Virus record (IMG/VR): IMGVR_UViG_3300021131_000010
Location: 1 to 48,086 of that record
Reading direction: 5' to 3' (one strand)
Origin: a virus
Length of the DNA stretch: 48,086 nt
Below the pieces are notes generated by a model that was not told where the DNA came from, made no database searches, and saw nothing but the letters and a program-made list of their open reading frames with translations. The translations under genes and the position numbers were made by a program. This document shows positions 1-48,086 of the stretch, piece after piece (the first letter of the stretch is position 1; each line of letters starts with the position of its first letter).

Positions 1-99
1 TGGACAGTATATTGATGTGAGCCATCTGATACTGTAAATCCGATGGGGATTACAAAGCCAGGCGAACCAGTAAAAGTAACATAGACAGATGTATTAGAA
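1..99. repeat. Terminal direct repeat, left copy (assembly overlap)
   Basis: These 99 bases are identical to 47988-48086. Read as the overlap of a circular contig they give a unit genome of about 47,987 bp. The baseplate J frame continues through the join, which supports true circularity or terminal redundancy rather than a chance repeat. A 99-base overlap is also typical of a k-mer assembler artefact, so it should not be taken as the physical end of the packaged DNA. Confidence 0.95.
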
Positions 100-377
100 G
101 CAACACCTTGCTGAACACCATATATTTGACCTAATTGATTCAATAAAAAAGAATTTGCTGTATAAGGTGTAATACTATTGTAAAGATCAACCCTGGCTAA
201 ATCTATAAGGGCTAGAGCACCCACATCAGTAGAACTAATATCTTCTATCAAACTACCTGGTAAATTGGCTGTGTAGCCTGGATTTGTAGAAGCCACCAAA
301 GCAATTAACTCTGATTGCAGAGTTGTTGGTGGAGTAGGTTGTAATCCTGAAGAATTAATGTCTGTTGTAATTGTCAT
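1..377 (-). CDS. Baseplate assembly protein J-like, N-terminal part (continues at 48086)
   Basis: This is the first part of a baseplate J gene cut by the linear ends. Translation starts at the ATG at 377-375, which overlaps the stop of the gp25-like gene as ATGA. It reads to position 1 and resumes in frame in 46955-47987, for 469 residues in total on the circle. The N-terminal part (TDINSSGLQPTPPTTLQSEL, then a segment around NSFLLNQLGQIYGV) resembles the start of P2 gpJ and T4 gp6 family wedge proteins, which link baseplate wedges around the hub. The neighbours, gp25-like upstream and tail protein I downstream, are in the order usual for P2/Mu-type baseplates. Confidence 0.85.
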   Translation of the reverse strand, partial: MTITTDINSSGLQPTPPTTLQSELIALVASTNPGYTANLPGSLIEDISSTDVGALALIDLARVDLYNSITPYTANSFLLNQLGQIYGVQQGVASNTSVYVTFTGSPGFVIPIGFTVSDGSHQYTV

Positions 378-718
378 ACTGCCACCTGTTGTTGGATTTT
401 AGTACCTTGAGTTGTTACGATGTCCACATTATAAGTGGGGGTAGGTGATTGCGCCTTGGTAATAATTAGGCTGGCAAAAAATGGTGAAAACTGCTGCTGA
501 GTTACAGTCACATAGTAATCTGGAAATACTTGCTGAATAACCGATCTTTGCGCTGGAATTCCATAGTTTGCATAAAAAGGGGATTCTCCCAGGCTTAATT
601 TAAGTACCTGAATTAAGGTTGTCGCATAGCCATATTCAAAGTTCCCAGAGGGGTCTTGGTCTATCTCTACCCAGACTAAATTTCCAGCAGAATTTTTTAC
701 TCGCCCATAAGTTCTCAT
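374..718 (-). CDS. Baseplate wedge protein, gp25/gpW-like
   Basis: The protein has 114 residues, the length of T4 gp25 and P2 gpW family wedge proteins. These connect the sheath to the baseplate and start sheath assembly. It lies between the spike and baseplate J genes, where gpW sits in the P2 order V-W-J-I. Its start overlaps the spike stop and its stop overlaps the J start (ATGA), so the baseplate genes are translationally coupled. The central segment YGYATTLIQVLKLSLGESPF and a Q-rich C-terminal half are visible. Assignment rests on size, order and weak similarity, so it is less certain than that of the flanking genes. Confidence 0.7.
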   Translation of the reverse strand: MRTYGRVKNSAGNLVWVEIDQDPSGNFEYGYATTLIQVLKLSLGESPFYANYGIPAQRSVIQQVFPDYYVTVTQQQFSPFFASLIITKAQSPTPTYNVDIVTTQGTKIQQQVAV

Positions 719-1437
719 ATTGGTGCTCCAGTATTTCCAGAACCAGGCTGAACTCCAGAGTGCTCATGAGTGCTGCCAATGTTTTTACCATTATTGGTAA
801 TAGTTCCAGTAGTAGCAATATTGCCATTTACACTCATAGTTCCACCAGTTCCACCGCTAATAGCAAAACCATTAGTGCCTGTAATAAGCCCATTGACAGT
901 CAGATTGCCATTCATTGTAGTATTCCCATTATTGACAATCAGATTGCCACCATTGAGGTTTATTGTAATTCCTGAAGAAGTTAAAGTTAAGGTGCAATCT
1001 TGGTTTTTGGTGGTTATTTCTACCCCAGTTTCACCATACATAAATAGATATTGACCATTTACCGCAAAAAATGAAGTGTTTCCAAAAGGAAAAAACACCA
1101 AAGCAGTAAAGTTGCCAGGATCAGTAATGTCAGGAGTTCCAGTACCTAGTCCAGAAGCCTTCCTAAGACTGACATCCGCAGGTATGCAGTAACCCTTACA
1201 ACCTGGCTGAATTGGGTATCTAATGTATTCTGAGCCAGCTACAGGGCAGGTTACTTCAGGAATGGTAATTCCATCTGGGACATTGACATCAAACTTGACA
1301 GTAACAATAGAACCATTGACCGCAGTCACATAGCAGGGATAAGACTGCCCATAGCCTTGCAGAGCATCATTAATCTTTCTATCAGTAAAAAGATTAATAG
1401 ATTGTGCAAAAGGGATTTTTTGGTCAATATCGGACAT
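715..1437 (-). CDS. Baseplate central spike protein (Gp138-N/gpV-like)
   Basis: This is a 240-residue spike that pierces the outer membrane when the tail contracts. Residues about 15-115 resemble the Gp138 N-terminal OB-fold of spike proteins (QGYGQSYPCYVTAVNGSIV, then YIRYPIQPGCKGYCIPAD). Residues about 140-215 form a repetitive Asn/Gly/Thr-rich beta-helix region. The C-terminus has the typical tip: STHEHSGVQPGSGNTGAPI, with an HxH pair (H224, H226) that binds iron in P2 gpV and phi92 gp138. It overlaps the gp25-like gene by four bases. Confidence 0.9.
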   Translation of the reverse strand: MSDIDQKIPFAQSINLFTDRKINDALQGYGQSYPCYVTAVNGSIVTVKFDVNVPDGITIPEVTCPVAGSEYIRYPIQPGCKGYCIPADVSLRKASGLGTGTPDITDPGNFTALVFFPFGNTSFFAVNGQYLFMYGETGVEITTKNQDCTLTLTSSGITINLNGGNLIVNNGNTTMNGNLTVNGLITGTNGFAISGGTGGTMSVNGNIATTGTITNNGKNIGSTHEHSGVQPGSGNTGAPI

Positions 1438-1439
1438 TT

Positions 1440-2501
1440 TTATTTTAGAGGTTGGTTATAGGCTTGAACAACTGTAACCCAACTATTTGCATCTGGCTGC
1501 CTAAACATTCCTAGATGTCGCACATTTTGGATATAAAAAGTACCTTGGAAATTGACCACTTCTTTAAATTGTGACTGAGAAGAAGGCAAAGTCAAAATAA
1601 GACCTCTTTGAGCAGATTGTTTAGGCATCACTATTTGACCACCGACTTTGAGGTCATATCGCATGACAGTCTTAAAAGTCAATGTATAGGGTGCTATCCA
1701 AGTTGGTTGCCCAATTAAATCTGTAAAAGCAATATTTATAGGTTCGGTGGTCGGTGGTGTTGTGTAATCATAAACATTGATAATATTGTCAATGTAAGAA
1801 ATCTGAATACCAGGATAGTTAGTTCCACCAACAATGCTGCGACTCTTATCATTCAAATACTTTGAAAACTCTGTCAGAGTAAAGTTTTGTTGATAAAGAG
1901 GTTCTGGAGCAACTAAATCTTTGCTGATATTGACATTAACCGCAGAAGCATTTGGAAATACATTTTTTAAAGTAGTTTCAATTGCTGGTGCTAAAGGTGC
2001 ATTATTCGCACAAGTGAAACTAAAGTTAAATGGATTTTCTTTGCTTCCAGCAGGTAAAACCATAATTAAATCAAGAGTTTGAGATGTACCCTGCCAATTA
2101 CCAAAGGCTTGTTGAATTCTTGAATTAATCAAAACTCCATACTGATCTGGATTAGCTAAAGGAAGCCCTTTTGCCATACCACCAGATATTTTGATATTGC
2201 AATATTTTTTACCATCTGCGCTAGGATTGAAGTTGGCAGCCTGGGCTAATAATGGAAGTCCAACTCCATAAACCCTTAAAGATGCACCACCTAAAGGTGA
2301 GTTATATACCGAAATAGGTAAATCCCATTCGACATTTAAAGCACCTGCAATAGTGCTTTTTGCACCAGTAAATGCTCCGAAAATACTTCCATTAGTTCCA
2401 TAGCTAGTAAAAGTACCATTAAAAATGGGCTTTCCATCCGAGCCATTAATTACTTTTGGTTTTCCATCCTGATCGGTAATGGTAATTTCATACCTTCTCA
2501 T
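1440..2501 (-). CDS. Baseplate hub protein, gpD/gp27-like (putative)
   Basis: This 353-residue protein is encoded just upstream of the spike, where the hub gene (P2 gpD, T4 gp27) usually lies. Hub proteins form the ring that joins the tail tube to the spike. The N-terminal sequence RRYEITITDQDGKPKVINGS begins a beta-rich domain, and the central part (PLYQQNFTLTEFSKYLNDKS, then YPGIQISYIDNIINVYD) is like hub proteins of Burkholderia-type myoviruses. It overlaps the plug gene by one base. The functional call comes mainly from position and general similarity. Confidence 0.65.
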   Translation of the reverse strand: MRRYEITITDQDGKPKVINGSDGKPIFNGTFTSYGTNGSIFGAFTGAKSTIAGALNVEWDLPISVYNSPLGGASLRVYGVGLPLLAQAANFNPSADGKKYCNIKISGGMAKGLPLANPDQYGVLINSRIQQAFGNWQGTSQTLDLIMVLPAGSKENPFNFSFTCANNAPLAPAIETTLKNVFPNASAVNVNISKDLVAPEPLYQQNFTLTEFSKYLNDKSRSIVGGTNYPGIQISYIDNIINVYDYTTPPTTEPINIAFTDLIGQPTWIAPYTLTFKTVMRYDLKVGGQIVMPKQSAQRGLILTLPSSQSQFKEVVNFQGTFYIQNVRHLGMFRQPDANSWVTVVQAYNQPLK

Positions 2502-2905
2502 TAGATAACCTCAAATTGATTGTTGACAGTTCTGTAAACCAATTGAGTATTAAAGTAGCCAGCAGTCAATGAAATGTTGTAGCCCAAAGGAGAACCAATT
2601 AAAGGCAATGCTACTACTAGAATATTGTTTAAGTCATAGATATTGACATAATATCTTTGGCTGTAAATATTCCAATTGACAATCACATTGTAAACAACCT
2701 GATCGAAGGTAGCCTGAAATTGAAAATTGGAGTTATTGCTAGGTGTAAATTGAATAATATTTGCAGCATTAGCAGCAAGATTTTGACTGACACTATAAGA
2801 AGAAGCTGCACCCTGGGTGTTTACTAATCCACCATATAAGGGGGTTGTAATGGAGTTATTGTTACCAATTACACTATTGACACCTGACCATAGACTATTT
2901 GACAT
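2501..2905 (-). CDS. Baseplate plug protein (cyanophage Pam3 plug/DUF6983-like)
   Basis: The protein has 134 residues. The C-terminal half follows the plug-domain pattern: an aromatic strand (VIVNWNIYSQRYYVNIYD), a middle PLIGSP, and the ending QLVYRTVNNQFEVI. This family is known from the Pam3 baseplate, where the plug closes the central channel beside the hub. The gene is tightly packed between the hub and a Dit-like gene, which fits that role. The first 60 residues are Ser/Asn-rich and less conserved in appearance. Confidence 0.7.
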   Translation of the reverse strand: MSNSLWSGVNSVIGNNNSITTPLYGGLVNTQGAASSYSVSQNLAANAANIIQFTPSNNSNFQFQATFDQVVYNVIVNWNIYSQRYYVNIYDLNNILVVALPLIGSPLGYNISLTAGYFNTQLVYRTVNNQFEVI

Positions 2906-2906
2906 A

Positions 2907-3515
2907 TTAACTCGCTATCGGTGTACCAGATTGGAAAGAGGACATTAATGCGCCTAATGTATTTTGAGGTGCTTGTGATACCAAAGGTTGTACAAAATCG
3001 AACTGCCAAGCATTTTGTGGCTGCTGACTGTCTGGTCTTGATACATCGGTTAAATTGGTCAATATGCAATTCAAATAAATATAGGAAGGGGTAGCTACAA
3101 TAAAAGTACCGCCTTGCTGAATATGGGCTTGTAAAGCAGCTTGCAAGGCAGTAAAAGTAATCATCTTTGATACATACCCACCATTCATATTGGCAGGGCA
3201 ATTCATTAGCAAAGAAATCTTTAATGGCTTGGCAATAACCGCATTAGCAGCATAAGATTGATTTGCAAAAGGATAAGCTGCAATGTCGTAATCTATTAAA
3301 GTAGCACCAGGCAAAGGTCTAAAATGACCAAAAAAATTGTTTAAATCTAAAGGATTTTTACCATTCAAAAGTGAAAAGCCAAAATTGGCTGCTTCAGTAA
3401 TGGCAATAATTGGTAGTAAGCTGCCAGGTACAAAAGTAGCAAGTCCCTTCGACAAAATAATTGGCGATATTTCATAGGCTAATTGATATATTGATTTTTC
3501 AATACTGGTTGCCAT
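2907..3515 (-). CDS. Dit-like/baseplate hub-associated tail protein
   Basis: This 202-residue protein lies between the tape measure and plug genes. The pattern of a hydrophobic N-terminal stretch (IIAITEAANFGFSLLNG), a central domain (KPLKISLLMNCPANMNGGY) and a C-terminal FDFVQPLVSQ matches Dit-like phage tail proteins near contractile-tail baseplates. These form a ring where the tube meets the baseplate. The start overlaps the tape measure stop by one base. Family membership is recalled from sequence pattern and synteny. Confidence 0.55.
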   Translation of the reverse strand: MATSIEKSIYQLAYEISPIILSKGLATFVPGSLLPIIAITEAANFGFSLLNGKNPLDLNNFFGHFRPLPGATLIDYDIAAYPFANQSYAANAVIAKPLKISLLMNCPANMNGGYVSKMITFTALQAALQAHIQQGGTFIVATPSYIYLNCILTNLTDVSRPDSQQPQNAWQFDFVQPLVSQAPQNTLGALMSSFQSGTPIAS

Positions 3516-5278
3516 TATTTAAGTCCTATTCCTGTGTAATAACCACCAGCATTTAGCATATTAATGTTGGTATCTTGACCTGGTATTTTAGTGGTCTGGA
3601 TGCTTAATGCAATTGGGGTTGGATTCCAATTAATAGAACCTAGAGAGTTTGTAAAGCTAGATGTCGCACTTTCAGTTTGCGGAACTCCAGAACCCTTGCT
3701 ATTAGTAGATTCGCTTTCTAGCTTTCTTTTCATTTCAATATGACCTGGGTCTTTAGAACCTAAAGGTCTATATAAACCATATTGAGCCAAATATTCATCA
3801 GAGTATTGACCTGGATTTTTAATATCAACTGCTTGTCCAGTAAGGTGTTTGCTATTTTCCATAGCAACTGGATTACCCTGACCATTTGGTTTTGTGTAAT
3901 ATTTACCATCAGCAGGATTTAAAATTCCATGTTCTTTAGCCCAATTTTCATCTCTTTTGCCACTAATAACAGGCAATCCAGCAGCTTGAACTGCTTTAGC
4001 TAAATCAGGGTTAACCCCACTTAAATTATTCCACCAAGCCTTTGCGCCTTCTATCATACCTGCTCTAGAAGGATTAAATTCTGCTTTTCCTTCTGGCATA
4101 CCTTTTTGCAAAATTCCAAGGTTTCCAGGATTCAAAGGGTTTTTAACTATATTTGCTAACCAAATAATCCCATCAGCCAAGTCAAGGGCTGCTTCACCAA
4201 TCTTGCCAACATTCATTAAAAAATTATCAACATCAGTTTTGAATTCTGGAGTTTCTAAATATTTGGCAAATTCTTCTAATTTTGTACCTAGAGTTGCAAT
4301 CCAATCTTTTAATTTTGGACTTTCAAGAAAGGCTTTTACAGCATTAGAGAATGAATCCGACAACTGATCTAAAGGAGTTACCAGCTTTTCTAAACCAGTA
4401 ATAAAGGTATTTTCTATCTTTGTTTTTGATCTAGTAAGCTGTACATCCAAATCCTGCCATCTTTTTAATAAAGCATCGGTAAGAGCAAGAGTTTTAGTGT
4501 CTGAAGCATACTTTTTCTCAAGATCATCTAACTCGCCTTTTCGCAAAGATGCCATTCTTCGAGCAGTTTCAACATCAATACCTAAAGCAGACAAACCGCT
4601 TACATCTAATCTTTGTTGCGCTGTGGCTGCTGAACCGCCTTTATAGACCTCTCCAGCCCTTCTAAGAAGCTGCGGAAGGAGTTGGGCTGCGCTTTGATTT
4701 GCATTGACCTGCGCTGCTCCAAAAGCATATTGTTTTGTAATGTCAGTTTGTGCTCCAGCAATGCTGCCTAATACTGAGTTGACATCTGTAACTCTTTGAA
4801 AATTGACTTGTGCAGCTTTAAGTTCACCTGCGGAAACTCCAAGTCCTTGCGCTTGCTTTCTGGTATCGCTGGCAGAACCAGCTAATGCACCTATACCAAA
4901 TAAACCACCAGCACTTCCTAAAAGACCAGCACCAAGACCAATGCTTCCCCACTTTAATAAATTAAAGGTGGTAGATGCTATATTTTTGCTAATAGAAGAA
5001 GCAGTTTTTCCAATATTTTGAAAATTCTTTTCAGTCTTATTAACTACTTGATCTGTATTTTGTAGAGTTTTGTAATTCTTGTCTAATCGACTAGCGATAG
5101 TGTCGAGTGCGTGTTGCACCCGATTAAAATTGGTTTGCAAAGAATTTACTTCTTTGTTAATTTTTCCCCATTGATTAGGCATTTTGCCCAGGGATTGCTG
5201 ATACTTTTCAAAGAGTTTCGCAAACTCCTTGAATTTATCATCATTAATATCAATGTCAATTACACTTTTAGTAGCCAT
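3515..5278 (-). CDS. Tail tape measure protein with C-terminal M15-type peptidase domain
   Basis: The 587-residue tape measure sets tail length and is ejected on infection; at about 0.15 nm per residue it predicts a tail near 85-90 nm. Residues 1-105 are helical and coiled-coil. Residues about 105-140 are a hydrophobic, Gly/Ala-rich segment that could enter the membrane. Residues about 435-520 look like a zinc D,D-peptidase of the M15 (VanY/DacB) type: ISGKRDENW, then KHLTGQAVDI with H478 and D485, then DPGHIEM with H513. These fit the three metal ligands. The domain would cut peptidoglycan cross-links during DNA entry. Its start overlaps the end of the frameshifted chaperone by 11 bases. Confidence 0.9.
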   Translation of the reverse strand: MATKSVIDIDINDDKFKEFAKLFEKYQQSLGKMPNQWGKINKEVNSLQTNFNRVQHALDTIASRLDKNYKTLQNTDQVVNKTEKNFQNIGKTASSISKNIASTTFNLLKWGSIGLGAGLLGSAGGLFGIGALAGSASDTRKQAQGLGVSAGELKAAQVNFQRVTDVNSVLGSIAGAQTDITKQYAFGAAQVNANQSAAQLLPQLLRRAGEVYKGGSAATAQQRLDVSGLSALGIDVETARRMASLRKGELDDLEKKYASDTKTLALTDALLKRWQDLDVQLTRSKTKIENTFITGLEKLVTPLDQLSDSFSNAVKAFLESPKLKDWIATLGTKLEEFAKYLETPEFKTDVDNFLMNVGKIGEAALDLADGIIWLANIVKNPLNPGNLGILQKGMPEGKAEFNPSRAGMIEGAKAWWNNLSGVNPDLAKAVQAAGLPVISGKRDENWAKEHGILNPADGKYYTKPNGQGNPVAMENSKHLTGQAVDIKNPGQYSDEYLAQYGLYRPLGSKDPGHIEMKRKLESESTNSKGSGVPQTESATSSFTNSLGSINWNPTPIALSIQTTKIPGQDTNINMLNAGGYYTGIGLK

Positions 5279-5965
5279 TGTTTCTTTCTAGTGCTCTCAA
5301 AATATGTCTTTGGCGAAACTCATGTGCGCTTGACTTATATTCTATATCTATATCCTCAAAAAACTTGGAAAATCCCTCACCAGCTACATAATCTAAACAG
5401 GCAGAGACGAAGTGGTCTCCATCTCTCCAGAACTCTCGACCTCTGTCGATGTCATCAAGGAATTCATGAACTCCATAGAATTTAATGATGTTGTTTGCGA
5501 ACCCCATAAGCCATTGACTGTGTCCATGATTCCCTCTATCTGCGCCTTCTTGTTTATCATAGACACACAGGTAAAAAAAATGAGTTCGCCTTCGATTTCT
5601 GCAATTGTCTCGCTATCAATAGTTCCCTTCTCAATAGCGGTATATAAAGGAATACTTTTCCAACCTTTTGGGGATGGCATTAATACATTTGAAAGTCTAA
5701 CTATTTCATTCACTAATCCAGCCCTGACCCCAGAAACTCCATTCCAAACACCCATATCTTCTGCTACTTGTTTAAGCATGAGATAGGCTATTCGTGATCC
5801 GCAAATCGCCCCAAGCCCTTGAGAAAAAATGTTTGCAAAAGTCTTGGAAATTACCAAGAAATATTGCTCAAAAATTTCTCTTGAGATTGGGGTGCTGTGA
5901 ACATATAGCTGTCCTTTTTCCGAATCAATCGGAATTACTAAGTTCAAGGCTCGATTAATTTTCAT
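5268..5965 (-). CDS. Tail assembly chaperone, -1 frameshift fusion (232 aa)
   Basis: This is the long product of a programmed -1 frameshift, like lambda gpGT or P2 E+E'. Ribosomes read the upstream chaperone frame for 131 residues to the T-run at 5580-5573, slip back one base, and read 101 more residues to the stop at 5268. The downstream frame is open from the slip site (reading YLCVYDKQEGADRG...) to its end, well upstream of its first ATG at 5507, which argues against independent translation. Such fusions bind the tape measure and recruit tube protein. The tape measure gene follows immediately, as expected. Confidence 0.8.
5393..5965 (-). CDS. Tail assembly chaperone, unshifted product
   Basis: This 190-residue product, made without frameshifting, lies between the tail tube and tape measure genes, the standard place for tail chaperones. 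The N-terminal half starts KINRALNLVIPIDSEKGQLY, a pattern seen in myovirus chaperones. The C-terminal 59 residues after the slip site are Ser/Thr/Met-rich and overlap the alternative frame. The tube stop is six bases upstream of this start. Confidence 0.75.
   Translation of the reverse strand: MKINRALNLVIPIDSEKGQLYVHSTPISREIFEQYFLVISKTFANIFSQGLGAICGSRIAYLMLKQVAEDMGVWNGVSGVRAGLVNEIVRLSNVLMPSPKGWKSIPLYTAIEKGTIDSETIAEIEGELIFFTCVSMINKKAQIEGIMDTVNGLWGSQTTSLNSMEFMNSLMTSTEVESSGEMETTSSLPV
5573..5580 (-). promoter_or_regulatory. Slippery T8 site for -1 ribosomal frameshifting
   Basis: The coding strand has eight consecutive T residues, read in the zero frame as ATT TTT TTT ACC. It contains the heptamer T TTT TTT, which allows both the P-site and A-site tRNA-Phe to re-pair after a one-base backward slip. 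The -1 frame is open for 101 codons from here. I did not identify a stimulatory pseudoknot. Confidence 0.75.
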
Positions 5966-5970
5966 CTAGT

Positions 5971-6411
5971 TTAGAGACTCCATAGTGCTGAGTTAACTTG
6001 ATAGACACCAGTTAATGTAACTACAAAACCTGGCACATTACCATCAAAAGTAACATCACGAACACCTTTGAGAACACAGTTACCGATTTGATAATCCGAC
6101 AAAGTTGCCGAATCAGCAATAACCGATATATCGCCTACATTCACATTGGTTTCAATTTGAACTTTATAAGCATCAGCTAGTGATTGGCTCTTAAGCAAAT
6201 TGATAGTTACAGTTGCCATTTGATAGGGTTCTGGGGAAGTAACACCACCAGTTAAGGTTGGGATGAGCATACCTGCATCGCCTTCAAAAGCGATGCTGAT
6301 AGCTTCCCTAGCCAAATATGGTGCGGTCACATTGAGTGTTGCATTGGTCGCATAGACTACCGAACCTCTTAGTCTATTTAATGTACCTTGTTGAATTAAT
6401 GGGGCTGCCAT
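5971..6411 (-). CDS. Tail tube protein
   Basis: This 146-residue protein is directly downstream of the sheath gene and upstream of the chaperones, the conserved tube position. The sequence is rich in beta-strand residues with no long helices. It has features typical of myoviral tubes: an N-terminal LRGSVVYATNATLNVTAPYL, a central EPYQMATVTINLLKSQSLAD, and a C-terminal VPGFVVTLTGVYQVN. It would form the rigid inner tube driven through the envelope. Confidence 0.8.
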   Translation of the reverse strand: MAAPLIQQGTLNRLRGSVVYATNATLNVTAPYLAREAISIAFEGDAGMLIPTLTGGVTSPEPYQMATVTINLLKSQSLADAYKVQIETNVNVGDISVIADSATLSDYQIGNCVLKGVRDVTFDGNVPGFVVTLTGVYQVNSALWSL

Positions 6412-6422
6412 GATTTATTCCT

Positions 6423-7727
6423 TTATACCAAAGCGAAACTAGATACATTCACATTAAATATGATCTGTATGAAGCCTCTTGCTGGTGTGTAAGTTACAGA
6501 AAGACCTGCATATTTACCAATTGCATAGTCGCTTGGATTGTCAGTTACATAAGTTGTGAATGGAACTGCTTGTACAGTCACAGGTGCTAAAACCAGACCA
6601 TAAGCAATACCAGAATTCATCACACCTTGTGACACTTTTTGTAATCGGTTAATACCAGCTTGGTTGTAATACAAAGGATTAATTGGGTTGTTAGAACCAT
6701 TAATAATTGCATTGGAAATAAACAAGTTAATGTTGATTTGAACCCAATCTACTGAGTACCAATAAGTGTAGTCATTGCCATCAGAAGTTACACCCCAGAG
6801 AACTAAAGTCTTGCTAATGCCACCTTCAGCACCAGTTCCAACATAGTTCACATTGGCAGTTTTTAATGCTTGTTGTTGTGCATTAGTACCAGTAAATGCA
6901 GTAACACCATTAATGTATTGGAAAGCCATTGGTGCTACTTTATTAGTGTCGCTTGGGTTATAGTCCAGCGCATTGTATAACATTGCAGCAGCAGTAAATT
7001 CAGTTACAGGAGCACTTGCATCTTGCAACATAGAAACTACTGATTTTACATTGGTATATTTACCATAAGAAGCAATGGTTTCTGTAGCCCAGAAATACAC
7101 TTGTGAAGTAGTCGATTCATAATTTTTAGCTAAAGTAAGCATTGAAGAATCGGCTGACATTGCAGAAGATAGCAAGTAAGCATAGTACTTCAATGGATTA
7201 GCAGTTAAATATGCGGTTAAATCAGTTACACCTTGTGCGCCTGTACCGATGCCTAATTCAAGAACATAGATACCATTTGCATTACCTTGAGCAAAATAAG
7301 TGGTTGCCATAGCAACTACTTCTTGCACATCTTCAAGAGTGAAAACTGCTGAAGTTGTAGTAGCAACACCAGGATTGGTAGCTAGAGCATAAGTAAAGGT
7401 TGTAGTACCAGTAGCAGTAACAGACCAAGTGCCATTGTAGGCAGTTGGAGTAATACCAGCCACAATACCTAAAATGGTATCACCAGCAGGGATTCCATGA
7501 GGAGTTGCAGTAGTTACAGTTACTACACCTGTAGACCAAGTTGCAGAAGAAATAGTTACAGAACCCTTTAGGATGGATGTTAAATCCGCTAATTGGGTCA
7601 GTAAGTATGAAGAATTTGTAGCTAATGTAGTCGCACCCTGGCTAATCAGAGCACCAGTTCTTTGCAGAGTATTTGGTGCTGGAGCAAGGGTTTGAGTTAC
7701 ATTAACTGTAACAATTTGAGTTGTCAT
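6423..7727 (-). CDS. Contractile tail sheath protein (DUF3383-like)
   Basis: This 434-residue sheath protein would surround the tube and contract on infection. The N-terminus (TTQIVTVNVT, then ISQGATTLATNSSYLLTQLA) and the C-terminal half (TYWYSVDWVQININLFISNA, then AIGKYAGLSVTYTPARGF) match the DUF3383 sheath family. Residues about 57-130 look like an inserted beta-sandwich (VTTATPHGIPAGD, then ITPTAYNGTWSVT). It resembles a segment of the baseplate J protein and probably decorates the sheath surface. The tube gene follows after 11 bases. Confidence 0.85.
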   Translation of the reverse strand: MTTQIVTVNVTQTLAPAPNTLQRTGALISQGATTLATNSSYLLTQLADLTSILKGSVTISSATWSTGVVTVTTATPHGIPAGDTILGIVAGITPTAYNGTWSVTATGTTTFTYALATNPGVATTTSAVFTLEDVQEVVAMATTYFAQGNANGIYVLELGIGTGAQGVTDLTAYLTANPLKYYAYLLSSAMSADSSMLTLAKNYESTTSQVYFWATETIASYGKYTNVKSVVSMLQDASAPVTEFTAAAMLYNALDYNPSDTNKVAPMAFQYINGVTAFTGTNAQQQALKTANVNYVGTGAEGGISKTLVLWGVTSDGNDYTYWYSVDWVQININLFISNAIINGSNNPINPLYYNQAGINRLQKVSQGVMNSGIAYGLVLAPVTVQAVPFTTYVTDNPSDYAIGKYAGLSVTYTPARGFIQIIFNVNVSSFALV

Positions 7728-7740
7728 AATAGACCCCTAA

Positions 7741-8055
7741 TTAATTAAAGCTGACAGAAACAACCATTCCAGTACCAGGAACAACAACAATACCAGTAGC
7801 ACATGGGAAGTCGATAGTATAACTACCGATAACATCAGGAATTACTGCAACTAAATTGGCTGCACCAGTACCAGAAGTTGTAGCATGGTCATAGATTGCG
7901 CCATTTGTAGAGCCAGCAGTAGTGACATTGACTTTAACAATGCGACCTTTGGTGGACTTAACTGCTGTAGTAGCAGAAATGTTTAGGAAAGAATTGATAC
8001 CTTGAGCAGTAATAGCTGCGCCATTAACAACTGCTGGATTTGAAGTAATTGCCAT
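7741..8055 (-). CDS. Small putative virion protein, unknown
   Basis: This 104-residue protein is rich in Val, Ala, Thr and Gly with a likely all-beta fold. It includes NVTTAGSTNGAIYDHATTSG and a C-terminal VVVPGTGMVVSVSFN. It lies just upstream of the sheath in the structural operon. It is loosely like the 109-residue protein at 38768-39097, mainly in composition. A decoration or tail-surface protein is plausible. Confidence 0.6.
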   Translation of the reverse strand: MAITSNPAVVNGAAITAQGINSFLNISATTAVKSTKGRIVKVNVTTAGSTNGAIYDHATTSGTGAANLVAVIPDVIGSYTIDFPCATGIVVVPGTGMVVSVSFN

Positions 8056-8074
8056 TTGAAACTCCTTTTTACAC

Positions 8075-9097
8075 TTATGGTTGGGTTGGGTTGAAGCTAA
8101 TAAATGCTGATTTAATTAATTTTAATGCTACTTCATTGACAGTATTTTGATAGTAACTGACCTTGAAGGTGATACTTTTCTTCATTGCAATAATGCCAAA
8201 TTCAGGTTGAGTAACCTTTTCATCCTGCATTATGGGCATATTTTGGATGCCGATATTATCGGTGTCCATACTATATTGAAACACATAATTAGCAAAGTTT
8301 AAAGCCTCATTGTTGCGAATTCCATAGATGTTAATTTTGACAGTATCAGATGCTAACTGGTTGATTGTTGACGATACTGGATTACCAGAAGTCGGCACAA
8401 TATTGTTTACAAGTGGGAACTGTCCTATAGCTTCAGTACTAGAGCCAATGATGTCTACAGAAGCATAAGGTGGGGGTAAATTTTGCTCCACCAAATAAGA
8501 TGGGTACATTGGAAAAAACTGGTTTAAAGAAAGCCAAATAGGAAGGCTATTAGACACAATGACACTTGAAGTATCAAAATCAGTCATTGAGTCGATAAGC
8601 TGAGTGTCCATAATGGAGTACAGCGCATCACCTCGATAATGGTAAAGATCAGCTTGCTTGTAATAATTGTCCTTGCGACTGAAGGCAAATTTCACACCTT
8701 GATAGCTTGCAACATAGATTAATTGAGGATTGACTAAATTAAAATCCTGAATAGGCTGCAAAGAGGTGAAAATAATATGGTTGTAGGCTGTAGTCCTATC
8801 ATCCAATTGATGCAATTCTTGGGCTAAATGGAAAGAGCCTTGAGCAGTAATTGACCTGGCTGGAGTCTGACCTTTGTAGTTATCATAAAGCAGTCTGTCA
8901 TATTGCGCTGCATTATAGATAGCAGTATCAGTTAAAAGAGCAGCATTTACCCAGAAAACATAGCCATCCAAAGGCAAAACCAGTTTGACATATAAAGTAA
9001 ATGTGACTTGTTCATTACCAGATAGGGTATTGACTCCCTCTGCTAAACCAGAAGCTAATTGCGGTTTTGCGCCTGAAGTTTCATATACATTTGCCAT
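8075..9097 (-). CDS. Putative virion structural protein, unknown
   Basis: This 340-residue protein sits between the tail-completion-like genes and the sheath. It has aromatic, beta-rich segments (VNAALLTDTAIYNAAQYDRL, QLIYVASYQGVKFAFSRKDN) and no enzyme motif I can recognise. It is translationally coupled to the upstream gene by a one-base overlap. Similar-length proteins in this position occur in Burkholderia-type myoviruses as structural proteins, but I cannot name a specific role. Confidence 0.65.
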   Translation of the reverse strand: MANVYETSGAKPQLASGLAEGVNTLSGNEQVTFTLYVKLVLPLDGYVFWVNAALLTDTAIYNAAQYDRLLYDNYKGQTPARSITAQGSFHLAQELHQLDDRTTAYNHIIFTSLQPIQDFNLVNPQLIYVASYQGVKFAFSRKDNYYKQADLYHYRGDALYSIMDTQLIDSMTDFDTSSVIVSNSLPIWLSLNQFFPMYPSYLVEQNLPPPYASVDIIGSSTEAIGQFPLVNNIVPTSGNPVSSTINQLASDTVKINIYGIRNNEALNFANYVFQYSMDTDNIGIQNMPIMQDEKVTQPEFGIIAMKKSITFKVSYYQNTVNEVALKLIKSAFISFNPTQP

Positions 9098-9555
9098 TAA
9101 TCAACCCATGATTTAAAAGAAGCCTGTAGGACTCCAGAATCAATGAAAGAAGGTCTGCGAAGTCCAGTAACCCTGGTAAATCCAGCCCTTTTCCCTTTAA
9201 CATAGCCTTTAGCGGTTAACCTATTTTTAAAGCGAATACTTTTCCCTTCCAAAGCAGCTTTGGTTGGAACTCCAGCAATACCTTGTTGCTCCACTTCCTG
9301 AGAACTTAAAAAGTGCTTGAAATTGGCTTCTATATCGCTTGTAGCATCGCCATAAGGATTTTTGACACTACCCCCTTGCATGAGGGTTTCTAAAGCCCCT
9401 GCCATGCTTTCTGTAAGGCTATCGACTATTTTTCTCTCATAGACTTTAGCGAATACAGAAAACAACTCATATTTTTCTTCTAATGCTGTAGCCACCCCAT
9501 AGGTGGTATTCCCTTCGGGTTCTGGGACATCAATAACCCCAAGATGAAGGATCAA
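9097..9555 (-). CDS. Putative tail-completion/neck protein
   Basis: This 152-residue protein is encoded four bases overlapped with the upstream completion gene. The N-terminal half is acidic and helical, and the C-terminal third is basic (SIRFKNRLTAKGYVKGKRAG). It ends RRPSFIDSGVLQASFKSWVD, a pattern common in head-tail or tail-completion proteins that close assembly. The assignment is by position between the connector and sheath genes. Confidence 0.5.
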   Translation of the reverse strand: MILHLGVIDVPEPEGNTTYGVATALEEKYELFSVFAKVYERKIVDSLTESMAGALETLMQGGSVKNPYGDATSDIEANFKHFLSSQEVEQQGIAGVPTKAALEGKSIRFKNRLTAKGYVKGKRAGFTRVTGLRRPSFIDSGVLQASFKSWVD

Positions 9556-10007
9556 GTTAATCCCCAGAGAGTTCCAAGGGATTGCAAAAATGCCATCGCT
9601 TGTCTGCCATAGGGATTTTTAATTGCTTGCAAGGAGATCAAATCTAGGTTTTGTAGCCCAAGACCGACTGCCAAAGATTCATTGGTAGAGACATCACCTG
9701 CATTACTGATAACACCAGCCACAAAGTTATTCATACCATAAGCCAATCTTGCATCTGAAAAGAAGGTTTGACCAGATAAATCTTGCTGCCATTGTAATAG
9801 ATTGCTACCACCCAGGTTGTATACAGCAAGGGTATATATATCTGGGGAAGTTACTGAAAAATCGAGTGGCACTAGGTCTAATGCGACCTGGTAAGCATAT
9901 TGATAACCGACATCATTATCGGCAATAGCAGTAGTGGGGATGCCCATTACAGCCCTTGTCCAAGCAATAAATCCAGCTAATGAAGGGGATGTAATGGGAT
10001 CACTCAT
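9552..10007 (-). CDS. Putative head-completion/connector protein
   Basis: This 151-residue protein has an N-terminal segment SLAGFIAWTRAVMGIPTTAI and a central AYQVALDLVPLDFSVTSPDI with a helix-rich profile, similar to small connector proteins after the capsid gene in myoviruses. It overlaps the next gene by four bases. The exact counterpart (gp6- or gp15-like) cannot be fixed from sequence alone. Confidence 0.5.
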   Translation of the reverse strand: MSDPITSPSLAGFIAWTRAVMGIPTTAIADNDVGYQYAYQVALDLVPLDFSVTSPDIYTLAVYNLGGSNLLQWQQDLSGQTFFSDARLAYGMNNFVAGVISNAGDVSTNESLAVGLGLQNLDLISLQAIKNPYGRQAMAFLQSLGTLWGLT

Positions 10008-10010
10008 GAT

Positions 10011-10514
10011 TTATTTCTTTCTTCCACGACTCTTAATTGGCTGAACACCTTCTCGAACTACTTCAATAGTTTGCTCGAACTTTTCGCTATTATCACCTGC
10101 ATTTCGCTTTTCTTCCACTACTTCTATCTCAAGACCAGATTTTTGTTTTAAACCCATTTCTTGAGCCTTAGATGCAAGGATTTGATCGGCTGCTGCTGCG
10201 GTGACATTTCTAGCTTGTTGTGCTCGATCAATCGCTTCTTGCTCACTTTGGCTAAGACCAGCTTCAATCGCTTCCACATTAATAGGTTTGTCAATTCGAT
10301 AGGCAATGCCACCAAAGCCCTTTTTGACCTTGTTTGCTTCCATCATTCCATAAATTGAGTGCTGCTTAATAATATGGTCGATTTCGTCATGAGTACCATT
10401 AATTTCCCATTGTCCACCTGCTCTAATGCGATGGTGAAATGGGCGAGGATTTTCCAACAACATATAGGTAAAGTTGAAATCTTGCTTAGAGCAATTCGCT
10501 ACATAGAGTTTCAT
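10011..10514 (-). CDS. Conserved phage protein downstream of the capsid gene, unknown
   Basis: This 167-residue protein has an N-terminal domain (MKLYVANCSKQDFNFTYML, RIRAGGQWEINGTHDEIDHI) and a charged helical tail ending IKSRGRKK. It starts a sub-operon after a capsid terminator, and its leader holds strong hairpins. Proteins with this N-terminal pattern are often found beside capsid genes in related phages, but I know no confirmed function. The basic C-terminus could contact DNA. Confidence 0.6.
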   Translation of the reverse strand: MKLYVANCSKQDFNFTYMLLENPRPFHHRIRAGGQWEINGTHDEIDHIIKQHSIYGMMEANKVKKGFGGIAYRIDKPINVEAIEAGLSQSEQEAIDRAQQARNVTAAAADQILASKAQEMGLKQKSGLEIEVVEEKRNAGDNSEKFEQTIEVVREGVQPIKSRGRKK

Positions 10515-10533
10515 TTAATTCTCCCAAAAGGGT

Positions 10534-10606
10534 GGGGGACAGATGATGCGGAATCTTCTTTAAGGATTCCCTGCCCCCCAAATAAAGCATCTCGGCATCA
10601 CACGAG
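10534..10606 (-). promoter_or_regulatory. Highly structured leader upstream of the 167-residue gene
   Basis: In the 150 bp between the capsid gene and the next gene, GGAATC (10550-10555) pairs with GATTCC (10565-10570). CAG (10540-10542) pairs with CTG (10571-10573), and GGGGG (10534-10538) with CCCCC (10574-10578), forming one long interrupted stem. A second hairpin pairs CTCG (10591-10594) with CGAG (10603-10606). Nearer the start codon, CCC TTTT GGG overlaps the GGGAGA ribosome site. It could be an RNA processing or translation-control element. No riboswitch class is recognised. Confidence 0.45.
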
Positions 10607-10624
10607 GTCTTATTACTATAACAA

Positions 10625-10649
10625 AAAACCACCCCGAAGGGTGGCTTTT
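10625..10649 (-). terminator. Rho-independent terminator after the major capsid gene
   Basis: On the minus strand a CCACCC-TTCG-GGGTGG hairpin (10644-10629) is followed by a run of T. It has a UUCG tetraloop and lies 21 bases beyond the capsid stop codon. It probably sets a step-down between abundant capsid mRNA and downstream tail mRNA. Confidence 0.85.
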
Positions 10650-10664
10650 GTAATACTAGGTTGC

Positions 10665-11690
10665 TTAGTAAGCAGCAGACAAAAGGCTGATTGCTTCTGG
10701 GCGAATACCCCAACCTGAAGTGCTACGCATTGTGTAGAGGGTAGTAATACCACCATCAGCAATAGGAGTAGGGATTTCAGTAGGAGCAGACACATCAGTC
10801 AACATCAATGAAGTTGCTGTTTGATTAGGTGTCAATGTTGCAAAAATGTTGGTATTGATAGCATTGTTTGCTTTAGGAATCTTTAATTCTGGAGCAATCA
10901 AGAGGATCAAATCTGTACCACCAGCACCTTGACCAATCAAAGTGTCATCAGCAGCGAATGAAACATCATCGCCACCTGCCCATTGAGCAACAGTCTCAAC
11001 CAAGCCAGCAGCAGTTTCAACACCAGCACCGATACGCTGGAATTGTGTCAAGGACACTACACCAGAGTAGCTGATTTGGCTAATGAATCGCTGTGGAGCA
11101 AGGAAAACTAAGCGCAAAGGCTGACCGATTTGCAAAGTAGACACTTTCAAGCTACCAATCATGTTCAATAGGTATTGAGCAAGTTGACCGCTATCCCATG
11201 TGCTGTAGCCAGTATTACCATTAGTGTCAGAACCCAAAACTTGATGGGTAGCACCATTGGTGTTTACTAGACCTTCGCCATTTGCAGGGTTATAGCCATA
11301 CAAAAGCGCATTACGCAATTGTTGAGCAATACCTTGACGAGCAGCCAGGCGCATTGCTTGTGGCAGCGCATAGCCCCATGCACCAGTAGCAGCTTCATCG
11401 AAGTTGTCATACTGAGCACGAGTTTGCAGACGATAAGTTGCAGTCGAGATCATTGAAGGAATTACAGATGCGCTAGGCAGTTGGTTTACAGTAGATTGAT
11501 TCGCATTAACTTGTGTTGTCAATTGAATCTTTTTAGCATAAACATACAAATCTGCTTCGCCAAGGCGAGGCATAGGATTTTCTGTAGCAAGGGTTGTAAA
11601 AGCACCAGAAGCCAAGCTGTATTGCATAATCAACTCAGGCATCATGTAATGCGGATTTACTGTTACAAATGAAGGAGCAAAACCTGACAT
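10665..11690 (-). CDS. Major capsid protein (DUF2184-like, HK97 fold)
   Basis: This 341-residue shell protein follows protease/scaffold and cement genes, the normal head order. Features of the DUF2184 capsid family include PMPRLGEADLYVYAKKIQLT near residue 40, TATYRLQTRAQYDNFDEAAT near 85-105, then RLAARQGIAQQLRNALLYGY (the expected long spine helix), and a C-terminal TRSTSGWGIRPEAISLLSAAY-like end. Codon choice looks less AT-biased than in the accessory genes, as expected for a highly expressed gene. A strong terminator follows. Confidence 0.88.
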   Translation of the reverse strand: MSGFAPSFVTVNPHYMMPELIMQYSLASGAFTTLATENPMPRLGEADLYVYAKKIQLTTQVNANQSTVNQLPSASVIPSMISTATYRLQTRAQYDNFDEAATGAWGYALPQAMRLAARQGIAQQLRNALLYGYNPANGEGLVNTNGATHQVLGSDTNGNTGYSTWDSGQLAQYLLNMIGSLKVSTLQIGQPLRLVFLAPQRFISQISYSGVVSLTQFQRIGAGVETAAGLVETVAQWAGGDDVSFAADDTLIGQGAGGTDLILLIAPELKIPKANNAINTNIFATLTPNQTATSLMLTDVSAPTEIPTPIADGGITTLYTMRSTSGWGIRPEAISLLSAAY

Positions 11691-11705
11691 AATATTTTTC
11701 CTTTG

Positions 11706-12341
11706 TTAGATTTGAACAACTGCAATATAGCCAGTTGAAGTCCAGTTAGCATTACCAGTACCACTTGAATACGATACTAACTTGTTGTTAGATGTGCTGG
11801 TACGCAAAATTTTGCAAGGTACAGCAAAATTGCTTGTAGCAGTTGTAGTCAAGAGGAAATTGGTAGTGTCCCAATATACAGTTTCAGCAACAGATGAACC
11901 ATCCAAAGCTACGATAGAAGCATCGCAAGGCAATGGAATACGAGCACCGCTACCGAAGCGGTAGAAGTTTACAGACATACCAGGCGAGAACAAAGGCGCA
12001 GTAGACTGTGGAGTTGTAATACCACCAAATGCTTGGTTGTATACAGCAATACCAGTAGGAGCAGAACCAGTAGTAGCTTGTGTAACTGTGCTACCTAAAG
12101 AATCTGTACCTGGCTGTGGCTGTGAATAGTAACCATTTTGCAAAGTTGGAATCAACTCAGTAATAGGAACACCACCCCATAAAGGAGTTGTTGCAGATGT
12201 TGAAAGAACACCGCCAGCCAAAGCAAAAGTTACTGCTGGATCGGCAAGTGCATCACCTTGGGTAAAACCATTGCTATTGGTGTTAAATAAACCACTAGCT
12301 ACAGTTGTTACCATAGGCTGTAAAGAAATTTGAGCAGTCAT
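11706..12341 (-). CDS. Capsid decoration/structural cement protein
   Basis: This 211-residue protein is encoded between the protease/scaffold and major capsid genes, where cement proteins are usual. The Ala/Gly/Thr-rich beta sequence has FTQGDALADPAVTFALAGGV near residue 27 and SPGMSVNFYRFGSGARIPLP near 118, typical of Gp24-type cement proteins. These bind the outside of the shell after expansion. No catalytic motif is seen. Confidence 0.65.
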   Translation of the reverse strand: MTAQISLQPMVTTVASGLFNTNSNGFTQGDALADPAVTFALAGGVLSTSATTPLWGGVPITELIPTLQNGYYSQPQPGTDSLGSTVTQATTGSAPTGIAVYNQAFGGITTPQSTAPLFSPGMSVNFYRFGSGARIPLPCDASIVALDGSSVAETVYWDTTNFLLTTTATSNFAVPCKILRTSTSNNKLVSYSSGTGNANWTSTGYIAVVQI

Positions 12342-12351
12342 GGCTTAATCC

Positions 12352-14832
12352 TTATCGCTTGTTGTTGAAAAGATGAAATTCTTTGACACGCATAGAAGGT
12401 ACTTTAAAGTCACCTAACCATGCTTCCATTGCGCCTTTGAACTTCGTGATTGTACGACCAGCACGATCCTTCTCATTGATTTCAATAAGTTGGTCAGCAC
12501 CGAACATACTTGGTGATCTTGCAGCCATCAAAGCATCATTGAAAATCTGCTTTTCAGCAATATTCAACAACTGAGCATCTTTGATAGAAGCCAAGTTTAC
12601 TGACTTGTAGCTGTCAGAATAGGCTTGCAAACCACGCAACAGACGCTTACGATAAGACAACAAACCTTCACCTTTTAATGGGCGAGAAGCAGATTTACCG
12701 AAAGAAGCATAAACAGAGTCAGCTTTAGCTTGTGCATCGCACATTGCAGCTTCTTCTTCATCTTTACGCATAGCTTCTTCTTCTTCTTCGTCATCATCCT
12801 TTTTGAATTCCATGTGACCAGGATGCTCAACTTCACCTTCGTCATCTGGCTTAATTTCACCAGCTTTACCATGTTCTTTAGGATCAGAGCCTTCTGCATC
12901 TTTGCGATGCTTTTTCTTAGCATCGTCATCTTTTTTAGCCATTTCTTCTTCTTCATCATCAGAATAGGCTTCCTCATCATCATCTTTACGATGTTTTGAG
13001 TCATCATCTTTGCGCTTTTTATCAGCAGCAGTAACGAGTGGTGGAGCAGGTAATTCCTTCTCCATTGCATCCATTCTTGCAGCCAAATCGCCTAGCACAG
13101 CGAGTACAGCATCTAACTTATCACCTTGGGCATCTGCCTTTGGTGCAATCGTATTGTCATTCATATCAGACACCTCTTGGTTATTTAAAAGAACTCCTGT
13201 GGCATCGCCACCCTTATCCCATACACCCTTAGAACCTCTTGCTTTTGTAACAATAGCAATATGATCTAAAAGAAATGGGACACCTTCTATTAAGAGTGGC
13301 TCGCCATTCTCAGTAGTTAGTGTAGTGTTTCCTGAAGTATTGTCAAATACAACAGAAGGTGAGGTAGAAATTTCTCCCTCACAAATCTCAGTAATCGCAT
13401 CTTGGTCATATATTTTTGCAATGCCCCAGACCTCATCGCCTTTGATGTAGGGGAGCATAATACTTCCAACTGCACGATCTTTAAATTCTTTGCTGGTCAG
13501 CACCGCAGTTTCAGGGTGATCCATAATCACCATCAAACCATTACACCTTTTTAAGAATTCATCATTTAAATAAAGTGATGGGTCTCTCCAGACATTTTCT
13601 TCAATGCTTGACCGATAAGCTAAACCAGTACCAGTAATGCGAATTGCGAATAATCCGACATTGGCATACATCTGGGGGCTTGGCAATAAATCTTCTGCCA
13701 TCAATTGTGCTACATCGGTCTCGGTCTTAGCGGATGCGATCTTGAAAGCAACTGCTAGACCAGGATGCAATGGCAAAGGTGGCTCAAGTGGATCGCACCA
13801 ATCATAGCCAGTAGACTCATAATTGAGTTTGACATCGACCTTTTCCACATTTCTAGCAATGTAGGTGCAGAACTGACCATCGTCATGTAATACTTCTAGT
13901 TTACCTTTGTAGTCAATACCAGTTTCTTCTTTAGTTTCTCTACGAGCAGCTTCCTCTAAAGTTTCGCCTTCTTTTTGATGACCGCCTGGCACACACCAGG
14001 TATTAGGGTAATCACCACCGCCTGAACCTCTGCGGATTAAAAGGGTATGACCTTCACCAGTAACAAACATGATTCCAGAAGCCCGACCTGCTGCACCAGC
14101 ATTGTTGGCAATAGGAGCAACAACTTCTGGGGTTTTAGCTACAAGTTCGGCTGCATCTGGTACACAATTTGGTACTTCTTTGCCATTCTTTTCCTTCATG
14201 CCATACTGGGTATAGCCTTCCCAACAAGGGTCATCATCTGGAATAGCTTGTGCATATTCAATCAAAGAATCGCATATTTGAGCCAATTTATCTGACATGG
14301 AAGAATCATCATCACATTTCCACTTTCTCAGGGATTTGTTGATTCTAGAGTCTGGATCATTGGCAGTTGCGCTGCTAGTTAGCTTTGCTTTCATGCCCTT
14401 CATACGAGCACAAAAGGATTCTTTGCGAGAACCGCCTTCTGGTTGAGGTGCTTTTAAATGTGCGCCATGCTCCTTATTGTAGGACTCACGACCTTTTTCA
14501 TTTAAACCGCCATTTTTGTTTTTGCCTTCTTTGGTTTCCCAGGCTTCTGAATCTTCACCAAAGCGAGGGACAACCTGAGATTGGTCTTTAAGACCCATAA
14601 TGATTTTGGCTACATCAGCCAGATCACCTTGAAATTTTTTGAGTTCATCTTTTTTGCCATTGCGAACTTCTACTTCTTCTTCTGGGGTAGATAAGACAGT
14701 AGGTTCTTCTGGTACTTCATCTTCACTATGTTTAATGAACTTTTTAGCCACTTCTTTAGGAATTCCGATATTGCTATGCCCTGCTAAAGCAGCATACATA
14801 GCTTTTCTTTGAGCTTCGGATTCAAATGGCAT
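12352..14832 (-). CDS. Multidomain head protein: Nudix hydrolase + DUF2213 prohead protease + acidic scaffold
   Basis: This 826-residue protein fuses several modules. Residues 5-35 carry the phage motif SEAQRKAMYAALAGHSNIGI. Residues about 105-172 carry a conserved basic motif (FCARMKGMKAKLTSS, ANDPDSRINKSLRKWKC), and 203-225 a CWEGYTQYGMKEKNGKEVPN-type motif. Residues about 250-345 are a Nudix domain with a complete box (G284 to I306, RETKEETGI). Residues about 390-545 resemble DUF2213 capsid proteases, with a candidate catalytic His in MDHP (H439) and Ser in ISTSPSV. Residues about 610-700 are extremely acidic Asp/Glu/Lys repeats, typical of a scaffold. It would be cleaved during head maturation. 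The Nudix part could hydrolyse a nucleotide or cap. Confidence 0.82.
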   Translation of the reverse strand: MPFESEAQRKAMYAALAGHSNIGIPKEVAKKFIKHSEDEVPEEPTVLSTPEEEVEVRNGKKDELKKFQGDLADVAKIIMGLKDQSQVVPRFGEDSEAWETKEGKNKNGGLNEKGRESYNKEHGAHLKAPQPEGGSRKESFCARMKGMKAKLTSSATANDPDSRINKSLRKWKCDDDSSMSDKLAQICDSLIEYAQAIPDDDPCWEGYTQYGMKEKNGKEVPNCVPDAAELVAKTPEVVAPIANNAGAAGRASGIMFVTGEGHTLLIRRGSGGGDYPNTWCVPGGHQKEGETLEEAARRETKEETGIDYKGKLEVLHDDGQFCTYIARNVEKVDVKLNYESTGYDWCDPLEPPLPLHPGLAVAFKIASAKTETDVAQLMAEDLLPSPQMYANVGLFAIRITGTGLAYRSSIEENVWRDPSLYLNDEFLKRCNGLMVIMDHPETAVLTSKEFKDRAVGSIMLPYIKGDEVWGIAKIYDQDAITEICEGEISTSPSVVFDNTSGNTTLTTENGEPLLIEGVPFLLDHIAIVTKARGSKGVWDKGGDATGVLLNNQEVSDMNDNTIAPKADAQGDKLDAVLAVLGDLAARMDAMEKELPAPPLVTAADKKRKDDDSKHRKDDDEEAYSDDEEEEMAKKDDDAKKKHRKDAEGSDPKEHGKAGEIKPDDEGEVEHPGHMEFKKDDDEEEEEAMRKDEEEAAMCDAQAKADSVYASFGKSASRPLKGEGLLSYRKRLLRGLQAYSDSYKSVNLASIKDAQLLNIAEKQIFNDALMAARSPSMFGADQLIEINEKDRAGRTITKFKGAMEAWLGDFKVPSMRVKEFHLFNNKR

Positions 14833-14840
14833 AGACTACC

Positions 14841-15641
14841 CTACAATATTTTTGATGATTGTACCGCTAGTTCACCCTTTTTTGTCAGCATTTCTTTAGG
14901 CATTTTTCGCAAGCTGTAAATATACTTGTAGTTACACCGACAATACACTTCCTCACCAGGTGAGGTAATGTCATCAGTATATCCATTTATTGCTTTAATG
15001 TAACCTTTTTCAGAAGCCCAATTACCTCGGATGACATAAACTTTTTCATCTCTCTCTTTATGATCCTTGCGATAGTTGTAATTAATCTGCTTCCAATGAG
15101 AGTGCCACTTACCAGCAATTGCGCCATTATCAATAGCGACAATGTCATTAATATTAGAAATCAGTTTATGGGTTTGATCTATTACAACTCGCCTTTGATT
15201 AAAAGGCATTTTTGCTAAAGACTTTTTAATGTTTTGTTTTTCTTTTACTTTATCAACTGCAAGTGAACCGCCTTTAGGAATGGATGTAGCCCAACCTTCA
15301 AATCTTCTGAGCACATCTGTAATACTTTGTTCTCGGTTGTACTTAATTAGATTTGCAGAAGCCATTATTCTGCGATCCAATTCAGCCCGAAGTTTAGGCT
15401 TTAGCTTTTCAATGTCAAATTTGCTGACATCTTTATTAATCAAACCGCCTTTGGTGACAAGTCTGGAATAGGCTGCATTTAAAGCCTTTTCCATTTCTAA
15501 TTGCATCTGGGCATCCGACATCAGGACACCATCGGCAGCTTCTTTGATTTTCTTTAGCCAGGACTCTACTCGACTTTGGGAATCGAAACCATGCTCGATA
15601 AAGTCATTGATGGCAGCAGTTAAGACTTCATAAAATGTCAT
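14841..15641 (-). CDS. Mu gpF-like head morphogenesis/minor capsid protein
   Basis: This 266-residue protein has the C-terminal pattern of phage Mu F-like minor head proteins: WHSHWKQINYNYRKDHKERD followed by SPGEEVYCRCNYKYIYSL near residues 225-245, where Cys/Arg residues are conserved. Such proteins attach inside the portal vertex and take part in DNA packaging or ejection. In most phages it directly follows the portal, but here about 4 kb of accessory genes lie between them. It overlaps the XRE-like gene by 14 bases. Confidence 0.8.
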   Translation of the reverse strand: MTFYEVLTAAINDFIEHGFDSQSRVESWLKKIKEAADGVLMSDAQMQLEMEKALNAAYSRLVTKGGLINKDVSKFDIEKLKPKLRAELDRRIMASANLIKYNREQSITDVLRRFEGWATSIPKGGSLAVDKVKEKQNIKKSLAKMPFNQRRVVIDQTHKLISNINDIVAIDNGAIAGKWHSHWKQINYNYRKDHKERDEKVYVIRGNWASEKGYIKAINGYTDDITSPGEEVYCRCNYKYIYSLRKMPKEMLTKKGELAVQSSKIL

Positions 15642-15834
15642 GCTTAGTCTTTAATATAAAAAGTTCCCAAGAAGCAGGGTGCATACGACTCTTTCCAGTT
15701 TCGTAATTACTCCACCTAGCTTGGGTAGTATATATTAAAGATGCTGCTTTGGATTGTGATAAATCACCCCTTGCTGCAATAATTTCAGTTGTATTAGGCA
15801 CAACACCATTTGTGCCACGATTTCTTTTATTCAT
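15628..15834 (-). CDS. XRE-family helix-turn-helix protein
   Basis: This 68-residue protein is little more than a Cro/CI-type HTH. Around residues 20-62, LSQSKAASLIYTTQARWSNY forms the recognition helices and ETGKSRMHPASWELFILKT follows, a pattern of small phage DNA-binding regulators. It overlaps both its upstream hydrolase gene (8 bases) and the downstream MuF gene, so all three are co-translated. It could bind one of the inverted repeats at the early promoters. It is unlikely to be a CI-type repressor because it lacks a dimerisation domain. Confidence 0.75.
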   Translation of the reverse strand: MNKRNRGTNGVVPNTTEIIAARGDLSQSKAASLIYTTQARWSNYETGKSRMHPASWELFILKTKHDIL

Positions 15835-16360
15835 TAATTACAATTCTTTTTTCCATTAATTCATTAAAACAATCAATCAAATAAGGATTTTTAATATTAG
15901 CTGCATTAAAAACTCTTTCTGAAAAATCAAAATAGGCAGCTTTTCTTTCAACACTCCAATTTACAGGTGGTCGATATAAGACATCTTGTAAGTTACAGAT
16001 TTTATCCGCTACCTTAATTAATTTGCCCTCTGGACTAATCATGCCAACTTTGACTACCTGGGCATCTTTACGAGCCATGCCACTTAAAGCAGGATCATCG
16101 CTAACCTCTTGCACAATCAACCCAATGCGAGGGTTAAATCGAGCAGAAATATCAGCCACCGAAACCCCACAATCTTCTACTACATCATGCAAGACCGCAG
16201 CAGCTATTACATCTTCATCCATGACACCAGCCATAATCAACAATTGAGCCACCTCGATTGGGTGTCTAATGTAGGCAGATTCTTCAGCATCCTTCCGAAC
16301 CTGCTTTCCATGCTTGTCAATAGCAAAAGCAATTGCATCCAAAATAATATCAATATCCAT
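15827..16360 (-). CDS. HD-domain (p)ppGpp hydrolase-like protein (MESH1/SpoT type)
   Basis: This small alarmone hydrolase-like protein has 177 residues from the ATG at 16360; a TTG at 16381 would add seven. Numbered from that TTG, motifs are YIRHPIEVA (H40), AAVLHDVVEDC (H65-D66, E69-D70) and LIKVADKICNL (D126). This is the metal-binding HD signature of the SpoT hydrolase domain and MESH1. The size matches single-domain hydrolases and there is no synthetase domain. It probably removes pyrophosphate from (p)ppGpp in the cytoplasm, dampening the stringent response or neutralising an alarmone-type toxin. It overlaps the downstream XRE-like gene. Confidence 0.82.
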   Translation of the reverse strand: MDIDIILDAIAFAIDKHGKQVRKDAEESAYIRHPIEVAQLLIMAGVMDEDVIAAAVLHDVVEDCGVSVADISARFNPRIGLIVQEVSDDPALSGMARKDAQVVKVGMISPEGKLIKVADKICNLQDVLYRPPVNWSVERKAAYFDFSERVFNAANIKNPYLIDCFNELMEKRIVINE

Positions 16361-16574
16361 TTGCCACAGCCCAACTTTCAATTTTGTTAATAACTCTTAC
16401 TGGCACAATGATTTGTCTTTCATCTTTGTAATTCTCTAAATATCCATAAGAATCCAAAAACTGCAAACTACCGCTATAGTCACCTTTGGAAACAATGCAA
16501 TCAGACCATTCCTCAGAAAAATCTAATTCACATTCATAACCATCTATTACACATTTCAAGTTTTCGATCTGCAT
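16350..16574 (-). CDS. Small acidic protein, unknown
   Basis: This 74-residue protein begins MQIENLKCVIDGYECELDF and has no recognised domain. It has its own leader (ACGAAAGAAAA before the ATG) and an extended -10 promoter upstream. Its end overlaps the hydrolase gene, so the two are probably translated together. Confidence 0.65.
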   Translation of the reverse strand: MQIENLKCVIDGYECELDFSEEWSDCIVSKGDYSGSLQFLDSYGYLENYKDERQIIVPVRVINKIESWAVANGY

Positions 16575-16596
16575 ATTAATTTTCTTTCGTAAGTAA

Positions 16597-16605
16597 ATTA
16601 TACCA
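16597..16605 (-). promoter_or_regulatory. Extended -10 promoter for the hydrolase/XRE segment
   Basis: The minus strand reads TGGTATAAT, a perfect TATAAT with an extended -10 TG, followed by TTACTTACGAAAG and the start at 16574. No good -35 is seen, which is usual for extended -10 promoters. Confidence 0.5.
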
Positions 16606-16613
16606 CTTTAGTA

Positions 16614-17102
16614 TTATGCTGCTTTCTGTCCTTCTACAAACTCATAGTACTGGTTTTGCATATAACCACCAGCAAACAACTTGTAAACCAAGTGGCTGGC
16701 ATACCCATTGAAACTCATATTGAAGAAACTATGAGCATCCTTGAAACTATCTGGCGCACCTTCCATGCCAGCATAGTAGCCTTTCATGAACTGGTAAATC
16801 TTCTCGCCCAACTCATCACTCATTTTGTTGTTAACAAAGGCATACTTGACCTGGGGAATGTCATCCCTGACATTGTCCATTTCATAGTAGTCAATCATTC
16901 CATCAAAATGACCATATTCAAACTGGGCAACATACTTTCTCAAATCTTCATACTGGGCTGGTGGCAAATCGACAACATCCACATGAACACTACTACCCAT
17001 TGAATAACTTTTGCTGCGAACACTACCAGGGATTCCTTTGGCTTTCATGTAAGCCCGAATCATTTTGGCAGCACCAGCATGACGACTAACTTGCTTTTCC
17101 AT
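16614..17102 (-). CDS. LPD29-like small protein
   Basis: This 162-residue protein begins with AAKMIRAYMKAKGIPGSVRS and then SYSMGSSVHVDVVD. That pattern resembles the domain called large polyvalent protein-associated domain 29, found in phage and mobile-element proteins of unknown role. A second conserved stretch is QFEYGHFDGMIDYYEMDN. A good promoter and an ACGAAAGGAAAT leader precede it. An anti-defence or host-takeover role is possible but unsupported. Confidence 0.6.
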   Translation of the reverse strand: MEKQVSRHAGAAKMIRAYMKAKGIPGSVRSKSYSMGSSVHVDVVDLPPAQYEDLRKYVAQFEYGHFDGMIDYYEMDNVRDDIPQVKYAFVNNKMSDELGEKIYQFMKGYYAGMEGAPDSFKDAHSFFNMSFNGYASHLVYKLFAGGYMQNQYYEFVEGQKAA

Positions 17103-17140
17103 CTCAATTTCCTTTCGTGATTAATTGAAACTACAACTTA

Positions 17141-17168
17141 ATAATATACTAATTAGGGATAATGTCAA
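17141..17168 (-). promoter_or_regulatory. Sigma70-type promoter for the LPD29-like gene
   Basis: On the minus strand TTGACA (17168-17163) is separated by 16 bases from TATTAT (17146-17141). TTGTAGTTT and an ACGAAAGGAAA leader follow. The -35 overlaps the 3' end of the 83-residue gene. Confidence 0.65.
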
Positions 17169-17416
17169 GCAGCTTGTAGCTTTTTTTCACAATATCCATA
17201 TTCTTCTTCCAGGATCATGCGAATGTGCTCTCGGTCTACAGAATCGCCACACACAGGAATACCGCAGCGATACTTGCGACCATCCTTAGATTGCAAAAAG
17301 CGAATAGCTTGCTTAATCATTTCATAGGGAACTCCCATGTCATAAATACCGCCATCGCCATAGAAGCTGTAAACATATCTCGCAAACACAACCAAATCTT
17401 TATAGGGCATTGCCAT
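17165..17416 (-). CDS. Small protein, unknown
   Basis: This 83-residue protein (MAMPYKDLVVFARYVYSFYG) contains two Cys residues in CGIPVCGDSV and a helical acidic C-terminal part. No family is recognised. The CACGAAAGGAATAAAA leader and a UUCG hairpin lie just upstream. Confidence 0.6.
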   Translation of the reverse strand: MAMPYKDLVVFARYVYSFYGDGGIYDMGVPYEMIKQAIRFLQSKDGRKYRCGIPVCGDSVDREHIRMILEEEYGYCEKKLQAA

Positions 17417-17434
17417 TTTTATTCCTTTCGTGAA

Positions 17435-17448
17435 GCCCCCGAAGGGGC
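17435..17448 (-). other. GC-rich UUCG hairpin between two small genes
   Basis: The minus strand forms GCCCC-TTCG-GGGGC, a very stable tetraloop hairpin between the 110-residue and 83-residue genes. No T-run follows, so it is more likely an mRNA stabiliser or partial attenuator than a full terminator. Confidence 0.55.
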
Positions 17449-17453
17449 ATTAA

Positions 17454-17786
17454 TCAATCCATCCAACCATCGTAATACTCACCGACAATTCCATGAGCAG
17501 CCAAGAATTCCAAAGCAGGGGCAACTGATTTTGCAGCAGCCACATTTCCCTGGACAAAACTACAAGGCACAATGCTTTTTTCTACAACATTTCTTTTGCC
17601 TTTGCCCAAGTAATAAATCCGAATCGCTTTGCCACCGCAGCAGCTACCGATGTCTTGACCGCCATTGTCTAACCAACTTTGATACCAGACAGACTCAGCA
17701 GCTTTGATGTAAGGCATTTTCTCGACCAAGTCAGCATCCTGGTATGCCATGACTTTTTTACCAGCCCAGATTTCAACTTCTTTCAT
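17454..17786 (-). CDS. Small protein, unknown
   Basis: This 110-residue protein has a central GSCCGGKAIRIYYLGKGKRN and an acidic end GEYYDGWMD. It contains a Cys pair but no recognised domain. It is driven by the palindrome-containing promoter at 17823-17850 and preceded by a TTGAAAGGAAAT ribosome site. Confidence 0.6.
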   Translation of the reverse strand: MKEVEIWAGKKVMAYQDADLVEKMPYIKAAESVWYQSWLDNGGQDIGSCCGGKAIRIYYLGKGKRNVVEKSIVPCSFVQGNVAAAKSVAPALEFLAAHGIVGEYYDGWMD

Positions 17787-17822
17787 GATTATTTCCTTTC
17801 AATGATTAATTACTACACTTTC

Positions 17823-17872
17823 ATTTTATACCTATCAGGTATATATGCAACAACTTTTTTAGGGTTGTTGCA
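17823..17872 (-). promoter_or_regulatory. Promoter with overlapping palindromes (candidate operator)
   Basis: On the minus strand TTGCAT (17850-17845), 16 bases and TAAAAT (17828-17823) form a promoter for the 110-residue gene. Its spacer holds the perfect palindrome TATACCTATCAGGTATA (17827-17843). A second inverted repeat, TGCAACAAC (17846-17854) with GTTGTTGCA (17864-17872), overlaps the -35. A regulator binding here would block RNA polymerase. The second repeat is also followed by a T-run on the plus strand, so it could terminate rightward transcripts. Confidence 0.55.
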
Positions 17873-17878
17873 TTTTTG

Positions 17879-18193
17879 CTATAAATCTATGACTAACTGC
17901 TTAAAACTCAATCTATTGATAAAATCTTCTAAACCAGTTGAATAGTCAGAAATAATATCTAAACCATCATTAAAGTAATTTAGAGAAATCCAACCTGCTG
18001 GCATATCTTGACTTGTTGCTACAAGACTTAAATCCACACAATCATAAGAAAAACAAGCCTTCAAAATTTTCTCTAAATCCTGGCATGGGTCGCAGTCCGC
18101 TATATCATCCGCAGATGCTCCTACCAGATACCCTTCATTAAGTGCCAATTTTACAATCCGCTTAGTGATTGCTTTTTCTACAGTTGTTAACAT
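17879..18193 (-). CDS. Small protein, unknown
   Basis: This 104-residue protein has an N-terminal helix (TTVEKAITKRIVKLALNEGY) and Asp/Cys-containing segments ADDIADCDPCQDLEKIL. No domain is recognised. It is preceded by an ACGAAAGGAAATGAA leader and lies immediately downstream of the 57-residue gene. Confidence 0.6.
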   Translation of the reverse strand: MLTTVEKAITKRIVKLALNEGYLVGASADDIADCDPCQDLEKILKACFSYDCVDLSLVATSQDMPAGWISLNYFNDGLDIISDYSTGLEDFINRLSFKQLVIDL

Positions 18194-18211
18194 TTCATTT
18201 CCTTTCGTAAG

Positions 18212-18385
18212 TTAAGCTGCTTGAAACATTTGACGAGCATCATTCATAAAAACCCGATAAGCAATCAATTGCTGCTCACTAAATTCTTCTGGGTTTTGAC
18301 GAATTTCAATCAAGGCTTCCAAGAACCCAATTCCATAGTCCTGGCGGTATTCTTCAATAATTGCAATGGCTTGGTCGATCTGCAT
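18212..18385 (-). CDS. Very small helical protein, unknown
   Basis: The 57-residue frame starts at the ATG at 18385-18383 (MQIDQAIAIIEEYRQDYGIG) and ends at a TAA at 18212. The sequence is acidic and helical. The start is supported by the leader CACGAAAGGGAATTAAAA and by a good upstream promoter. No family is recognised. Confidence 0.65.
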   Translation of the reverse strand: MQIDQAIAIIEEYRQDYGIGFLEALIEIRQNPEEFSEQQLIAYRVFMNDARQMFQAA

Positions 18386-18424
18386 TTTTAATTCCCTTTC
18401 GTGGTTAATTAAGACTACATTCTT

Positions 18425-18453
18425 ATATTATGCTTATTTAGCATAGGTGTCAA
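18425..18453 (-). promoter_or_regulatory. Leftward promoter of the divergent pair, with palindrome
   Basis: The minus strand has TTGACA (18453-18448), 17 bases and TAATAT (18430-18425), then ATGTAGT and a CACGAAAGGG leader. The spacer holds the inverted repeat TATGCT-N5-AGCATA (minus-strand sequence TATGCTAAATAAGCATA), a candidate operator. It drives the leftward small-gene block. Confidence 0.7.
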
Positions 18454-18509
18454 ATAAATACATCAAAAATGTTGTTTTTGCACAAATACAACAAATAGTG
18501 AAATAGCCC

Positions 18510-18538
18510 TTGTGCTTATACCTAATAAGCATTAATAT
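18510..18538 (+). promoter_or_regulatory. Rightward promoter of the divergent pair, with palindrome
   Basis: TTGTGC (18510-18515), 17 bases and TAATAT (18533-18538) are followed by GTAAGTGTAGT and a CACGAAAGGAA leader. TGCTTATACCTAATAAGCA, an inverted repeat with seven-base arms, spans the -35 end and spacer. The AATAAGCAT-N-AATAT portion matches the leftward promoter, so the two are probably co-regulated. Confidence 0.7.
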
Positions 18539-18582
18539 GTAAGTGTAGTTTGTTTGTTTGATTTTTCACGAAAGGAATCAAA

Positions 18583-18726
18583 ATGGCTTTTTATGTCTAT
18601 GGTGTCCCAGTTTTCGGTGTTGCCCAAGCCCAGGAGATGTATGCGGTGGCTGTCGCTGGTGGTGCAATGATCCAGGCAGAAGCAATTGCGGAAGTGATTG
18701 CCCAATTTGAATACATGGGGGTGTGA
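18583..18726 (+). CDS. Micro-protein A of a tandem pair, unknown
   Basis: This 47-residue frame starts at the ATG at 18583 behind a CACGAAAGGAATCAAA leader. It contains YGVPVFGVAQAQEM and QAEAIAEVIAQFEYMGV. It is clearly related to the next frame (shared YG-x2-VF-x2-AQAQ and a VI-x-QF ending), so the two probably arose by duplication. The helical, uncharged middle could be weakly membrane-associated. No known family. Confidence 0.65.
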   Translation: MAFYVYGVPVFGVAQAQEMYAVAVAGGAMIQAEAIAEVIAQFEYMGV

Positions 18727-18727
18727 G

Positions 18728-18874
18728 ATGAGTTTGCCTTTGTATGGTTACGAAGTTTTCAGCATTGCCCAAGCCCAGGGGATTTTGATTTTGGCTTTGG
18801 CAAAAGGTCAGATGGGCAGGGCTGCTGCTGCTAGAGCAGTTATCCAGCAATTTCAAGAAAGGGGTGCAGTATGA
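18728..18874 (+). CDS. Micro-protein B of a tandem pair, unknown
   Basis: This 48-residue frame starts one base after the stop of micro-protein A. It repeats its layout: YGYEVFSIAQAQGI, then an Ala/Gly-rich helix, then AVIQQFQERGAV. Its stop overlaps the start of the next gene (ATGA). Conservation of the pattern after divergence suggests both are translated. Confidence 0.65.
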   Translation: MSLPLYGYEVFSIAQAQGILILALAKGQMGRAAAARAVIQQFQERGAV

Positions 18875-19101
18875 GTCAGGAAATGTATGGTTGTGACATT
18901 GAGCAATTTATAGCGCAGATTAAATCATCAGTCAGCTACAAGTTGGGTGGGGCTGGTATTGTTGTTGCTGGTCTTATGAGTGATGCCCAGGAAGAAATTG
19001 CGATGGGTGCGGATGAGAGAGCCAGGCAGAGTTTGAATAGAGCCAAAGCGATTTTGTTTGAGATCATGGAAGGCAAAATGATTTTGGAAGTACCAAGATA
19101 A
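18871..19101 (+). CDS. Small helical protein, unknown
   Basis: This 76-residue protein (MSQEMYGCDIEQFIAQIKSS) has a hydrophobic Gly/Val-rich centre and a charged C-terminal helix. It overlaps the end of micro-protein B and probably belongs to the same operon. The N-terminal MYG is faintly like the tandem pair, but similarity is too low to call a third copy. Confidence 0.6.
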   Translation: MSQEMYGCDIEQFIAQIKSSVSYKLGGAGIVVAGLMSDAQEEIAMGADERARQSLNRAKAILFEIMEGKMILEVPR

Positions 19102-19117
19102 CTACGAAAGGGAAATC

Positions 19118-19300
19118 ATGTTAGTTAAATATTTTGTTGAAAGTTCGGAAGTTGATTATGACGATTGTTTAGAGTATTTCATTCTTTATAGCGGATTCTC
19201 CAAAGAAGATGCTATTTCTGAGTTTGATTCCAATAACAATCCAGAGTGTGCTGCTTATATTAGCGAATTGTGCTCAGATGTCGAAGTAGTCTACGAGTAA
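19118..19300 (+). CDS. Small acidic protein, unknown
   Basis: This 60-residue acidic protein (MLVKYFVESSEVDYDDCLEY) starts behind a TACGAAAGGGAAATC leader and ends before a terminator. It is strongly negative and resembles DNA-mimic-like phage proteins only in composition. No family is recognised. Confidence 0.6.
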   Translation: MLVKYFVESSEVDYDDCLEYFILYSGFSKEDAISEFDSNNNPECAAYISELCSDVEVVYE

Positions 19301-19317
19301 AAATTCCTAATATTACA

Positions 19318-19337
19318 AGCCCTTTCGAGGGCTTTTT
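19318..19337 (+). terminator. Rho-independent terminator of the rightward small-gene cluster
   Basis: AGCCCT-TTCG-AGGGCT (19318-19333) followed by TTTT forms a typical UUCG-loop terminator. It ends the rightward transcript that starts near 18545. Confidence 0.85.
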
Positions 19338-19370
19338 GTTGTATGATAAAATGAATTGAAAGGGCAATAT

Positions 19371-19589
19371 ATGAAAATTGGTAACTACGAAATCAGTCCA
19401 TCAGCTATCTTCTATGTAAGTTCAGAAGATGGTTTGCCAGTATCAGTCAATGCTGGAAAAGATATACCAATGATTGCAATATGGATCAATGGTCATCCTA
19501 AAGAATTTTCTATGAAAGATGAATTCTTGCTACCTAGCAATGCTCAAGTATTTCAAGCCTTAGTGATGGATTCCCAGGCTGCATCATAA
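19371..19589 (+). CDS. Small protein, unknown, convergent with the portal gene
   Basis: The 72-residue frame starts at the ATG at 19371, seven bases after AAAGGG; a TTG at 19356 would add five residues but lacks a ribosome site. The sequence is beta-rich (MKIGNYEISPSAIFYVSSED). Its end overlaps the 3' end of the portal gene by 37 bases on the opposite strand. No family is recognised. Confidence 0.55.
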   Translation: MKIGNYEISPSAIFYVSSEDGLPVSVNAGKDIPMIAIWINGHPKEFSMKDEFLLPSNAQVFQALVMDSQAAS

Positions 19590-21826
19590 AGAGCCTTCAT
19601 CTTATCATTTAGCTTTTTGACTTTAGCTTCTTCATAGACATTGAGTTGTTTACCAGCTTGTGCTGCATCTTCTAAGATGATGCGAACTTCCTCATAGTAG
19701 CCATGAGCCTTATCTTTGGCTTCCATCATTGCTGGTAGATTGATCTGCACTTCAGCATAAGAGCCATTGACCTCAACTACCATATTGACATCTCGATAGC
19801 CAGAGCCACCTAATGAGTCAGTCTTAGGATCAAGCAGGTTTCTCAGCTTAACTGGTTGACCATATTCAGCTTTGAGTTTATCAATTGCGCTATCGACATC
19901 CTTTAGCGATTTGATTTCAATAGTTGTGCGAAGTAAATCTTTAATCTTGGTTGGATCATTGTCATAAGATTTAGTGATCTTATCGACTGCTCTTTGTGAT
20001 CCCTTCAATGGCACAATCGCAGCTTTACCACCTAGTTCTTCAGCGATCCTGGTATTGGTATTGTCAAAGTGATCTTTATTCTCGGCTGCCTTGTGATACA
20101 TTTCTGTAAAGATTTTTTGCTTTTCTTCAGGCAATCTTTCTACATCAGCTTGTTGCAGCTTACCTGATAACAACTCTTTCACTCTACTTGCTGTAGGTGC
20201 TTTTGGCTTTTCGATAGTTCTAGCTTTTGGTGCTTGTGGCTTTTCAATCAGAGCACTCTTGGCTGCTGGTGCAGTAATCGCTGCAGTCTGTCTGCCCATT
20301 GGCTCAGTTGCAACACTACCACCAGCAATAGAAGTAAATTTCCCATCAGCATCTCTCGGATGATCAGCTTCTAGGAAAGCATCAGCCTTTGGGATGGGGT
20401 TAGCCCATTTCCCCCCATCTGCCCTTGGCATTTTTTCTTCTGGCATTGACTCTTGCGGTGGCTCATATTCAGCCAGGGCTTCAGCATCAATTTGTAGGCT
20501 GCTCTGGAACATATCTGGCATTTCATTGATATTGTCCTGCGCCCATTGAATCAAAGTTGCTCTATTCTGACCATCTGCAACTGGGAGAATGGTTCTTAGA
20601 ATTTCAGTAATACCTTTTAGCTTGATGTCAGCAACCTTGACCTTTTCAGACTCAGGTTCTTCCATGAGTGATTCCCACTCAGCTTTGAAATTGTTTTGCC
20701 AGCTATAGAAGGCTTGCTCATAAGACATCTTGCGATAAATCTCTGGATAGGCTTTCTTTACAGCTTCATAAAATTCTTTATTCCAGGCTCGGTGCATGAC
20801 AATTTTGTCAAAGAAAGCAAATAGGCTTTCCATGTCAACTCGAATACCATCAATGTATTGCACAATGGCTTTAGCATCTTCAGTTCCCTCACCAAATCCT
20901 TGGGTGAAGGCTTCATCTTTGAGCAGCATTGCAGGGACATCAGAAGCAGCAGCGATATTAGCAATAATGTTATCTCTGGCAGTTGTCATAGATGTTGCGG
21001 TATTGGTCAAATCAATAGAGTTGATTTCTTCATCAATATCTATGGAGAGAACATTACCAGTACCGCCTTCTTGCAAGTAGGTGCGCTTGATACCAGCAGC
21101 ATTTTGCATTAAGCGATTGACAATCGAGCCAGCAGGTTTTTGTTTAGCAATGATTAAGCCAGACTTGAATGTCACCAGGTCATCGGTAATCATTGACTGA
21201 ATGAAAGACTTTAATGGATATAAAGCCCTTTGAAAGACTGACCTACCTGTAAAACCGAAGGCACTAGACTGAAATTGAAGATAGATAGGAGTACCATTAA
21301 AAACAACAACACTCCTGCTAGGATGATAGGGCTGACCAGCAGCAGTAGTATATGCCAGAGGTTTTTGGAAGTCAGGCGCATTGGGGTTCTGATTCGTAAC
21401 AATCGAACCAGCCATGTTGAGTGGGTCTAACTGATTAAAATACAGATTAAGATAAGGCAAAGTCCAAGGGTCAATGGGATCAGTAGTAGGAATCTTATCA
21501 GCCCCCACAACAATGCCACCAGCACCATAGGTGCGATTAATAAACATAACATCACGAATATGATTAGTAGCACCAAGTTTTTCCCACTCCTTATTAAAGG
21601 CTTCAGCAAGCATTTCTTTTGGTTGAGCATCTATTGTAATAGTTCTTGGCTTGGATAGCGCAAGTTTTACTGGTTTTTCTACTAATTTTCCACCAAGAGG
21701 ATGATATGTCCAGATTAACTTACATAACTCATATCCTGCTTGTGAACCTGGCTGAATGTTTTCAGAACTAAGCAATGACATTAACTCACCGCCAAGATAT
21801 GTATTATTAATCATTACATCTGACAT
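19553..21826 (-). CDS. Portal protein (DUF1073-like) with C-terminal RelA/SpoT-like domain
   Basis: This 757-residue protein has an N-terminal portal domain (about 1-460), with VMFINRTYGAGGIVVGADKI near 93-112, and DIDEEINSIDL then DVPAMLLKDEAFTQGFGEGT near 290-320. Such portals form the 12-mer channel for packaging and ejection. A linker (DHPRDADGKFTSIAGG) leads to a C-terminal domain (about 575-735) with RelA/SpoT-synthetase-like features: LKGSQRAVDKI, TKIKDLLRTTIEI (D630, R633), GYRDVNMVVEV (Y677), and AEVQI (E692, Q694). These correspond to the basic substrate motif and acidic metal-binding residues. Family knowledge says portals of this type can carry effector extensions. Whether this domain is active is unknown. 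Confidence 0.85.
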   Translation of the reverse strand: MSDVMINNTYLGGELMSLLSSENIQPGSQAGYELCKLIWTYHPLGGKLVEKPVKLALSKPRTITIDAQPKEMLAEAFNKEWEKLGATNHIRDVMFINRTYGAGGIVVGADKIPTTDPIDPWTLPYLNLYFNQLDPLNMAGSIVTNQNPNAPDFQKPLAYTTAAGQPYHPSRSVVVFNGTPIYLQFQSSAFGFTGRSVFQRALYPLKSFIQSMITDDLVTFKSGLIIAKQKPAGSIVNRLMQNAAGIKRTYLQEGGTGNVLSIDIDEEINSIDLTNTATSMTTARDNIIANIAAASDVPAMLLKDEAFTQGFGEGTEDAKAIVQYIDGIRVDMESLFAFFDKIVMHRAWNKEFYEAVKKAYPEIYRKMSYEQAFYSWQNNFKAEWESLMEEPESEKVKVADIKLKGITEILRTILPVADGQNRATLIQWAQDNINEMPDMFQSSLQIDAEALAEYEPPQESMPEEKMPRADGGKWANPIPKADAFLEADHPRDADGKFTSIAGGSVATEPMGRQTAAITAPAAKSALIEKPQAPKARTIEKPKAPTASRVKELLSGKLQQADVERLPEEKQKIFTEMYHKAAENKDHFDNTNTRIAEELGGKAAIVPLKGSQRAVDKITKSYDNDPTKIKDLLRTTIEIKSLKDVDSAIDKLKAEYGQPVKLRNLLDPKTDSLGGSGYRDVNMVVEVNGSYAEVQINLPAMMEAKDKAHGYYEEVRIILEDAAQAGKQLNVYEEAKVKKLNDKMKALYDAAWESITKA

Positions 21827-21835
21827 AGTTCTTCC

Positions 21836-23185
21836 TTAGTAGCCATATTTATCACCAACACCAATGGCTAGACTATACACAAAAGCATCTAATAAGTCAT
21901 CTGCTCTTTTGTATGCTTCTTTGTCACCAATTCTGAAACTTGTCACTTGAGATAATAGATGATTGCGACTTGCATTTTTAAATGTCATAGTTTTATCAAA
22001 AGCATATTCGCTAATCTTCATTAAGCCCTGGTGAAAGTAACCTGATACAGAAATGGCTCTTTCATCTTTACCAACTGAAGTTAGTCCAGAATCAATTGCA
22101 TAAGTATTCCATCCTCGGCTGCGCCCTTGTTGTATGAGAATCGAACCAGCAGCAGCATCCTCAATGAATGTACCGACAACTCCAGCCCTGGCATTAGTTA
22201 ATCTGGCTAATTCTTCTAACCTGGCAAAGACACTTGGCATCCAGTTCTCTAGCATTGCGCCATCAATCTGCACAATATCCCAATCTAATAGAATTAAGTT
22301 GTAAGGATTTTGTGTGTACTTATCTACAGCTACATATACAATGGCAGTACCATCATTTTCTTTTCCACCTTTAACTGCGGTATCAATGACTGCATAGACA
22401 CCATCGCACTTAGTCGGATAAGCAACTGGCTTACCATCGACTAGCAGCTTATCGACAGCAAAGAAGGCTTCACCAGCCCAATCGACAAACTCAGCCAGGT
22501 ATTCTTGCTTAAAGACTAATGGGTGATTTTCTCTCTCTAGCTTTTCGAGTTCTTCGGCTGGTAGGAATGGATTGGTAAAAGTAGGGGCATGGTATTCAGT
22601 AAAGCCATGTTCAGGCTGGTTGCATATCTGCCAAAAGAAATTATCACTATCTATGCCATTGGGAGTGGAAGCTACTAGACAACTCCCTTGATAGTCTAAT
22701 AATGCTGGTTTGATAGCTGTCTGCCATACCTTTGGCATATTCGGTTTAGTAAAGGCTGCTTCATCAATGAAGGCTTTATGGTACTTCCTAGATCGACCTG
22801 CTCTCTCATTCTCCAGAGTCCAGAAGTCTATGCGCCCACCAGTATGAGTCTGAATGATTCCATCAATCTTGGATGCTTGCTTAATCATAGGGGCTAATAG
22901 ATCGGTAATTTCTCTAAAGGCTTCCGATTGGATTTTGTAGTCAGGAGCAAACCATCCTACCTTCTCGCCCATCGCTGCTGCTGCACAAGCAATGTTCTGC
23001 ATCATAGCGGTCTTACCCCATCGCCTACCGCAGCGAACTACAAAGAAGCGAGTAGAAGCATCAAAGGCTTCTTGTTGCCCTTTATGTAGGGTCGGCAGGT
23101 TTATGGGTTCTTTACTTTGTTTTGACTGGGATGCCATTGACTGTCCAATTGTTGTTTTCGGCATCAAATTGAACTTGATCGCCAT
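21836..23185 (-). CDS. terL: Terminase large subunit
   Basis: This 449-residue packaging motor has a complete set of motifs. Walker A is CGRRWGKT (52-59). Walker B is KAFIDEAA with D141/E142. The coupling motif is VASTPNG (171-177). The RuvC-type nuclease acidic residues are AVIDTA (D268), FIEDAA (E342/D343) and RADDLLDAF (D429/D430/D433). It cuts concatemers and pumps DNA through the portal. The frame overlaps terS by 74 bases from the first ATG; internal ATGs at 23164 or 23137 would shorten the overlap and I cannot choose between them. Confidence 0.95.
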   Translation of the reverse strand: MAIKFNLMPKTTIGQSMASQSKQSKEPINLPTLHKGQQEAFDASTRFFVVRCGRRWGKTAMMQNIACAAAAMGEKVGWFAPDYKIQSEAFREITDLLAPMIKQASKIDGIIQTHTGGRIDFWTLENERAGRSRKYHKAFIDEAAFTKPNMPKVWQTAIKPALLDYQGSCLVASTPNGIDSDNFFWQICNQPEHGFTEYHAPTFTNPFLPAEELEKLERENHPLVFKQEYLAEFVDWAGEAFFAVDKLLVDGKPVAYPTKCDGVYAVIDTAVKGGKENDGTAIVYVAVDKYTQNPYNLILLDWDIVQIDGAMLENWMPSVFARLEELARLTNARAGVVGTFIEDAAAGSILIQQGRSRGWNTYAIDSGLTSVGKDERAISVSGYFHQGLMKISEYAFDKTMTFKNASRNHLLSQVTSFRIGDKEAYKRADDLLDAFVYSLAIGVGDKYGY

Positions 23186-23558
23186 ACTTGCGAGGGGCTA
23201 ACCTGGCAACTACCCATTTCCTTGCATCAACCTTTAATCTGGATCGGTTGATGTTCTCATGGTTAACCTTACCAGTAGGGTTGCCATCTTTGTCTAATAG
23301 TATATCGCTTTCAGTTCCATCAGCGATCTCTAATATTTCCTCGAAGTAGAAGTCGGCTTGATATTCTCTCGCCTGTGCGTATATGTCGGCAAATTCTTTA
23401 TGCTTAAACAACCATGACATTACTGTACTTCTATGGGGCATTGATTCGTCATCTCGACAAATTTTGACTAAGCCATCTCCATTAGCAATTCTTTCACAGA
23501 TTTTGATTGCTAATTCCAATGAATAGTCGGATGGTCTACCTACCTTGTTTTTACTCAT
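23112..23558 (-). CDS. terS: Terminase small subunit
   Basis: This 148-residue protein starts GRPSDYSLELAIKICERI, a helix-turn-helix region with MPHRSTVMSWLFKHKEF. It ends RLKVDARKWVVARLAPRKYG, both typical of a common small terminase family. It recognises the packaging site and stimulates TerL. It is the first gene of the late leftward block and lies beside an 11-bp inverted repeat. Confidence 0.9.
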   Translation of the reverse strand: MSKNKVGRPSDYSLELAIKICERIANGDGLVKICRDDESMPHRSTVMSWLFKHKEFADIYAQAREYQADFYFEEILEIADGTESDILLDKDGNPTGKVNHENINRSRLKVDARKWVVARLAPRKYGDQVQFDAENNNWTVNGIPVKTK

Positions 23559-23574
23559 AATCTTTAATAATGGG

Positions 23575-23638
23575 TGTCAGATAGGAAATAGCTTTTGACT
23601 ATTTGTGGCATACAAGGACAGTTGTACCCTATCTGACA
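23575..23638. repeat. 11-bp inverted repeat in the terS/phosphoesterase divergent region
   Basis: TGTCAGATAGG (23575-23585) and CCTATCTGACA (23628-23638) are perfect inverted copies separated by 42 bases. Between them is a smaller repeat, AAATAG (23586-23591) with CTATTT (23599-23604). The site lies 17 bases upstream of terS. It could be an operator shared by the divergent genes or a packaging recognition site. Confidence 0.7.
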
Positions 23639-23672
23639 ATGTCATATTAGCATAGGGTTAATAATTATGTCA

Positions 23673-23700
23673 TTGATTATTCTTTAAATTCAGTTAATAT
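23673..23700 (+). promoter_or_regulatory. Promoter for the phosphoesterase/Ntn-hydrolase pair
   Basis: TTGATT (23673-23678), 16 bases and TAATAT (23695-23700) are placed 24 bases before the start at 23725. AATAGGAG provides the ribosome site. It lacks the ACGAAAGGAA leader of the early genes. Confidence 0.6.
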
Positions 23701-23724
23701 CGGCTTACTTCCAATAGGAGTCTT

Positions 23725-24729
23725 ATGGCTGAAAACCTTTATTACACCGATGAACAATTCATTGAAGTATGGAAAAGGCTAGGTAGCCCTTCCGATGTTG
23801 CCAAAGAATTAAGAATGGATGTGAGGTCTGCCTACAATAGAAGAAGGTCTATTGAGTTCAGGCTTGGCATTGATCTTCCTACATCCAAAGATCAAAGACT
23901 TAATCAAGTCAAAAAGATTAAAAAGATAGAGCAAACTTCTGGTCATGTCCGCAGGGGCATTGAAATTAAAGACAAAGGTAGAGTATTAGTATTTAGCGAT
24001 GCTCACTTCCAACCTGGTGTTGTTACTCCTGCATATAAAGCCCTTTTGAAAATTATTAAGCAATTCAAAGGTGAGTTAAAAGCGATTGTAGCCAATGGAG
24101 ATATGTTCGATGGAAGTCAAAATAGCGCACATAAGAGGATTCAATGGTCTCAGACCCCAACTGTCCGAGAGGAATTAGAAGCTACTCAAGAATTCATGGA
24201 AGGCATTGAAAAGGCTGCTTCTAAAAATACTCCCCTAATATGGTGTCTAGGTAATCACGATGCTAGATTTGAGACTTTCCTTTCTAATAGCGGTGCAAGT
24301 TCTTATGAAGGAATTAAAGGTTTTAGCCTAAAAGACCACTTCCCTCTATGGAAATCTTGCTGGTCATTCTATGTAAATGAAGATACCTGCATCAAACATC
24401 GGTGGAAGGGTGGATTTGGGGCTACAAGAGCCAATGCCCTGCAATCTGGGATCAACTATATCTGCGGTCACACTCACAATTTAAGTGTTTTCCCTGTCAC
24501 CGACCTTAGTCCTGCATTTAACATGGGTACAAGATGGGGTGTCCAAACTGGTACTCTTGCTGATGTACATTCCGATGCCTTTGTACATTATACAGAAGAT
24601 GCACCAGTTGATTGGCGATCTGGATTTGTATTATTGTCATGGGAAAATGGCAGAATGTTAATGCCAGAGATGATTATGGTATCTGGTGAAGATGAGTATG
24701 AGTTCCGAGGTTCAATACACAAGGTATAA
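23725..24729 (+). CDS. Calcineurin-like metallophosphoesterase with N-terminal HTH-like region
   Basis: This 334-residue protein begins with a possible DNA-binding helix-turn-helix (SPSDVAKELRMDVRSAYNRR, about 20-45). It continues with a two-metal phosphoesterase core: VFSDAHFQ (D92, H94), ANGDMFDG (D126), CLGNHDAR (N177, H178) and ICGHTHNL (H249, H251). Related enzymes cut phosphodiester bonds in DNA, cyclic nucleotides or proteins. The HTH-like start suggests a DNA-linked role. It is followed after two bases by the Ntn-hydrolase-like gene. Confidence 0.85.
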   Translation: MAENLYYTDEQFIEVWKRLGSPSDVAKELRMDVRSAYNRRRSIEFRLGIDLPTSKDQRLNQVKKIKKIEQTSGHVRRGIEIKDKGRVLVFSDAHFQPGVVTPAYKALLKIIKQFKGELKAIVANGDMFDGSQNSAHKRIQWSQTPTVREELEATQEFMEGIEKAASKNTPLIWCLGNHDARFETFLSNSGASSYEGIKGFSLKDHFPLWKSCWSFYVNEDTCIKHRWKGGFGATRANALQSGINYICGHTHNLSVFPVTDLSPAFNMGTRWGVQTGTLADVHSDAFVHYTEDAPVDWRSGFVLLSWENGRMLMPEMIMVSGEDEYEFRGSIHKV

Positions 24730-24731
24730 CC

Positions 24732-25151
24732 ATGACTACTATTGTTGGCGATTGGGTTAATAAAGTATTAGTTTCGGATAGTCAGTTCTCCGATGAAGAT
24801 ACTGGTATCAAATACTTTGAAGAAAAGATTGTCGCAATAGATGGTGGCTGGTTAGGAGTTGCAGGAAATTGGAGTGATTGCGAAAAGGTGGTTGAGTACA
24901 TCAACAAAAAGAGCAAAGTAAAACCAAAGCTAAAGCCAGATAGTTCTTTTATTAAATTGACCAAAGAAGGTCTTTTTTACTGCGGTGATGACCTGGAATG
25001 GGAAAGAGCCAAGACATTTATGGCTATTGGGTCTGGAGCAATGGCAGCCGAAGTATGTATGCGAATGGGTTTGACAGCAGAAGAAGCGGTGAAATGGGCT
25101 TGTAATGTAGACCTAAAAAGTCATGAACCCATTAAAACTTACAACTTATAG
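24732..25151 (+). CDS. Ntn-hydrolase/HslV-proteasome-like protein
   Basis: This 139-residue protein starts MTTIVGDW; removal of Met would leave Thr as an N-terminal nucleophile. VSDSQFS (D16) and EEKIVAIDG (K32) match the catalytic Asp and Lys spacing of proteasome beta/HslV. The C-terminal MAIGSGAMAAEVCMRMGLTA and VKWACNVDL are typical of phage proteasome-like proteins. It may be a protease or amidase, or a self-assembling ring. It is co-transcribed with the phosphoesterase and ends in a perfect inverted repeat. Confidence 0.75.
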   Translation: MTTIVGDWVNKVLVSDSQFSDEDTGIKYFEEKIVAIDGGWLGVAGNWSDCEKVVEYINKKSKVKPKLKPDSSFIKLTKEGLFYCGDDLEWERAKTFMAIGSGAMAAEVCMRMGLTAEEAVKWACNVDLKSHEPIKTYNL

Positions 25152-25183
25152 GTATCAATTTTCTATACATATTGATACCTATA
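25147..25183. repeat. 13-bp perfect inverted repeat after the Ntn-hydrolase-like gene
   Basis: TATAGGTATCAAT (25147-25159) and ATTGATACCTATA (25171-25183) flank an 11-base loop; the first arm includes the stop codon. It is AT-rich and lacks a T-run, so it is a poor intrinsic terminator. It may stabilise mRNA or bind a regulator. The 76 bases that follow hold no gene, but ATTAATGA occurs twice. Confidence 0.65.
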
Positions 25184-25259
25184 TGTATAAATTTATTAAA
25201 AATTCATGCACTTTGTATTATTAATGAGTCTTTAAATAACTTAAAGCCTTATTAATGAA

Positions 25260-25388
25260 TCATTTAACATAATTTTTAAAGAGTTCTTTAATGCTGGATA
25301 AGTAAGAGTTAACCCAAAACTCACCAGCTTGTTTTACTTGCTCTAAAAAGGCTTCATACTGCTTATAAGTTTTTTCAAAATCGTACAT
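25260..25388 (-). CDS. Very small protein, unknown
   Basis: A 42-residue frame starts at the ATG at 25388-25386 after AAAGGAG at good spacing. It ends TGA at 25260. The sequence (MYDFEKTYKQYEAFLEQVKQ) is helical and amphipathic, faintly like the start of phasin-type proteins. The strong ribosome site is the main support. Confidence 0.6.
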   Translation of the reverse strand: MYDFEKTYKQYEAFLEQVKQAGEFWVNSYLSSIKELFKNYVK

Positions 25389-25434
25389 AGCAATCTCCTT
25401 TAAGTTATATTGCATTGCACCATTTTATCTTTTT

Positions 25435-25486
25435 TTGTAAAGTTTTTAAACTTTTTTGTAAAGTATTATTCAATCAATTGTAAAGT
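25435..25486. repeat. Three TTGTAAAGT direct repeats (iteron-like)
   Basis: TTGTAAAGT occurs at 25435-25443, 25456-25464 and 25478-25486, spaced 21 and 22 bases, about two helical turns. They lie in the AT-rich 164-bp gap between two leftward genes, near the recombination and replication genes. They could be initiator-binding iterons of an origin. On the other strand they read TTTACAA, so they could alternatively be stacked -35 elements. Confidence 0.6.
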
Positions 25487-25552
25487 TTTACCAAAATACA
25501 AGCACCAGGGCTATAAACATACAAAAAAATAATGTCACCCCATCATATTCAT

Positions 25553-25876
25553 TCATTGAATTCGACTCCCCATCATAATTCCATCTGCGATCTTATCCCA
25601 ATGATAACCTATTGATTCATTGGCAATTTCTAGAAGTTCTTCCTCAGTTATGTCATAGGTGGATTCAAACCGCTTGCGCCCAAGCCCATGCAATCCAGTA
25701 TCTCCTCGATGGTGCTCTCTGCACAAAGGTATGACAGGGGAATTTTTTCTGGCTGAAGTTCTGCGGATGTGGTGAATTTCCGCAGGTGTTCCCTCTCCAT
25801 ATCCAAGAAAGAAGCAAAGGACACATCCAAATCTAGCGAGTTTGTCATAGTGTTCTTTTTCTTTTTTAGTTCCCAT
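25553..25876 (-). CDS. HNH endonuclease (P1 Ref-like)
   Basis: This 107-residue protein has FGCVLCFF, then AEIHHIRRTSARKNSPVIPL, CREHHRGDTGLHGLGRKRFE. This is the Cys/His pattern of Ref-type and related phage HNH nucleases. P1 Ref cuts DNA in RecA-bound displacement loops, so this enzyme probably acts in recombination with NinB and RusA encoded nearby. The start overlaps the preceding small gene by 11 bases. Confidence 0.8.
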   Translation of the reverse strand: MGTKKEKEHYDKLARFGCVLCFFLGYGEGTPAEIHHIRRTSARKNSPVIPLCREHHRGDTGLHGLGRKRFESTYDITEEELLEIANESIGYHWDKIADGIMMGSRIQ

Positions 25877-26021
25877 TTGGTTTATTTTGTTCTATCCATT
25901 GCTTAATAATGGATAAAAACCCTTCTCCAATTAATAATGCCATCGCATCTTTATCTAAAAAAAGTTCTGCATCGGCTGAACCATCTTCATTCTCTCGAAC
26001 CACTTTGACTTCAATGTTCAA
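25866..26021 (-). CDS. Small acidic protein, TTG start, unknown
   Basis: The 51-residue frame begins with TTG at 26021-26019, with AAGGAG six bases upstream. It overlaps both NinB and the HNH gene by 11 bases each. Sequence: NIEVKVVRENEDGSADAELF, followed by a helix ending IKQWIEQNKPNGN. The ribosome site and tight overlaps support it. No family is recognised. Confidence 0.6.
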   Translation of the reverse strand: MNIEVKVVRENEDGSADAELFLDKDAMALLIGEGFLSIIKQWIEQNKPNGN

Positions 26022-26400
26022 TTTCAACTCCTTGTTCGGCTGCCCATGCCATTACATATTCTATGAATTCTGACATTTCTGCAATGGTTAAACTTGATGT
26101 ATGACGAAAAACAATATCTACCCCATGAGAATCAATAGAAGGTAAAATTTCTATAGGTTCACCCCTGGCTCTTAGCCAACCAGCAGTAAGGAGTCTTTTC
26201 CATGTATCTACTTCTCTATATGATCCTGCCCATTCTACCTTTTTGGATATGGCTTGCATAATCGAGTGTAGAAGCGCATTTTGTTCGAGACTGCGGGTAG
26301 GTAGCTTGATCTCTACGATGTAGCCTTGTGGGGCTGTTTTGACCGCTTCTAGGGCATTTTTTCTAGCGACATCATGTGCCAAATAGAAAAGTTGTTTCAT
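26011..26400 (-). CDS. NinB/Orf recombination mediator-like protein
   Basis: This 129-residue protein resembles lambda NinB (Orf), which binds single-stranded DNA and helps load recombinases. Diagnostic parts are TRSLEQNALLHSIMQAISKK, DTWKRLLTAGWLRARGE and LTIAEMSEFIEYVMAWAAEQ. It sits with RusA and HNH genes, a lambda-nin-like recombination group. Its start overlaps the membrane-protein gene upstream (ATGA). Confidence 0.88.
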   Translation of the reverse strand: MKQLFYLAHDVARKNALEAVKTAPQGYIVEIKLPTRSLEQNALLHSIMQAISKKVEWAGSYREVDTWKRLLTAGWLRARGEPIEILPSIDSHGVDIVFRHTSSLTIAEMSEFIEYVMAWAAEQGVEIEH

Positions 26401-26543
26401 TTTGTGGCTAATAGGTACAAACCAATGTTGGAAAATGAGTAACCAGCATAGACCATTGACATTGCCAAATTGCCTTTATATCCCTGCTCAATTGAAATGT
26501 AAGCATAGATCAATCCAGTAACAATGATTAGCCAAGCACTCAA
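26397..26543 (-). CDS. Small membrane protein, TTG start
   Basis: This 48-residue frame starts with TTG at 26543-26541 and ends TGA overlapping the ninB start. It has two hydrophobic helices (AWLIIVTGLIYAYISI and YSFSNIGLYLLA) joined by a short polar loop. The gap-free coupling to both neighbours suggests it is real. No function is evident. Confidence 0.5.
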   Translation of the reverse strand: MSAWLIIVTGLIYAYISIEQGYKGNLAMSMVYAGYSFSNIGLYLLATK

Positions 26544-26704
26544 AAGGTTTTCCCACCCCAGACTTGTGATTCCAAATGTTTGATGTAAGAGTCCTGGTGC
26601 TCAATATGCTTTAGCAGCTTGTCATAAGCCAATCGCCAATAGTCTGCATCCATCTTGACTTTTTTTAATTCTTCTTGAAGTCGGTTCACTTCCATACTGT
26701 CCAT
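26540..26704 (-). CDS. Small coiled-coil protein, unknown
   Basis: The strongly charged helical sequence (EVNRLQEELKKVKMDADYWR, LLKHIEHQDSYIKHLESQ) suggests a coiled coil. I take the ATG at 26704, which reduces overlap with the gene upstream; ATGs at 26761, 26728 and 26695 are also possible. A G-rich stretch, GGGGGG, lies just before. No domain is recognised. Confidence 0.5.
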   Translation of the reverse strand: MDSMEVNRLQEELKKVKMDADYWRLAYDKLLKHIEHQDSYIKHLESQVWGGKTF

Positions 26705-26886
26705 TCCCCCCGATTCCCTTTTTGCCATTGTTCTACGAAAGATTGTTGCAATTTCATCCATAATTTGATTGTCCTTTCACCACGAATGTAAACCTGAAAC
26801 TTTTTGAGACCCCAAGCCTTGCGGTAGGCAAGCAACTGCCTGACAGCGCATTGAAATTTATGCGATTCGACTTGGGTGGTATTCAT
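26686..26886 (-). CDS. Small basic protein, unknown
   Basis: This 66-residue protein is basic and helical (CAVRQLLAYRKAWGLKKFQV, then WMKLQQSFVEQWQKGNRGEW). It may belong to small phage families with a conserved Cys/Arg start, but I cannot confirm this. It overlaps both neighbours, so the frame assignment is moderately certain. Confidence 0.5.
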   Translation of the reverse strand: MNTTQVESHKFQCAVRQLLAYRKAWGLKKFQVYIRGERTIKLWMKLQQSFVEQWQKGNRGEWTVWK

Positions 26887-27091
26887 ACTGCCAGACTTCT
26901 TTTCTACCTTTGGTATGGGGATTGCAAACTAAAATTCTGCTCAAATATCGCTGTCTGCGAAGATAACAAAGTGCCATCGAGATTTGAGGGGCTTTAAGGT
27001 CGGTTTTTACAGCAATGTCATACAAAGTCAAAGGTGCTTGTTCAGCAATGAATATTGCTCTGACCTTGGATGCTGCGCCTTGCTTTTCCAT
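26858..27091 (-). CDS. Winged-helix-like DNA-binding protein
   Basis: The 77-residue frame starts at the ATG at 27091, six bases after AAGGAG (a TTG at 27094 is less likely). The order of segments, ASKVRAIFIAEQAPLTLYDI, then KTDLKAPQISMALCYLRRQR and a wing GRKEVWQYEYHP, is that of a winged helix. It probably binds DNA in early gene control or replication. Confidence 0.65.
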   Translation of the reverse strand: MEKQGAASKVRAIFIAEQAPLTLYDIAVKTDLKAPQISMALCYLRRQRYLSRILVCNPHTKGRKEVWQYEYHPSRIA

Positions 27092-27120
27092 CAACTACTC
27101 CTTGTAATAGGTTAATAATC

Positions 27121-27882
27121 TTACTTCTTTTTTTTATCTCTGGCATCCAGAATAAATTTTTTCATCTCAAAATAGCTACCAAATCTGGATTGTTGAGGAT
27201 CACCACCACACTCAATGCGATAGGCTTCCTCGATTTGCTGATCAGTACCCAGGGGTAATTCTTTGGCTTTTTGTTGGGCTTGTTGAATCCAACTAGCTTC
27301 AAAAGACCGCCAACCTTTAAAAATGATGGTTTCCAAAACATCTGCCAATGGCATCTTGGCTAATTCAGCTTCTTTAATCAATCTTGCAAGAACTCTATCG
27401 GTTACTGGTGCTTTAAGCCTTTTCCTATAAACCAAAAAATCTTTCCAAAGATCAACACTTACACCTTCAGGTGTCTTTGTCTCTCTCTTTGTCTCTGTCT
27501 CTGTCTCTGTCTCTGTCTCTGTCTCTGTCTCTGTCTCTGTCTCTGTCTCTGTCTCTGTCTCTGGTATAGCATCTTGATAACACTCTGCTAGCACTCCGCT
27601 AGCAATAGAAAATAATCCCTTATCTATCAATGGTTTAAGACCGATAGTTACATCCTTTTCTGACCATCTAAGGCGAAAAGCTATTTCTTCTATAGACCCA
27701 TCAAAAATACCATCTTTTGACTCACTTGCTAGCAACCAAAGCATAGGTGCTAGCGCCTTGCTAGCAATAGGCAAGCGAGAAAAATCTCTATCATCCAAAA
27801 GAGTTTTGTGAAGTTTTACCCAGGGTGGATTGCGATCTTTATAGTGCTGAAAGGATTGCCAGTTTTTAGGAATTAGCAGCAT
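27121..27882 (-). CDS. Replication initiator/helicase-loader-like protein with (Glu-Thr)n linker
   Basis: This 253-residue protein has an N-terminal winged-helix region (WVKLHKTLLDDRDFSRLPIA, then LRWSEKDVTIGLKPLIDKGL) as in phage replication proteins of the O/DnaT type. A Glu-Thr repeat linker follows (residues about 108-134). The C-terminal half (LWKDFLVYRKRLKAPVTDRV, IFKGWRSFEASWIQ) resembles the DnaT-like domain that binds single-stranded DNA and helicase. It probably loads the host replicative helicase, since no phage helicase or polymerase is seen. Confidence 0.7.
   Translation of the reverse strand: MLLIPKNWQSFQHYKDRNPPWVKLHKTLLDDRDFSRLPIASKALAPMLWLLASESKDGIFDGSIEEIAFRLRWSEKDVTIGLKPLIDKGLFSIASGVLAECYQDAIPETETETETETETETETETETETETKRETKTPEGVSVDLWKDFLVYRKRLKAPVTDRVLARLIKEAELAKMPLADVLETIIFKGWRSFEASWIQQAQQKAKELPLGTDQQIEEAYRIECGGDPQQSRFGSYFEMKKFILDARDKKKK
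27491..27562. repeat. Hexanucleotide microsatellite, 12 x GTCTCT
   Basis: Twelve perfect GTCTCT units lie in the initiator-like gene, with imperfect units on both sides. On the coding strand they encode alternating Glu and Thr. The unit is six bases, so slippage would change linker length without breaking the frame. Confidence 0.95.
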
Positions 27883-28090
27883 TGCTATCCCCCTCTACTG
27901 GGTTATTTTTGTTGTATTCGGCTTGTTCTATCAATTCTTGAGCATTTTTAATAACTGCTCTAAATTGACCTATGGTAAGCATTACTAATTGTGGTTCTGA
28001 ATATTGCAGATCACCTACTGATTTAAAACAAATAAATCCTGTCTGACCTGCATAGACTTCGACCCCATCATGGGATGGAAATTCAAGCAT
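27866..28090 (-). CDS. Small protein, unknown
   Basis: The 74-residue frame starts at the ATG at 28090 behind AAAAAAGGACAACAA (a TTG at 28111 would add seven). The sequence begins MLEFPSHDGVEVYAGQTGFI and continues with a helical C-terminal part, FRAVIKNAQELIEQAEYN. It overlaps the initiator gene by 17 bases. No family is recognised. Confidence 0.6.
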   Translation of the reverse strand: MLEFPSHDGVEVYAGQTGFICFKSVGDLQYSEPQLVMLTIGQFRAVIKNAQELIEQAEYNKNNPVEGDSNAANS

Positions 28091-28172
28091 TTGTTGTCCT
28101 TTTTTCTTCAAAAGTTATATGAGCATCTCGCTAATTTCTACTCAAAAGCTATTGAGTAGTTTTGTAATCATA

Positions 28173-28535
28173 CTACTTTTTAATTTCTAACTCAGAAATT
28201 TTTACTAGGGATTTCCCTTGTCGAATGATTTCACCCCTATAGACATGAAGTTCATCGACCTGGGAGTCATCATCAAATAGTCCAGCTTGTACTAAAGCAT
28301 CGAGCAAACTTTTAATGCGATTGTCAATATCAGATTTCCTGCGATCTTTGAAATGTAGGGTGGTTGTCAAAGACAACCTTTTGTTCCCAAAAGTAACCTT
28401 TTGTTGGCTCACTATATGAGCCACTTCTTTTTTAAACTCTCTGGCTGCCAGGGTAAGAAATCGCCTTGAACCAGCAAATCCCCAGTAGCTATTAACTGAG
28501 GGTGGCAAGGGCAAAATCAAGGTTATTTCGATCAT
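28173..28535 (-). CDS. rusA: RusA-like Holliday junction resolvase
   Basis: The 120-residue form begins at the ATG at 28535 (MIEITLILPLPPSVNSYWG), matching the RusA family start; a TTG at 28598 gives 141 residues. The catalytic region SDIDNRIKSLLDALVQAGLF and DDDSQVDELHVY has the conserved acidic residues. It cuts four-way DNA junctions to clear branches before packaging. A TTGACA upstream (28598-28593) could serve as -35. Confidence 0.9.
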   Translation of the reverse strand: MIEITLILPLPPSVNSYWGFAGSRRFLTLAAREFKKEVAHIVSQQKVTFGNKRLSLTTTLHFKDRRKSDIDNRIKSLLDALVQAGLFDDDSQVDELHVYRGEIIRQGKSLVKISELEIKK

Positions 28536-28558
28536 GTCGCATTTTTGCACATAACTTG

Positions 28559-28586
28559 TTGCAGGTGTAATAGTTTTGTGTAATAC
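28559..28586 (+). promoter_or_regulatory. Early promoter TTGCAG-N16-TAATACTA for the rightward block
   Basis: TTGCAG (28559-28564), 16 bases and TAATAC (28581-28586) precede ACTTGTGTCAACTTACGAAAGGG and the gene at 28619. The same TTGCAG-N16-TAATACTA arrangement occurs at 30769-30796. It overlaps a possible leftward promoter for rusA, so the two directions may compete. Confidence 0.7.
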
Positions 28587-28618
28587 TACTTGTGTCAACT
28601 TACGAAAGGGAGATAAAG

Positions 28619-28918
28619 ATGTACAACAACAATCGCTATTATGAGCCAGAAGATGATGATTCAGATTTGCTGGATGATCGAGTTGCTGAACTCATGAAAG
28701 ATGAATACAGCATTGAAAAGTATCACAACTTTGCTGAAGGTATTTCAGAAGCAAAAGAAGCAGATCGAGTCATCATTGAAGAAATGCTTTCCAAATCTCA
28801 TGCTGATATGGACTTTGAAGCCCTGGGTCGCAAACTATGGTCTATGGCTTATGAGTACATGGAAAACTATGCAATCAGTCATGCAGAAGAAAACTTAGCA
28901 TCAGGTTATTTAGATTAA
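28619..28918 (+). CDS. Acidic small protein, unknown
   Basis: The 99-residue frame starts at the ATG at 28619, behind ACGAAAGGGAGATAAAG (an upstream TTG at 28592 is unlikely). It is acidic (YEPEDDDSDLLDDRVAELMK) and helical. It heads the recombination operon. An acidic first early gene could be a DNA mimic, but no motif shows this. Confidence 0.65.
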   Translation: MYNNNRYYEPEDDDSDLLDDRVAELMKDEYSIEKYHNFAEGISEAKEADRVIIEEMLSKSHADMDFEALGRKLWSMAYEYMENYAISHAEENLASGYLD

Positions 28919-28939
28919 TCATCACTTAAGGAAATAAAC

Positions 28940-29473
28940 ATGAAAACTTTTAATGAACTTCGCAAAATCAATGTCAATGAGCACACCGAAAAGAAAGGTC
29001 GATTTACTTATCTTTCTTGGACATGGGCTGTAGATCAGCTATTGCAAAATGATCCATCTGCTACCTGGACTTTTGGCGATCCAGTTTACTTTAATGAAAC
29101 TATGATGGTCTTTTGTACTGTCAATGCTTTTGGCAAATCTATGACCTGCCAGATGCCAGTTATCAATAATCAGAATAAAGCTATCCCTAATCCAAATGCT
29201 ATGGATGTGAATACAGCGATGATGCGCTGCTTAACCAAGACAATATCACTTTTTGGTCTGGGTCTGTACATTTATTCTGGAGATGATCTGCCCTTTGAAG
29301 ATGAAAAAGAGCCAGTAGATACTGCGCCATATATCAAAAATATTATGAAATCTTTGACTATGGATGAGTTAAAAAATAACTACATCGCAGCAGTTAAGGC
29401 TTGTGGCACATTAAAAGAATTGGAGCAAGCCAAAGACATTCGCAAGAATGAATTAGTGGCGGTGCAATCATGA
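28940..29473 (+). CDS. Single-strand annealing protein, Sak3/DUF1071-like
   Basis: This 177-residue recombinase has RFTYLSWTWAVDQLLQNDPS near the start and a conserved core: MPVINNQNKAIPNP, then DVNTAMMRCLTKTISLFGLG, then LYIYSGDDLPFEDE. These are hallmarks of Sak3-type annealing proteins. It pairs complementary strands in phage recombination, working with the exonuclease encoded next and SSB. Its stop overlaps the exonuclease start by four bases. Confidence 0.85.
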   Translation: MKTFNELRKINVNEHTEKKGRFTYLSWTWAVDQLLQNDPSATWTFGDPVYFNETMMVFCTVNAFGKSMTCQMPVINNQNKAIPNPNAMDVNTAMMRCLTKTISLFGLGLYIYSGDDLPFEDEKEPVDTAPYIKNIMKSLTMDELKNNYIAAVKACGTLKELEQAKDIRKNELVAVQS

Positions 29474-30090
29474 CCGACATATTACAAGGCACTCCAGAGT
29501 GGCATCAGCTTCGCCTGGGTAAAGTGACTGCATCCAGGGTGGCTGACATCCTGGCTAAGACTAAAACTGGTGTTTCTGCAAGTAGGGGTAATTACCTAAT
29601 TGAATTGGCAATTCAAAGGGTTACAGGTCAGATTGAAGAATCCTATACTAATGCTGCTATGGCATGGGGGACTGAAACTGAACCGAAAGCGAGAATGGCT
29701 TATGAGGTATTTAATGATGTCCTGGTTGAACAAGTACCTTTTGTGGATCATCCCACCATTAAAGGCTTTGGTGCTAGTCCTGATGGGCTGGTTAATATTG
29801 ATGGGCTTTGTGAAATCAAGTGTCCCAATTCTGCAACTCATTGGTCATATTTAAAATCTGGTGAGCCACCCAATAAATACTTTATTCAGATGCAAGCCCA
29901 GATAGCTTGTACTCAAAGAGATTGGAATGACTTTATTTCTTTTGATCCCAGGATGCCAGAGAAAAGTCGATTGTTTGTGAAAAGGGTTTTCCGAGATGAC
30001 AAGTTCATTGGCATCATGGAAGATGAAGTAAAGCAGTTTTTGGAAGAAGTAGATAGAGAAACCGAACTCATGTTAAATCGGCAAATTTAA
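29470..30090 (+). CDS. YqaJ/lambda-exonuclease-like recombination nuclease
   Basis: This 206-residue PD-(D/E)XK nuclease has GTPEWHQLRLGKVTASRVAD at the start, GTETEPKAR, GASPDGLV (D105), LCEIKCP (E115, K117) and YFIQMQAQIACT (Q140/Q142), the complete catalytic set. It digests one strand from double-strand ends to make substrates for the annealing protein. Coupling with Sak3 and SSB is a complete Red-like system. Confidence 0.9.
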   Translation: MTDILQGTPEWHQLRLGKVTASRVADILAKTKTGVSASRGNYLIELAIQRVTGQIEESYTNAAMAWGTETEPKARMAYEVFNDVLVEQVPFVDHPTIKGFGASPDGLVNIDGLCEIKCPNSATHWSYLKSGEPPNKYFIQMQAQIACTQRDWNDFISFDPRMPEKSRLFVKRVFRDDKFIGIMEDEVKQFLEEVDRETELMLNRQI

Positions 30091-30103
30091 TCAAGGATAA
30101 ATC

Positions 30104-30517
30104 ATGGCATCAGTAAATAAAGTAATCATTGTGGGCAACCTGGGTAAAGACCCTGAACTTCGCAGCTTTCCAGATGGCAGCCCAGTTTGTAACATTTCTG
30201 TAGCTTGTACCGAAAAATACAAGGATAAGCAGGGTGAGCAAAAAGAAGTAACTGAATGGGTCAATGTAGTCTTTTTTGGGAAACTGGCTGAAATCGCTGG
30301 TGACTATCTTAGAAAAGGCAGTTCGGTCTATGTTGAAGGCAAATTAAAGACTGAGAAATACACCGACAAAAATACTGGAGTAGAGAAGTACTCTACAAAG
30401 GTCATAGGCAGCACTATGCAGATGTTAGGGGGTAAGCCTTCAGATGATTCAAAACCTTCTCAAAGCCCTCAAAAAGCAGTCAATTTAGCCGATTTAGATT
30501 CCGATATACCTTTCTAG
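30104..30517 (+). CDS. ssb: Single-stranded DNA-binding protein
   Basis: This 137-residue SSB has an OB-fold with [20 protein letters not shown] at the start and [20 protein letters not shown] in the middle. It ends with the acidic tip DLDSDIPF that recruits partner proteins in bacterial SSBs. It protects single strands during replication and recombination. It is transcribed with Sak3 and exonuclease. Confidence 0.95.
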
Positions 30518-30526
30518 GAGAGAACC

Positions 30527-30655
30527 ATGAAAAAATATGCAATCGCAGCAGCTTTATTTTTTGTAGTAGGTCTTGCTTCAGCCCAGTATGCAAATTGCTG
30601 GCAGCAATATGTGTGCGGTGGTGGTGGCTGCCATTGGGTCACTATTTGCAGGTAA
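30527..30655 (+). CDS. Secreted four-cysteine mini-protein
   Basis: The 42-residue frame starts at the ATG at 30527 behind TAGGAG, which overlaps the ssb stop. Residues 1-19 are a signal peptide (KK, then a hydrophobic AAALFFVVGLASA) with an ASA cleavage site. The mature part has about 23 residues and four Cys (24, 30, 35, 41) around a GGGG turn, probably forming two disulphides in the periplasm. It is too short for a known enzyme. It could affect the envelope or exclude other phages; function unknown. Confidence 0.7.
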   Translation: MKKYAIAAALFFVVGLASAQYANCWQQYVCGGGGCHWVTICR

Positions 30656-30663
30656 AATGAACA

Positions 30664-30744
30664 TGGAGTCCCTAGTCGGGAGTGGTACACCCAAAAACTA
30701 CCTTCTGGTGCAATGCCAGACCTTTCGTGAGGTTAGGGACTCCA
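30664..30744. ncRNA. Structured RNA candidate, cloverleaf-like
   Basis: An 11-bp perfect inverted repeat, TGGAGTCCCTA (30664-30674) with TAGGGACTCCA (30734-30744), encloses three smaller hairpins. They are GGTA/TACC, TCTGG/CCAGA (30704-30720, 7-base loop) and ACCT/AGGT (30720-30733). Size (about 80 nt), an AGTGGTA loop and a CCA at the 3' end recall a tRNA, but anticodon and T-loops are not canonical. It lies in the 178-bp gap between the secreted-peptide gene and the next promoter. Strand is uncertain because the fold is near symmetric. Confidence 0.5.
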
Positions 30745-30768
30745 CCCATGCAAAAAAGCAACAACCTA

Positions 30769-30796
30769 TTGCAGATGTATTATATCTATGTAATAC
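30769..30796 (+). promoter_or_regulatory. Early promoter TTGCAG-N16-TAATACTA with inverted repeat
   Basis: TTGCAG (30769-30774), 16 bases and TAATAC (30791-30796) are followed by TATGAATGTAGT and CACGAAAGGAA before the ATG at 30834. GTATTA and TAATAC (30777-30796) form an inverted repeat over the -10, a candidate operator. The layout is almost the same as the promoter at 28559. Confidence 0.72.
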
Positions 30797-30833
30797 TATG
30801 AATGTAGTCTGATAACCACGAAAGGAAATCAAA

Positions 30834-31022
30834 ATGAATATTGTTGAAATCTATCTTCAGCCTGAAAGATATAACCCAAGAGTGCAAGCCATAATTCCTG
30901 GCTGCTGGATGGCAGTTAGAAGTGATGGTAATGAATATCCAGTTTGTGCTGAATACTCAGCCAGCAATGCGGAAGAAGTATTTGCAATGATTAATGATTC
31001 ACAATCAAGACTTGGCAATTAA
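30834..31022 (+). CDS. Small protein, unknown
   Basis: This 62-residue protein (MNIVEIYLQPERYNPRVQAI) has the consensus CACGAAAGGAAATCAAA leader. It is the first of a run of tiny rightward genes. It has a central CWMAVRSDGNEYPVC and an acidic C-terminal helix. No family is recognised. Confidence 0.62.
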   Translation: MNIVEIYLQPERYNPRVQAIIPGCWMAVRSDGNEYPVCAEYSASNAEEVFAMINDSQSRLGN

Positions 31023-31024
31023 CC

Positions 31025-31186
31025 ATGTACTACATCTATGACGAACTCGGTATGCTTATGCGAAAAGTTCGTCATAAAGCAGAAGCAAAGCAGCTTGTCA
31101 GTATTAGAGATGGATGGTCTTATGTCTTTGTCAAGACCAAAAAGAAATCAATTAAGTCTTATAACTTTGCACCAGCACCTTTTTGA
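31025..31186 (+). CDS. Very small basic protein, unknown
   Basis: A 53-residue frame starts at the ATG at 31025, two bases after the previous stop. It is basic (MYYIYDELGMLMRKVRHKAE, then KTKKKSIKSYNF) with a short beta-alpha-beta look. The position in a gap-free operon supports it. No function is evident. Confidence 0.58.
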   Translation: MYYIYDELGMLMRKVRHKAEAKQLVSIRDGWSYVFVKTKKKSIKSYNFAPAPF

Positions 31187-31197
31187 AAGGAAATGAA

Positions 31198-31296
31198 ATG
31201 TTTTTAGATAGATTAGAAATTCCAGCCTGGGTTGAATGGGTAGGAGTCATTGCGATGGGTATTGTCTTTGGTTGTATGTTTGCCCTATCAATATGA
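31198..31296 (+). CDS. Single-pass membrane micro-protein
   Basis: A 32-residue frame starts at the ATG at 31198 behind GAAAGGAAATGAA. It is one amphipathic segment followed by a membrane helix (WVGVIAMGIVFGCMFALSI). Its stop overlaps the start of the next gene (ATGA), which supports translation. Confidence 0.55.
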   Translation: MFLDRLEIPAWVEWVGVIAMGIVFGCMFALSI

Positions 31297-31739
31297 AAGG
31301 TAATGAAAAGCCTTATGCGCTGCGAGTCCAATCCAACATAGGCGAGGACTTGTTTGAAATGTATTGTGAAAGACAAGGTTATACATTTAATCGAATTGGT
31401 TTTGATGAGCAAAAAGGCTTTGTTGCAAACTTTTTTAAATTAAGCCCAATTATTAGGAATTTGCCTGACTATGTTGTCAATGCAGGTTCTAAAACTTTTG
31501 TAGTGTGTGTTAAGGGTACTGCCAACTTTAAGCAAAAGGAATTTGAATTATTGCCAAAGATGGTGGAGTGTTTTAGTTCGGAAGATGCGCCCCTGGTCTA
31601 TGCTTTTTGTTTTCAGACTGAGCCAGTTCCGATTTTTGTTTTTCCCAATAGGATCATAGAGTTATACAACAACTCGATTGATGCTAAATGGGATGATGGT
31701 GTAGTACATCGAAACTTAAATATCAAGGAGCAATCATGA
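31293..31739 (+). CDS. PD-(D/E)XK nuclease-like protein
   Basis: The 148-residue frame starts at the ATG at 31293, coupled to the micro-protein stop; an upstream alternative at 31236 is less likely. SNIGEDLFEMYCERQGY and LPDYVVNAGSKTFVVCVKGT follow the PD-(D/E)XK layout, with D59 and K74. The expected acid of the E-x-K pair is Cys72 here, so activity is doubtful. It could be a nuclease variant for recombination, or a binding-only fold. Confidence 0.55.
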   Translation: MKGNEKPYALRVQSNIGEDLFEMYCERQGYTFNRIGFDEQKGFVANFFKLSPIIRNLPDYVVNAGSKTFVVCVKGTANFKQKEFELLPKMVECFSSEDAPLVYAFCFQTEPVPIFVFPNRIIELYNNSIDAKWDDGVVHRNLNIKEQS

Positions 31740-31942
31740 ATGAATATATTTGGACAGCAGCAGGTACAAACATTGAAGAAAGATGGATCAAGCAGTATGG
31801 CTGGATTCGCCCATCAGACCTTCCAGAGTACAAAGAAAAGTGGAAATATTTTCAGGAATTGCCATTGAGAAATCTAGATGACAAAGCCAAAGAGCAGTAT
31901 GAATTGGCATTAAAAAAAGCAAAGGTAGTTCGCATTAAATGA
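31736..31942 (+). CDS. Small protein, unknown
   Basis: This 68-residue protein (MNEYIWTAAGTNIEERWIKQ) has a helical charged C-terminal half, EQYELALKKAKVVRIK. AAGGAG precedes it and its start overlaps the previous stop by four bases. No family is recognised. Confidence 0.6.
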   Translation: MNEYIWTAAGTNIEERWIKQYGWIRPSDLPEYKEKWKYFQELPLRNLDDKAKEQYELALKKAKVVRIK

Positions 31943-32031
31943 CCCCAGATGAATGTCTTGCTTTTGCAGGAATCATTATTTTGGGATTTATAGTAGCAAC
32001 CATTCTTCACTTTAGGGACAGCAAAAAATGA
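31939..32031 (+). CDS. Single-pass membrane micro-protein
   Basis: A 30-residue frame starts at the ATG overlapping the previous stop and ends TGA overlapping the next start. One helix (AGIIILGFIVATILHF) spans the membrane and the end is charged (RDSKK). The double overlap is good support. Confidence 0.55.
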   Translation: MTPDECLAFAGIIILGFIVATILHFRDSKK

Positions 32032-32195
32032 ATGATATTAGCGATCAAATAGTAAAAGTTAGAAAATTAATTAACCAATTGGAGATGTTAAATGCCAATC
32101 CAGCTTTAGCTGGTAAGCAGCAGCTTTATGACAAAGCAATTGAATTAGATGTTTTGGTACAAAATATTATTATGCAAGTTGCTGATTATGCTTAA
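32028..32195 (+). CDS. Very small helical protein, unknown
   Basis: A 55-residue frame starts at the ATG at 32028, coupled to the preceding micro-protein. It is entirely helical (MNDISDQIVKVRKLINQLEM) and could form a coiled coil. No family is recognised. Confidence 0.55.
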   Translation: MNDISDQIVKVRKLINQLEMLNANPALAGKQQLYDKAIELDVLVQNIIMQVADYA

Positions 32196-32222
32196 AATAC
32201 AATTTTTCACGAAAGGTATTAT

Positions 32223-32456
32223 ATGACTTGGAATGTTCGATTGATGAAGATGTACGATGAACCTGATGAGGTTTATTTTGAGATGCGAGAGGTTTTCTAC
32301 AATGAAATGGGAAAGCCTTTAGGTCATACTGCTGCGGTTGTTGGCGGTCAAACCATTGATGAGATCGAGCACTACCTAGGTTTTATGAAAGAAGCATTGA
32401 CCAGGCATATTCTGGATGAGAGAGACTTTCATCAAAAGGGTGGTGAAAATGAGTGA
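32223..32456 (+). CDS. Small protein, unknown
   Basis: This 77-residue protein (MTWNVRLMKMYDEPDEVYFE) has a beta-strand-rich start and a helical end. This layout is common in small phage proteins annotated as DUFs. A CACGAAAGGTATTAT leader precedes it. It overlaps the next gene by eight bases. Confidence 0.6.
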   Translation: MTWNVRLMKMYDEPDEVYFEMREVFYNEMGKPLGHTAAVVGGQTIDEIEHYLGFMKEALTRHILDERDFHQKGGENE

Positions 32457-32625
32457 AGCGAAAGCCCTGGCTGATAGGCTAGAAGAACTCTATATCGGTC
32501 TGCATATCACCGAAGCAGCCCATTTATTGCGCCAATTAGAATCAGAAAATGAAGCCCTCAAAAAGCAAAACAATTATCTGATTAATTTGCCTTTGATGAA
32601 TAACATCCGAGAGCAGCAAAAATGA
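32449..32625 (+). CDS. Small coiled-coil protein, unknown
   Basis: I take the ATG at 32449 (MSEAKALADRLEELYIGLHI), giving 58 residues and leaving 11 residues of the longer frame out. The heptad pattern LRQLESENEALKKQ suggests a coiled coil. The start overlaps the previous stop. No family is recognised. Confidence 0.55.
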   Translation: MSEAKALADRLEELYIGLHITEAAHLLRQLESENEALKKQNNYLINLPLMNNIREQQK

Positions 32626-32786
32626 CTACTTTCACTACTGAAGATAGGGAAAAGGCAGAAAAAGAACCTATTCCTTTTGCTGGTCATGCTGATCTATCAA
32701 AAAAGGATGAGGAAGTCTGGCATTTTTCATTGGATGCTACCAATGGTGAAACTAAGATAGAAATTAAAAAGACTTGGGAATTCTAG
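32622..32786 (+). CDS. Very small charged protein, unknown
   Basis: A 54-residue frame starts at the ATG overlapping the previous stop. It is hydrophilic (MTTFTTEDREKAEKEPIPFA) with a beta-rich end (TKIEIKKTWEF). Its stop overlaps the end of the convergent TraR-like gene by four bases, and only a weak AT-rich hairpin with a T-run follows. Confidence 0.55.
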   Translation: MTTFTTEDREKAEKEPIPFAGHADLSKKDEEVWHFSLDATNGETKIEIKKTWEF

Positions 32787-32989
32787 CGACCAGAAATCTT
32801 CTTGATTTTTTGTTCTAGTTCCCAATCTTCTCTGCACTCAGCAGAGCAAAATCTACCTTCTGGAATCAATTCATTACAACAAAGGCAATGCCCAGTATAG
32901 GGATGCCTTTTTTTATTCCTGATTTCCGCTATTGCCATTTCTCTATGAAGTTGTTCGGTATCGCTGGCATCGTCAAAAATATCACTCAT
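32783..32989 (-). CDS. TraR/DksA-like zinc-finger protein (putative)
   Basis: This 68-residue protein has an acidic start (MSDIFDDASDTEQLHREMAI), like TraR and P2-type TraR relatives. A zinc knuckle follows: C35-x2-C38 in HCLCCNELIPEGR, then C48-x3-C52. DksA/TraR proteins enter the RNA polymerase secondary channel and mimic or extend ppGpp action. The spacing of the second Cys pair (FCSAEC) is also seen in unrelated short zinc ribbons, so the call is cautious. It is the last gene of the late leftward block. Confidence 0.55.
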   Translation of the reverse strand: MSDIFDDASDTEQLHREMAIAEIRNKKRHPYTGHCLCCNELIPEGRFCSAECREDWELEQKIKKISGR

Positions 32990-33435
32990 GCCAGAGTTCC
33001 ACCTACATTTTCATAGTATGCTTTTAAATAGCCCATTAAATTGGTATGTTGTCCATAAGGACTATTAGGCATAGATGCCCAGATGCGATTAGCTTTAATG
33101 ATGGCTTCTTCAAAATGACCTTGATTAATTAATTGATCTGCTCCGACCTCTTTAAGCAACTCCAGGGCAATGCAATCTTGGGAGTGAGGGGAGAAGTCAG
33201 GCAAACTCAATTGCGCCTTGTAGAAGTCGTAATTTCTCTCTAGGATTTGATATTTACCTGCTGCTGTAGATGTAATTCCTGCTGCGGTAATATGTTTTCT
33301 AGGGTGGTCTTTATAGCTTTGAAAAAGAGTTCCACCATAAAGAACATTGTAGCCATTATCAGAATGGGCTAATAAATCTCTGCCAATTTCAGAGAACCCA
33401 ATAGTCTTAAGCAAGGCTACTTCATTATTGGTCAT
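32986..33435 (-). CDS. Endolysin, lambda R-like lytic transglycosylase
   Basis: This 149-residue enzyme resembles lambda R: FSEIGRDLLAHSDNGYNVLY near the start (candidate catalytic E16), GGTLFQSYKDHPRK, then AAGKYQILERNYDFYKAQLS and a C-terminal ANRIWASMPNSPYGQHTN. It cuts peptidoglycan glycan strands in the periplasm at lysis. No signal sequence is present, so it needs a holin for release. It overlaps Rz by four bases. Confidence 0.9.
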   Translation of the reverse strand: MTNNEVALLKTIGFSEIGRDLLAHSDNGYNVLYGGTLFQSYKDHPRKHITAAGITSTAAGKYQILERNYDFYKAQLSLPDFSPHSQDCIALELLKEVGADQLINQGHFEEAIIKANRIWASMPNSPYGQHTNLMGYLKAYYENVGGTLA

Positions 33436-33833
33436 TTCAAGCCTAATTGCTGATTAACAAAATCTTGAAGGGATTCTAGTTGTTGGGTTGTTGCAGCGCA
33501 TTTTTCAACAAATTGTGGGTCGGTGGGAGTGCCATCAACTCCTGGGGTACTTTGGCTGGTGCTGGACAGTTTACTGCTACTGGGGTAGTGCATCCCACCA
33601 TAATAAGACTTAATGCGAGACAGCTTATTCTCGTAATCATTTGTCACCTGCTTGGTAATAATTTGTTGTTGAACTAAAAGGTCTTTATTGTGCTGCTCTT
33701 GAACTTTGCCTTCTGCTTCTACTTTTTCCTGGTAAGCCACCAGCTTAAGATGATATACATAACACCCACTACAAAAGCTAATGAATAGACCCAGAGCAAT
33801 AAAGAGAACTTTGAACCAAACATTAGGCTGCAT
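33432..33833 (-). CDS. Rz: Inner-membrane spanin, Rz-like
   Basis: The 133-residue form starts at the ATG at 33833, seven bases after AAAGAG; ATGs at 33839 and 33881 would lengthen it. A membrane helix (VWFKVLFIALGLFISFCSGC) is followed by a long coiled-coil region (LVAYQEKVEAEGKVQEQHNK). It would span the periplasm and fuse membranes with Rz1 in the last step of lysis. The Rz1 gene is embedded within it. Confidence 0.82.
   Translation of the reverse strand: MQPNVWFKVLFIALGLFISFCSGCYVYHLKLVAYQEKVEAEGKVQEQHNKDLLVQQQIITKQVTNDYENKLSRIKSYYGGMHYPSSSKLSSTSQSTPGVDGTPTDPQFVEKCAATTQQLESLQDFVNQQLGLK
33476..33640 (-). CDS. Rz1: Outer-membrane lipoprotein spanin, Rz1-like, embedded in Rz
   Basis: A 54-residue frame, shifted relative to Rz, starts at the ATG at 33640 and ends TAG at 33476. 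It has a signal and lipobox (LIMVGC, lipidated Cys17). A Pro/Ala/Val-rich mature part follows (CTTPVAVNCPAPAK), as in lambda Rz1. Full embedding in Rz is the lambda arrangement. Confidence 0.85.
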   Translation of the reverse strand: MITRISCLALSLIMVGCTTPVAVNCPAPAKVPQELMALPPTHNLLKNALQQPNN

Positions 33834-34059
33834 TTCCATCTCTTTCAGTAGCAGCTTGAGAGCCAACATAGACACCACCACCGCCTAAAATTGCGCCTAA
33901 CCCCATGCCAAATCCAGAAAAATCAATATTGTGGTTATAAAGAGTATGAATAAAACCAAGAACAACAATCGACAAAATCCCCAAAAAAACTCCAAACCTC
34001 GCAATACACCAGGTGTGATTATCATTTTGTGTAAGTATGTCAATAAAAAACTTTTTCAT
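33823..34059 (-). CDS. Small membrane protein, possible holin
   Basis: This 78-residue protein has two hydrophobic segments (IARFGVFLGILSIVVLGFIH and FGMGLGAILGGGGVYVGS) and a charged tail. It lies directly before the Rz and endolysin genes, a usual holin position. Two-helix small proteins of this size are often holins, but the motif is not diagnostic. Confidence 0.6.
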   Translation of the reverse strand: MKKFFIDILTQNDNHTWCIARFGVFLGILSIVVLGFIHTLYNHNIDFSGFGMGLGAILGGGGVYVGSQAATERDGNAA

Positions 34060-34280
34060 TTTTCCGATTGTTTTATTAATCGCTTATTGGCTTTTTTAAT
34101 AGCCTTCTTTTTGGCAGGTACAAACTTGACTTCGATAGGGTGATGGGAATTTTCTTCCTTTTTAACCTTCGGTTTGCGAGTAGTAGCCTTTTTTACCAGT
34201 TCTTTTTTAATTTCAGGTGCTACAGGGAAATCTGGAGTTTTAGGTTTCTTTTTGAGTAAAGCGCAGATCATTTTAAACAT
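34056..34280 (-). CDS. Lysine-rich small protein, unknown
   Basis: This 74-residue protein is extremely basic (ATTRKPKVKKEENSHHPIEV, KKKAIKKANKRLIK). It could bind nucleic acid or membrane. It overlaps both neighbours by a few bases in the lysis operon. No family is recognised. Confidence 0.6.
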   Translation of the reverse strand: MFKMICALLKKKPKTPDFPVAPEIKKELVKKATTRKPKVKKEENSHHPIEVKFVPAKKKAIKKANKRLIKQSEK

Positions 34281-34546
34281 TATGATTTATCCATTTTGGT
34301 ATCAAGTTTTGTCATAATTTGGTCTAATATGTGCTCAATTCTTGATAGCCTATAGTCCAAATCTGCTTTTTTTACATAGTCATTGGGAAGCATGACTTCT
34401 AAACTTTTTAAATCTCTAGCTAAAATAGTTTGATTTTTAGCTAAATTATCTTGACTCTTTGAAATGCTATTAACCCAATAGCTAATAACACCACCACCAA
34501 TAAAGTAGACCAGAGTCAAACCAGCGAAGATAGCTTCCCAAGACAT
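34280..34546 (-). CDS. Membrane-anchored coiled-coil protein, unknown
   Basis: This 88-residue protein has an N-terminal membrane helix (AIFAGLTLVYFIGGGVISYW) and a polar coiled-coil (SISKSQDNLAKNQTILARDL). This topology is common in small phage lysis-region proteins, sometimes holins or antiholins. The specific role is uncertain. Confidence 0.62.
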   Translation of the reverse strand: MSWEAIFAGLTLVYFIGGGVISYWVNSISKSQDNLAKNQTILARDLKSLEVMLPNDYVKKADLDYRLSRIEHILDQIMTKLDTKMDKS

Positions 34547-34548
34547 GA

Positions 34549-34728
34549 TTATGCAGCAGCAGCTTCAGCAGCAGGAGCAGCTTCAGGAGCAGCTTCAGGC
34601 ACTTTAATTTGAGGAGCAGCCTGGGCTTGCAAAGGGGCTACCAGGTGAGCAACTTCTTCATAAGGCTTCTTAATTAAGAACTGAAAAAGGGCTTCTACTA
34701 AGTCTTGAGTCAAATTAATTTGGTTCAT
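34549..34728 (-). CDS. Alanine/proline-rich small protein
   Basis: A 59-residue frame starts at the ATG at 34728 after AAAGGAAAAAA. A short helical start (MNQINLTQDLVEALFQFLIK) leads to a repetitive Ala/Pro/Glu tail (PEAAPEAAPAAEAAAA). The tail resembles flexible linkers. It starts the lysis operon. Confidence 0.6.
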   Translation of the reverse strand: MNQINLTQDLVEALFQFLIKKPYEEVAHLVAPLQAQAAPQIKVPEAAPEAAPAAEAAAA

Positions 34729-34765
34729 TTTTTTCCTTTAAATTAGGGCATCATTGCCTGAAATG

Positions 34766-34771
34766 ATTATA
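34766..34771 (-). promoter_or_regulatory. Possible -10 element for the lysis operon
   Basis: A perfect TATAAT lies on the minus strand in the gap between the adhesin stop and the Ala/Pro-rich gene. No convincing -35 is visible, so this is only a candidate. Confidence 0.35.
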
Positions 34772-34779
34772 TTATGAAA

Positions 34780-35460
34780 CTAAAAAAATGCTGTGATAAT
34801 AATTACTCCTGAACCACCAGCAGCACCAGCAAAACCATTTGTTCCAGCAGTACCACCAGCACCAGCAGCACCTACAGCATAACTATATGTCGCAGCTAAT
34901 GTGCCACTAATGTAGGCTTCAATATAGCCACCAGCAGCCCCACCTGCTCCAGCATATTGATTAGTTGCATTAGGATTCCATGCTCCACCACCGCCACCAG
35001 CACCAGTATTAGTTACTCCTGCATTTGGGTTTCCATTACCAAAAGCACCACCACCACCGCCACCAAAGGGACTAGATGCTCCAATACCTGATTGGACATA
35101 AATACCATTTGAACTTGAACCTGTAGCCCACAAACCACCTACTGAACCTGCTTGACCTTGAAATCCTTGACCAGCAGCACCAATATTGATTACAGTTGCG
35201 CCACCAGAACCAGAATAAATTCCAGCACCACCACCACCATAAGCAATTAATAGTGATCCAAAAGTAGTATTACCACCAGTTCCACCTGTTCCAGCAGTAC
35301 CATTATTTCCTGAACCACCACCGCCACCACCGCCACCTATCATTTTGATAAACAAATAAGAGCAATTTGCAGGGACAGTATAAGTTCCGCTACCAGATGT
35401 ATAAGATGTAACTTGTGGAGCAGAGGACATCATAGCCCCTTGAACTTTAGTAAGTGCCAT
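34780..35460 (-). CDS. Glycine-rich tail fibre adhesin
   Basis: This 226-residue protein has long polyglycine tracts (GGGGGGGG at 43-50, GGGGGG and GGGGG further on) between short beta segments. T-even gp38 adhesins use similar glycine-rich stretches to build polyglycine II sandwiches at the fibre tip. The first 40 residues (VTSYTSGSGTYTVPANCSYL) look like an attachment domain. It probably contacts the host receptor. Confidence 0.75.
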   Translation of the reverse strand: MALTKVQGAMMSSAPQVTSYTSGSGTYTVPANCSYLFIKMIGGGGGGGGSGNNGTAGTGGTGGNTTFGSLLIAYGGGGAGIYSGSGGATVINIGAAGQGFQGQAGSVGGLWATGSSSNGIYVQSGIGASSPFGGGGGGAFGNGNPNAGVTNTGAGGGGGAWNPNATNQYAGAGGAAGGYIEAYISGTLAATYSYAVGAAGAGGTAGTNGFAGAAGGSGVIIITAFF

Positions 35461-35654
35461 TATTCATATACCTCTGGTGTATTACCCTCTGCCAACCATG
35501 CTTGATAATCCTCATAGTCGGTGTTTAAAAACATTGGCGGTTTTGGGTCTGGTGGTGGAACTAATAAAGAATGTGAAGTTGAACCATCTTCATAAGTAAC
35601 AACTTTATATGGAGTTTTTTCCCTGCCAGCCAAATAATAGGATATTGTCATCAT
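35460..35654 (-). CDS. Small protein between fibre genes, unknown
   Basis: This 64-residue protein (MMTISYYLAGREKTPYKVVT) ends acidic and Tyr/Pro-rich (LNTDYEDYQAWLAEGNTPE). It overlaps both fibre genes by 1-4 bases. Small proteins beside fibres can be fibre chaperones; no motif proves this. Confidence 0.55.
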   Translation of the reverse strand: MMTISYYLAGREKTPYKVVTYEDGSTSHSLLVPPPDPKPPMFLNTDYEDYQAWLAEGNTPEVYE

Positions 35655-36748
35655 AGCTCCGCACTAAATCCCATGTAGGAAGTTTGATTTCCATTTGAAT
35701 ATAAATTATATGCAATACCTTGAGTAGCACCACTAACTGTCACACTTAAATTAGCTGCATTAGTTCCAGAATTGCCTGAATCTGCTAATGCGCTTGGAAC
35801 TTGTCCAACACCAGCACTATTTTCCCCCAAAAATAAATTGGCAGCAGAAAAATCCATAGCTGTTGGGGCAACCCTTAATGTTACTGGATAAGGTACAGTA
35901 ATTCTTAATGCAGATGAACTAAAAGAACTTCCAAGACCATAAATGTTGTAATTAACTGTAGGTTTTATTCTGTAATAATATCTTTGACATTGAATCAATT
36001 GTCTTGAATATTCTAAATTTTCATAGTTTGTTGCAGTTGTTCCAACTTCAAACTGAACTCCAGTAAGATAAAAATAAGCACCATTTGTTCCAACAATTTG
36101 AGGTTGTCCTGTATAACCATTGTAAAAGGTTGTACCCCATGTACCTGTAGTAGTGGTTGAATATGTAGAGCCATTACCTAAAGACCAAGCAATAATCATT
36201 CCAGCAGCATTAGTAGTAACCCATGTGCCTTGTCCTGCTGTGGGAGCATTGATTACTACAGAAACATAAGTCCAAGTATTAGCAGGAATTGTATAAGCAA
36301 AATTATAAAAATAAGTTCCTGGTTGATTTTGTACTCCACCACCATAAGTCCCTGCCGAACTTGCGTAAACCCAAAAAGACAAAGTACAAGTTTTAGCATT
36401 GGCAGTTCCCCAACCCAAATCTTGAATTGTAGTACCTTCAACAATTTGACCTAAACCAAAGAAATCACCTGCTCCATAGGTATAGTTTGTATTTCCTGTA
36501 ACACCTACATATTTTGTAAATCCTGCTGGTGGAGTTATTGAACCAGCATTTTGCTGGACATTAAATTTGTTTGTTTGTGTATTGTAGGTATACCATCTAT
36601 CTACATTGTATGTACTACTAGCAGGGTTAGTAATTTGTGCGCCATTATTCCTTTGGTCAATAAGCATATTGCCATTGATGATTCTATTCTTAAACCCTGT
36701 ACTTACTCCAGCAGAGCCTAATTGAGAAAGGATGTTTGATGTTGTCAT
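35651..36748 (-). CDS. Tail fibre/carbohydrate-binding-like protein
   Basis: This 365-residue protein has the common phage start FKNRIINGNMLIDQRNNGAQ, then YNVDRWYTYN. It continues with a beta-sandwich (KTCTLSFWVYASSAGTYGGG, YVSVVINAPTAGQGTW) as in carbohydrate-binding modules. The C-terminal third has SRQLIQCQRYYYRIK, a motif in several fibre tails. It is likely a receptor-binding part. Confidence 0.78.
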   Translation of the reverse strand: MTTSNILSQLGSAGVSTGFKNRIINGNMLIDQRNNGAQITNPASSTYNVDRWYTYNTQTNKFNVQQNAGSITPPAGFTKYVGVTGNTNYTYGAGDFFGLGQIVEGTTIQDLGWGTANAKTCTLSFWVYASSAGTYGGGVQNQPGTYFYNFAYTIPANTWTYVSVVINAPTAGQGTWVTTNAAGMIIAWSLGNGSTYSTTTTGTWGTTFYNGYTGQPQIVGTNGAYFYLTGVQFEVGTTATNYENLEYSRQLIQCQRYYYRIKPTVNYNIYGLGSSFSSSALRITVPYPVTLRVAPTAMDFSAANLFLGENSAGVGQVPSALADSGNSGTNAANLSVTVSGATQGIAYNLYSNGNQTSYMGFSAEL

Positions 36749-36760
36749 TTAATTTCCCAT

Positions 36761-37690
36761 TTATACAAACATTGACCAACTCATATTAACTATAGTAGTT
36801 GAACTAATTGAACCAGTTAATACTGCGGTATTCCCATAAGGTACAGATTGAATAACTCCAGATTGAGCAGTACCAGCAGCAGTCCAAGAACCAGTACCAT
36901 AATTACTACCATTAAAAGGTTGAGTAAGACTCATGCTTGAACCAGTAATACCACTACCACTAAGAGTTACAAAAACATGAACTAATCTACCAATTTTTAC
37001 ATAGTTGGTTGTAGCTGTATATGTACCGCTAAATCCTGTAAGAGTTGGAGTATAAGTTCCAACTTCATAATCATTTAATACTGCTTGTGTGCCACCGCCA
37101 GGGTTAGCAGCAAAAGTAATACCAGTTTGAATATTAGTAGTTCCACCTAATGTCAAATTAGATGCCAAATAAGTAGAGCCTACTGATCCAGTAGTTGCAG
37201 GAATAGCATTGAGTACTGAACTAACATAAAAACTAATAGTAGTAATTAAATCACCAGAAGTCGCACCTGAAGTCAAAACTACAGTTGTGCCATTACTAGC
37301 GGTGTAATCAGAAGAACCCAGTAAAACACCATTGCGAAATACTTCAATAAATCCTGCTGTATAACTTGGGGGTGTAAATGTTGTTTGTCCAGCAGTCGCA
37401 GTAAATTCAGTTTGAGTGCGATAAGCTGTAGTAGTTACACCAGATGCAGGAATACCCAAATATCTAGCAGAAATATTGTTTGTGCCAGTAGGGGGAGCAG
37501 CACTAAAAGTCAGGGTATTGCCAGATACACTATAAGTACTTGGGTCTTGCAAAACACCTGATATAGCTATTAAAACTGATGCAGTATTGGCTGGTGCTAC
37601 AGAAGTAGTAAAAGCGGTGGTAGAGCCATTTCCTGAAAAGGTATCAGTTAGAAAAGCTACTTGTGTAGGTTGATTGCCAATATAAGACAT
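36761..37690 (-). CDS. Tail fibre protein
   Basis: The 309-residue frame starts at the ATG at 37690 behind GGAG; the longer frame from 37702 lacks its own site. The N-terminus SYIGNQPTQVAFLTDTFSGN and repeat STTAFTTSVAP match a common fibre start. The C-terminal half (YEVGTYTPTLTGFSGTYTAT) is a typical knob of small fibre proteins. It shares this plan with the 287-residue fibre at 37903. Confidence 0.75.
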   Translation of the reverse strand: MSYIGNQPTQVAFLTDTFSGNGSTTAFTTSVAPANTASVLIAISGVLQDPSTYSVSGNTLTFSAAPPTGTNNISARYLGIPASGVTTTAYRTQTEFTATAGQTTFTPPSYTAGFIEVFRNGVLLGSSDYTASNGTTVVLTSGATSGDLITTISFYVSSVLNAIPATTGSVGSTYLASNLTLGGTTNIQTGITFAANPGGGTQAVLNDYEVGTYTPTLTGFSGTYTATTNYVKIGRLVHVFVTLSGSGITGSSMSLTQPFNGSNYGTGSWTAAGTAQSGVIQSVPYGNTAVLTGSISSTTIVNMSWSMFV

Positions 37691-37893
37691 TACATACTCC
37701 AAACTGCATTTGCTACAGCCTGAACTTTAGGGTCTTGGTTAGCTAAATCATCACCTACATTTAAAGTCCATCTTTCATAAGACTCTGACAAAGGTGTGCC
37801 ATCTTCAATAATTCTAGTTGCTTGGCGAACTTGAATAATATTGCTTTCAAGAACTTCAATTTTGTCAATGACAATTTTTTTTTCTAAAGACAT
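37690..37893 (-). CDS. Small fibre-associated protein
   Basis: This 67-residue protein begins SLEKKIVIDKIEVLESNIIQ and is beta-rich with a charged middle, as in small proteins beside fibres in related phages. It ends TAATG with the next fibre start. Possible fibre assembly factor. Confidence 0.6.
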   Translation of the reverse strand: MSLEKKIVIDKIEVLESNIIQVRQATRIIEDGTPLSESYERWTLNVGDDLANQDPKVQAVANAVWSM

Positions 37894-37902
37894 TTTTATT
37901 CC

Positions 37903-38766
37903 CTATGAAGTTGTAGGATAAGTTATAGAAATGGATATAAAAGAACCTGCTGTAGTACTTAAATCACTTGCAACCATAGATGCCATACCAGTTGCAGCAG
38001 CAGTAATTTTATACATATGAATTTGAGTACTACTATCATTTCCTAAAACTCCAGAAAGAGTAATTACATTTGATGCTAGTGATGAAAAAAATCCAGAGTT
38101 TGCTGATAACCAATATAAAGCCCCACCTTGACCAGCAAAAGGTAAATTACCAATATACAAAGTGTTTCCATTAACCGAATTACCAGTACCATTTAATGAA
38201 ACATCTATCATACAAGTTACCATTTTGCCAACTTTTACATAATATCCAGATTGATATGCGTAACTAAATGTGCATCCTGTTGCAACAAATGTAGGATTAA
38301 AGTTTCCATATTCATAATCATTTAATACTTGATTATTTAATGCGCTAGTTTTATTAAAAATGACACCAGCATCCGCAGTTAATATTTGAATATTGCTAGT
38401 AATCTGCGGATTGATTAAGGTTGGAATGGTTTGTAATACTGGGTTTCCTGTACCTGTAGGATTGTTCATCTGAGATTGACCTACAGTACCATTGCTAGGT
38501 GCAATTGTATTTGTTTGTAAACTTGTATATTCAACCCAAATATTGTTTGTTCCGCTTGCAGGAGCAGAAGTAAAAGTTAAAGTAGAACCAGATACTGAAA
38601 ATGCTGAAGATGGGTTTTGTGGAACATTGGCTACAAATACTAGAATTTGCGCTGCACTTACAACTGGTACAGGCAATGTAAAAGTAGTGGTTGATCCATT
38701 GCCTGAAAAATAGGCAATCTGAGGAGCATACTGCTGGATGGTTAAATTGTTTCCAATATATGACAT
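37903..38766 (-). CDS. Tail fibre protein
   Basis: I start at the ATG at 38766 (MSYIGNNLTIQQYAPQIAYF), giving 287 residues. The N-terminal FSGNGSTTTFTLPVPVVSAA and the C-terminal YEYGNFNPTFVATGCTFSYA repeat the plan of the fibre at 36761, so the two are paralogues or parts of one trimeric fibre complex. The start follows the preceding stop by one base. Confidence 0.75.
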   Translation of the reverse strand: MSYIGNNLTIQQYAPQIAYFSGNGSTTTFTLPVPVVSAAQILVFVANVPQNPSSAFSVSGSTLTFTSAPASGTNNIWVEYTSLQTNTIAPSNGTVGQSQMNNPTGTGNPVLQTIPTLINPQITSNIQILTADAGVIFNKTSALNNQVLNDYEYGNFNPTFVATGCTFSYAYQSGYYVKVGKMVTCMIDVSLNGTGNSVNGNTLYIGNLPFAGQGGALYWLSANSGFFSSLASNVITLSGVLGNDSSTQIHMYKITAAATGMASMVASDLSTTAGSFISISITYPTTS

Positions 38767-38767
38767 A

Positions 38768-39097
38768 TTAGGTAATCTGTAAGCAAGAAAGAATAGCATC
38801 CATAGAAGAAGCTGCGCTAGACACTACAGTAAAAGCATCTCCAGTATTTAATACAATTTTTCCATCTGCACCAAATAAAGCTAAAGAACCACCGACAGGT
38901 ACAGTCGCATTGTTAACTACATAATAGTTTGTAGCAGAAGCAGTAATATAGGCACTTACAGTAATGGGGCTGGTAGTTGTATTGGCTAAAGTCATACCAA
39001 TGACAGTAGTTTGTGTCGCTGATCCAGCAGTCACTAAGACTACAGGGGTTGTCCCTACAGACTTACTGACATATCTAGTAAAAGTATTAGTTGCCAT
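38768..39097 (-). CDS. Small beta-rich fibre-region protein
   Basis: This 109-residue protein is rich in Thr, Val and Ala (TNTFTRYVSKSVGTTPVVLV) with a likely beta sandwich. It is encoded between fibre genes, so it may be a fibre-associated or virion surface protein. No exact family is recognised. Confidence 0.6.
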   Translation of the reverse strand: MATNTFTRYVSKSVGTTPVVLVTAGSATQTTVIGMTLANTTTSPITVSAYITASATNYYVVNNATVPVGGSLALFGADGKIVLNTGDAFTVVSSAASSMDAILSCLQIT

Positions 39098-39106
39098 TTA
39101 TTTTCC

Positions 39107-42100
39107 TTAACCTAAAGCAATTGCCATCGCAACCGCAGTTCCAGCAGGATCAGAGCCTACTGTATTATAAGAGATTGTAACCGCAGCCGATCCATTAAAT
39201 GTAGAGCCTGGTGCTGCTCCAGTACCAAGAGCATTGATTGTTAAAGCATTGGTTGTACTGATTGTTCCGCTAATTGCACTACTTGGAATGGTAGTGGAAG
39301 CAGTCATTGTTCCAGTACCATTACCATAGACATATCCAGTAAGGCTATTTGCGCCTGTACCACCACTCGCTGCACCTAAAGTACCTGCCAAAGTTACCGC
39401 ACCAGTTGTCGATGTATTAGGTGTTAGACCTGCCAAAGAAGTCTGGAATGAACTGACAGTCGCAGCACCATTAGAAGCTGCGGTAATCTGACCTTGTGCA
39501 TTGACAGTAATGTTTGCATTGGTATAAGAACCAGCAGTAACCGCAGTATTGGCAAGAGCAATAGTGCCAGTAGTAGTAATTGTTCCACCAGACAAACCAG
39601 TACCAGCAGTAATTGAAGTTACTGTACCGACTGAGATTGATCCACCCAGGCTGGTAGAAGTGCCATTGATGGTGATAGAAGAATTGGCTAATTGAGCATT
39701 AGTAATAGTGCCTGAAAGCGCAGTAGTTGGAATGGTTGTTGAAGCTGTCATAGCCCCAGTTCCATTTCCATATACATAACCAGTTAGAGTAGTTGCTCCA
39801 GTACCACCAGATGCAGCCCCTAATGTTCCAGCTAAAGTAACTGCGCCACCTGTAGCGGTTGTAGGTGTTAACCCTGATAAAGTGGTTTGGAAGCTAGTTA
39901 CTTCACTTGTGCCATTAATTGCAATAGTGATTGAACCTGCGCCATTGGTAATCGAAATACCTGTACCAGCAGTCAAAGTAGTTCTGGTAAAACCAGTACC
40001 ATTTCCAATGTCTATCTGACCATTGGCAGGAGTGGATGTTAGACCAGTACCACCATAAGCAATGCCAAGAGCATTGGTTAAATTAAGGGTTGGTAGACTC
40101 CAGACTCCAGTAGAGTTGACTGAGCCTAATAAATTATTGGCAACTCCACCATTGTAGAAACTAAGTCCATCTGCACCGCCAACACTAATGCGACCATTAC
40201 CAGTAGAGTAATCAACAACAATACCATCGGTATAAGTACCACCATAAGTACCAGTAGAGTACAAGCCATTACTGACAACTAAAGAAGTACCTGTAGCAGC
40301 ACCCAATACTGGGGTTACTAAAGTTGGACTATTAGAAAATACTAAGTTACTAGATGTAGTTCCAGTTGCGCCTGAAGCACTATATCCAGTAATGTTGTTA
40401 AAGGAAGTGATGCTTGCGGTAGATGCTCCAGTACCGCCATAAGCGACAGCCAGGGCATTAGTTAATGTCAAGGATGTTGCGCTGGCAACACCTAAATTTG
40501 GAGTCACTAATGTTGGGCTGGTAGCTAAAACAACCGATCCAGTTCCAGTAGTAGAGGAAGAAGATGCAGCAGTTAACTGACCCTGGGCATTGACAGTAAA
40601 GTTGGCAATGTTATAACTTCCTGCGGTGACAGTAGTATTTGCAATAGCAGCAGTTACCGCAGTCGATCCATTATAGGAAGTTCCAGAAAGCCCAGTTCCC
40701 AGGGTTAAAGCAAATAAATTACCACCTAAAGCTACTCCTGAAATAGTCGAATTAGCCAATTGAGCATTGGTTATTGTTCCAGACAATGCAGTAGTAGGAA
40801 TGGTAGAAGATGCTGTAAATGCGCCTGTACCATTACCGATAACATAACCAGTTAAAGTTGTAGCACCTGTACCACCATTGCTTACTGGCAGAGTTCCAGT
40901 AACACCTGTAGATAAGGGTAAACCAGTAGCATTAGTTAAAGTAAGGGAAGTAGGTGTATCTAGATTAGGAGCAATTAAAGAAGCATTGCTTTGTCTTACA
41001 AAGTTTCCTGATCCAGTACCAGTATATTCACTATTGGTTAAATGGTAATACTGGTTCGCTGAACCACCCTGTAAGCCACCCAATCCATCATGCAAAGTAA
41101 CCAATGGAGTAAGCACATTAGAAGCATATTGAGTGCCATTGTAAGCAGCAGTTACAGTAGTATTTGCTGTAGAAGTTGTAAATCCAATACCGCCTAAAGA
41201 ATCAGTTACATTAATATTGAAAGCTGGTTGTGTAGTTTGTACTACATAAAGCCCATAATTCGGTGTAATGTTAGTAATATTTGGAGAAGTTACTCCAAAT
41301 AAATTATGCCAAAGACTACCATTTACAGCAGTTTCATTAGCATAAGTACTAGGGACAGTAATAGTTACTGAAGTGTTAGATGCTTTAGCAGTAATCTGAT
41401 AAAGACCTTGTGGGGTTTCTAAATAATCCGCTACAGTATTTGTAGCTGAAGCTACTGCGGTACTAAAGAAAGAAGCAGAAGAAGTTACAGTTCTAGAAGT
41501 TCCAGTACCAGTTGTTGTTAATGTAACACTTGTAGCGGTTGATGGAATGACTTGATAAGTATTTCTAGTAAATGTAGTAGTTCTACCACCAGCAGTAGAG
41601 TTAACACCAATATAAATGTCAAAAGTCCATTGACCAGCATCAAGAATAGTTCTTCCCAATACACCAGATTGCAAACCAATAGCTGCAATAGTATTGTTAT
41701 TAGGATTGGATGATGCAGTTTGTGTACCACCTGCAGTTACTGGAGTAGTTGCAAGAGTGATAATTGGCAGCACATTGTTTGTGCTTGTGCCAGTAATAAG
41801 GGGAGTTGCGTTCCAAAATGAAACACCTTGACCTGCGCTACCACTTGGAGTGTTATTTACATTGACCCAGGCTGAACCATTCCATCCTAAAAACTGACCA
41901 ACTGTAGCATCAGCAACAGCCACATCAGTTAAGTTTTCTAATGGGAAGCTGCCTGATGAACCTAAACTAATAGAAGTACCACCGACAGTAATAGAACTAT
42001 TGGCTAGTTGTGCATTGGTAACTGTCCCACTAAGTGCAGTAGTAGGAATAGTGGTACTGGCTGTCATTGTGCCTGTACCATTGCCATACACATAGCCTGT

Positions 42101-44776
42101 CAAAGTGGCTGCGCCTGTACCGCCATAAGTAGGAGTAATGACAGAACCATGCCAAGTACCAGTTCCGATTGTGCCGACAGTTGTTAGGCTTGAAGTAACA
42201 ATGGAAGAAGGCAGGGTTGTACCAGTTAAATTGGCAGCAGTTAAGTTAGTTAAATTTGCACCAGATACCGCACCGAATAATCCTGACCAAGTACCTGTAG
42301 TAACATTTCCAGTAGTGGTCAAGCTGGTTGATCCAGCTAAAGGACTAGCACCAATTGAATTGTAGGAAATGGTATGAGCAGTTGAACCATTGAATACTAC
42401 TGGGGAAGCATCTCCAGTACCGCTAGTATTGAAGGTTAATGAATTGGTAGTATTGGCAGTAATTGTTCCAGAACTACCTAAAGCAACTGTCACCCCATTA
42501 TAGGTAACTGAACTATTGGCTAACTGAGCATTGGTGATAGTGCCACTCAAAGCAGTTGTAGGAATAGTTGTAGAAGCAGTAACTAGACCACTTCCATTGC
42601 CATAAATATAACCAGTATAGTTGTCTAAGGTTAAATTGCTGGTAGCTTCTAAAGTGGTAAATTTACCTGTAGAAGCTGAAACTGATCCAATAGGAGTGCT
42701 ATTCAAACTATCAATGGTTAATGCAACACCTTGAATAAAGCCACCAGTAATCGCTACTGAATTGGCATTTTGAGTGCTCATTGTTCCCAAGCCAGTAATG
42801 GCAGTATTTGGGATGGTAGTAGATGCGGTCATGGCTGAAGTGCCATTTCCATAGACATAACCTGTCAATGTAGTCGCACCAGTACCGCCTGAAGCTGCTC
42901 CTAAAGTACCAGCTAAAACAATGTTTCCACCAGTTGCAGTACTAGGGGTTAATCCTGATAGTGAAGTTCTGAATGAAGTTACTTCGCCACTTCCATCGAC
43001 AGCAATAGTAATTGCTCCGACACCATTAGTAATGGAGATACCAGTTCCAGCAGTTAGAGTGGTTCTAGTAAATCCAGTTCCATTGCCAATATCAATTTGA
43101 CCATTAGCAGGTGTAGCACTTAAACCAGTACCGCCATTAGCGATTGGCAAGACTCCAGTTAATGCGCTGACAGGAATGGTTGTAGAAGCACTAATTCCAC
43201 CAGAATTATTGGAATATACATAACCTGTATAGTTGCTTAGAGTAACTGTACTATTGGCTTTTAAAGTGGTAAAGGCAGCAGTAGAAGGTGTTGTAGAGCC
43301 AATTGGAGTATTGTCTAAGCTATCTAAGGTAAAGCTAACACCTGAAATAGAACCACCAGTAATGGAGACATTATTGGAGTTTTGTGTAGACATAGTGCCA
43401 AGACCAGAAACCTGGGTATTGGCAATTTCAATAGTGGTATTGGAAACTGCTGTAACTTGACCTTCTGCATTAGTTGTAAATACAGGGACAGTTGAAGCAG
43501 AACCATAAGTTCCAGCCGATCCTACTGGTGTAATCGAAATGGTTACAGGTGCAGAACCATTGTAAGAAGTTCCAGATAAACCAGTTCCAATAGTTAAAGA
43601 ATAAGGACTAGCTGCGGTAATTGTTCCAGAGCCACCCAGGGCAACATTCACACCATTGTAGGTAACTGAATTATTGGTTAATGCGCTATTTGGAATATTG
43701 CTTAAGGTATTGGTAGAACCACTAATTGAAGTTCCAACCAAGGTTGTCAGGGTATTCCCTAATGGCACATTGGTAGAACCAATAGTGATCGAAGAATTAG
43801 CAAGCTGACTATTTAAAATAGGCGAATTAATCTGGTCAGCATTAATGCTGATTGGGCTATTAGATGCGCTAGTTATTTGTCCTTGGGCATTGATAGTGAT
43901 TGAAGGGACAATTGCAGCAGTACCATAAGAGCCTGAACTTACTCCAGTATTGGTAATACTAAATTGAGTGCCAGTAAGGGTTAACCCTGTACCAGCAGTA
44001 TAAGTGCCATAACCTGCAAATTGTGTCCAAACAATAGGAGTGACATTGATTGTGCCAATTTCAGGAGCAATAACTACCCAACCAGTATTGGCATATAAAG
44101 TGCCATTTTGTACAAAGGTTGCAGAGCCAGGTACTTGTACCCAGGCTTCCATATCAGGCGATCTTGCCCAAGTACCAGAAGAAGCAATATAAATACCATT
44201 GAGGGCATTATTTGATTCATTCTTGACGAGAACTCGATCACCAGCTAGGGTAGTGTACCCATCAATAGTTTGCAGCCCTGAGAGGGTTATAGGGGCTGTA
44301 GTAGCAACTTGACATTCGGCTTTATAGTTAGAAGTCGAAATAGAGTCAGCATAAGCCTTGTTTACCAGGTCAGTAGGGTTTACAGGTACATCAATAACTT
44401 GACCTGTAAGAGTCTGCATATTCTGGAATGATGGTGAATAAAGGGTATTATTCAAACCATAAATTTGAGCAAAAGCATTTGCAGTACCAGCAGTCATCAA
44501 GTTGGTAACAAAGTCACCACGATTCCATGCTCTAGGTGTAGTATTTTCTTGACCTCTAATTACAGTCAATACATCACCAGTAATATTGGTACATGAAACA
44601 ATCTCAACAATGAGACTATTTGTAGAATTTACAAGGGTTAAAGTAACCGCCTGATTTGCTGAAGGCGCAGGGAAGTAAGCCCCTGTACCAGCAGCTACAT
44701 AAATAGTTGTATCGGTACTGGCTACAGGTAGCGCAAGAGTGGTTTGCGCTTGGTTAGCAAATAATAGTGTTGGCAT
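39107..44776 (-). CDS. Giant repetitive tail fibre (1,889 aa)
   Basis: It is the longest gene. Residues about 1-105 form an attachment domain (FANQAQTTLALPVASTDTTI, DVLTVIRGQENTTPRAWNRG) shared with the collar fibre at 45080. The rest is a Gly/Thr/Ser-rich chain with at least seven copies of a module containing GYVYGNGT-MTASTTIP, separated by ALSGTITNAQLANSSI. A central region about 1000-1200 differs (TILDAGQWTFDIYIGVNSTA) and may be a domain within the shaft. Such proteins trimerise and reach far to the receptor. Confidence 0.85.
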   Translation of the reverse strand: MPTLLFANQAQTTLALPVASTDTTIYVAAGTGAYFPAPSANQAVTLTLVNSTNSLIVEIVSCTNITGDVLTVIRGQENTTPRAWNRGDFVTNLMTAGTANAFAQIYGLNNTLYSPSFQNMQTLTGQVIDVPVNPTDLVNKAYADSISTSNYKAECQVATTAPITLSGLQTIDGYTTLAGDRVLVKNESNNALNGIYIASSGTWARSPDMEAWVQVPGSATFVQNGTLYANTGWVVIAPEIGTINVTPIVWTQFAGYGTYTAGTGLTLTGTQFSITNTGVSSGSYGTAAIVPSITINAQGQITSASNSPISINADQINSPILNSQLANSSITIGSTNVPLGNTLTTLVGTSISGSTNTLSNIPNSALTNNSVTYNGVNVALGGSGTITAASPYSLTIGTGLSGTSYNGSAPVTISITPVGSAGTYGSASTVPVFTTNAEGQVTAVSNTTIEIANTQVSGLGTMSTQNSNNVSITGGSISGVSFTLDSLDNTPIGSTTPSTAAFTTLKANSTVTLSNYTGYVYSNNSGGISASTTIPVSALTGVLPIANGGTGLSATPANGQIDIGNGTGFTRTTLTAGTGISITNGVGAITIAVDGSGEVTSFRTSLSGLTPSTATGGNIVLAGTLGAASGGTGATTLTGYVYGNGTSAMTASTTIPNTAITGLGTMSTQNANSVAITGGFIQGVALTIDSLNSTPIGSVSASTGKFTTLEATSNLTLDNYTGYIYGNGSGLVTASTTIPTTALSGTITNAQLANSSVTYNGVTVALGSSGTITANTTNSLTFNTSGTGDASPVVFNGSTAHTISYNSIGASPLAGSTSLTTTGNVTTGTWSGLFGAVSGANLTNLTAANLTGTTLPSSIVTSSLTTVGTIGTGTWHGSVITPTYGGTGAATLTGYVYGNGTGTMTASTTIPTTALSGTVTNAQLANSSITVGGTSISLGSSGSFPLENLTDVAVADATVGQFLGWNGSAWVNVNNTPSGSAGQGVSFWNATPLITGTSTNNVLPIITLATTPVTAGGTQTASSNPNNNTIAAIGLQSGVLGRTILDAGQWTFDIYIGVNSTAGGRTTTFTRNTYQVIPSTATSVTLTTTGTGTSRTVTSSASFFSTAVASATNTVADYLETPQGLYQITAKASNTSVTITVPSTYANETAVNGSLWHNLFGVTSPNITNITPNYGLYVVQTTQPAFNINVTDSLGGIGFTTSTANTTVTAAYNGTQYASNVLTPLVTLHDGLGGLQGGSANQYYHLTNSEYTGTGSGNFVRQSNASLIAPNLDTPTSLTLTNATGLPLSTGVTGTLPVSNGGTGATTLTGYVIGNGTGAFTASSTIPTTALSGTITNAQLANSTISGVALGGNLFALTLGTGLSGTSYNGSTAVTAAIANTTVTAGSYNIANFTVNAQGQLTAASSSSTTGTGSVVLATSPTLVTPNLGVASATSLTLTNALAVAYGGTGASTASITSFNNITGYSASGATGTTSSNLVFSNSPTLVTPVLGAATGTSLVVSNGLYSTGTYGGTYTDGIVVDYSTGNGRISVGGADGLSFYNGGVANNLLGSVNSTGVWSLPTLNLTNALGIAYGGTGLTSTPANGQIDIGNGTGFTRTTLTAGTGISITNGAGSITIAINGTSEVTSFQTTLSGLTPTTATGGAVTLAGTLGAASGGTGATTLTGYVYGNGTGAMTASTTIPTTALSGTITNAQLANSSITINGTSTSLGGSISVGTVTSITAGTGLSGGTITTTGTIALANTAVTAGSYTNANITVNAQGQITAASNGAATVSSFQTSLAGLTPNTSTTGAVTLAGTLGAASGGTGANSLTGYVYGNGTGTMTASTTIPSSAISGTISTTNALTINALGTGAAPGSTFNGSAAVTISYNTVGSDPAGTAVAMAIALG
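39316..43240. repeat. Seven long-period repeats in the giant fibre gene
   Basis: Copies of the module whose DNA contains CCATTNCCATANACATANCC are found near 39318, 39763, 40831, 42078, 42592, 42843 and 43213. The first six match well; the last is more diverged. They encode repeated fibre shaft units and give material for recombination. Confidence 0.8.
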
Positions 44777-44797
44777 GGCAAACCCTTTTTAACACTA

Positions 44798-45070
44798 TTA
44801 AAGAATACTATAAGTATCGGCTGCTGCACCAGTAAATTTAATGGTTGTTACAGGAAAATTTAAAACATAATAAATCTGACTTGTTTCAGTTCCAGTAGGA
44901 GTTACTGCGCTGTAAAAGGTTGCGCCATTATCTAAAGATAATTGAATGGCTCTACCACCAGCAGCAGAATTGAGAACAATAGTTGCTGGATAAACAACAT
45001 TAGGAACTGCTACAGTAGCGGTTGTTCCAGTAAGAGTGCCAGTAATAGGGCTACCATAGTTATAAGTCAT
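44798..45070 (-). CDS. Small beta-rich fibre-region protein
   Basis: This 90-residue protein (MTYNYGSPITGTLTGTTATV) is rich in Thr and Val and ends FTGAAADTYSIL. It lies between the collar fibre and the giant fibre in a single operon. Probably a virion surface protein; unknown function. Confidence 0.6.
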   Translation of the reverse strand: MTYNYGSPITGTLTGTTATVAVPNVVYPATIVLNSAAGGRAIQLSLDNGATFYSAVTPTGTETSQIYYVLNFPVTTIKFTGAAADTYSIL

Positions 45071-45079
45071 AATGTTTCC

Positions 45080-46342
45080 TTAATATTTAATGCAAGTAAG
45101 AATTGAAATATTGATAGGTCTTGATTCATTTCCACCTGCTGAACTTGTTGTGCCACCTAAAGAGAATCCATGATTGTGACCTGAGTCATAAACTCCAGTT
45201 GTTGCGGATTGTGTTCTGTAACTATTTGTAGTGTTATGTGCTGCATAAGCTGTACCAATAGCAGAACCAGGTTGATCTGCCCAAAGAGAACATTGATTAC
45301 CATTCGCATCAATATAAGTATGATAGTGACTTGGGTCTTGAATATTTGCACTTGCTACACTTGTAGTACCGCTTCCACTCCAAGAATGAGTGTGAGATAA
45401 ATTTTGATTGCTTTGTACAGTACCAATTGCTCTTGATGGATCAATACCATTTCCATTGTCTAATGATCTTAAGAAATATCCACCATATTGAGGAATTCGG
45501 AAATTGGTAGAACCATCACCTGTACTAAAGCTGCCATATTGACCAGCTTGCCAAGCAGAATCAGAAATAATATTTCCACTAGATTGTGCAAAAGTCCACA
45601 AAGCAGCATAGGTAGTTCTTGATACTAATTGACCTTCTGCAATCAAATATCCAGTAGGTGCTGTAGTTGCAGGGAACTGGACAATAGCACCAGTTGGAAC
45701 TGCTGCCACAAAAATACCAGTTGCAGGGTTTTGCATTACAAAAGCACTATATTCTGGACTCCAGTTAATCTGGATTGGATAGCCACGAGCAGGAATATCA
45801 CCAGCAACCAGGGCAGAATTATTGCCCTTGACAATAGGATAAGAACTTTGAATTGTTGAACCCAAAGTTAAAGTCAAAGTTGCAGCACCAGTATTTGCAG
45901 TCAAAGCACCCAATACCAAATTTAAGCCATCAGGAATGGTGGTTAGATTTGAGCCTACAGTTGCAGTCAAAGCATTTGCTGTACCGCCCACATCTGCATA
46001 AGAATAAGTACCTGCTTGTAATTGTTCGGTTTGCACCAAATCACTCATTACACCAGCAGTATCAAAATGTCCTACGACATCATTTAAAACAAAAGGCAAA
46101 GCAGTAGTGCCTTCTTGACCCCTGATTACAGTTAAAGTATCGCCTGATCTAGAAGTGCAATTGCAAATTTCATAGACTGTAGGAGAAGAAACACTATTTA
46201 AAGTGACTTTAAATTGTTGACCAGTAGTAGGATTTGGGAATTCAGAACCAGTACCAGGAGCAACTGTAATAGTAGTTTGTGTACTGGTAATAGGGGCTGC
46301 CAAGGTAGTTTTAGCATTATTGGCGAATATCTGAATCGTCAT
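45080..46342 (-). CDS. Tail collar-domain fibre protein
   Basis: This 420-residue protein has an N-terminal domain (1-105) homologous to the giant fibre. A C-terminal phage collar domain begins near VPTGAIVQFPATTAPTGYLI (about 215) and ends NESRPINISILTCIKY. Three HxH pairs (SHTHSW, SHYHTY, GHNHGF) recall metal-binding sites in T4 gp12 and gp37. It is a short fibre or its tip. Confidence 0.8.
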   Translation of the reverse strand: MTIQIFANNAKTTLAAPITSTQTTITVAPGTGSEFPNPTTGQQFKVTLNSVSSPTVYEICNCTSRSGDTLTVIRGQEGTTALPFVLNDVVGHFDTAGVMSDLVQTEQLQAGTYSYADVGGTANALTATVGSNLTTIPDGLNLVLGALTANTGAATLTLTLGSTIQSSYPIVKGNNSALVAGDIPARGYPIQINWSPEYSAFVMQNPATGIFVAAVPTGAIVQFPATTAPTGYLIAEGQLVSRTTYAALWTFAQSSGNIISDSAWQAGQYGSFSTGDGSTNFRIPQYGGYFLRSLDNGNGIDPSRAIGTVQSNQNLSHTHSWSGSGTTSVASANIQDPSHYHTYIDANGNQCSLWADQPGSAIGTAYAAHNTTNSYRTQSATTGVYDSGHNHGFSLGGTTSSAGGNESRPINISILTCIKY

Positions 46343-46350
46343 AAAAAACC

Positions 46351-46953
46351 CTAGTAAGTAATTGTGTAATTGTACTGGAATGGTACATTTAAAACCCCTG
46401 CTTGTATAGCAGATTTGAAGATTGGCGATATTGCCAAATTCGGTATAGTGATAGCAATTGTATTAGGTGCGGTATAGACAACACTCACATTGTAAATATC
46501 AGCTATGTTAGGAATATCAGTTCCATCAACACCATAGATAAATCTAGCAATTCTTCTTTTTAGCCATTGGGTATTGTATTGAAACCCATCCCCTTTATAA
46601 AAGTTCCAAGTAATAATTCTTTTGAAATAATCATCAGTAACAACATAAAAGGAAGTTGGGCTAGAAGTGATGTTTTGTGTATAGGCAGTTGTATCATAGG
46701 GAACTGTATCGTATACACCCAATAGCGATGCGGTTGTAGGAGTTGGTAATGCAGGTCTTTGTAAACCATAAAGACCTTGTGCAACCCAATCCAAAGATGC
46801 GCCATTTTGCTTGGTATAAATAGGTAGATTTAAGTTATTAAACCAATCTAAATACTCTTGTGCCAATGTATTATAGGCATTGACAAAAGCCTGTAAATCC
46901 GAATCATCAGCATATTGCTGATACAGATAGCTAGGTATGATTTGGGTAATCAT
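46351..46953 (-). CDS. Tail protein I-like baseplate component
   Basis: This 200-residue protein begins IPSYLYQQYADDSDLQAFVN and continues DWFNNLNLPIYTKQNGASLD. That pattern resembles DUF2612/tail protein I family members that connect fibres to the baseplate. It follows baseplate J, in the P2 order J-I. Assignment is by order and partial similarity. Confidence 0.7.
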   Translation of the reverse strand: MITQIIPSYLYQQYADDSDLQAFVNAYNTLAQEYLDWFNNLNLPIYTKQNGASLDWVAQGLYGLQRPALPTPTTASLLGVYDTVPYDTTAYTQNITSSPTSFYVVTDDYFKRIITWNFYKGDGFQYNTQWLKRRIARFIYGVDGTDIPNIADIYNVSVVYTAPNTIAITIPNLAISPIFKSAIQAGVLNVPFQYNYTITY

Positions 46954-46954
46954 A

Positions 46955-48086
46955 TTAGCCTTGAGTTACAGTAATTAAAGCATTGGTTGTTGAGAAATAG
47001 CTTTCTGGATCACCATAAATCAATCCTGTACCTGATTCTGGAGAGACATCAATACCATTGATAGCTACCACAAATACCATTCTGGAAAGTAAAGTAGCAG
47101 GAATAATGCTGGAAATTGCTATCTGGAATACATTTTGTAACTCAAATACATTAATTGGTTGCCCAACATAAATATTATTAATATAAGAAGCCAGGGCTGG
47201 TTGAGCCAAGGCAGCCACCGCAGAAGGAGATACCAGATTGGTTGAAATGGTATTCCATGTAACTGTCATGGAAACTGTCTGCACTGGGGGATTTACAAAA
47301 GTAATTGAATAAGTATCAGGATAATCATTAATGGAAACTGTCACATTCCTTAAATTAGGTGTAATTGTTCCACCGCTTGTCCAAGTTCCAAAACCAGTAG
47401 TATTGACATTGACTTGAAAAGTAGTTTCTGTCAAAACTGTAATAGTATAAGTACCATTAAATGTTGAAGGTGTCGCACCAGCAATTTGAATGACTTGACC
47501 TGTAGAGTAACCATGATTTAAGTTTGTAGTCACAACACCATTGGTAGCATTTGTAAAGCCTTCTACCAACAAGGTTGATCCTACGATAGTAGAAATATCT
47601 GGGATTCCATTAAAAATGGCATTTGCTACTTGGTAGGGATCACCACCACCGCAGATAATTTCCCATTGATTAGAGCCTACTAAGCGAATTGAAACCAGAT
47701 TTTTTTGTACTCCAGTCACATTCTGAAGTTGAGTTTTTAAGAAAGTTGGAACACCTTGAGCAGTAGCTAATCCAGCTTGAATTACTTGAGCCTGATAGCT
47801 TTCTAAAGGTTGAGCAGCTTCACCAGGAAGTCCAGCAACTTGATTTGTACAGGTTAAAGTTACTCCAGAAGGCAAAGATGTCACAATCTGGGTTACTGTA
47901 CCGATAGGGACAGCCCATGAGCCAGGATTATTGGCTAAACAATAAAGGGCTGCGCTTGCTCCAGAAGAAGCAATAATTCCACCATCTTGGACAGTATATT
48001 GATGTGAGCCATCTGATACTGTAAATCCGATGGGGATTACAAAGCCAGGCGAACCAGTAAAAGTAACATAGACAGATGTATTAGAA
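46955..48086 (-). CDS. Baseplate assembly protein J-like, C-terminal part (begins at 377 on the circle)
   Basis: This is the remainder of the 469-residue baseplate J gene, with the start codon on the other side of the join. Full-length residues about 264-338 (47351-47575) form an inserted beta domain (LNHGYSTGQVIQIAGATPST, NGTYTITVLTETTFQVN) that resembles the sheath insert. The final part (LAQPALASYINNIYVGQPIN and VVAINGIDVSPESGTGLIYG) is typical of J/gp6 wedges. It is followed two bases later by tail protein I. Confidence 0.85.
   Translation of the reverse strand, partial: SNTSVYVTFTGSPGFVIPIGFTVSDGSHQYTVQDGGIIASSGASAALYCLANNPGSWAVPIGTVTQIVTSLPSGVTLTCTNQVAGLPGEAAQPLESYQAQVIQAGLATAQGVPTFLKTQLQNVTGVQKNLVSIRLVGSNQWEIICGGGDPYQVANAIFNGIPDISTIVGSTLLVEGFTNATNGVVTTNLNHGYSTGQVIQIAGATPSTFNGTYTITVLTETTFQVNVNTTGFGTWTSGGTITPNLRNVTVSINDYPDTYSITFVNPPVQTVSMTVTWNTISTNLVSPSAVAALAQPALASYINNIYVGQPINVFELQNVFQIAISSIIPATLLSRMVFVVAINGIDVSPESGTGLIYGDPESYFSTTNALITVTQG
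47988..48086. repeat. Terminal direct repeat, right copy (assembly overlap)
   Basis: Identical to 1-99. It closes the circular genome and lies inside the baseplate J gene. A physical terminal repeat this short inside a structural gene would be unusual, so assembly overlap is the simpler reading. Confidence 0.95.

Follow-up and report, generated by a model that had tools for sequence, protein, structure and literature searches.

The window analysed here, meaning the whole stretch of 48,086 bp in the IMG/VR record IMGVR_UViG_3300021131_000010, is a circular-looking phage genome whose ends share a 99-bp repeat. On its plus strand an RNA element (30664-30744) sits 3' of a recombination operon, which encodes a Sak single-strand annealing protein and a YqaJ exonuclease (28940-30090, both plus strand, by Pfam), followed by the single-strand DNA-binding protein SSB (ssb, 30104-30517, plus strand, Pfam PF00436, E 3e-37). 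An ORF of 42 aa, which most relatives are without, lies between ssb and the RNA (30527-30655, plus strand), and the element itself occupies the non-coding gap that an earlier note on this DNA had placed it in, between ssb with the 42-aa ORF and the next gene.

Also present is the inverted repeat which that note had described, 11 bp without a mismatch, with TGGAGTCCCTA at 30664-30674 and TAGGGACTCCA at 30734-30744. Taken alone, however, it is not beyond chance, as the window holds four perfect 11-bp repeats with 20 to 80 nt between the arms, where first-order Markov sequences have 1.7 on average. The fold of the element is more stable than that of shuffled sequences (z = -3.0, window), and I judge the element real because of its homologues and not because of the inverted repeat alone. 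A replication origin at this place was considered and rejected; the skew mostly tracks gene strand and has no sharp turning point there. About 15 nt past the element (window 30744-30800 and relatives), GCAACA is conserved in the phages with three U in the seed of the RNA (below), with a weak downstream complement (..TTGTTTGC) and then tandem TGTAATAC repeats before the next gene, a region that could possibly be a terminator, promoter or operator. Elsewhere in the window, tandem TGTCTC/GAGACA repeats (27460-27587) lie within ORF 27121-27882 and encode a (TE)n run in its protein.

Relatives of the element

A protein search with the window's SSB yielded 80 loci in IMG/VR, and reading the DNA past ssb revealed a diverged element at the same place in many of them. 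The covariance model R1, built from 13 sequences including the window, found one element per record in 35 records, again including the window, and matched members outside its training set with E-values from 1e-16 to 0.3. Another ten loci came from two more ssb scans followed by a search with a structural descriptor free of any seed sequence, and two (L253 and L254) were added by inspection, which makes 47 records in all; the loci of a first loose pattern scan, which was unspecific, are excluded. The family is therefore present in at least 47 IMG/VR records, which are environmental, mostly freshwater, bacterial viruses, and the element lies 3' of ssb in every member.

No Rfam family matches the window, nor do any match seven related loci at permissive thresholds. 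An anti-hemB match (RF02837) in L052 was discarded, as it reaches 27.6 bits against a cut-off of 49.5 and its score is driven by a nearby terminator hairpin. For prophages and hosts, no convincing member came from a pattern scan of bacterial and archaeal genomes or from running the covariance model on 399 genomes that belong to one family around a Trinickia record, a weak match in L237 being probably due to chance; both empty results carry little weight. Annotated GenBank phages gave no DNA match, and the ssb relatives tried among them no model match. Judged by its homologues, the element is one member of a conserved RNA family that has no Rfam counterpart.

A second structured-RNA candidate was observed just 3' of ssb in L053 (also L055 and L057), L063, L047, L048, L287 and L049/L056. 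It has a covarying closing stem (TGGGAC/GTCCCG, CTGGGGC/GCCCCA) around GCGGATGC ... GCAGCGAGTA, then RCC, and is without Rfam match in the loci scanned; several phages carry it directly upstream of the pseudoknot RNA described below. In the related phage L048, an int-alpA RNA (RF02996) scores above the Rfam gathering score at 2116-2190 on the minus strand.

Fold and compensatory changes

Including its RCC tail, the structured RNA spans 30664-30747 on the plus strand, where R1 scores 91.6 bits (the window being part of the training set). Its closing stem, P1, pairs 30664-30674 with 30734-30744 and encloses an H-type pseudoknot, made of P2 (GGG at 30678-30680 with CCC at 30690-30692) and a second stem, PK, in which GGTA on the loop side (30684-30687) pairs with TACC (30699-30702), the two stems being connected by a linker (AAAAAC, 30693-30698) that is A-rich in all members. 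The pseudoknot is followed by the hairpin P3 with its GCAAN loop (TCTGGT GCAAT GCCAGA, 30704-30720), by a mostly unpaired stretch, CCUUUCGUG (30721-30729), referred to here as the seed, as it is complementary to the leaders of other genes, and by the 3' strand of P1; a conserved RCC(C) tail starts at A30744 and ends in 30745-30747.

I parsed 36 distinct structures by hand and checked them against the genome sequence. All 36 have P1 (7-13 bp as parsed, and up to 16 bp in the window's closest relatives), the H-type pseudoknot, whose stems P2 and PK have 3-4 bp each, with its A-rich linker, and CCUUU(U)CG(UG) between the pseudoknot or P3 and the 3' strand of P1; RCC stands at the end of P1 or directly after it in every one of them. 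The pseudoknot loop reads CUNNNNU or AGUNNNNCA in most members, and the loop of P3 is GCAAN in the commonest groups. P3 is missing from L065, L071, L231, L249, L253, L254, L257, L263, L318, L343 and L348 and is therefore optional. The seed has a mean unpaired probability of 0.47 in the window, a moderate accessibility, and of 0.47-0.92 across the RNAs computed. Immediately 5' of P1, six loci (L027, L028, L023, L030, L031 and L232) have an additional hairpin whose sequence varies (e.g. GACTAATGCTCCTTCACAAAGTGATTAGTC).

This architecture differs from the cloverleaf of three hairpins that the earlier note had proposed. Its first hairpin (GGTA..TACC) is one half of the pseudoknot, of which GGG/CCC is the other half, and its third (CCUUUCGUGAGG) is not conserved and corresponds to the mostly unpaired seed, so that the middle one (TCTGGT/GCCAGA) is the sole one of the three conserved as a hairpin. 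Likewise, the supposed D-loop AGTGGTA is the pseudoknot loop, which in homologues reads CTTGTA, CTAGCA, CTAGGAA and others, and the supposed 3' CCA shares bases with the stem, while what is conserved on the 3' side is the RCC at the stem end. What remains is P1, an H-type pseudoknot and an optional hairpin, with neither anticodon arm nor T-loop. A degenerate tRNA or tRNA mimic was consequently rejected on three grounds: ARAGORN finds no tRNA gene, the Rfam tRNA model has no match in the window at gathering score, and the conserved fold is a pseudoknot, in an element that contains neither a T-loop nor U33.

Pairs were counted over distinct sequence types, because many contigs are near-copies of each other. 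All 120 inner pairs of P1 are standard over 20 distinct types, which none of 100,000 shuffles reaches; the same holds for PK, with 61 of 64 standard pairs over 16 types, and for P3, with 47 of 48 over 12 types (0 of 100,000 shuffles each). In P2, all 21 pairs over seven types are standard (GGG/CCC, ATC/GAT, GTT/AAC, GAG/CTC and others), a result reached by 21 of 100,000 shuffles. When ten members are aligned without gaps over 25 nt, each of the four PK pairs has changed compensatorily on both sides, the covariation score of PK is 0.54 as compared to 0.24 +/- 0.04 when shuffled, and sliding the PK partners by 1-3 columns abolishes the covariation. The parse by eye was made on the very sequences that were tested and is biased towards pairing. 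However, I do not expect this bias to suffice as an explanation, because it accounts neither for the double changes nor for the recovery of the seed by a descriptor that was blind to it: all ten members found by that descriptor carry CCUUU(U)CGUG in the expected place. For the earlier note, a lack of compensatory changes in homologues was to speak against the structure, and clearly the opposite is found, above all in P1 and PK. As far as sequences can tell, these changes are decisive for the fold.

Over distinct helices, the non-Watson-Crick pairs comprise 23 G-U and two A-C pairs, and therefore the plus-strand RNA is the conserved product on which selection acts. A conserved RNA fold on one strand, which is a criterion for the class of trans-acting base-pairing sRNAs, is thus shown by the alignments.

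Seed and leaders

The earlier note correctly saw CCTTTCGTG within the element, at 30721-30729. Its counterpart CACGAAAGG occurs at six more sites in the window, all of them leaders, where 0.1 would be expected, and altogether nine genes of the window have ACGAAAGG 6-9 nt before their start codon. On the plus strand, CACGAAAGG precedes ORFs of 62 aa (leader 30817-30825, ORF 30834-31022), 77 aa (32208-32216, ORF 32223-32456) and 47 aa (18567-18575, ORF 18583-18726), and ACGAAAGG precedes ORFs of 99 aa (28602-28609, ORF 28619-28918) and 60 aa (19104-19111, ORF 19118-19300), the latter directly past the stop codon of the previous gene. On the minus strand, CACGAAAGG is the leader of ORFs of 57 aa (18395-18403, ORF 18212-18385), 83 aa (17424-17432, ORF 17165-17416) and 162 aa, the last with an LPD29 domain (17111-17119, ORF 16614-17102), and ACGAAAGG that of a 104-aa ORF (18201-18208, ORF 17879-18193), again directly past the preceding stop codon. 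These genes encode small proteins of unknown function, the LPD29-domain protein among them. Some of the leaders lie behind a promoter-like region and others directly behind a preceding stop codon; what fixes the motif in place is therefore the start codon, not a promoter.

The number of U residues in the seed varies between phages, and the leaders vary with it. With three U in its RNA, a genome has many ACGAAAGG leaders, and with four U it has ACGAAAAGG leaders. Counted over whole records, the numbers of CGAAAGG and CGAAAAGG leaders are 12/1, 9/0, 14/1, 8/1, 10/1 and 6/0 in three-U records and 0/5, 0/4, 0/5, 0/5, 0/4 and 2/5 in four-U records, with mixed cases of 5/6 and 3/4. Overall, a whole record contains up to 14 CGAAAGG and 0-2 CGAAAAGG leaders in three-U phages, and 1-6 CGAAAAGG leaders and usually no CGAAAGG leader (at most five) in four-U phages, all of these counts being lower bounds because many IMG/VR records are fragmentary. 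Where ssb relatives lack the element, leaders occur at about the level of a reversed-pattern control, except in L256 and L259. These two near-identical contigs have four CGAAAGG leaders each and no element recognised 3' of ssb; their RNA may lie elsewhere, be too diverged, or have been lost.

The bases in front of the Shine-Dalgarno sequence show the same dependence. GAAAGG is preceded by AC in 84 of 110 cases in three-U genomes, in 3 of 28 in four-U genomes and in at most 2 of 35 in element-less ssb relatives, and GAAAAGG is so preceded in 46 of 57 cases in four-U genomes, in none of four in three-U genomes and in none of eight in genomes without the element. The CAC prefix is conserved even though it is not needed for pairing with the ribosome. 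The only member with CCUUUUCGA, L031, has TCGAAAAGG in three of its four leaders examined. Among 1476 ORF starts of 33 members, 104 pair with the seed of their own genome at -13 kcal/mol or below, as compared to four with shuffled seeds. These numbers point to an accessible seed that is complementary to several unlinked targets, another property by which sRNAs are recognised.

On the ssb tree, which may differ from the history of the RNA, the four-U phage L031 falls within the three-U half, and the three-U phages L266 and L348 stand among four-U phages, which suggests that the seed type has switched more than once. The clearest independent switches are those of L031 and L266, and in both the leaders are concordant. 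The exception is L348, which has a three-U seed (element 6424-6487) and a single clear leader (at about 6756) with four A, a mismatch for which a recent seed mutation is a possible cause. A related but non-matching leader, CACYCGAAAGG, is kept by sak and a queF-like gene in the four-U group of L249, L320 and L343 (4412-5065 and 10013-10417 in L249, and likewise in the other two). The second of these L249 genes (10013-10417) encodes a QueF-like protein (PF14489), which in a phage suggests deazaguanine metabolism or DNA modification. In four-U phages, the genes that follow the leaders include those for a primosomal or replication-initiation-like protein and a DUF932 protein. With the exception of L348, seed and targets thus appear to change together in evolution, as would be expected of an sRNA and its targets, and it is this co-change, together with the fold, that the comparison of genomes shows.

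Cognate duplexes of seed and leader have predicted energies of -14.8/-19.5 kcal/mol, against -11.0/-16.3 kcal/mol for swapped pairs. With a beta-proteobacterial 16S tail, which may not be that of the host, the same leaders reach -9.8/-6.6 kcal/mol. In the predicted duplex the entire Shine-Dalgarno sequence is taken up by the seed, and the paired region stops 6-9 nt short of the AUG. The suggestion of the earlier note that many mRNAs might be bound by CCUUUCGUG at their CACGAAAGG leaders has thereby gained considerably, as seed and leaders change together between genomes, and pairing of the RNA with ACGAAAGG leaders is strongly supported by the sequence comparison.

Proposed regulation of early genes and rival readings

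I propose that the element gives rise to a small RNA of the phage that base-pairs in trans, arises from the 3' end of the ssb transcript and represses genes through their early-gene leaders, a reading to which I assign a probability of about 0.68. In this RNA, P1 and the compact H-type pseudoknot would be a stable scaffold on which CCUUU(U)CG(UG) is exposed. The seed would pair over 9-12 nt with the leader CACGAAA(A)GG, overlapping the Shine-Dalgarno sequence of the phage's own early and replication genes, and, being stronger than pairing with the 16S tail, this would keep 30S subunits off. Once the recombination and replication operon is transcribed, the RNA would turn the leader genes down, the outcome being a translational shut-off of early genes by an RNA made together with ssb. 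A discrete transcript, its pairing in the cell, the sign of the repression and its timing are what I infer from the sequences. An origin at the 3' end of the ssb transcript fits the intrinsic terminators, with T-rich tails, found 6-36 nt past the element in 10 of 13 four-U members. None is recognisable in the window or in nearly all other three-U members, and no promoter consensus adjoins the element in the window.

Alternatively, the same RNA may act on the same leaders by activation, opening or protecting them or providing a contact like that of an anti-Shine-Dalgarno sequence that favours phage mRNAs. Activating sRNAs exist, the co-change of seed and leaders would be the same, and the complement of an RNA kept on many early genes also fits a positive regulon. 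However, an RNA bound over the Shine-Dalgarno sequence close to the AUG normally blocks entry of the 30S subunit, which is just where the predicted pairing falls, and the leaders are short, mostly A/T and without evident inhibitory structure that could be opened, so I consider activation unlikely. The related idea that the RNA is a trans-acting anti-Shine-Dalgarno that reprograms initiation on the phage's own early mRNAs, possibly positively, is equally doubtful; if true, a pseudoknot-scaffolded RNA would be the single reader of a 9-10-nt address carried by each target leader, and from one phage lineage to another the two would evolve jointly. A DNA operator or protein site CACGAAAGG, common to the leaders and the RNA locus and complementary to the seed by coincidence, is considerably less probable. 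A single double-stranded motif would indeed occur in both orientations and change everywhere together, but the motif keeps its 6-9 nt to the start codon and not a distance to a promoter, occurs inside operons after an upstream stop codon, and at the RNA locus is invariably antisense and confined to one unpaired position of a conserved fold, which an operator leaves unexplained.

The short stretch CCUUUC also occurs within the beta-proteobacterial type of 16S tail and GAAAGGA is a good Shine-Dalgarno sequence, so the RNA could mimic the 3' end of 16S rRNA and bind ribosomal or host factors, the leaders merely being good ribosome-binding sites. Yet the four-U seed and the ACGAAAAGG leaders depart from 16S jointly, at the cost of ribosome pairing (-6.6 as compared to -9.8 kcal/mol), and the CAC prefix, which lies outside the Shine-Dalgarno sequence, is conserved only in genomes with the RNA; I regard such mimicry as more improbable still. 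Less probable again is a tRNA-like RNA or RNase P substrate, in which P1 and RCC would imitate the helix of acceptor and T-stem for processing or tRNA mimicry. RNase P contacts the RCC of tRNA precursors, and P1 ends in or precedes RCC in every parsed member, but the tRNA searches, the missing T-loop and anticodon arm and the dispensable P3 speak against it, and at most this could describe processing, while the coupling of seed and leaders would be unaccounted for. Least probable of all is a cis-acting riboswitch or attenuator of the downstream gene or of the ssb mRNA. Small H-type pseudoknots with A-rich linkers are known from riboswitches, namely preQ1-I and SAM-II; however, most four-U members have a separate terminator directly behind the element, close relatives that have kept the element differ in their next gene, no ribosome-binding site is overlapped, and the riboswitch models of Rfam have no match.

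The small RNA proposed here has features in common with several known systems. Like trans-acting bacterial and phage or prophage sRNAs, it has a short unstructured seed, many targets, pairing over the Shine-Dalgarno sequence, and an origin in a 3'UTR or operon end with an adjoining terminator in most four-U members. It departs from them in that nothing in the window was recognisable as Hfq-type sRNA anatomy, in that the seed is inside a closed multi-stem structure, and in that the targets are the phage's own genes, each with the same 9-10-nt leader. With the preQ1-I riboswitch (RF00522) it shares the small H-type pseudoknot with an A-rich third loop, but the fold contains no downstream ribosome-binding site, is closed by P1 with P3 and the seed following the pseudoknot, and has PK sequences that vary freely, unlike an aptamer core; in seven related loci, the preQ1-I model matches nothing at E-values of up to 5. 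In the c4 antisense RNA of phages P1 and P7 (RF01695), loop sequences complementary to the ribosome-binding region of a phage mRNA prevent that mRNA from being translated (PMC12197685, section 7). The RNA described here is likewise a structured phage RNA complementary to phage ribosome-binding regions, but c4 has one known target, ant, whereas this RNA faces many unlinked leaders and has a different fold of P1 and H-type pseudoknot. The STAXI motif (RF01728) is a pseudoknotted RNA that was also found near ssb genes (PMC2864571), though it consists of two or three tandem pseudoknots, often with UUCG loops, and the present RNA of a single pseudoknot inside a long closing stem, in one copy and with a conserved seed. 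Neither the c4 nor the STAXI model matches the window or seven related loci. No description of this RNA family was found in the openly licensed literature, and most likely it is an undescribed family of phage RNAs that works like a trans-acting sRNA, with another anatomy and a phage-internal regulon.

The observed distribution of leaders suggests that a single RNA may control a whole set of viral genes, so that the comparison of sequences alone would lead to a phage-wide regulon with a readable address. Few phage-encoded small RNAs are known, and for most of those described the targets are host genes or just one gene of the phage. The covariance model could be used to find the family in metatranscriptomes, and the family would also give naturally orthogonal pairs of sRNA and leader. 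The natural seed swaps, three U with three A and four U with four A, are ready-made compensatory mutants, and they could offer a direct test of how phages time the shut-off of their early genes at the level of translation.
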